Assembly (NCBI GenBank): GCA_029549925.1
Contig: JAKPIF010000007.1
Span: 1 to 37,296 of the forward strand
Direction of reading: 5' to 3'
Source of the DNA: a bacterium
GTDB taxonomy: Bacteria > Patescibacteriota > Saccharimonadia > Saccharimonadales > Saccharimonadaceae
DNA: 37,296 bases
A model generated the notes under the pieces. It saw nothing but the letters and a program-made list of their open reading frames with translations. It was not told where the DNA came from and did not search any database. This document shows positions 1-37,296 of the stretch, piece by piece (within the stretch, counting starts at the first letter, position 1; each line of letters opens with the position of its first letter). A program made the translations under genes and the position numbers.

Positions 1-2
1 GT

Positions 3-128
3 GCAGGCGCTGGAGCTAGTGGTGAGCTATTTATTACTCGGCGCGGTCTTGAAAAGAATCTGTATGATACGACGATTGTCTTAGCAGTAATATTCGTGGG
101 TACGCTAATTGCTGGTTGCGTCGTCTAA
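3..128 (+). CDS. secG: Preprotein translocase subunit SecG, C-terminal part (5' truncated by window edge)
   Basis: Frame from nt 3 reads AGAGASGELFITRRGLEKNLYDTTIVLAVIFVGTLIAGCVV then TAA; TRRGLEK followed by a C-terminal TM helix is SecG-like. Confidence 0.75.
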   Translation, partial: AGAGASGELFITRRGLEKNLYDTTIVLAVIFVGTLIAGCVV

Positions 129-134
129 TAATCT

Positions 135-1931
135 ATGGTTAAACAGTCGAACGGTAAGGTAAACAAGGGGGTACATTCTGATGTACCAAACGTAATTTCG
201 GGTGTTCATCAGATATATGAACGCATTGATAAAGGTTTTAAACGCTGGTTGGTTTATTTCCGGCGAAGCTTTGTTATAAGGTTACCGCATATTCGCTCCG
301 TTCGGCGTAACGTGATCGTCTGGTTAGTGATAATGTTATGCCTCATTGTTGGGGCAGCGGCGCAATTGTCGCTCTATTATGCTAGCGTCAGTGCAGTTAA
401 AAACGTTGCTGGCGGCTCCTACACCGAAGGAACTTTAGACAAGCTAACCACGATTAATCCGCTAACTGTTTCGACTGACACTGAACGGGCAATGAGTCTA
501 TTAGTATACCCGTCGCTCCTTAGATATGACGAAACGGGACATCTAATGGGCTATTTAGCTGAGAGCTGGCGAGTCAGCGCCGACGCCAAAACGTGGACAA
601 TTAATCTAAAAGACTCACCTATCTGGTCGGATGGCAAGAAGATAACGGCTCGTGACGTTGTTTTTACGACTGAGTTAATGAGCCAGACTAGTGGGACGAA
701 TTCGCTCGCCGGCGTCAAGGTGACCAGCAAGGGCGACCAGACAGTCATTTTTGAGCTACCGACTGCGTCAGCATCCTTTGTCTCGGGGCTAACGTTTGGC
801 GTGCTCCCTGAGCATATCTTTCGCGGTAAGAGTAGAGCTGATATTAGTAGCGCCATTAGTGGTGCTAGCAACTTAGTGAGTGGCGGGCCGTACAAGCTCG
901 CGCAAACTAATAGTGCAAATAATTCGTGGCATTTAACACGAAATGATAATTATTGGGGCGGAGTGCCAAATCTTAATGAAATTACATTCAGAGAGTATGA
1001 CAGCGCAGGTGACATGGCGTCAGCTCTTAAAAGTGGTGCCATAATGTCGGCAAGCGGTCTCACGATGAATCAAGTTGGTTCGATAAGGGATAATGGTGAG
1101 GTTATAGAAAGCCAAGCATCGGATGGCACCTATGCCATATTCAATACTGACAGTGAGGAATTTGCCGATGCGCGTGTGCGTCGGGCAGTGCGGCTGATGA
1201 TAGATAGGAATAAGCTGCGCGATAAGCTCGCCAAGCGGAATAAAGTATCCAAAATAGCACCCCTCGAGACGCCGATTGGGAAAGGCATCTATAAGAATGT
1301 TGATGACATTAAACAACCGAATTTAAGTGTCGCAGAGGCGGCTAGACTTCTTGAGGCGGCAGGATACACAAAGACTGACGGGACGTGGCATAGTGGTAGT
1401 CAGGCTAATTTGTCTAGACCAATCAAAGTAGTAGCGGCAAGCGGTAGTGATAATGCTGATGTGGCAAAAATTATCGTGGATGATCTAAATGACGGTGGGT
1501 TCAAGGCAAAGCTCGAACTTGTTGATAGTGAAACTCTGCGTCAGAGCTATATACAGGCTCGCAACTACGATATCATTGTCTATAGCTATCATCTGGGCGC
1601 CGATCCTGATGTGTCGACTTACTGGTCGTCTAGCCAGGCCAAAACGGGGCTAAATCTCGCGAACTATACTAACCGTCGCGCGGACATTGCCTTGACGGCA
1701 GGACGAGTTAATACCGACGAAACGGTGCGCGCCGCTCGCTATGCCGCATTTGTTAACGACTGGATAAATGATTGTCCCGCTATAGCGCTATATCAAGGAA
1801 AGTCATATCGAGTGACGCATGACGGTGTTAAAACAGTGGGCAGTGACGACGTTATAGTGGACGCTAGTAGTAATATTGCTCGCATAATGGACTGGTCGGC
1901 TCGGCGGGGTGTCGTCATGCAAACGCCTTAG
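135..1931 (+). CDS. Peptide/oligopeptide ABC transporter substrate-binding protein (SBP_bac_5 family), N-terminal TM anchor
   Basis: 598 aa ORF; ...LTTINPLTVSTDTERAMSLLVYPSLLRYDETGHLMGYLAESWRVSADAKTWTINLKDSPIWSDGKKITARDVVFT is typical of DppA/OppA; TM segment at about residues 60-85, no lipobox. Confidence 0.9.
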   Translation: MVKQSNGKVNKGVHSDVPNVISGVHQIYERIDKGFKRWLVYFRRSFVIRLPHIRSVRRNVIVWLVIMLCLIVGAAAQLSLYYASVSAVKNVAGGSYTEGTLDKLTTINPLTVSTDTERAMSLLVYPSLLRYDETGHLMGYLAESWRVSADAKTWTINLKDSPIWSDGKKITARDVVFTTELMSQTSGTNSLAGVKVTSKGDQTVIFELPTASASFVSGLTFGVLPEHIFRGKSRADISSAISGASNLVSGGPYKLAQTNSANNSWHLTRNDNYWGGVPNLNEITFREYDSAGDMASALKSGAIMSASGLTMNQVGSIRDNGEVIESQASDGTYAIFNTDSEEFADARVRRAVRLMIDRNKLRDKLAKRNKVSKIAPLETPIGKGIYKNVDDIKQPNLSVAEAARLLEAAGYTKTDGTWHSGSQANLSRPIKVVAASGSDNADVAKIIVDDLNDGGFKAKLELVDSETLRQSYIQARNYDIIVYSYHLGADPDVSTYWSSSQAKTGLNLANYTNRRADIALTAGRVNTDETVRAARYAAFVNDWINDCPAIALYQGKSYRVTHDGVKTVGSDDVIVDASSNIARIMDWSARRGVVMQTP

Positions 1932-1935
1932 CCTA

Positions 1936-1944
1936 TGATAAAAT
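1936..1944 (+). promoter_or_regulatory. Extended -10 (TGATAAAAT) for leaderless PH-domain gene
   Basis: TG-n-TAAAAT, 6 nt before ATG 1951. Confidence 0.5.
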
Positions 1945-1950
1945 ATGCTT

Positions 1951-2580
1951 ATGGAAAATGATAATCCCCATATCCCGTCAGATGGTCCGCTAAATGCCGC
2001 CGAACAGGCTGATCATGCCCGTAGTGTCCACGATTATCCTAATATTGATTTCTCGCCAACTGAGTATGTGGTGATTGATGTTAAGCGATCGATTTGGGGC
2101 GTTGTGCGTATTTGGTTGTTCGCTCTAATTGTCTATGCTGTAGTAATCGCCATTGCTATTTTGGTCAATCAAACTTCGCCGATCGGACTGTCCGATAGCC
2201 AGCGGGTGGTAATGATTGGTCTGTCGGCAATTATCCCCGTGGTTGTTGGCTGCATTGGCACATATGATTTCAACCAATGCACCTTTGTTGTGACTAACGA
2301 GCGAGTAATCGCCCATATTCAAAATGGCCCCTTTTCTAGCCGAACTCAAAATACCGAGATTGAGCATATTCGCGATTGCAGCTATGACCAGAGCGGACTG
2401 ATGGCGACAACGTTTAATTTCGGTAGTATTCGCTTGGCCACCATTGCTGAAGAACAAAATTACACCTTTACTTTTGTCGATAATCCGCGAGAGCAGTTTC
2501 GTGTTATCAATCGTGTGGTTCAGCGGGCTGATGAGGGGAAGCCGCCTCGCCCGCCACGTGAGCGAGAGACTGATGTATAG
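1951..2580 (+). CDS. Membrane protein with bacterial PH-like domain (bPH2-like)
   Basis: Two TM helices then TFVVTNERVIAHIQNGPFSSRTQNTEIEHIRDCSYDQSGLMATTFNFGSIRLAT. ORF track start is 1945; 1951 ATG preferred because the -10 box TAAAAT ends at 1944. Confidence 0.7.
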   Translation: MENDNPHIPSDGPLNAAEQADHARSVHDYPNIDFSPTEYVVIDVKRSIWGVVRIWLFALIVYAVVIAIAILVNQTSPIGLSDSQRVVMIGLSAIIPVVVGCIGTYDFNQCTFVVTNERVIAHIQNGPFSSRTQNTEIEHIRDCSYDQSGLMATTFNFGSIRLATIAEEQNYTFTFVDNPREQFRVINRVVQRADEGKPPRPPRERETDV

Positions 2581-4081
2581 TTTGGGCAAGCTTTGGGCCG
2601 ACTAGTGTGGCTATATCAGTTTCACTGGCTTCGCCAATCTTTTTGACTGAGCCGAAATGTCGAAGCAGCTTGCGTCGCGTCTTTGGTCCGACGCCAGGAA
2701 TTTCGTCGAGCTGGCTGCTGATCTGGCGCTTTTGCTTAACGCTCTGATGATAGGCGATGGCGAAGCGGTGTGATTCGTCACGTAACCGTTCGAGTAGCTT
2801 TAGTAAGTCGGTATAAGGACTAACCACGGCTGAGCCAATAAAAGTAAAGCTATGCCCCGCACTATGCTGGGCGCCAACATGCAAGTTAATTTCGTAGTGG
2901 TCGGATTGGTCGTTGACGGTTACGCCGTCGATGGGTCTTATAATTAGACTCTTGATCTTAGCTGTATCGAGGTGGCTCTTGCTCTTGCAAACGACAACCA
3001 GATCATTGTCCTTGGCCATGCCGACAATGGGAATATCATCAGGTACGACGTCGTAGATGGCGTTAATCTGCGGTGCGCCACCGTCGACGACGATTAAATC
3101 TGGCTGCCCCCAGGATAAATGGCGGGGCGAAAAGCGCCGCCCCATCACCTCGCGCATGGCGGCAAAATCGTCGTTCTTATTTCGGCTAATCTTAAACTTG
3201 CGATATTCGCGCTTATCGGCAACGCCGTTAGTAAAGACTACCATGCTGCCGACAACGTCTTGGCCGCCTTGGTGCGAAATGTCATAGCCTTCGATGCGGC
3301 GGGGTGGCTTCTCAAGCTGAAATAGGTCCATGGCGCCATCAAGTCCCCGATCCTTGCTAATATCCATAAATTCGTCGCTTCCAAAAATAATCTTGTCACG
3401 CAGATGGTTAAGGCTATTAATTTGATTGCGCAAGGTTGCTGCCCGTTCAAAGTCGAGCCTATCGGATGCTTCATTCATCTCGATCGCGAGCTCCTTTTGG
3501 ATGCTAACGCGTTCACCCTTAAGGTAACGGGCGAGCTGGCGCAGGCTTTTCTTGTATTCTTCGTTGGTGCCGTCGGGCGTTAAATGAAGCTGCTGCATTA
3601 ACTTCGAATCACGCTCGCTGAGCTTCGTTAGATAGGGAAAGGTGTGGCGCAGATAGCGAAGCGCCCGCTTGACTGGGGCGCTACCGTAAAAGGGGCCAAT
3701 ATACTCGGCGCCGTCATCCATTGGCACGCGTGTCAAGGCAACGGTTGGCCACTCACTCTTAAAATCGATGCGGACATAGCTGTTGTTCTTATCGTCGCGT
3801 AGCAGAATATTATATTTCGGCTTGTAGCGCTTGATCATTTCGTTTTCGAGAAAAAGGGCGTCCATCTCGCTATCGGTCTCGATCCAGTCTGTCATGGCGA
3901 TATTCTGGACAAGCTTCATTGTCTTAGCATCCTTAGGACTATTGTTGAAGTATTGGCGCACCCGATTCTTTAGCACCGCTGCCTTGCCGACGTAAATCAC
4001 TTCGCCGTCAGCGGCCTTGTGGAAGTAAACTCCCGGTTTGGCCGGCAGGGTTTTGAGCTTATCTTCCAAGGCTTTATTCAT
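2507..4081 (-). CDS. uvrC: Excinuclease ABC subunit C
   Basis: GIY-YIG N-terminus (KPGVYFHKAADGEVIYVGKAAVLKNRVRQYF), UvrC RNase H-like core (IEGYDISHQGGQDVVGSMVVFTNG), C-terminal HhH (IPGVGPKTRRKLLRHFGSVKKI). Confidence 0.97.
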   Translation of the reverse strand: MNKALEDKLKTLPAKPGVYFHKAADGEVIYVGKAAVLKNRVRQYFNNSPKDAKTMKLVQNIAMTDWIETDSEMDALFLENEMIKRYKPKYNILLRDDKNNSYVRIDFKSEWPTVALTRVPMDDGAEYIGPFYGSAPVKRALRYLRHTFPYLTKLSERDSKLMQQLHLTPDGTNEEYKKSLRQLARYLKGERVSIQKELAIEMNEASDRLDFERAATLRNQINSLNHLRDKIIFGSDEFMDISKDRGLDGAMDLFQLEKPPRRIEGYDISHQGGQDVVGSMVVFTNGVADKREYRKFKISRNKNDDFAAMREVMGRRFSPRHLSWGQPDLIVVDGGAPQINAIYDVVPDDIPIVGMAKDNDLVVVCKSKSHLDTAKIKSLIIRPIDGVTVNDQSDHYEINLHVGAQHSAGHSFTFIGSAVVSPYTDLLKLLERLRDESHRFAIAYHQSVKQKRQISSQLDEIPGVGPKTRRKLLRHFGSVKKIGEASETDIATLVGPKLAQTIHQSLAHVAGEAASPHQPAEPHD

Positions 4082-4089
4082 CACATAAT

Positions 4090-4098
4090 ATTTTAGCA
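4090..4098 (-). promoter_or_regulatory. Extended -10 (TGCTAAAAT) for uvrC
   Basis: Minus strand TGCTAAAAT, 8 nt before uvrC ATG (4081). Confidence 0.45.
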
Positions 4099-4101
4099 TT
4101 A

Positions 4102-4110
4102 TGGTAAAAT
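4102..4110 (+). promoter_or_regulatory. Extended -10 (TGGTAAAAT) for obgE
   Basis: 7 nt before obgE ATG (4118). Confidence 0.45.
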
Positions 4111-4114
4111 ATAG

Positions 4115-5413
<1,299 letters not shown>

Positions 5414-5436
5414 GCTAATAGTGCTCTTGGCTGGTG

Positions 5437-5442
5437 TATAAT
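5437..5442 (+). promoter_or_regulatory. -10 box TATAAT of gat operon
   Basis: TATAAT 7 nt before gatC ATG (5450). Confidence 0.5.
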
Positions 5443-5449
5443 ATTAGCA

Positions 5450-5734
5450 ATGAGTGTAAGTATAGACGAAGTGCGCCACCTAGCTGAACTAAGCGCGATT
5501 AAGCTCACCGATGACGAGCTGAAGCCGCTAGCGCACGATATTGATAATATAGTTGATTACATTAATATGCTGGATGAGCTAGACACTGATGGTGTTGAGC
5601 CAACGTTCCAGCTAACGGGTCTACAGAATGTGTGGCGCGAAGATGAAGTCAAACAAAATTTAACGCGTGAGCAACTGCTCGCCTTAGCGCCCGAGAGCGA
5701 AGATAATCAGGTCAAGGTGCCAAAGGTTCTATAG
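5450..5734 (+). CDS. gatC: Asp-tRNA(Asn)/Glu-tRNA(Gln) amidotransferase subunit C
   Basis: VDYINMLDELDTDGVEPTFQLTGLQNVWREDEV, adjacent to gatA. Confidence 0.95.
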   Translation: MSVSIDEVRHLAELSAIKLTDDELKPLAHDIDNIVDYINMLDELDTDGVEPTFQLTGLQNVWREDEVKQNLTREQLLALAPESEDNQVKVPKVL

Positions 5735-5743
5735 GAGGTAATG

Positions 5744-7162
5744 ATGCAGAGCAAGATTGAACAAATTACCGCCAATATCAAGGCTGGCAAAACGACAGCC
5801 CACGAGCAGGTCGAGCAGGCGTTAAAAATCGCCAAAGAGAAAGAGAGTTTACACGCTTTACTAGAAACGTTTGAGGACTACGCATTAAAGCGCGCGGATG
5901 AAATTGACGCCAAAGTTAAAAATGGCGAGAAGCTCGGACGCCTCGTCGGCGTGCCATACGTAGCGAAAGATAACTTCCTAACTAGCGTTGGCCACACTAC
6001 GGCGGCGGCAAAAATCCTCGACAATTTTGAATCACCTATCGATGCGACGGCAATTCAGAAATTAAACGCTGAGGATGCGATTTTGATCGGCAAGGCTAAT
6101 CTCGACGCTTTCGCTCACGGTGGTTCGACTGAGAACAGTGCCTACGGTCCGACGCATAACGCTGTCGATAATACCCGCGTGGCCGGCGGCAGTAGCGGTG
6201 GTTCGGCGGTCGCCGTTGCATCCGGTATCGTTCCGTTTGCACTCGGCTCAGACACAGGTGGATCGATTCGCCAGCCGGGTAGTTTTAACGGTGTGGTTGG
6301 CTACAAGCCAACCTATGGTATGATTAGCCGCTATGGAGTGGTGGCGATGGCGAGCTCGACTGATGTGGTTGGCCCGCTAACAACGACTGCCCAGGACGCT
6401 GTCATTGTCAGTGATATTCTGGCGGGGCAGGATGGCCATGATGGCACAGTGCACCCCGATTACTTCAAGCCCCAGACGACCACAGTAAAAAAGAAGTCGG
6501 TTATTGGCATTATTGATGATTTCGTTAGTGATGGCGTTGACGAGGATGTCAAGAAGAACACACTAGAACTAGCGGATAAACTAGGACAAGCCGGTTGCGA
6601 AATTAAGCATGTGAGCCTGCCAATGGCAAAGTATGCCTTGGCGATTTACTACATCGTTGTACCAGCTGAGCTATCTTCTAACTTGGCGCGGTTCGACGGT
6701 ATTCGCTACGGCGTGCGGAATAAAGAGGCGGGTAACATTGATGATGTCTACGGTATGAGCCGCAATGACGGCTTTATGCCTGAAAATAAGCGCCGTATTA
6801 TGATCGGTAGCTATGTCCTTAGCAGCGGCTTTTATGACGCGTATTATCTGAAAGCACAAAAGGCGCGTACGCTCCTCATTAATGAATTCAATAAACTGTT
6901 CGAGGATTGCGACTATCTATTATGCCCGACAGCGCCGACGCCGGCGTTCAAGCTGGGCGAGAATACTGACGATCCGCTCAAGATGTACCTCGCGGATGCG
7001 ATGACTGTTCCGCCATCACTGGCGGGTCTGCCGGCCATTTCTGTGCCTAACGGAACAGACGAAAATGGCTTACCTATTGGCGCCCAGCTAATCGGCCAGA
7101 TGAAGGATGATGCCGGGCTGCTAAACTTCGCTGAAAGCGTGGAGGACATTGTCAATGCTTAA
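5744..7162 (+). CDS. gatA: Asp-tRNA(Asn)/Glu-tRNA(Gln) amidotransferase subunit A
   Basis: Amidase signature GGSSGGSAVAVASGIVPFALGSDTGGSIRQPGSFNG; SD AGGAGG just upstream; ORF track starts at 5741. Confidence 0.97.
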   Translation: MQSKIEQITANIKAGKTTAHEQVEQALKIAKEKESLHALLETFEDYALKRADEIDAKVKNGEKLGRLVGVPYVAKDNFLTSVGHTTAAAKILDNFESPIDATAIQKLNAEDAILIGKANLDAFAHGGSTENSAYGPTHNAVDNTRVAGGSSGGSAVAVASGIVPFALGSDTGGSIRQPGSFNGVVGYKPTYGMISRYGVVAMASSTDVVGPLTTTAQDAVIVSDILAGQDGHDGTVHPDYFKPQTTTVKKKSVIGIIDDFVSDGVDEDVKKNTLELADKLGQAGCEIKHVSLPMAKYALAIYYIVVPAELSSNLARFDGIRYGVRNKEAGNIDDVYGMSRNDGFMPENKRRIMIGSYVLSSGFYDAYYLKAQKARTLLINEFNKLFEDCDYLLCPTAPTPAFKLGENTDDPLKMYLADAMTVPPSLAGLPAISVPNGTDENGLPIGAQLIGQMKDDAGLLNFAESVEDIVNA

Positions 7163-7583
7163 TGCCACCGGCATCGTGATAACGTTAGCCGCGGTTGTTG
7201 TTATCGGCGTAGTTCTGCTGGCTGTTATTGCTATCACTAGAGGGCACAGCGGCGGTCAGCTTGACAAAGAACAGTATCAACAGGATTGGCTCGCGATTGA
7301 GAATGGCATTAGCAAGGAAAACAACGCGAGCTATCAGTTCGCCATTTTGAGCGCTGACAAGCTACTGGATAAGGCTCTAAGAGAGAGTGGCGTCCCAGGC
7401 GAGACGATGGGCGAACGACTAAAGCATGCCAGAGGCAAGTTCCAAGATATTGATAAGGTCTGGACGGCGCACAAGCTGCGTAACCAGATTGCCCATGAAG
7501 TGCATGGCGACGTTAATCCCGCGGTGGCACGACGAATGCTAAGGATTTATAAGAATGCGCTCAAGGATATTGGCGCGATTTAG
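7155..7583 (+). CDS. Membrane-anchored HEPN-like protein
   Basis: N-terminal TM (ATGIVITLAAVVVIGVVLLAVIAI) plus helical domain ending AHKLRNQIAHEVHGDVNPAVARRML with R-N-x3-H motif; ATG 7155 (ORF track uses TTG 7149). Confidence 0.65.
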   Translation: MLNATGIVITLAAVVVIGVVLLAVIAITRGHSGGQLDKEQYQQDWLAIENGISKENNASYQFAILSADKLLDKALRESGVPGETMGERLKHARGKFQDIDKVWTAHKLRNQIAHEVHGDVNPAVARRMLRIYKNALKDIGAI

Positions 7584-7595
7584 GACGGAGGAAAT

Positions 7596-9092
7596 ATGAC
7601 GAGTATTGGAAATGCGGGTGAGCACGGGAGCGAGATTGACGGTGACGCCAAGAAGTATTTAATCGATGGTTATCTACCAACGATTGGCATTGAGTGCCAT
7701 GTCCAGCTCAACACTGCGACAAAACTATTCAGCAGTGCCGACAACGATGCGCGCGATGCTGAGCCGAATAGCAAGGTAACTGAGATTGACTTCGCCCTAC
7801 CTGGTATGCTGCCGGTGCTGAATCGTGAGGCAATTCGTAAGGCGGTGCGAGCGGGCAAGGCACTAAACAGCGAGATTGCTCATGTTAGCCGTTTTGATCG
7901 TAAACACTACTTTTACCCTGATTTGCCGAAGGGCTATCAGATTTCGCAGATGTATCAGCCGCTGATTATTGGTGGGCGGGTTGATTTGCCGTCGGGCGAG
8001 CATGTGCGCATTCACCACGCCCACGTCGAAGAGGATGCGGGTAAGCTAACGCACTATAGTGACCATACTCTAGTTGATCTCAATCGTGCGGGGACGCCGC
8101 TAATTGAAATCGTCTCCGAGCCAGATATCCACTCAGGCACGATGGCGCGGGCATACGCCGAAGAGCTGCATCTACTAATGATTTATGCGGGCGTAACTGA
8201 AGGCGATCTCTACAACGGCAATATGCGCTTTGACGTTAACGTGTCAGTGGCAAAGCCGGGCGAGCCGCTGGGAACACGTGCTGAGATGAAGAACCTCAAT
8301 AGTTTTCGTGCGGTCGAAAAGGCAACAGATTACGAAATTCAGCGTCAGATTGAAGTGCTAAAGAGTGGCGGTGAGATTAAGCAGCAGACTCGGGGCTGGA
8401 ATGAGGTTGAAGGCAAAACGGTTCTGCAGCGCACGAAAGAGAACGCCGAGGATTACCGCTATATGCCCGATGCGGATATTCCACCAGTAGTCTTGAGCAA
8501 TGAGAAAATCGCTGAACTTCAGGCGGACTTCCCAATCATGCCTGCTGAATATCGTGAACGCTTCGCCAAAATCGGCGTTGATGATTCGGTGGTACGGGTG
8601 CTACTGAATAACCAAAAGCTCGCCGAGGCAGTGGCTGAAACGCAGGATATGGCAGGTGATAAAGCAGCTAAGCGCATCGCCAATCTCTTTAGTAGTTGTC
8701 TGCCGAGCGAAGATGACACCGATCAGGCGAAAAAGGCACTAAACTTGCCTTCAGTTGAGCACCTCGTCGAGCTGGCTAAAATGCTAGACGAAAAGAAGAT
8801 TAGTAGCACCAATGGCAAGGACGTCTTTGCTGAAATGTTAAAGGGCGACGATTTGCCAATAGTAATTGCCAAGAAAAAGAAACTTTTGCAGGTGAGCGAT
8901 AGCAGCGCTATCGAAAAGATGGTCGACGAAGTTATTGCCGCGCCTGAGAGTGCCAAGGCGGTAGCCGACTTTAAGGCAGGCCAAGAAAAGGTCTTGGGCT
9001 GGCTGGTTGGCCAAGTCATGAAACGCTCGCACGGTCAGGCCAATCCGGGAATGGCGGGTGAAATGCTACGGCAAAAACTGAGCACTAAATAA
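7596..9092 (+). CDS. gatB: Asp-tRNA(Asn)/Glu-tRNA(Gln) amidotransferase subunit B
   Basis: IGIECHVQLNTATKLFSS, LPGMLPVLNREAIRKAVRAG, KHYFYPDLPKGYQISQM; SD GGAGG upstream. Confidence 0.97.
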   Translation: MTSIGNAGEHGSEIDGDAKKYLIDGYLPTIGIECHVQLNTATKLFSSADNDARDAEPNSKVTEIDFALPGMLPVLNREAIRKAVRAGKALNSEIAHVSRFDRKHYFYPDLPKGYQISQMYQPLIIGGRVDLPSGEHVRIHHAHVEEDAGKLTHYSDHTLVDLNRAGTPLIEIVSEPDIHSGTMARAYAEELHLLMIYAGVTEGDLYNGNMRFDVNVSVAKPGEPLGTRAEMKNLNSFRAVEKATDYEIQRQIEVLKSGGEIKQQTRGWNEVEGKTVLQRTKENAEDYRYMPDADIPPVVLSNEKIAELQADFPIMPAEYRERFAKIGVDDSVVRVLLNNQKLAEAVAETQDMAGDKAAKRIANLFSSCLPSEDDTDQAKKALNLPSVEHLVELAKMLDEKKISSTNGKDVFAEMLKGDDLPIVIAKKKKLLQVSDSSAIEKMVDEVIAAPESAKAVADFKAGQEKVLGWLVGQVMKRSHGQANPGMAGEMLRQKLSTK

Positions 9093-9101
9093 TCCTGCTT
9101 G

Positions 9102-9110
9102 TGCTAAAAT
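9102..9110 (+). promoter_or_regulatory. Extended -10 (TGCTAAAAT)
   Basis: Exactly 6 nt before ATG 9117. Confidence 0.5.
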
Positions 9111-9116
9111 AGTAGC

Positions 9117-10811
9117 ATGCAAGACGAGGCGGAGCGACAGGCGCGCTTTCGTGATGGCGACGAGGCCAACACTGAGCGCCGGGCATCAATTCTAGGTGTA
9201 CCCTATATTGATATGCGGGGAATTGATGAAACTATTCCCCTGATTAAGGACATGATGCCACTGGCAGACATGTATAAATATCGCATGATTCCGCTTCAGC
9301 GCGGTGACTACACGCATGCTAACGTCTACGCCATTACTCTGTCGACGCCTGAGTCTCATCTAAAAAAGCTTAACCAGCAGTATTCTGACAAGTCGGAGAG
9401 TGTTACCTATCGCATGATATCCGATTCGGCATACCGGACTATTATGCGGCGCTTTGACCCGCCGAAGAACATGGTCTACCATAATGTCGCCATCGTAAAC
9501 GAAGGTGGTAGCGCCACCTTTAACAAAGTATCGAGTGATCTCGACAAGGTGCGAGCGGACGATATCCTAAACTATCTAATCTTACAGGCGGACAGGCTGG
9601 GTGCGTCTGATATTCACCTCGAACACATTGGCGAGCGAGTGCGAGTTCGTTTTCGTGTCGATGGCACGCTGCACCCAATTGCCATGCTGAGCGCGGATAA
9701 ATATCGTATTCTACTTAGCAGCATTGCTAGTGCGGCTAATCTATCGGTGGCAGCTAACGAAGCGCAGTCTGGCCATATCGTGCGACGCATGGGTGATTTA
9801 TATAAATCATTCCAGCTAGTCGAAGATGACGCTAGTGAGGAATTCAAGAAGAAGGCGCAGGACGCTGAATATAAAAATCGCCAGCTCAACATGCGCATTG
9901 AGACCGTGCCGACGATGCACGGCCAGGACGCAGTTATCCGTCTATTTAACTTTGAGCAGGATATGCTGAGTCTCGACGTGCTCGGGCTGGACGATGCTGA
10001 AATGGCGCAGTTCAAAGAGATTATTAGTCACCCACACGGCATGGTGATGGTGGTTGGCCCGACTGGATCTGGTAAATCAACGACGCTATTTAGCATTATG
10101 AATGCGCTAAATGATACAACGCGCAAGTTAATTTCACTCGAGGACCCAGTCGAATTTGATATCCCAGGCGTCACGCAGATCCCCGTCGATACGACGCACG
10201 GCCAGAGCTTCGCTGACAATGTCCGCACGATTTTGCGTCTCGATCCCGACGTGGTGATGGTGGGTGAAATTCGTGACGTTGATACCGCCAAAACCGCCAT
10301 TCAGGCGGCAATTACTGGTCACCTACTGCTGGCGACCTTCCACGCACAGGACGCAGCCGCGGCCTTTTCGCGTTTAATCGATATGATTGGTATTAATCCA
10401 GTGTTTACGTCGGCAATCCGTCTCGTCATTGGTCAGCGCCTTGTGCGCAAGCTCGATCCTAATGCTAGCGAAGAATACGAACCTGATGAAGAAACCAAGA
10501 ACTGGATTCGTTCGGTAGTGGGTGGCTTGCCTGAGAGTGCTGGCGTACCGGACCTAAACCATATACGATTACGTCGTCCCGCGCCGACGAAAGATAATCC
10601 GTTTGGCTATAAGGGGCGAACTGTTATCATGGAGCAGCTCATCGTTGATAATGATATTGCTAAATTCATTAGTGGTGACATTAAGGACATTAGTGCTCCC
10701 GCTATTAACAAGATTGCGGCGGATAAGGGCATGGTTTCGATGCTGCAGAAAGGCGTTATCAAAGCGCTTCGTGGCGAAACGACCCTTGAAGAGATTAACA
10801 GAGTATTGTAA
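9117..10811 (+). CDS. GspE/PulE/PilB family type IV pilus/type II secretion ATPase
   Basis: Walker A GPTGSGKSTTLFSI, Asp/His boxes (LRLDPDVVMVGEIRD, ATFHAQDAAAAFSRL), VIGQRLVRKL. Confidence 0.92.
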   Translation: MQDEAERQARFRDGDEANTERRASILGVPYIDMRGIDETIPLIKDMMPLADMYKYRMIPLQRGDYTHANVYAITLSTPESHLKKLNQQYSDKSESVTYRMISDSAYRTIMRRFDPPKNMVYHNVAIVNEGGSATFNKVSSDLDKVRADDILNYLILQADRLGASDIHLEHIGERVRVRFRVDGTLHPIAMLSADKYRILLSSIASAANLSVAANEAQSGHIVRRMGDLYKSFQLVEDDASEEFKKKAQDAEYKNRQLNMRIETVPTMHGQDAVIRLFNFEQDMLSLDVLGLDDAEMAQFKEIISHPHGMVMVVGPTGSGKSTTLFSIMNALNDTTRKLISLEDPVEFDIPGVTQIPVDTTHGQSFADNVRTILRLDPDVVMVGEIRDVDTAKTAIQAAITGHLLLATFHAQDAAAAFSRLIDMIGINPVFTSAIRLVIGQRLVRKLDPNASEEYEPDEETKNWIRSVVGGLPESAGVPDLNHIRLRRPAPTKDNPFGYKGRTVIMEQLIVDNDIAKFISGDIKDISAPAINKIAADKGMVSMLQKGVIKALRGETTLEEINRVL

Positions 10812-10844
10812 TATAGTAGCAAGCTAAATTATATTAGGAGAAAT

Positions 10845-11351
10845 ATGAGCGAGATTATAAAGGAGATTTCTGACGCGCAAAAGAAGCCGGCGGTTGTAGA
10901 TGTTCGTAGCGGTGATACCGTGCGTGTCTATCAGAAGATTCAAGAAGGTGGCAAGAGCCGTATTCAGATGTTCGAGGGCGTAGTTATTCGAACTGACAAT
11001 AAGAACAGCGCCACGAGTCGCATTACTGTGCGCCGTATTGCTAGTGGCGTAGGTGTAGAGAAGTCATACCTACTAAACTCACCATTAGTTGAAAAGGTTG
11101 AAGTAGTTAAGCGCGGCAAGGTTCGTCGCAACTATCTATCGTATCTACGAAATCGCTTTGGCAAGTCGGCTCGCCTGACCAACAAGGCTTTTGATAAGAG
11201 TATCAATGATATTCATGATGAAGCAGCCGAGCAGGCTGAAGCAGAAGCTAAGGAAGCCGCCAAGGAGGCAGCCGAAGCTAAAGCGGCGGAAAAAGCCGCT
11301 AAGGAAGCCGAACTAGACGCTAAGGCGGCAGCTGCCGTGGCGCGTGGATAA
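10845..11351 (+). CDS. rplS: 50S ribosomal protein L19 with long Ala/Glu/Lys-rich C-terminal extension
   Basis: SGDTVRVYQKIQEGGKSRIQMFEGVVIR...SGVGVEKSYLLNSPLVEKVEVVKRGKVRRNYLSYLRNRFGKSARL; SD AGGAG. Confidence 0.96.
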   Translation: MSEIIKEISDAQKKPAVVDVRSGDTVRVYQKIQEGGKSRIQMFEGVVIRTDNKNSATSRITVRRIASGVGVEKSYLLNSPLVEKVEVVKRGKVRRNYLSYLRNRFGKSARLTNKAFDKSINDIHDEAAEQAEAEAKEAAKEAAEAKAAEKAAKEAELDAKAAAAVARG

Positions 11352-11357
11352 TCCATA

Positions 11358-12320
11358 GTGACAATTACAATTGGCATTGACGAAGTAGGGCGCGGCTCGA
11401 TAGCTGGCCCTCTTTTAGTTGGTGCAGTGGCGCTTGACGCTGACATCAAATGTCCCGCTGATATTAGAGACAGCAAGAAGCTTAGTAAGAAAAAGCGTCA
11501 GCTCATGGCGGCGTGGGTGAAAGAAAACGCTTTATCCTATGGTCTGGGCTGGGTGACGGCACCGGAAATTGATAGCCTCGGTATGACCAAATCGCTCAAA
11601 CTTGCCGCACGTCGTGCCTATAATCAATTGTCCGATGAGGCTAAGACCAAAGCGACGCAAATTGCCATCGACGGCAATATTATGATGCTGGATGATTCGC
11701 GGGCTTTCAGTCTAATAAAGGGTGATGACAAGGTTAGGGCAATTTCGGCGGCATCAATCATTGCTAAGGTGACGCGTGACTATTATATGACCGAGAAGAT
11801 AGCGCTAGAATATCCAAAATACGGTTTTGAAAATCATGTTGGTTATGGCACTAAAACGCATATTGAGGCTATCGAAAAATATGGCCCGGTCGCTGGTCTG
11901 CACCGCTTTACTTTTCAGCCTGTAAAACGCATGGTTAGCGGAAGCTCGCCAAAAATTGATAAAGTATCGGGCACGGCGGGACGTCGCGCCGAGACGGTTG
12001 CTGCTGAATATCTAGAGGATAGAGGCTACCATATAATCGTTCGCAATTGGAAGACGCGCGAGTGTGAGATTGACATTGTAGCTAGCAAGGGCGAGGCACT
12101 CTACTTTGTCGAGGTTAAGTATCGCGAAGATAATAAACATGGCGACGGCGTCGCGGCAATTACGTCAAAGAAGTTAGCGCAAATGAAATTTAGCGCTAGA
12201 GTTTATTTACATCACTACGGCTTGGACAAAACGGGTAAGACGCCCGATATTAAGCTACTGGCAATGTCGCTTCACGGCGATACGCCAGTAGTGGATGCTG
12301 TAATCGATATTGCCGACTAG
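11358..12320 (+). CDS. rnhB: RNase HII fused to YraN/UPF0102-family endonuclease-like domain
   Basis: N-term: IGIDEVGRGSIAGPLLVGAVAL, DSKKLSKKKR, SIIAKVTRD, GYGTKTHIEAIEKYG. C-term: GRRAETVAAEYLEDRGYHIIVRNWKTRECEIDIVASKGEALYFVEVKYRE. GTG start 7 nt after rplS stop. Confidence 0.93.
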   Translation: MTITIGIDEVGRGSIAGPLLVGAVALDADIKCPADIRDSKKLSKKKRQLMAAWVKENALSYGLGWVTAPEIDSLGMTKSLKLAARRAYNQLSDEAKTKATQIAIDGNIMMLDDSRAFSLIKGDDKVRAISAASIIAKVTRDYYMTEKIALEYPKYGFENHVGYGTKTHIEAIEKYGPVAGLHRFTFQPVKRMVSGSSPKIDKVSGTAGRRAETVAAEYLEDRGYHIIVRNWKTRECEIDIVASKGEALYFVEVKYREDNKHGDGVAAITSKKLAQMKFSARVYLHHYGLDKTGKTPDIKLLAMSLHGDTPVVDAVIDIAD

Positions 12321-14911
12321 CGTTTATCTTTGAACCAGCTCATATCAATATCGTCGCTAAATTCACTAATAAACGGTCCTATTCCATCCGACCAGATAGA
12401 GCGGTTATAGAGAATCATATCAGTGAAGTCGTCCACTATAGAGCGACAGCTGCGAATCAGCTCGATGCGGCGGGTAATTTGCTCGCGGGCAATATTAACT
12501 GTGCGCTCGGTGGCAGGAATGCGTTTTGCTAGTTCGCCAAATAGCTTGTCAAATTCCTTTAACTCCTTAGGCGTGCTAAGTGTTGCGCCGGCAATACGGA
12601 TAAAATCGTCGAATGACATGTCGCCATAGTATGTCTGTTCGATCCAGTTCCAGTTATCTTGTAGCCACTGCCAAGCCTTTGGGCGTGCCACTGTATTGGA
12701 CATCAGATAATAGATAAATGACCACTTATCCTGCGTTCGAACCGCGCCACTCCTAATCTGAGTTAGATTATATTCGATTTCGTCGGCTTTTCGCGACCGC
12801 GAAAGAGCGGCGGCAATATCCTCACGCAAATCGGCGTCATTCGTGATGAGGTAGATATCCCATAGGCGCTTAAACGGTGAGCCGTCACCATATTGGACGG
12901 CGGCTGACATGGCGAGCGGGCGGAGGTCGGCGTTGAGCTTAACCACGTCATCAGAGATACCCATGGACGTCATACTTTTGACAACAGCTTCGTTGCCTGC
13001 GTAGAGTTCGCGGCTAATAACTGTAGGTACAATTTGGCGATCGGCGACGGTTAAATCTTGATGGTGATCGGCGATGAAATAATCATAATAGAGCGGGTAA
13101 TGCACGATGCCGATGAGTCGCCGATAGTTTGGGTCCATGTCGTCGGCTAGCATTGAGCGCGCAAAGCTTGCAACCCGCTCCGCCGCAATAAGTACGGCTG
13201 GATTTTTTATAAACATAATATACTGAACGTAGTTAATAGCGTCATTAAAGTAGACTCCGCCATAAGTCTCGCTCAGTAGTAGGCTGTCATTGATTAATTT
13301 AATTTGGTCGAGCGGCTTTTGCTCAGAGATGTCGGGTGTGGTCATCTGTTCGGCGGGACCATAATCGGCGATAAAGTAGCTATCGCCACCCATATTGAGC
13401 TGCAAATTGCCGGCCGACTTAATTTCTATCGTGCGCTCAGTCATGAGGCGCGGCGTCTTGCTACCGCTCAAAAAGAGCGGAATTGGCCAGGTGGTATTAT
13501 CATTTTTGCTGTCCGAACGGACTCGGCGCTGGGTTAGGCTAATTTTGCCGAGCTCTCGCTTAATGGTGACTACGGGATAGCCAGGCTGAGTGAGCCACGG
13601 TGTCATGAGAGCCTTGATATCTTCGCCACTAGCGTCGGATAGTGCTTGCCAGAGGTCGTCGGCGGTAGTGTTGCCATATTTGTGAGACTCGAGATACTGC
13701 TTGATTCCATTACGGAAGACATTTTTGCCGACATAACGCATTAGCATTTTGAGAAGGCGCTTGCCTTTAGCATAAACGATGGCACTGTCAAAGAGTAGAG
13801 GAATTTCACGCGGATCGTCAACTTCTTGCTGAACAGCCTGAACGTCGCTGGCGCTGTCGCGGTACATAGCGCTAAAAGCGTCGGTGGCGGCAAAGCTTTC
13901 CCATACGTGATATTCTGGGTGTAAACTGTCACCTGCTAGGTCTTCCATGAGGCTAGCAAAGCTTTCATTGAGCCAGAGATCGTTCCACCACTGCATAGTG
14001 ACGTGGTCGCCGAACCACTGGTGGGCAATTTCGTGAGCTACGGTGCTAACCGAGGTCTGCCTGGTGTCGATTGAGCTGGTTTCATCGGCGAGAAACATGC
14101 TCTCGCGATAGGTGATGAGGCCCCAATTTTCCATAGCGCCGGCGCTAAAATCGGGGATGGCGACATTGTCGAGCTTTGGTAGCGGGTATGGGATGCCAAA
14201 ATAATCCTCATAAAATTCAATAGCATGGACGGCGGTTTCGAGTGGAAACGCTAGCTCGTCCGAGTCTTGCGCCGGTGTGGCATAGGCGCTAACTTTGACA
14301 CCTGATTCGGTCTTGGCGCTACGGCTAATTAGTTCACCTGCCACGATGGCCACGAGATAGGTTGACATCTTGGGTGTAGTCTCAAAATAGCGGCGGCTAC
14401 CTATGTGCTTCTTTTCGGGCATATTGCTGATGACGGTCCAGTTGTCGTATTCGGGCGTCAATGCGACGTCTATATCAAAAGTTGCCTTGGCAGCGGGCTC
14501 ATCAATGCAGGGGAAGCAGTCGGCGGCATAGTTAGGCTCGAACTGAGTTGAAAACATATGGTGCGTTTCGTCATCCACCTTGTAAACCGGTGCATACAAC
14601 CCCGACATTGAGCTTGTCTCAATCTTTGGATGCTTAAATTTAATTGATATCCATTTAGCCTGAGTATACACAATTATTTCTCGTCTGCGGCTCAGCGACT
14701 TTTCTTCGTCTACTATTTCCCACTTTGGGCTGTCGTCCGTGTCGCTCGCTACTTCGACTATTTCTAGCTCCTTGCCAATATGAAAGTGTGCCACGTCCCC
14801 TAGTGGTTTACCGATAATGATGACGGTACCTTCAAAGTTGAGCCTATCGGGATTTAAGTTTAGGCTTAATTTGTAATTCTTTGGGTTGAAATATTTCGTA
14901 AGCGATTTCAT
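12317..14911 (-). CDS. M1 family metallo-aminopeptidase
   Basis: GAMENWGLITYRE and HEIAHQWFGDHVTMQWWNDLWLNESFA (HExxH-x18-E). Confidence 0.96.
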   Translation of the reverse strand: MKSLTKYFNPKNYKLSLNLNPDRLNFEGTVIIIGKPLGDVAHFHIGKELEIVEVASDTDDSPKWEIVDEEKSLSRRREIIVYTQAKWISIKFKHPKIETSSMSGLYAPVYKVDDETHHMFSTQFEPNYAADCFPCIDEPAAKATFDIDVALTPEYDNWTVISNMPEKKHIGSRRYFETTPKMSTYLVAIVAGELISRSAKTESGVKVSAYATPAQDSDELAFPLETAVHAIEFYEDYFGIPYPLPKLDNVAIPDFSAGAMENWGLITYRESMFLADETSSIDTRQTSVSTVAHEIAHQWFGDHVTMQWWNDLWLNESFASLMEDLAGDSLHPEYHVWESFAATDAFSAMYRDSASDVQAVQQEVDDPREIPLLFDSAIVYAKGKRLLKMLMRYVGKNVFRNGIKQYLESHKYGNTTADDLWQALSDASGEDIKALMTPWLTQPGYPVVTIKRELGKISLTQRRVRSDSKNDNTTWPIPLFLSGSKTPRLMTERTIEIKSAGNLQLNMGGDSYFIADYGPAEQMTTPDISEQKPLDQIKLINDSLLLSETYGGVYFNDAINYVQYIMFIKNPAVLIAAERVASFARSMLADDMDPNYRRLIGIVHYPLYYDYFIADHHQDLTVADRQIVPTVISRELYAGNEAVVKSMTSMGISDDVVKLNADLRPLAMSAAVQYGDGSPFKRLWDIYLITNDADLREDIAAALSRSRKADEIEYNLTQIRSGAVRTQDKWSFIYYLMSNTVARPKAWQWLQDNWNWIEQTYYGDMSFDDFIRIAGATLSTPKELKEFDKLFGELAKRIPATERTVNIAREQITRRIELIRSCRSIVDDFTDMILYNRSIWSDGIGPFISEFSDDIDMSWFKDKR

Positions 14912-14917
14912 AAATCA

Positions 14918-14926
14918 ATTGTATCA
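14918..14926 (-). promoter_or_regulatory. Extended -10 (TGATACAAT) for M1 aminopeptidase
   Basis: Minus strand, exactly 6 nt before ATG 14911. Confidence 0.45.
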
Positions 14927-15028
14927 GCCATGTTGGAAATTGGCGTCCTTGCTTGCGCGGCGCGTTCGTGCTAGCATATTGACATAGTCCGGCCGCTAGG
15001 TCGGAGATTTTAGTAAAGAAAGGATTTG

Positions 15029-16069
15029 ATGGAAGGATTAGACATTAAGCAGATGACGACGGCAATTCATGCCATTGCCGAAGAGAAAAATCTGCCAGAA
15101 GAGACCGTGCTCGAGGCGGTCGAGGCTGCCATCGCGGCGGCGTGGCGTCGTGACAACGGTAACCGTGATATGAATGTGACATCAGTGCTGAACGAAGATG
15201 ACGGCACAGCAAAAATCATTGTCCATTATGACGTAGTCGAACAGCCTGAGGACGGTAGTCAGATTTCACTCGATGATGCCAAGAAGATTGATAAGGACGC
15301 TCTCCTGAACGGTACGGTCGAGCAGGTCTACGAGGCGAAGAGCTTCGGCCGCGTAGCGGCACAGACAGCCAAGCAGGTGCTAATGCAGAAACTACGCGAT
15401 TACGAGCGCGAGTCGGTGGCGCGTGAATACGAGGACAAGGTTGGAAAACTAATCACGGGTACTGTTACCAGGGTTGAGCCACGTGTCACACATATTGAAC
15501 TTGGCGGCGGCGAAGGCATCATGCCGGTGAGCGAGCAAATTCCGGGCGAACGCCTAATGGTTGGCAGTCGCGTGCGTGTCCTATTAAAGAAGATCGATCG
15601 GGATAACAATCGCGGCCCAACAATTATCTTGTCGCGAGCGGACGCTAACTTTGTGCGGCTATTATTTGCACAGGAGGTACCAGAAATCGAGACGGGCGCT
15701 GTCGAAATTAAGGCGGTAGCGCGCGAGGCTGGTCGTCGCACCAAGATCGCTGTTAGCGGCGGCAATCCAGAGATTGACGCTGTCGGCACATTCGTTGGCA
15801 GCAAAGGCGTCCGTGTTCAGGCGGTCATGAATGAAATCGGCGATACCGAGAAGATTGATATCGTCACTTATGACGTCGATATTCGTAATTACATTGCGAA
15901 CGCCCTTAGCCCAGCAGAGGTTAACCGCATTGACATCGACGAAAAGGTAAAGAAGGCGATTGTTTATGTGCCGGCCAATCAGCAGTCAGTTGCCATTGGC
16001 AAGCAGGGCCAGAATGTCCGCTTAGCGTCTCAGCTAACGGGTTATAGCCTTGACATCGCCACGGACTAG
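15029..16069 (+). CDS. nusA: Transcription termination/antitermination factor NusA
   Basis: S1 domain (GTVTRVEPRVTHIELGGGEGIMPVSEQIPGE) and KH domains (GTFVGSKGVRVQAVMNEI, ANQQSVAIGKQGQNVRLASQLTGY). Confidence 0.97.
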   Translation: MEGLDIKQMTTAIHAIAEEKNLPEETVLEAVEAAIAAAWRRDNGNRDMNVTSVLNEDDGTAKIIVHYDVVEQPEDGSQISLDDAKKIDKDALLNGTVEQVYEAKSFGRVAAQTAKQVLMQKLRDYERESVAREYEDKVGKLITGTVTRVEPRVTHIELGGGEGIMPVSEQIPGERLMVGSRVRVLLKKIDRDNNRGPTIILSRADANFVRLLFAQEVPEIETGAVEIKAVAREAGRRTKIAVSGGNPEIDAVGTFVGSKGVRVQAVMNEIGDTEKIDIVTYDVDIRNYIANALSPAEVNRIDIDEKVKKAIVYVPANQQSVAIGKQGQNVRLASQLTGYSLDIATD

Positions 16070-16141
16070 GGGCTTGCAATCGCCTCTATTTATCTCCAGC
16101 GTGTGGTAGGAAATACGCGTAAAAGCGGTAAAAGAGAATAG

Positions 16142-16168
16142 TTAGCACTCTTGCATGTCGAGTGCTAA
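16142..16168 (+). promoter_or_regulatory. CIRCE element (HrcA operator)
   Basis: TTAGCACTC-TTGCATGTC-GAGTGCTAA: exact consensus IR with N9 spacer, just upstream of clpC -10. Confidence 0.96.
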
Positions 16169-16170
16169 CT

Positions 16171-16179
16171 TGCTATACT
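16171..16179 (+). promoter_or_regulatory. Extended -10 (TGCTATACT) of clpC
   Basis: 6 nt before ATG 16186; directly abuts CIRCE. Confidence 0.6.
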
Positions 16180-16185
16180 AATATT

Positions 16186-18756
16186 ATGAATTTTGGAATC
16201 AGCTGGACCGATAACGCTCAGAGGGTATTAAAGGAAGCCGAGACACTCGCTCTTATCGGGCACTCCGATACGGTTGAGACGGGGCATTTACTGCTCGCTA
16301 TGGCGGGTCAGGATGCGTCGCGAGGCGGACAGCTCTTACAGGACGCCGGCATTGATATGGCAGATCTATGCGAACGGTTGCATATCCATCCGGGCTCGAT
16401 AGCAGTTACGAGTATAGCGACGCACCCGACTATGAGCGAGTCGATGCGTCTCGTGGTGCGCATCGCCCAGGAAACGGCACGCGAAACGGGCGCAGACGAG
16501 TGTGGCACAGAGCACCTACTCTTTGGCATAGTGTCGCAGGACGATTCAGCGGCAGTACAAATTTTGACAGAGCAGGGTATTGACACGGGTGGTCTAAGGA
16601 ATGATCTCGGCGAAATCATGTCAGGGCGTATGGCGCGTGCTGAAGGATCATCAAGCGACTACACTTCTTCAAATAGCGATACGGATACGACGACGAAGGG
16701 CGGCGAAAAGCTTCGTTCGCGCCACGCTAACGGTAAGGCTTTTCTAAAACGTTTTACGACTAACCTAACCGACGAAGCCAAGGTGGGCAAGTTAGACCCC
16801 GTCATTGGAAGAAATCGCGAAATCGACCGTTTAATTACAGTTATTAGCCGACGGACAAAGAACAACCCAATGCTAATTGGCGAAGCTGGCGTGGGCAAAA
16901 CGGCCGTGGTTGAAGGCCTGGCACAACGAATTGCTGACGGCAACGTGCCGGCGTTTCTACAAAATAAGCAGATTTTACAGCTAGATCTAACATCGCTCGT
17001 GGCGGGTACGCGCTATCGGGGCGACTTCGAAGAGCGCATTAAGCGGATAATCGACGAGGTTGAACAAAATGATAATCTAATTATCTTTATCGACGAATTG
17101 CACCAGTTAACCGATGCCGGTTCGGCATCGAGCGGCATGAATGCGGCTAACATCTTAAAGCCAGCCTTGGCTCGGGGCAAATTCCGCTTAATTGGGGCGA
17201 CGACGGCCAAGGAATATCGTAAATACATTGCGACCGACACAGCCTTAGCGCGGCGTCTGCAGACTATCATGGTTGAGCAGCCAAGCCTCGGTGATACGGA
17301 GAAGATTATCGGCGGTCTAGCACCTAAATATGAGGATTACCACCATGTTAAAATGAGCCAGTCTGTTGTGAAGGAAATCGTCCATCTCAGCGAACGCTAT
17401 TTAACGGGGCGGCAGCAGCCGGATAAATCTATCGACGTCATGGATGAAACGGCGGCGCGGGTGCGTATCGCAGCGGATACTGGCAAAGAGGCGCGCGAGC
17501 TGCGCCAGCTAAAACAGCAGTCGGACAAGTTGAAGAAGGAAATGGCGGACGTCGCCACCCAGCAGGATTACGAGCGGGCAGCACTTCTTAAAATGCGAGT
17601 GAGCCAGCTAGACGAACGCATCGGGGTGCTAGAGAAAAAGACTGACGACAAGGACAAAGTAAATGTCACGCTAAATGACGTTGCTAAGACGGTGAGTCAA
17701 ATGACAGGCGTGCCAATTGAACAGCTCAAGCGTAGTGAAGCGAATAAGCTTACCGGCCTCGAAAAGCAGCTTAGTAAGAGCGTGGTTGGCCAGGATGAGG
17801 CCATTAAATCCGTAGCGGCGGCTATTCGTCGGTCGCGGGCAGGCGTCGGCGATCCAAATCGACCGATTGGTAGCTTCATCTTTCTTGGCCCGACGGGTGT
17901 CGGCAAGACGGAGCTAGCGAAAGTGCTAGCACGCGAGGTCTTTGGCAGTGAGGATGCCTTGATTAAATTCGACATGAGTGAATTTGGCGAGAAGCATACG
18001 GCGTCGCGCCTCGTGGGTGCGCCAGCGGGCTATGTCGGTTACGATGACGGCGGTGAGCTAACGGATCGCATTCGAGAGCGCCCATATTCGGTGGTGCTGT
18101 TCGACGAAATTGAAAAGGCGCATCCTGATGTATTTAATATGCTACTCCAGATTATGGAGGACGGCGTGCTGACTGATGGCCACGGTGAAAAGGCGGATTT
18201 TCGTAACGCCATGATAATCCTGACTAGTAATATCGGGGCGGAAGCCTTGGCGGGCGAACAGCTCGGCTTTAACGTTGGCGAAGCAGAGAGCGACGATGCG
18301 AAAGAGAATAATCGCCGCGAAGCAGTGATGAAGTCGCTCCGCCAGACGATGCGACCAGAACTGATCAACCGTTTTGACAAAATTATCGTGTTCAATAGTC
18401 TGGGCGAAAAGCAAGTTGGACAAATCCTTGGCATTATGACGGACGAGCTAAACGACCGGCTGGCGGAAAAGGGCATCGGCGTCACGCTGACGAAGAAGCT
18501 AAAACAGCACTTTGTCCAAAAGGGTTATAACGAGAAGTATGGTGCACGGCCGCTACGGCGGATCTTGCAGGACGAGCTAGAAGATACTATTGCCGATGAT
18601 ATCATCGCCGGCAAGATCAAGCGTGGCAATGTGGTCAAGGCAGACTATGCGGACGGGCGCGTGACTTTGACCGTTCAACCGGAAAAGAAGACTATCACCC
18701 TCCCTTTAGGGAGGACAGATGAGCGCATCTCATCGGGTGAGCTCTCCGCCAAGTAG
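16186..18756 (+). CDS. clpC: ATP-dependent Clp protease ATP-binding subunit ClpC
   Basis: Clp_N repeats, two AAA+ Walker A sites (GEAGVGKTAVVEGL, GPTGVGKTELAKVL), UVR-like motif between D1 and D2. ATG 16186 chosen because the ORF-track start 16162 lies inside CIRCE. Confidence 0.95.
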   Translation: MNFGISWTDNAQRVLKEAETLALIGHSDTVETGHLLLAMAGQDASRGGQLLQDAGIDMADLCERLHIHPGSIAVTSIATHPTMSESMRLVVRIAQETARETGADECGTEHLLFGIVSQDDSAAVQILTEQGIDTGGLRNDLGEIMSGRMARAEGSSSDYTSSNSDTDTTTKGGEKLRSRHANGKAFLKRFTTNLTDEAKVGKLDPVIGRNREIDRLITVISRRTKNNPMLIGEAGVGKTAVVEGLAQRIADGNVPAFLQNKQILQLDLTSLVAGTRYRGDFEERIKRIIDEVEQNDNLIIFIDELHQLTDAGSASSGMNAANILKPALARGKFRLIGATTAKEYRKYIATDTALARRLQTIMVEQPSLGDTEKIIGGLAPKYEDYHHVKMSQSVVKEIVHLSERYLTGRQQPDKSIDVMDETAARVRIAADTGKEARELRQLKQQSDKLKKEMADVATQQDYERAALLKMRVSQLDERIGVLEKKTDDKDKVNVTLNDVAKTVSQMTGVPIEQLKRSEANKLTGLEKQLSKSVVGQDEAIKSVAAAIRRSRAGVGDPNRPIGSFIFLGPTGVGKTELAKVLAREVFGSEDALIKFDMSEFGEKHTASRLVGAPAGYVGYDDGGELTDRIRERPYSVVLFDEIEKAHPDVFNMLLQIMEDGVLTDGHGEKADFRNAMIILTSNIGAEALAGEQLGFNVGEAESDDAKENNRREAVMKSLRQTMRPELINRFDKIIVFNSLGEKQVGQILGIMTDELNDRLAEKGIGVTLTKKLKQHFVQKGYNEKYGARPLRRILQDELEDTIADDIIAGKIKRGNVVKADYADGRVTLTVQPEKKTITLPLGRTDERISSGELSAK
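18696..18743. repeat. Partial copy (A) of dispersed hairpin repeat, inside the 3' end of clpC
   Basis: CACCCTCCCTTTAGGGAGGACAGATGAGCGCATCTCATCGGGTGAGCTC aligns to the right half of 36370-36475. Confidence 0.75.
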
Positions 18757-18868
18757 CCTCCTATGACTACACGCTTGGCGTGACGCTAACGGCGATGGCT
18801 GGCAGAGTGAAAAGGACATGCCGATCATGCTGATAGTTACCACTATCGGCAGAAACATATTCCCGATA

Positions 18869-18877
18869 TGCTAGAAT
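18869..18877 (+). promoter_or_regulatory. Extended -10 (TGCTAGAAT) of radA
   Basis: 6 nt before ATG 18884. Confidence 0.5.
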
Positions 18878-18883
18878 GGACGT

Positions 18884-20242
18884 ATGCCAAAAGCGAAATC
18901 AAAATTCGTTTGTCAAAATTGTGGGGCGAGCTATCCCAAATGGGCGGGGCGCTGTGAGAACTGTGACGCCTGGAACACCCTGCTAGAGGTGGCGCCGACC
19001 GAAGTGGGCGGTAAATCAGCCGTGGCGCGCAGTAGCGGTCAGCCGATTAGGGCTGAACGCATCGCCGATGTTAAAATCGACACCGTCAGCCGACGGATCG
19101 ATACGGGCATTCCCGATCTAAATAACGTTCTCGGCGGTGGTCTAATGACGGGCGGTGTGACGCTAATTGCGGGGCAGCCTGGTATAGGCAAATCGACTAT
19201 CCTAATGCAGATAGCATCGTTCATCGCCAAAGGTAAAAAGGTGCTCTATGCCAGCGGAGAAGAGTCGGCGTCACAGGTAAAGCTAAGGGCGGAGCGCCTC
19301 GGCGCTAGCGCGTCGGATAATTTATATCTGACGTCGACCACCTCGGCGGACGATGTGGCGGCGACGATTGGCACAGGCGAATATGATGTGGCGATCGTTG
19401 ACTCAATGCAAACTATGTCGATGGCGGAAATTAGTAGTGCCCCGGGTACAGTCAGCCAGATTACCAACTGTGCCAATATCCTAATTCGAGCGGCTAAGTC
19501 GACGGATACATCTGTTATTTTAGTGGGACATATCACGAAGAACGGCGCCATTGCGGGGCCAAAGGTACTAGAGCACCTAGTCGACGTGGTGCTGAGTTTT
19601 GAAGGCGATCGATATGGCGGATTTAAGATGCTGCGTGCAGTTAAGAACCGCTATGGTAGTACCTCGGAAGTGGCGATTTTTGACATGACCGATCACGGAC
19701 TGGAAGTAGTACAGAATCCTAGTGCGGCTTTGCTAGCAGAGCGGTCGGATACGGACGGCTCAATTGTGCTAGCGACGCTCGAGGGCAATCGCCCCCTGCT
19801 AGTGGAAGTACAGGCGCTGGTTAATAAGACGCAGTTTGGCTACCCAAAGCGGGCGGCGAGTGGCTTTAGTCTGGAACGCTTAACGCTACTCATTGCTGTT
19901 TTAGAGCGGCGAACGAAGTTAAACTTATCCGATAAAGATATCTTTATCAACGTGGTAGGCGGCTTAAAATTGAACGATCGCGCATCCGATTTAGCGATTT
20001 GCATGGCCATTGCTTCAGCGGCGGCGGAACGCAAATTAAGGGAAGGCGGTGTCGTCTTTGGCGAAGTTGGTCTCGGTGGGGAAATCCGCTCGGCGTCTCT
20101 ACCTGATCGGCGAGTGAACGAGGCCAAGAAGCTGGGCTTTACCTATGCCGTTGCTCCGCGTAGCGCTGCGCGAAATAACAAAGGCTTTGTCATCCCGGCG
20201 ACTGACCTGCGCGACGCCCTGAACCAACATTTGACAAAATAG
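18884..20242 (+). CDS. radA: DNA repair protein RadA
   Basis: N-terminal zinc finger CQNCGASYPKWAGRCENCDAWNTL, GQPGIGKSTILMQIA, KNRYGSTSEVAIFDM, Lon-like C-terminus. Confidence 0.97.
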   Translation: MPKAKSKFVCQNCGASYPKWAGRCENCDAWNTLLEVAPTEVGGKSAVARSSGQPIRAERIADVKIDTVSRRIDTGIPDLNNVLGGGLMTGGVTLIAGQPGIGKSTILMQIASFIAKGKKVLYASGEESASQVKLRAERLGASASDNLYLTSTTSADDVAATIGTGEYDVAIVDSMQTMSMAEISSAPGTVSQITNCANILIRAAKSTDTSVILVGHITKNGAIAGPKVLEHLVDVVLSFEGDRYGGFKMLRAVKNRYGSTSEVAIFDMTDHGLEVVQNPSAALLAERSDTDGSIVLATLEGNRPLLVEVQALVNKTQFGYPKRAASGFSLERLTLLIAVLERRTKLNLSDKDIFINVVGGLKLNDRASDLAICMAIASAAAERKLREGGVVFGEVGLGGEIRSASLPDRRVNEAKKLGFTYAVAPRSAARNNKGFVIPATDLRDALNQHLTK

Positions 20243-20262
20243 CAGCAGCGTCCACAATGTCG

Positions 20263-20271
20263 TGATATAAT
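20263..20271 (+). promoter_or_regulatory. Extended -10 (TGATATAAT)
   Basis: 6 nt before ATG 20278. Confidence 0.55.
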
Positions 20272-20277
20272 ACGCTT

Positions 20278-20832
20278 ATGGAGAAATACGAAGTAGTGGG
20301 CGACAAGAAGAAACATCTTGATATAGCCAAGGTTGTAGCAGTAATCGAAGCGGCTATAATAGTGGCTCTAATTGTTGCACTAGTTGCCTGCGGCAAAAAT
20401 AAATCTTCTAACGGCAGCCAATCAGCTAGTAAATCGACAGATAAGATGCCAAAGTCCACTTCCTCGGCACAAGTATATGGTGTTTGCGCTGAGGATATCT
20501 CTAAATTTAATAGCATCTATACCAATGGCGTGATTGGAACGGGCGACTTTAAGAATCGAATGAAGAATGTTGCATCGGACGCAATGGGGCGAGATGGCGC
20601 ATCCGATGACCCGACGTGTTTATTTATTGATTTTAAGTACCAGATAACGGCGTTTAATGTCGACGGGGCGCAAAAGGATTATGATAAATTAAAGTCGCTA
20701 GCCACTAGGGGGCAGTATCCTAGCAACGATCTAATTACGATTAGCTCAATGAAAAATATGCAAACGGATATTGATTCGATTAACCGAAGTCTAAAAACAG
20801 ACGATGATGCCTCACAGCAGGGTATCGGCTAG
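20278..20832 (+). CDS. Hypothetical single-TM, probably extracytoplasmic protein
   Basis: TM segment VVAVIEAAIIVALIVALVAC followed by Ser/Lys linker; no family recognised. Confidence 0.7.
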   Translation: MEKYEVVGDKKKHLDIAKVVAVIEAAIIVALIVALVACGKNKSSNGSQSASKSTDKMPKSTSSAQVYGVCAEDISKFNSIYTNGVIGTGDFKNRMKNVASDAMGRDGASDDPTCLFIDFKYQITAFNVDGAQKDYDKLKSLATRGQYPSNDLITISSMKNMQTDIDSINRSLKTDDDASQQGIG

Positions 20833-20851
20833 AGCTAAGGGAACGTAATGC

Positions 20852-23704
20852 ATGTTATGGCGGTCTAAGTCCAAAATAGTTGGTGGCATAATATTAGTGC
20901 TACTATTTGGGATCATGCTGGGCAATGATTGCTTAGCGGCTCACAGTACACCTCAGAACGCTTTTGAGCAGTATGTAGCGAGTGGTGATCCAAATGCTGG
21001 GGGCGATCTGAGCGATTATGGCAGTGACTGGAGTGATCAAGGTAACACTTGTAATCGTTGGGATAATGTCTCCGCTAACCGTGGCAAGCTGTGGATTACC
21101 GGTGACGCCAACAATGTTTATGGTGAGTGGTGGGGTGATTCTAATAAGATTGACGTCAAATGGGGTCAAACTGAAGCGACCGTCTATCTGGCTGGATCGA
21201 TACGAAATTGCTTTGGCGTAAACTTTGTCTCGGCGGGAAACGGCAAAGCAACCTTTGTTGAAGAGAAGGTATGAAAGAGACGTTATCTCAAATCAATTTC
21301 GAGCGATACAATCGATCGTGGCTGGGGAAATACAGCCTATCAACGTTTCACGGATCCGCCCCGGGCTTACTCAGCCGTTCTCGATACTAGCGCCGATATT
21401 TTACCTATGCGTGCTGGCGCTGAAGTGAAAATCACGATTTACATCAGGCGTTGCTATCAAGCGTCGACTCTCACTGACAGTTGTGGTGCGGCAGGTGTTC
21501 CATTGACGCTTCATCGTCTGGGTCCTCAGTATGAGACCAGAGGTGCATCGTATCTTGACAAAACTTATCACGATTATTGTTCAACTAGCGTATCTGGCTG
21601 TAGTAAGAGCGACGTCATCTTTCGCCCAGGCGAGACAGCGTATTGGAATCATAATATTTGGAATGCGGGCCCAGATTCGATCGATAGTATTGCTTGGGCC
21701 GTTGACCGGGACGATTACTATATCGGAAGCGTCGATGCCTTTAAGTCGACGGATAATCCTGGTCGTACTGATGTGTCTAATGTGCCAGCCAACTCCTTTG
21801 TCAGCGGGGCTAACGACTATAGGGATAGTTTTAATATAACGCAGGATGCGGTTGGCCAAAAGCTCTGTCAGCAAATTCATTGGAATCCTAGCACAAATGG
21901 CGTAGCTTGGACGTCATATTCGAATCAGGTATGCGCCCTTGTGCCATATCATTACTGGTCAGATTGGCAAACGACGCTCTCGCGTAGCACAATCAAGCCA
22001 GGACAGGAATATACGGCGAAGTACAGTGGCACCAATAACGGCCCAACTAAAACTATGCCGGGATTGACGTATGCACGCAGTCTCTATTTTCAGTCCAGCG
22101 ATGGCTGCAAAAGTGATATTCTAAGCAGTAGTTCGGGTGAGCTGGCGTCAATTATGCCACATAATGCTATCATTCCACAGAAACAGCAATCGTCCGGCCA
22201 AAAAACGGTTCTGTCGCGGTATGGTTTGTGCCGCTCTGTTGATGCCGGCGATAAGATCTGCAGTACGATTAGTGCCAACCAGTGGCGTTATGCTTATAAC
22301 TATGGGCTTAGTGGCGGTTATAATGCTGGCAAAACAGCCGTGGTTAGTACTGATTGCTCAAGTGTGCCGTACCACTACCCGGGATGTCCTAGTGGCTCAA
22401 GCTGCTCGGCGACATGGAACAGTAGTTGGTCCGAGGGTGGTTGCGCTGCTAGTGGTACATGTAGTGGCAATATAGTCAAATCTGGTGTTGGAGTCCAGCC
22501 GTCAACGAGTGCGAGCGTTACGGATACGTTGTATGATAGTCCGATTAATTTCACTTATAGCATGAGCAACAGTGGGCCAACAAAGTCGATGAACGTAGGT
22601 TGGACTAAGCATGTCTTTCTGGTCTCGCGTGAAACGAAATACAATGCCGATGATAAGACGCGTCTTTATGGTAGTGGTAGCGACGTCGGTGTAAGCACGC
22701 GCACTGGCCTTAACTCTAACCAATATCGCGAGTTGTCAGCACGTAGTGGTGATCACGTAGTGTCAGCCCACGGGACCAATAGTCTTAGTGAGTGGAGTAG
22801 CCTTGTGCCAGCAGATAATTGGTCTAATGTCCAAGTGGGTGACCAGGTATGTTCATATCTGGCGCTGGATAATAAGTGGGCGGTTTTCGATGGGCGGACT
22901 GTCAATAGCACTATAGCATCCAACGTTAAGTGTGTTCGCATCGGTAAGAATCCACAGATGCAGATTAACGGCAGTGACAGTTATGCAAAAAATGGCTTTA
23001 TTGGCAGCTCCACAACAAATAGTGGGCGCGGCTCATGGGTCCAGTATGCTCAACTAACTAATTCTGGCGAGACGAAAAACTTCGGTTCTGCAGGCTACAC
23101 CTGGAGTAAAGGCAATAATAGCCGACGGATGATTTTTGCTAACGTTCGCTTTGCTACCGATTATTCTGGCGCCGCGAGCAGTGTCCAAAGTGGCGGTCTT
23201 ACCGCTAATAATAGCATTAGCATAATAGTTAATAAACTAAAAATTAAGAGCAATGGTAATTCTCAAATTGAGTATTCATCGGGTTCGTTGACGATTAATA
23301 GTAACATTGACGATGGTAAGATTAGGGTAGCCGAGGGTAATATCTATATTCGGCCGAGCGTAACGCACATTCGTGGTGTTTTAGTGGCGGGCGGTAGTAT
23401 TGAGACCTGCTATGATAGTGGCAAACATGGTGTAAACGGGAATTTAGGTATTGGTCCAAACGGAGTTTGCAATAACCAATTAGTGGTTGATGGAGCGATT
23501 TTGTCTGGCGATTCGCCAATATTTCATCGCACCTACGGCGGAGGCAATCGAAATTTGGCATCCTATGGTAGCGATTATTATATGGCAACAGCAGAGAAGA
23601 TCAACTATACGCCCAATTTATGGCTATCGGGCAATAAGTACTCTGAGGGCATTCGAAATAGCTATCTGACGAGCAGCATCATTTCTTTGCCAACCCGTTA
23701 TTAG
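20852..23704 (+). pseudogene. Large secreted repeat-domain surface protein interrupted by one in-frame TGA (21272-21274)
   Basis: ORFs 20852-21274 and 21407-23704 share a frame. The 21275-21406 interval is also open in that frame (KRRYLKSISSDTIDRGWGNTAYQRFTDPPRAYSAVLDTSADILP). N-terminal signal peptide KIVGGIILVLLFGIMLGNDCLAA. Confidence 0.7.
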
Positions 23705-23739
23705 ATGGTATAATAAAACCGAAAGGATTTATTTGATAT

Positions 23740-24771
23740 ATGAACACTTTATTAACAGTAGTGGCTGTTTTAGCTGTGGCCACGTTTATTGAGACAACTT
23801 ATTTAACAGTTATGAAGTTTCGCCAGCGCACGCTAAAGGTGGCGCGCGGCTCGATCCTGCTCGATACGTGTAGTATTATGGACGGCCGCATTGTTGATGT
23901 GGCGAAAACTGGTATTATTACGGCTGAACTAATCATTCCTCGTTCGGTCATTCATGAAATGCAGCTACTGGCAGATAAAGCCGATCATGACAAGCGGGCA
24001 CGGGCACGCAAGGGTCTGGATAATGTGCGTGAGTTGCAAAAGCTGGACAGCGTCAGTGTGACAATTGTGAATGACGGTCTAGCCGAGGAAGGTGGTGTGG
24101 ACGAACGCCTCTTAAACCTAGCACGTAAATATGATGCTTCAATTTGTACTACCGACTATAATCTAAATAAGGTTGCTAAGGTGATTGGTGTCACGGTGAT
24201 TAACGTTAACGAGTTATCGCAGATGCTGCGAGCGAAGCTTATCCCGGGCGAGCATGTCGAAATTAAGATTACAGCGGTAGGCAACAACCGCGAACAGGGT
24301 GTTGGCTATCTCGAGGACGGTACTATGGTAGTGGTTGAGGATGCCAAGAATCTAATCGGTCAGACGGTTAAGGTAGAGGTGACCCGCTCGCTCCAAACCG
24401 AGGCAGGTCGCATGATGTTTGCCAAGATGGTTAAGAGTAATAGTAGTAATGGCGGAGGCAATTACCACGGCAATAGTAGCCGTAGTAATTCTGGCGGTAG
24501 CTCTAATAGCAAGAGCAAACGGGTGACTAGCCACATAAAGGCGGCTCCAGCTTTTCACTCTGACCAGCTAAAGCAGCTAAATAATAAGTCAGACAAAGAA
24601 ACCAAAGAAACTAAGGTGAAATCGGCCAGCCAAAAGCCAGCCGATAAAGAACCTGTCAAGCTAGCCGCTAAGACTCACACGGCTACGCGCCGACGGTCAG
24701 TCGGCGTCGTCAGCCGAAGAGGCGATGGTGCGACTTGCCAACGAGTGAGTGCGCTGATTAACGATAATTGA
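23740..24771 (+). CDS. PIN domain (PilT N-terminus-like) plus TRAM domain protein, YacL-like
   Basis: ILLDTCSIMDGRIVDVAKTG...IIPRSVIHEMQLLADKAD...CTTDYNLNKVAKVIGVTVINVNEL; TRAM-like EHVEIKITAVGNNREQGVGYLEDGTMVVVEDAKNLIGQTVKVEVTRSLQTEAGRMMFAK. Confidence 0.9.
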   Translation: MNTLLTVVAVLAVATFIETTYLTVMKFRQRTLKVARGSILLDTCSIMDGRIVDVAKTGIITAELIIPRSVIHEMQLLADKADHDKRARARKGLDNVRELQKLDSVSVTIVNDGLAEEGGVDERLLNLARKYDASICTTDYNLNKVAKVIGVTVINVNELSQMLRAKLIPGEHVEIKITAVGNNREQGVGYLEDGTMVVVEDAKNLIGQTVKVEVTRSLQTEAGRMMFAKMVKSNSSNGGGNYHGNSSRSNSGGSSNSKSKRVTSHIKAAPAFHSDQLKQLNNKSDKETKETKVKSASQKPADKEPVKLAAKTHTATRRRSVGVVSRRGDGATCQRVSALINDN

Positions 24772-25860
24772 CCAGAGCATTATACCAAAGCTGATAAAGA
24801 GCTCTAGATACTCTGTTGGTACACCGACATTGAGTTTCCACGTACGATTAAAGAAGGCTGATCCAATAGTTACCGCAATAAAGGCGGCTAATAACAATAG
24901 ACTCTTGCTCAGATTTTTATCGCTATGCGATTTAACTGCTAAATAGACTTCGGCACAGAGAATAATTAGCGTACCAACAACGATGAACAGATTTGACCCC
25001 CAATAGATACCATTGTCGGTACCGATCGGGTCGAATAGACCGAATGCTACGGCGAAGAGTGTCGTAAAGGCGATGGGCGGCAAGAACTCATTAACGAATT
25101 TGAGATGCTTTGTTTTATTAAATAACTTCTTGAGGTTACTTCTAAAGAATGGCAAAGCTACGAGCAGAAGCCAGCCGCCAAAATAGAGCGTATTTTGAAA
25201 GGCCTGCGTATCTAAATTATGCAGATTAGTTTCACCTTGAGTGTTCAACTTGGCGTAGTCCGCTGGCGTGTCCCAGTGAAAGATGCGCTGCCCCCAGCTG
25301 AGCTCTTCACCCGCCATAACAAATAGCACTAGTGCCAGTAGGTAGGATAAGACACCTGCTAGATAGTTTTTCTCTTTAAAATAGTATTTGGCGGTTTTAG
25401 CAAAGAAAACGAGACCAACGATTTGGAATGCTGACTTGATGAATATTCCCGTGCGATAAAAAGGCTGCGACTCTTTACGAATTAGGTTAACGGCAAATTC
25501 TGGCAGGAAAATTTGTAACACAATAAAGATGATGGCTAGCGCAGGTAAAATAATCTGTAGGCGCCTAAGCAACTTTTGTACCTTGGGTAGCTTTTTTGTC
25601 TCGGCCTCGGCTTGGTGCAAATTACTCTTCCATCCGTCCTTAGTGGCGAGCAGTAGGAATACCATAGCAAGTGCCATGATAGCCACACGATAGATGTTGA
25701 ACGGATTGCCAAAGAACGGCTCCGAGATAGCTGGTTCGGCTGAAAATAGTACTAGTGAAGCGATAATTAGCCCAACCGACAAGACTACGTAAGCCGCCTG
25801 ATTGTACGGTATGACCTTGGCTGTGGCGATCGCTCCCCTGTTTTTTGCTAGCTTCTTCAT
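24697..25860 (-). CDS. Conserved polytopic membrane protein of unknown function
   Basis: Many predicted TM segments; motif GEELSWGQRIFHWDTPADYAKLNTQGETNLHNLDTQ; SD AGGAGG before ATG. Confidence 0.85.
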   Translation of the reverse strand: MKKLAKNRGAIATAKVIPYNQAAYVVLSVGLIIASLVLFSAEPAISEPFFGNPFNIYRVAIMALAMVFLLLATKDGWKSNLHQAEAETKKLPKVQKLLRRLQIILPALAIIFIVLQIFLPEFAVNLIRKESQPFYRTGIFIKSAFQIVGLVFFAKTAKYYFKEKNYLAGVLSYLLALVLFVMAGEELSWGQRIFHWDTPADYAKLNTQGETNLHNLDTQAFQNTLYFGGWLLLVALPFFRSNLKKLFNKTKHLKFVNEFLPPIAFTTLFAVAFGLFDPIGTDNGIYWGSNLFIVVGTLIILCAEVYLAVKSHSDKNLSKSLLLLAAFIAVTIGSAFFNRTWKLNVGVPTEYLELFISFGIMLWSIIVNQRTHSLASRTIASSADDAD

Positions 25861-25880
25861 GTTATTCCTCCTTATTCTAT

Positions 25881-28619
25881 CTATTCGCCCGAAGCGGTAA
25901 AGCTGATTGTTTTTGACATGTCTGTCGTGTAGTAGCCTTCATCGGTAACGACAGCATGTACAGATATGTCGCCTTTGAGATCGGCGAGGACAATGTCCCA
26001 TGACCCCGTGTCGCCTTGTTTGGCGTCGTAGGTCTTGCCGTTGACGTCAATGGCTACACCTGTGATGTTGTGTGTTCCGTTTTTAGCTAGGACCGATATT
26101 GTCCACTTATTGCCTGTTGCCTCGGGGCTGGCGGTAATGTCTGAAATGAACGGCTTAGAATCATCGCAGTTATGGTAATTGTCATACTCCGTTAAGCTAT
26201 AACCAGTCGGTGGTGTCTCGGTCGTCTTCTTTGTTATTTGGTCGGTCGACACGGTTACATCTAGTGTTTCTTGGGCGCCGCTAGGTGTGCATTCAGTGGC
26301 GCGCTTCTTGGTAACCTTATCAAAGACTACCTTTCGGACAGAGGTCGACTTCTGCTTCTTGTTGTACCAGGACGGAAAGATATCATGATTGCCACTAACA
26401 GTTAGCGTCTGAATACCATCCGGCTTGGTGAACCAGTCGCCCTGTTTCCATGTGCCGTCGACCTTAAAAACGTTGTTATAGACGTCGGAGGTGATATCAG
26501 AGACTAGCACGCCGAGGCTAGCGCCATCGCCGCCTTTGAGTGCTTTTGGTGTGTGGTTGCCTGCCCAAACAGACAAAGTAGCCTTAGGGGTATAGCTCAT
26601 CATCCAGAGGTCTTTTGGATGGTTGCCGAGATTAGACGTTCCCGTTTTAGTAGCGGTTTTGACGCCACGGACATTAAAGCCGATTGCATTACGGCCAAAG
26701 GTTGAAGCGCGAGCATTGTTATCGCTCAGGATATCGTCAATGATATAGGCGGTCTGAGCATCCATTACCTGCTTGCTGTCGGTGCCATCCTTCCACTCGT
26801 AGAGCTTTTCTTTCTGTGAATTTGTTACCTCGATAACGGTCTCATATGGTTTGTAGACACCGCCACGAGCAATCGTGGCAAAGGCGTTGACGTGTTCGAC
26901 CTGCTCTAGTCCGCAGCCGCCAATTGCCGAGGCGAGGCCAGCGCCTTTATCGGCGCCGTCTGTACAATAACTAGCATCACCGGCTTCGTGGATAAACTTT
27001 TGCGTTTCTTCGACGCCGTTTAGCGCCATCGCCTTAATGGCTGGGACGTTACGCGAACCGCCGAGGCTGCGACGAATAGTAATGTTGCCTAAGAACTTGC
27101 GATCGGCGTTTTGCACCGATGTGCCATCGGAGGTCTTATAAACGCTTTGCGGGATTGGCGTATCGGGGATAATTGAGCCAGCGCCATAGGTGCCGTTTTT
27201 ATTGTCCTGGTTATTAATTAGAGCGGCATAGACTAGTGGCTTAATCGACGAGCCTGGCTGGATGAATGAAGTAGCCGAGTTGACGGCGCCATAGCCAGGA
27301 TAATCATAGCTACGACTTCCCATCACGCCGAGAATTTGACCAGTTTGATTGTCGATCATCGTGAAGGATGCATTATCGAAGCCATAACGAACCGGCATAT
27401 AGGCATATTTACCGTTGAACAGTTTATCCATTTCGCTCTCGAGCGAATTCTGTACTCGTAGATCGAGCGTAGTTTTAATTGTCAGACCGCCTTGCCCCAT
27501 AACTTTAGCGCCGAGCTTATCGGTTAGCTCATCCTTGACCATCTGGATGAAGTGCGGCGCTTTAGCGCCAGCGAGCTGGGTATCGGCTGACTTTAATTTA
27601 TCGAGCGTCGAAACTTGCTTGGCGGCGTCAGCCTCTTGTTTGGTTATATAACCTTGCTGCTGCATGTAATTAATCACGGTCTTTTGTCGAGCGAGAAGCT
27701 GCTCGTGGCCGTCAGTATTATATGGGTTATAAAGAGTTGGCGATTGCGGAATCGAAGCGAGTAAGGCGGCTTCGTCGATTGTCAAATCTTTGGCAGATTT
27801 ACCAAAGTAAGTTTGACTGGCTGATTCGACACCATTGCGCCGGCCACCATAGGGCGACTCGTTTAGATACATAGTTAGGATTTGATCCTTGCTGTAGATT
27901 CGTTCCGTTTCGGTCGCGAGAATGGCTTCCTTAATCTTGCGCGGGATACCCGAGATGCCTCGATCGCCTGCCTCATCGGCAAAGAAGACTTGCTTAACTA
28001 GCTGCTGGGTTAATGTTGAGCCGCCCTGAGTGCCGCCATGCCCAAAGACGTTGTTAATCACTGCACGGGCTGTGCCGGTGAGCGATACTCCGCCATGCCG
28101 ATAGAAGTTTTTGTCCTCGATGGCAACGGTGGCGTCTTTCATATATTTGCTAATATTTTCGGAATCGACGACGAGGCGGTATTCGCCGGTGCCGGTATCT
28201 TCCCATAGGAGCTGCCCGTTACGATCGTAGTATCTGGTGACGGTTGTCTGCACTCGTTTAGCGAGTTCGCTTGGCTGTAGGCTCTTGAGCTCGCTTCTAA
28301 AATAGAGGAAGGCTAGACCGCCGATAGCTACGCAAATAAGCAAAAAGATACCGAGGATTTTGCCTAGCATCTTGAGTCCGTCCATGCTGAACCAGAATTT
28401 AAAGACGTGCTTTGGATTGAGCCGCGCAAAGAAACGCTTGACTGGATTCTTTGGTAGAGTCGCCAAATATTCGGCATGCTCGCGTGCCTTGCGCTCTTTC
28501 TTTAGCGCCCGTTTACTTTTGCCGCGGTTTGCCGTCAGGCTGGAATAAGTAGCGTATTTGCGCCCACTCGTCTCGCGGTATTCATCATCCTTACTCGCTG
28601 ATTTGCTCTTTTTAGCCAT
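25881..28619 (-). CDS. Class A penicillin-binding protein (PBP1A-type) with C-terminal Ig-like domain
   Basis: Transglycosylase (AIEDKNFYRHGGVS, GGSTLTQQLVKQVFF, LNESPYGGRRNGVESASQTYFGK) and transpeptidase (QPGSSIKPLVYAA, KTATKTGTSN); start MAKKSKSASK preceded by GAGGGG. Confidence 0.95.
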   Translation of the reverse strand: MAKKSKSASKDDEYRETSGRKYATYSSLTANRGKSKRALKKERKAREHAEYLATLPKNPVKRFFARLNPKHVFKFWFSMDGLKMLGKILGIFLLICVAIGGLAFLYFRSELKSLQPSELAKRVQTTVTRYYDRNGQLLWEDTGTGEYRLVVDSENISKYMKDATVAIEDKNFYRHGGVSLTGTARAVINNVFGHGGTQGGSTLTQQLVKQVFFADEAGDRGISGIPRKIKEAILATETERIYSKDQILTMYLNESPYGGRRNGVESASQTYFGKSAKDLTIDEAALLASIPQSPTLYNPYNTDGHEQLLARQKTVINYMQQQGYITKQEADAAKQVSTLDKLKSADTQLAGAKAPHFIQMVKDELTDKLGAKVMGQGGLTIKTTLDLRVQNSLESEMDKLFNGKYAYMPVRYGFDNASFTMIDNQTGQILGVMGSRSYDYPGYGAVNSATSFIQPGSSIKPLVYAALINNQDNKNGTYGAGSIIPDTPIPQSVYKTSDGTSVQNADRKFLGNITIRRSLGGSRNVPAIKAMALNGVEETQKFIHEAGDASYCTDGADKGAGLASAIGGCGLEQVEHVNAFATIARGGVYKPYETVIEVTNSQKEKLYEWKDGTDSKQVMDAQTAYIIDDILSDNNARASTFGRNAIGFNVRGVKTATKTGTSNLGNHPKDLWMMSYTPKATLSVWAGNHTPKALKGGDGASLGVLVSDITSDVYNNVFKVDGTWKQGDWFTKPDGIQTLTVSGNHDIFPSWYNKKQKSTSVRKVVFDKVTKKRATECTPSGAQETLDVTVSTDQITKKTTETPPTGYSLTEYDNYHNCDDSKPFISDITASPEATGNKWTISVLAKNGTHNITGVAIDVNGKTYDAKQGDTGSWDIVLADLKGDISVHAVVTDEGYYTTDMSKTISFTASGE

Positions 28620-28683
28620 TGCCCCTCGCATTATTTAATCGTTATCATTTTACCATACTTTCAAATTGAAGTGGTAATGTATT

Positions 28684-28752
28684 TTGTTTCGCCACCCAGC
28701 CACTACCTACCATGCTTCAGGGAGGGGCGTAGTCAATCGAGTGGGTTTTACC
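28684..28752. repeat. Imperfect long inverted repeat (C), possibly a diverged relative of the dispersed hairpin repeat
   Basis: GCCACCCAGCCACTACC...AGGGAGGGGCGTAGTCAATCGAGTGGGTTTTACC; arms pair CCACCCAGCCACTAC with GTAGTCAATCGAGTGG imperfectly; shares AGGGAGGG..ATCGxGTGxGTTTT with the 36 kb copy. Confidence 0.4.
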
Positions 28753-28760
28753 TCCGCTTA

Positions 28761-28769
28761 TGTTATATT
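28761..28769 (+). promoter_or_regulatory. Extended -10 (TGTTATATT) of tyrS
   Basis: 6 nt before ATG 28776. Confidence 0.5.
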
Positions 28770-28775
28770 AATAAT

Positions 28776-29999
28776 ATGACATTTAGCGAAGAGTTACAGT
28801 GGCGGGGACTAGTTGGTCAGACGACCATTGAGGATTTAACGGAGTTAGACAAACCGGGCAAGATTTTTTACATTGGTGCCGATCCTAGCGCCAATAGTAT
28901 GACTATCGGTAATCTAGCGGCAATGGTGACTTGTGCTCGTTTTATTAAGGCGGGGCACAAAGGTATCATCCTCGTTGGTGGTGCGACCTGTATGGCGGGC
29001 GGCGATCCGGACGGCAAGGATGAGACGCGTGCTAAGATTGATTTGGATGTCATTAATTCTCGCGTAGAGAGGTTTAAGGCACAATATCACCAGCTCTTCC
29101 GCGGCATGGATATTAACGTAGTCAACAACTACGATTGGTTTAAGGATATTAATTACATCGAGTTTCTGCGCAATATCGGCTGGCATTTTTCGATGACACA
29201 GCTACTGGACCGCGACTTTGTTAAGAAGCGCATTGGTGTGGGCGGCAAGGGCATTAACTACGCTGAGTTTAGCTATTCGCTCATTCAGGGCTACGACTTT
29301 TTGCACTTATATCGCCGTTATGGTGCAACGATTCAAATTTGCGGGGTGGATCAATTTGGCAATTCGACTAGTGGCATGCGCCTGATTGACAAGCTCGATG
29401 GCGGACACGCGGACGTATTTGGTATTCCGCTTGTCATCAATAAGGCGACTGGCAAGAAGTTTGGCAAGAGCGAAGCTGGTGCCGTATGGCTCGACCCAAC
29501 CATGACTTCGCCGTATCAGTTCTACCAGTTCTGGCTTAACTGTGATGACGCGGGTGTGATTGACTATCTAAAGGTGTATACGTTCTTATCGCCGGAAGAG
29601 ATTATGGATATTGAGAAGCAGCAGGGGGAAAATCCCGGCGCGCGTATCGCCCAAAAGCGTCTAGCGGAAGAAGTCACTCGCTATGTTCATGGCGATAAAG
29701 CGCTAGAGAGTGTGCAACATGTTACCGGGGTGCTATTTGGTGATGGCGAAGCAGACAAGCTCAATGGTGACGAACTAACGGCGCTGGCGCGCGAGATCCC
29801 GAAAGTAGATTTGACGGATGGTCTCACAATTATTGGTGCACTAACCGCGAGTGGTCTAGCTAAGAGCAATGGCGAAGCTAGGCGACTGGTTAGAGAAGGT
29901 GCTGTCAAAGTGAATGGAGCTAAAACTAACGAAGATGGGCCATTGACAGGTGTAAGTCTGATTAAGAAAGGCAAGAATAGTTTTGCGCTCGTTTGCTGA
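28776..29999 (+). CDS. tyrS: Tyrosyl-tRNA synthetase
   Basis: FYIGADPSANSMTIGNLAAM (HIGH-like), QICGVDQFGN, KKFGKSEAGAVWLD (KMSKS-like), C-terminal S4 domain. ORF-track start 28671 lies in the intergenic repeat and is rejected. Confidence 0.96.
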   Translation: MTFSEELQWRGLVGQTTIEDLTELDKPGKIFYIGADPSANSMTIGNLAAMVTCARFIKAGHKGIILVGGATCMAGGDPDGKDETRAKIDLDVINSRVERFKAQYHQLFRGMDINVVNNYDWFKDINYIEFLRNIGWHFSMTQLLDRDFVKKRIGVGGKGINYAEFSYSLIQGYDFLHLYRRYGATIQICGVDQFGNSTSGMRLIDKLDGGHADVFGIPLVINKATGKKFGKSEAGAVWLDPTMTSPYQFYQFWLNCDDAGVIDYLKVYTFLSPEEIMDIEKQQGENPGARIAQKRLAEEVTRYVHGDKALESVQHVTGVLFGDGEADKLNGDELTALAREIPKVDLTDGLTIIGALTASGLAKSNGEARRLVREGAVKVNGAKTNEDGPLTGVSLIKKGKNSFALVC

Positions 30000-30561
30000 A
30001 AAGTTTCTAATTACAGTGTGCCACGCCCTGATGGGGCTAGCGATGGTGCTAATCATCTTTAATATTCTAGTGCTCGTCACTGGCCAAGCAGCGAGTCTCA
30101 ATAATTTACTCTCGAGCGATAGCTTAAAGCATATCTTTATAAGTGAGCCGGGGGCTTATAGTGATACTTCGCCCGAGGTACTTCGCGGTGTGCTAGTTAA
30201 GTTTTACTTGCCCGCAATTGTTACTGGTGCGATTTGCGGAACGGTGCTCGTAGCACTTTTAATATATGCAATAATCACAGGCTTGGATACGCTGGGTCGA
30301 TTCACGATTAACCTTGTTGCCAGGCGCTTTGGCGAGCGGGACGTGCGTTATCGCCCGCTAATAATTTTTAGCGTGTGGACAGTAGCGATTGTCGCTATAT
30401 GGGCGGTACTCAACATTGATAGCACGCTAAATTATTTATTGGCTGGTGTCGCTCTAATGGTCGTCGATCTTCTACTTGGCTGCGCGACGCAGGACTATGT
30501 AGTGGATGAAGCCAAGAACGAAATCAAAAAAGCGCACAAAATCACTAAGGAATCTGCGTGA
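29983..30561 (+). CDS. Hypothetical four-TM membrane protein
   Basis: 192 aa, four hydrophobic segments; overlaps tyrS end and recG start (GTGA). Confidence 0.75.
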   Translation: MRSFAEKFLITVCHALMGLAMVLIIFNILVLVTGQAASLNNLLSSDSLKHIFISEPGAYSDTSPEVLRGVLVKFYLPAIVTGAICGTVLVALLIYAIITGLDTLGRFTINLVARRFGERDVRYRPLIIFSVWTVAIVAIWAVLNIDSTLNYLLAGVALMVVDLLLGCATQDYVVDEAKNEIKKAHKITKESA

Positions 30562-32606
30562 ATCTTCGCACGCCTATTACTGATATCAAAGGCGTCGGCC
30601 CGAAAACGGGCGAGAAGTTCGTCGGTGCCGGCATTGCGACGGCGGGCGATTTAATTAATTATTATCCACGCACCTACGACGATTATTCCGGTGCGGAAAA
30701 TATCGCCGATATCAAGCCTGGTAAAGTGACCCTGCGGGCGCGGGTCGAGTCAATTAGCACTCGCTATGCCCGACGCAATCTAAAGATTACCACAGCGACA
30801 TTAGTCGACGATAACGACGACAAAGTGCAGGCGGTGTGGTTTAATCAGCCGTTCCGCGAGCGTCAGCTAAAAGCGGGTGGGCAATTCTACTTTAGCGGTG
30901 ATTTCAAATTGCAATACGGGCGCTACCAACTATCCAGTCCAAAGTGTGAAGCGGCGAAAGATATGCCGCTCAAATCTGACAACATTGTGCCAGTCTACTC
31001 CTTGAAAAATGGGCTAAAGATGTCCACGCTGAAAACGGTTATAACAAATGTCAAACCGCTCATTGCTGTACTGCCCGAGAATTTGCCTTTCGATGTGGTG
31101 GCGGATGGTAATTTGATGAGTCATAGCGATGCTGTGATGGAGGCTCATTTTCCGACTAGTCGCGACAAGCTGAAGCAGGCGCGTAGCCGCTTAGCCTTCG
31201 AGGAGCTATATAGTCTAATTTTGGCGGCGCGGATGAATCGTGATGCCAACCAGCGTATTAAAGCACGGCCAATTAAATTTACGCTAGATAATATTAAAAC
31301 TTTCGTGGCAAACTTGCCGTTCACAATGACCAGCGCCCAGCGGCGAGCGGCGTGGGAAATTCTGCAGGATTTTGGTAGAGATGTGCCGATGAACCGTCTA
31401 CTCCAGGGCGATGTTGGCTCGGGTAAAACCGTAGTGGCGGCTCTAGCGGCATATCAAGCGAAAGTGGACGGTTATCAGACAGCCATTATGGTGCCAACTG
31501 AAGTGCTAGCGACGCAGCATGCGGCAACTTTCGCTAATCTGCTCAGCGGTCTAAATGTCAATGTCGCTCTATTGACGGGCTCGGTGAAGGGCAAAGCACG
31601 CGATGAGGTGCTAGAAAAACTTAAAAATTGCGAAATAGATATCATTATCGGCACGCATGCCTTATTCCAGCCGAATGTTGAATTTCAAAATCTCGGCTTT
31701 GTCGTAATTGACGAACAGCATCGTTTTGGCGTGCGTCAGCGTCAAGAGCTACTAGATAAAACGGGCGACAAATACTTACCGCATCTGCTTGCTATGACGG
31801 CGACACCGATTCCTCGTTCGCTGCAACTGACTGTTTTTGGCGACGTGGATGTTTCGACGCTGAATGAATTGCCAAAGGGTCGTCAAGTGGTTGAGACGAA
31901 AATTATTATGCCGGCTAATCGTCAGCCAGTGACAGAGCGAGTCAGAGCGGAACTCGCAGCGGGGCATCAGATCTACTATATTGCAAAACTAATCGAGGAA
32001 AAGGAAGATTCCGAAAAGACTAGTGCCGATGTCCTGTATAAAAAAGTAGTAAAAGCTTATCCGGGCGCGCGAGTGGGTATCTTGCACGGTAAAATGCCAG
32101 CCGAAACAAAGGAAAAGATTATGCGCGAATTTGAGGCGCATGAGACAGATATTCTAGTATCCACTACAGTGGTCGAGGTTGGTGTCGACGTGCCGAATGC
32201 GACCGTAATGGTGATAGAGAATGCCGATCAATTTGGTCTGGCGCAATTACACCAGCTACGGGGGCGTGTGGGGCGAGGTGACGCCAAATCTTACTGTTTT
32301 GTGGTGCAAACCGACGGCGGTGAGCCGTCGCGGCGACTAAAAGAGATTGAGCGTAGTAATGACGGTTTTTATCTAGCGGAAGTCGATCTTGCGATGCGTG
32401 GGGCGGGCGAAATCTATGGCACGGCGCAGCACGGCGATCTGAATCTAAAAGTTGCCAACCTTGCGGATACGAAGATGATCAAGCGAGCGAGCGATGCAGC
32501 CAAAGCAACTATTGAGCAGTTAAAGGTGCAGCCCGATTATCTCGAGAACTATCCCGAACTCCAGCAGTTGATTAATAAATACCAAAAGCTAACGACGCTC
32601 AACTAG
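30558..32606 (+). CDS. recG: ATP-dependent DNA helicase RecG
   Basis: LLQGDVGSGKTVVAALAAYQ, VIDEQHRFGVRQRQELL, MTATPIPRSLQLTVFGDVDVSTLNELPKGR, QLHQLRGRVGRG; GTG start. Confidence 0.97.
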   Translation: MNLRTPITDIKGVGPKTGEKFVGAGIATAGDLINYYPRTYDDYSGAENIADIKPGKVTLRARVESISTRYARRNLKITTATLVDDNDDKVQAVWFNQPFRERQLKAGGQFYFSGDFKLQYGRYQLSSPKCEAAKDMPLKSDNIVPVYSLKNGLKMSTLKTVITNVKPLIAVLPENLPFDVVADGNLMSHSDAVMEAHFPTSRDKLKQARSRLAFEELYSLILAARMNRDANQRIKARPIKFTLDNIKTFVANLPFTMTSAQRRAAWEILQDFGRDVPMNRLLQGDVGSGKTVVAALAAYQAKVDGYQTAIMVPTEVLATQHAATFANLLSGLNVNVALLTGSVKGKARDEVLEKLKNCEIDIIIGTHALFQPNVEFQNLGFVVIDEQHRFGVRQRQELLDKTGDKYLPHLLAMTATPIPRSLQLTVFGDVDVSTLNELPKGRQVVETKIIMPANRQPVTERVRAELAAGHQIYYIAKLIEEKEDSEKTSADVLYKKVVKAYPGARVGILHGKMPAETKEKIMREFEAHETDILVSTTVVEVGVDVPNATVMVIENADQFGLAQLHQLRGRVGRGDAKSYCFVVQTDGGEPSRRLKEIERSNDGFYLAEVDLAMRGAGEIYGTAQHGDLNLKVANLADTKMIKRASDAAKATIEQLKVQPDYLENYPELQQLINKYQKLTTLN

Positions 32607-32620
32607 AACGACAACTAAGG

Positions 32621-32626
32621 TAGAAT
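32621..32626 (+). promoter_or_regulatory. -10 box TAGAAT of rsmD
   Basis: 6 nt before ATG 32633. Confidence 0.4.
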
Positions 32627-32632
32627 AGATAT

Positions 32633-33199
32633 ATGACAAAACCGACCAAACGTATACGAATCACCGGTGGCGAATTCCGCGGCCGCTACATTCGGGCGGA
32701 TATCGGCGTCGGTACGCATCCGATGGGCGACCGTCCACGGCTGGGCCTGATGAACTCACTGATGGCGCGAGGGGTAATAGCGGGCGCGAACGTACTAGAT
32801 GCTTTTGCTGGCACAGGTGCACTGGGGTTAGAAGCACTGAGCCGCGGGGCGGCGCGGTGTGATTTTATTGAACGATACGGCTTAGGCTGTAAAGTTATTA
32901 GCGACAATATTACAACACTAGGCGTGAGCGATAGGGCAAGGGTCATCCACTCTGACGTTAGAATATGGGGCGAAGAGTATCACGAAGCGCCCAAATACGA
33001 CTTAATTTTAGCCGATCCGCCCTATGATAATCCGCAGTTTTCCACAGTCTTTTTACTAACAAAAGCTTTGAAACAAAACGGGCTTATGGTATTATCTTAT
33101 CCAGGTAGAGTGTGTGAGCCGAAACCTAATAATGGAGTTGTTGTGGTGGATGACCTATGTTACGGAGAAGCGACTCTAGCACTCTACCGTAAGATGTGA
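32633..33199 (+). CDS. rsmD: 16S rRNA (guanine966-N2)-methyltransferase RsmD
   Basis: RITGGEFRGRYIRA, RPRLGLMNSL, VLDAFAGTGALGLEALSRGAARCDFIE, LILADPPYD. Confidence 0.95.
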   Translation: MTKPTKRIRITGGEFRGRYIRADIGVGTHPMGDRPRLGLMNSLMARGVIAGANVLDAFAGTGALGLEALSRGAARCDFIERYGLGCKVISDNITTLGVSDRARVIHSDVRIWGEEYHEAPKYDLILADPPYDNPQFSTVFLLTKALKQNGLMVLSYPGRVCEPKPNNGVVVVDDLCYGEATLALYRKM

Positions 33200-33205
33200 T
33201 ATGAT
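33197..33205 (+). promoter_or_regulatory. Extended -10 (TGATATGAT) of tRNA-Leu(UAG)
   Basis: 8 nt before mature tRNA 5' end; overlaps rsmD stop codon. Confidence 0.55.
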
Positions 33206-33213
33206 TAGACCAC

Positions 33214-33298
33214 GCGCGAGTGGTGAAATTGGTATACACGTATGCCTTAGGAGCATATGCCTTCGGGCGTGGAGGTTCAAGTCCTCTCTCGCGCACCA
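33214..33298 (+). tRNA. tRNA-Leu (anticodon UAG), CCA encoded
   Basis: Acceptor GCGCGAG/CTCGCGC, anticodon arm TATGC-CTTAGGA-GCATA, long variable arm, GGTTCAAGTCC T-arm, ACCA end. Confidence 0.97.
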
Positions 33299-33311
33299 AA
33301 CAGTTATTATT

Positions 33312-33337
33312 GGCTCTTACCAGAGAGCCTATTTTTT
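33312..33337 (+). terminator. Rho-independent terminator after tRNA-Leu(UAG)
   Basis: GGCTCT-TACCAG-AGAGCC followed by TATTTTTT. Confidence 0.85.
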
Positions 33338-33396
33338 AATTATTGCGATAACGGTTTAATGTGATAATATAGTGGTACGTAGGTTAGTAGCTACGG

Positions 33397-34677
33397 ATGG
33401 TTGTAAAAAGTTTGGAGGTTTTCGCGATTAGATCATATCGTGATAAATGTGGCCTAGGTGTATTGGGGCTATCTGTCTTTGCTGCCGTTGGTGTGTCTAT
33501 GCTGGGAGGCAAGGCGGTGAGTGCGCTAGATATTCAGCCGGGGGTAGATAGTTATACGCTACCAGGCGATTCGTCAGAGCAGATCGTTGTTAAGAATGGG
33601 GCGAACGTCAAAATTAACCTTAATGGCAAGACGCTTAGGACGAGCGGCGTAGATAGTGTCATCGTTGATAAGGGTGCCACGGCGACAATTGAGGGCGATG
33701 GCACGGTAACTGCAGAGGGCACCGGTGTGGCACCAATCTATAACAATGGCGATCTAACAATTAACGGCGGCACCTATCTAAAGGACGAGTCTAAAGGCGC
33801 TTATTACGCCATCCTTAACCATGGCAATCTGACGTTTAATAACGGTACTGTCAAGATGGATAATTTTACAACATCCAGCTTGGTTGACGATGGATATTAC
33901 GACTTTGCGAATGACAAAGAGCACAAAATAGGTTATGTCTCTGGGGTCGGCCAAGAAGAGCCGACGATGACCATTAATGGCGGCACTTTTACAGGTGGCG
34001 CTGGAATAATTAAGGTCGATGACAACGGCACTTTGACTATCAACGATGGTACATTTAGTGCCAGTTACCCAAAGACAGATAGAATGATTATTATGAATAA
34101 TCATGTAGCTACCATTAATGGTGGTACGTTTACAACTGCCGGCGGAATGAATACAGTCCTGATGAATCGCCATTATGACGGAGGGCACAATGAAGGTACT
34201 CTGACAATTAACGGCGGGTCGTTCGTCGGTCAGAAGCTTATCCATGAAGAAAGCTATGACGAATCGTCACATTCTAGCACGGATGCAAAAACAATAGTCA
34301 CTGGTGGCGATTTTACTAAGATTGATACTGTTAAGACGCCCTATACAGCCAAAACGAATATGCCCGTTGAAATTAGCGGCGGAACTTTCAAAAAAGACAC
34401 TGAAGTCGAGCCAGCTGCGGAATATAAGACCATTGACATTAATGGTGGCGATAAAAAAGTAGTACCAAAGGACTATGTCGAGCCAACGGATGACACCAAA
34501 AAGGATGACAAAGAAGTGACCAAACCTCGAGCCGAAGAGGCTAAAACCAAAGAGAGCGGTGCGGCGAAAATTGCCGCGCCTAACACCGGAGCCGAACTTG
34601 ACCAGGGGTCAATGATCAGCGGCTTTATGGCACTTTTGTCAGCCGGATTAGCTGTATTTGCAAAAATAAAGTTATAA
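33397..34677 (+). CDS. Secreted beta-helix-like repeat surface protein with sortase-like C-terminal signal
   Basis: N-terminal hydrophobic signal ending SALDIQ; repeated [IL]xINGGTF units; C-term KIAAPNTGAELDQGSMISGFMALLSAGLAVFAKIKL. Confidence 0.85.
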   Translation: MVVKSLEVFAIRSYRDKCGLGVLGLSVFAAVGVSMLGGKAVSALDIQPGVDSYTLPGDSSEQIVVKNGANVKINLNGKTLRTSGVDSVIVDKGATATIEGDGTVTAEGTGVAPIYNNGDLTINGGTYLKDESKGAYYAILNHGNLTFNNGTVKMDNFTTSSLVDDGYYDFANDKEHKIGYVSGVGQEEPTMTINGGTFTGGAGIIKVDDNGTLTINDGTFSASYPKTDRMIIMNNHVATINGGTFTTAGGMNTVLMNRHYDGGHNEGTLTINGGSFVGQKLIHEESYDESSHSSTDAKTIVTGGDFTKIDTVKTPYTAKTNMPVEISGGTFKKDTEVEPAAEYKTIDINGGDKKVVPKDYVEPTDDTKKDDKEVTKPRAEEAKTKESGAAKIAAPNTGAELDQGSMISGFMALLSAGLAVFAKIKL

Positions 34678-34694
34678 ATTGGGCAAACTAATAG

Positions 34695-34726
34695 AAGGCG
34701 TCTTTCATGATTAGGAAAGGCGCCTT
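34695..34726 (+). terminator. Stem-loop after surface protein gene (possible terminator, no strong T tract)
   Basis: AAGGCGTCTTTC-atgattag-GAAAGGCGCCTT, 12-bp stem with one G:U. Confidence 0.5.
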
Positions 34727-34727
34727 A

Positions 34728-34736
34728 TGCTATACT
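34728..34736 (+). promoter_or_regulatory. Extended -10 (TGCTATACT)
   Basis: 6 nt before ATG 34743; identical to the clpC -10. Confidence 0.5.
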
Positions 34737-34742
34737 ATAACC

Positions 34743-36371
34743 ATGAGCAAGATAACTGACTATCTTAATGAGAGGCTTGACGGCGAGGTAGCGAGCGGAG
34801 AAGAAGTTCGGCGGCAATTTGCGACTGACGGCAGTGTTTTATCAATTGCGCCTAGTCTAGTAGTCTATCCACGTGGCGTGGATGACGTGCGCAAAATAGC
34901 GCGCTTTACCTGGCGGTTAGCTGAGCGGGGGCAAGTGCTTCCGCTAACTGCCCGTGGTAACGGAACTGATCCGACCGGCGCAGCTTTATCTCGTGGAACT
35001 ATCTTATCTATGCCGGCCCATATGGCGCAGGTGATGGAATTTGATCTAAAGCAGCGCCTAATCCGCATTCAGGCGGGCATTAGCCTCGAAACCCTGCGCC
35101 AAGCTACGGCGACTCAGGGGCTATGGCTACCGATTGATGGTGGCTCGACGCGGGCGATGACTGCCGGTGGAGCGATAGCAAATGACGCGCTAGGGCGACG
35201 CTTTGCTAAATACGGCACTATGCGCGACTGGGTGGACAAGCTAGAAGTAGTGCTAGCCAACGGCGAGGTAATTGAAACGGGGCGTATTAGTCGACGCGAG
35301 CTCGACGATAAAAAAGGCTTACAGACGCTCGAAGGTGAAATATATCGGGCGGTTGACCAACTAATTGATGAAAATGCCGAGGCTATCTCACATATTAGTA
35401 GTGGTGATGTCCTTCGGGGCGGTGGCTATGCGCTTGATCTCGTCAAGGCTGAGAACGGGAGCTTTGACCTGACGCCGCTTTTTGTCGGCAGCCAAGGCAC
35501 GCTCGGCGTTATCACGCAGGCAATTATTCATCTAAATGACTTGCCACGCGAAGAAGGAATTATTGTTTTTGCGCTGAATGGTGATGAAGATATGGCGAAG
35601 CTCACTAATGAGCTGCTCGAGCTAAAGCCCGAGGCGCTAGAATTCATAGATGGCGAGACGCTAACGCTGATTCGTGAATATACTGGTATGCAGCCGTGGA
35701 AGTCGGTAACCAGCGACTTGCCATACGCGCTAGTATTTGTTGAATTTGACGATAAGCATATGATGCGGCAGCTACGCAAGGCGGGCAAAATTATGGAAGC
35801 GGCAGGCATCACTAATGCCAAGATTGCCTATACGCCAGGCGACGTAGACGACGTGATGAAGATTTATGATAGTGTGGCGGTGGTGACTAACCGTTCTGAG
35901 CACGGTGTGGCGGCGGTGCCACTAGCGACAAATCTGTCGGTGCAAAGCCGTAATATTTTTGAATTGGTTGATGCTATCCGCAAAATGACAAAGCGCCTGC
36001 ATTTAGACGTTGGCGTGTGGGGTAATATAGCGGCGGGTTCTATTACGATTCGACCGGTAGTGAATTTGGCCAACTTGAGCCAGCGCCGTTCGTTGATTCT
36101 TATGATCGAAGGGCTAGCGGAACTGGTCCGTCAAGCGGATGGCAGTCTCGCCGGTGTTGGCGGTGGCGGGCGATTGCTCTCGCCATGGCTAATGCGCGAG
36201 TACGACAAGCAAACGGTCAACCTATTTGCAAATGTGCGCCATATTTTCGATCCTTACGGTATCCTTAATACTGGCGTTAAGGACGGACAGATCAAGCCAG
36301 CAGACACCGAGATACTTCTGCGTCAGACATATCACAACGAGCTATCGACTAGATATTATCTAAGAGGCTAA
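34743..36371 (+). CDS. FAD-binding oxidoreductase (FAD_binding_4 / GlcD-Dld-like)
   Basis: LPLTARGNGTDPTGAALSRGTILSM, GLWLPIDGGSTRAMTAGGAIANDALGRRFAKYGTMRDWVDKLEVVLANGEV, VGSQGTLGVIT. ORF-track start 34707 lies in the preceding stem-loop. Confidence 0.92.
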   Translation: MSKITDYLNERLDGEVASGEEVRRQFATDGSVLSIAPSLVVYPRGVDDVRKIARFTWRLAERGQVLPLTARGNGTDPTGAALSRGTILSMPAHMAQVMEFDLKQRLIRIQAGISLETLRQATATQGLWLPIDGGSTRAMTAGGAIANDALGRRFAKYGTMRDWVDKLEVVLANGEVIETGRISRRELDDKKGLQTLEGEIYRAVDQLIDENAEAISHISSGDVLRGGGYALDLVKAENGSFDLTPLFVGSQGTLGVITQAIIHLNDLPREEGIIVFALNGDEDMAKLTNELLELKPEALEFIDGETLTLIREYTGMQPWKSVTSDLPYALVFVEFDDKHMMRQLRKAGKIMEAAGITNAKIAYTPGDVDDVMKIYDSVAVVTNRSEHGVAAVPLATNLSVQSRNIFELVDAIRKMTKRLHLDVGVWGNIAAGSITIRPVVNLANLSQRRSLILMIEGLAELVRQADGSLAGVGGGGRLLSPWLMREYDKQTVNLFANVRHIFDPYGILNTGVKDGQIKPADTEILLRQTYHNELSTRYYLRG

Positions 36372-36475
36372 ACTCATCCGTCTGTGGCCATCGCCACATC
36401 CACCTTTCCTAAGAGGGAAGGTAAACCCTCCCTCGCAGGGAGGGCAGATGAGCTTTGCTCATCGGGTGAGTTTTT
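36370..36475. repeat. Complete-looking copy (B) of dispersed multi-hairpin repeat with terminal inverted repeats
   Basis: Ends AAACTCATCCG / CGGGTGAGTTT; internal stems TGTGGC-catc-GCCACA, ACCTTTCC-taaga-GGGAAGGT (G:U), CCCTCCCT-cgc-AGGGAGGG, GATGAGC-ttt-GCTCATC. Confidence 0.85.
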
Positions 36476-36492
36476 GCCCATGATTAGGCATG

Positions 36493-36501
36493 TGCTATAA
36501 T
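36493..36501 (+). promoter_or_regulatory. Extended -10 (TGCTATAAT) of tRNA-Leu(CAG)
   Basis: 8 nt before mature tRNA 5' end. Confidence 0.65.
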
Positions 36502-36509
36502 ACCCGTAT

Positions 36510-36596
36510 GCGCGCGTGGCGGAATTGGTAGACGCGCTAGCTTCAGGTGCTAGTGAGCTCAAGCTCGTGAAGGTTCAAGTCCTTTCGCGCGCACCA
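36510..36596 (+). tRNA. tRNA-Leu (anticodon CAG), CCA encoded
   Basis: Acceptor GCGCGCG/CGCGCGC, anticodon arm CTAGC-TTCAGGT-GCTAG, variable arm GAGCTcaAGCTC, T-arm, ACCA. Confidence 0.97.
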
Positions 36597-36629
36597 AATG
36601 TAGATATAATATATTTATGCGCCAATTCG

Positions 36630-36663
36630 ATAGGGTCTTTATATCTGTAAAAGACCCTATTTT
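36630..36663. terminator. Strong intrinsic terminator, potentially bidirectional
   Basis: ATAGGGTCTTT-atatctgta-AAAGACCCTAT then TTTGTT; perfect 11-bp stem. Confidence 0.85.
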
Positions 36664-36738
36664 GTTGGTCGATTTCCCTGTTCAAGAATTTTTTTGCGCC
36701 AAAAGGTCTTTTCCGACTGGGTTTCTAGCTCTCATCTG

Positions 36739-37296
36739 TTATTCGAGTTTATTAAGCGAGTTCAAGAATTTTTCTTGATTCATCTTCAAACCCTCTGGAG
36801 CTATGATTAGTGATTCAACCTTGGCTAGTTCTTGTTCTATGTTAATCAAATCTTCTTGTAGCATCTCGATTTGTTCGCGAACCTTTTGTTTGACGATTTC
36901 TGGCGTCGTGCTATCGAACTTAGAATAAGTTGTAGCGTATTCGTTAATTTTCGCCTGTTTGCGACGTTTAGTGCCTAATAAACTACGCTTTTCAATGATT
37001 AACTTATCGAGCTTAACATCAACGTATTCCTTCAGGTATTTTAGATGTCGATTATAATCTTTTCCGTCAAACTTTAGTTCGCCTAATGCTCTGTAAATTT
37101 CTACTAGTATTACCTTAACTCGAACGGCGCGTGGCTTTCTGGAACACTCCTTGTTCTCGCATCTAGCGCTTAAGTAATACGTTCCGTTATATCCGCGACT
37201 ACGCGAAATATACATATAGCGTCCGCACTTTCGTCACTTAATGAATTGCCTAAATGGTAGGATATATGGCCTTTTTGTTTGCATCTAACTACATTA
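36739..37296 (-). pseudogene. C-terminal part of large serine recombinase (zinc ribbon plus coiled coil), interrupted by in-frame TGA
   Basis: Minus strand reads RPYILPFRQFIK*RKCGRYMYISRSRGYNGTYYLSARCENKECSRK...LNIEQELAKVESLI. Stop at 37234-37236 sits where the first zinc-ribbon Cys (K-C-x-x-C-G) is expected; extends past window edge. Confidence 0.65.

Follow-up and report, generated by a model that had tools for sequence, protein, structure and literature searches.

The window analyzed here is the whole stretch of 37,296 nucleotides, which is contig 2 of a 614-kb genome assembled in 39 contigs and estimated to be 96% complete. Judging from its size and its genes, the genome would belong to Patescibacteria, probably to Saccharibacteria. 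It includes a gene for a large secreted protein located between radA and a gene coding for a 184-amino acid membrane protein, on one side, and a PIN/TRAM gene, on the other. The features that define this locus are listed below, with the basis for each one.

20278..20832, plus strand: gene for a 184-amino acid protein that has one membrane segment; in several relatives, the family members are preceded by a small protein homologous to it, which makes a two-gene module.
20852..23704, plus strand: secreted surface-protein gene of 951 codons, interrupted once (translation; family profile and relatives).
20852..20941, plus strand: signal peptide-like N-terminal stretch, MLWRSKSKIVGGIILVLLFGIMLGNDCLAA, with an AAGGGA about 10 nt 5′ of the ATG (read from the sequence).
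21272..21274, plus strand: in-frame TGA at codon 141, in the context GTA TGA AAG (translation).
21275..21406, plus strand: the 44 codons (132 nt) from the TGA to the next ATG, in which codon usage resembles that of coding DNA and start codons are absent (ORF list; codon scores).
21407..23704, plus strand: downstream ORF of 765 amino acids (ORF list).
23687..23701, plus strand: C-terminal LPTRY; the relatives end in LPVRY, LPARY or LPPRF (comparison with the relatives).

Translation of the region 20852-23704 (plus strand) produced one continuous frame of 951 codons that ends in TAG and has the TGA at codon 141 as its sole internal stop, as a previous sequence-only reading of this DNA had described. 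The ORFs listed in this frame are 20852-21274, coding for 140 amino acids, and 21407-23704, coding for 765 amino acids, and there is no in-frame ATG, GTG or TTG within the 132 nt that separate them. The number of stops expected by chance is about 3 per 64 codons, or about 45 over the frame, and only one internal stop was observed; the open frame far exceeds chance. The mean codon log-scores in frame 0 were 0.137 before the stop, 0.099 in the 132-nt gap and 0.111 after the stop, and those of the other two forward frames were negative. No further disruption was found in the 2.85-kb frame, in agreement with what had been stated before. The designation of the protein as "giant" has to be taken as a relative term, as many relatives have 600-1,000 amino acids and some of them exceed 2,000. 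The ATG at 21407 is not accompanied by a Shine-Dalgarno-like sequence, by a promoter-like site immediately 5′ or by a signal peptide. Therefore, 21407-23704 is unlikely to constitute a separate gene.

The relatives of the protein were compared with the regions located at both sides of the TGA. A protein from the same genus encoded by one ORF (L045) paired with the pre-stop part with a score of 72 (z 7.3) and with the post-stop part with a score of 49 (z 4.7), and in both cases none of 300 shuffles was as good. Another relative, L049, matched both sides, with scores of 60 before and 46 after the stop (1 of 300 shuffles each). The junction is spanned by BLASTP alignments as well as by a three-way alignment. 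Among the about 145 profile matches listed, a stop in the middle of the protein was found in the window copy only. An internal TAA in a family member from another genome (G057) was rejected as a second case; it sits near the C-terminus. Apparent frameshifts in the members from two other genomes (G131 and G191) were also rejected, as they correspond to scaffold gaps (runs of N). Conservation is poor over residues 1-140, which a profile built without the window protein scores no better than shuffles. Because of this weak conservation, the evidence that the first part is continuous with the rest comes from the two pairwise matches together with the gene layout. These results supported the proposal that this is a single gene with a nonsense codon, since the relatives consist of one unbroken protein that matches both sides of the stop. 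Orthologues split in two proteins with a start near 21407, which had been named beforehand as the finding that would speak against this proposal, were looked for and not found.

A search of genome contigs identified no close relative of the window protein, and a search of viral contigs identified no relative. In the one genome of the same genus that was compared (G001), one contig breaks off shortly after radA, in the first part of a secreted-protein ORF, and in another contig the PIN/TRAM gene adjoins a family C-terminus truncated by the contig end. These two contigs, one carrying the radA side and the other the PIN/TRAM side, indicate that the locus is common to both genomes. The search gave no close orthologue and contig ends cut the G001 copy, so that codon 141 has no true orthologue from which its ancestral residue could be read.

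No Pfam or NCBIfam model matched the window protein or its family. A family profile built with ten members, which includes the part of the window protein located after the stop, matched 267 of 295 genomes from the taxonomic family to which the window's genome belongs, and 198 of 206 when the count was limited to genomes with a completeness of 90% or more and a contamination of 5% or less. The proteins are also linked by a search with the single sequence, without the profile, which detected relatives of the window protein in 36 of 198 genomes. The profile matches the window protein in two stretches, residues 110-479 and 499-950. Comparison with solved structures produced only weak S-layer matches (E ~0.01), and the fold predicted from the single sequence for the last 254 residues had a pLDDT of 30 and was discarded. 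The family members are usually one unbroken ORF that heads a type IV pilus operon, pilM-N-O-pilB. In most of the relatives that were extracted with their flanks, the surface-protein gene is directly upstream of pilM, pilN, pilO and pilB homologues (most of L049, L050-L053, L055, L057-L062, L144, L145 and L148), and the PilM and the PilB-type ATPase of L049 were confirmed by Pfam. The window copy is located outside a pilus operon and is not upstream of these genes.

Type IV pili and minor pilins of Saccharibacteria act in host binding, and PilX2 of Nanosynbacter lyticus is a pilin with a C-terminal beta-propeller (PMC12206443). The members of the window family share with these minor pilin or adhesin candidates a large size, export and a link to the type IV pilus. 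Unlike PilX2 as described (PMC12206443), the comparison being one of descriptions only, the window family has no Pfam or NCBIfam match and the window copy lies outside the pilus operon. A pilus-linked surface role for the family is a reasonable inference. As for the earlier mention of a surface adhesin, secretion and surface location are plausible, while adhesion itself is a presumed function. A by-product of this analysis is the recognition of a near-universal, uncatalogued family of secreted proteins tied to the type IV pilus operon of these ultrasmall bacteria.

To put the TGA in context, 431 kb of the same genome, sampled as stretches, and 290 kb of G001 were scanned for same-frame segments split by one stop that correspond to one continuous ORF in relatives or are protein-like on other grounds. 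Most of the junction matches were antisense or other-frame shadows of real genes and were filtered out. Besides the gene in the window, two interrupted genes were found in the 431 kb of its own genome, both accessory and both interrupted by TGA. These two cases and those found in G001 are the following.

L230:7668-8411 (contig C15 of the window's genome, G000), plus strand: gene with a B3/4 domain (PF03483), split inside the domain by a TGA at 8202-8204.
L222:3388-4206 (window's genome), minus strand: decayed remnant of a secreted-protein gene, 166 + 105 amino acids, split by a TGA at 3706-3708.
L235:11801-11803 (contig C5 of G001), plus strand: lone in-frame TAG that splits dnaE.
L236, stop at about 8134 (contig C6 of G001), minus strand: lone in-frame TAA that splits a DUF362-type gene.

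The B3/4 gene has unbroken relatives (L252-L254; identity 51% and 41%), and at the locus of the decayed remnant G001 has a gene for a 960-amino acid RCC1-repeat secreted protein. The TAG in the G001 dnaE is probably a consensus error because this gene should be essential. A lone in-frame stop, be it TAA, TAG or TGA, is part of the background in such assemblies; some of these stops probably reflect real decay and others probably errors. This measured background, which includes dnaE, warns against taking single stops as recoding.

The decoding of UGA was assessed in the genome that contains the window. The gene for RF2, prfB, is present (418.8 bits, over the cut-off). ARAGORN, applied to the 43 tRNA matches and their surroundings in this genome, which is about 96% complete, gave no UCA anticodon. 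A true tRNA-Sec was not found; all matches of the tRNA-Sec model were ordinary tRNA genes, the best one being a tRNA-Ser. UGA is the terminator of 35 of the 272 long ORFs sampled. The RNA after the stop showed no structure beyond that of shuffles (z -0.73), and a stop kept at the same place was not observed in any relative among the about 145 matches listed. A recoded UGA, be it through code 4 or 25, selenocysteine or a suppressor tRNA, was rejected in view of RF2, the tRNAs present and the use of UGA as a terminator. The data lend no support to UGA recoding, and the stop-codon readthrough that had been offered as one explanation found no mechanistic support.

If the UGA were read through here, either because decoding is leaky or because recoding is programmed, some full-length surface protein would be made, and the downstream frame is fully open for this. 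UGA is generally the leakiest stop codon. The three interruptions detected in this genome are TGA, while the share of TGA expected among single-base nonsense changes with the genome's own codon usage is 17-21%; the chance of this outcome is about 0.005-0.01, a rough and post hoc value based on three cases. In addition, the three closest relatives of the B3/4 gene carry Cys at the column of the TGA. Against this stand the presence of RF2, the lack of a UCA-anticodon tRNA or a tRNA-Sec among those identified, the unremarkable RNA after the stop and the lack of relatives with the same stop, and one of the three TGA cases is a decayed gene remnant. We therefore consider readthrough improbable. The same low probability is assigned to a leaky UGA that extends to the whole lineage, where genes with one internal UGA would persist and produce low levels of full-length protein; if true, this would account for the occurrence of TGA, and of no other stop, in the three interruptions found in the sampled genome. 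This pattern speaks against an unprogrammed mutation, but with three cases it is too small to serve as a basis, and we regard it as the one loose end in favor of a leaky UGA. It is very improbable that the region consists of two genes, one for a small secreted protein of 140 amino acids and another one for the 765-amino acid protein that starts at 21407. An arrangement of two genes would agree with the two open ORFs and with the weak conservation of residues 1-140, but the gap between the ORFs has coding-like usage, the second start lacks all the signals mentioned above and the relatives are one protein. The sequence-only reading had also considered a polymorphism that acts as phase-like control. 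In such a case, the population would maintain an on allele and an off allele of a surface adhesin. A surface protein from a multi-copy family would be a suitable subject for such control. However, the other family members, among the about 145 matches listed, are unbroken, and a point nonsense codon does not belong to the usual switching devices, which makes this explanation highly unlikely.

It is thus very likely that the locus holds one gene with one unprogrammed stop, whether this stop is a real allele or an error. An error in the consensus, in the assembly or from a mixture of strains, with the gene intact in most cells, is conceivable in a fragmented assembly of 39 contigs. The remainder of the 2.85-kb gene is undamaged; the lone TAG in dnaE and the lone TAA in the DUF362-type gene of G001 indicate that such stops occur even in genes that should be essential; and the family members of G001 are at contig ends, as would be the case for repeats that break assemblies. 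The dnaE stop, which looks more like an error in a normally essential gene, counts at the same time against a real mutation in the window. On the other hand, random errors should also reach housekeeping genes, and the interruptions in the window's own genome are found only in accessory or secreted-protein genes, although the numbers are small. We consider an error a rather unlikely source of the TGA. The three interruptions in this genome all spare the housekeeping genes, in keeping with real gene decay, and a real recent mutation is more likely than a consensus error. We consider it moderately probable that the single unprogrammed nonsense codon is a recent, real mutation in a gene for an exported surface protein associated with type IV pili.

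According to this preferred explanation, the nonsense codon at position 141 would have arisen recently, through a point mutation in the population that was sampled. Translation would end after 140 residues, with the release of a secreted stub, and the 809-codon remainder would not be made in useful amounts because it has no start signal or signal peptide. We infer that the base is real rather than a consensus error, that the change happened recently and that the stub has no function. The loss of the gene is probably tolerated because the same genome has a second family member, unbroken and 937 amino acids long (contig C32). The window gene resembles the nonsense-interrupted genes, or young pseudogenes, of bacterial genomes and metagenome assemblies, with which it shares an in-frame stop in an otherwise open frame, unbroken relatives and a second copy; nothing in it is distinctive with respect to them. 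A broken gene in itself matters little.

Two other observations were made. The arrangement of a gene for a small membrane protein followed by one for a large surface protein, which in the window comprises 20278-20832 and 20852-23704, is also present in L045, L048, L049 and L055. In addition, a TANAAT-like hexamer lies no more than about 15 nt 5′ of many start codons of the window, which have no clear Shine-Dalgarno sequence (1945, 4118, 5450, 9117, 18884, 20278 and 32633), a disposition that resembles what leaderless transcripts would show.
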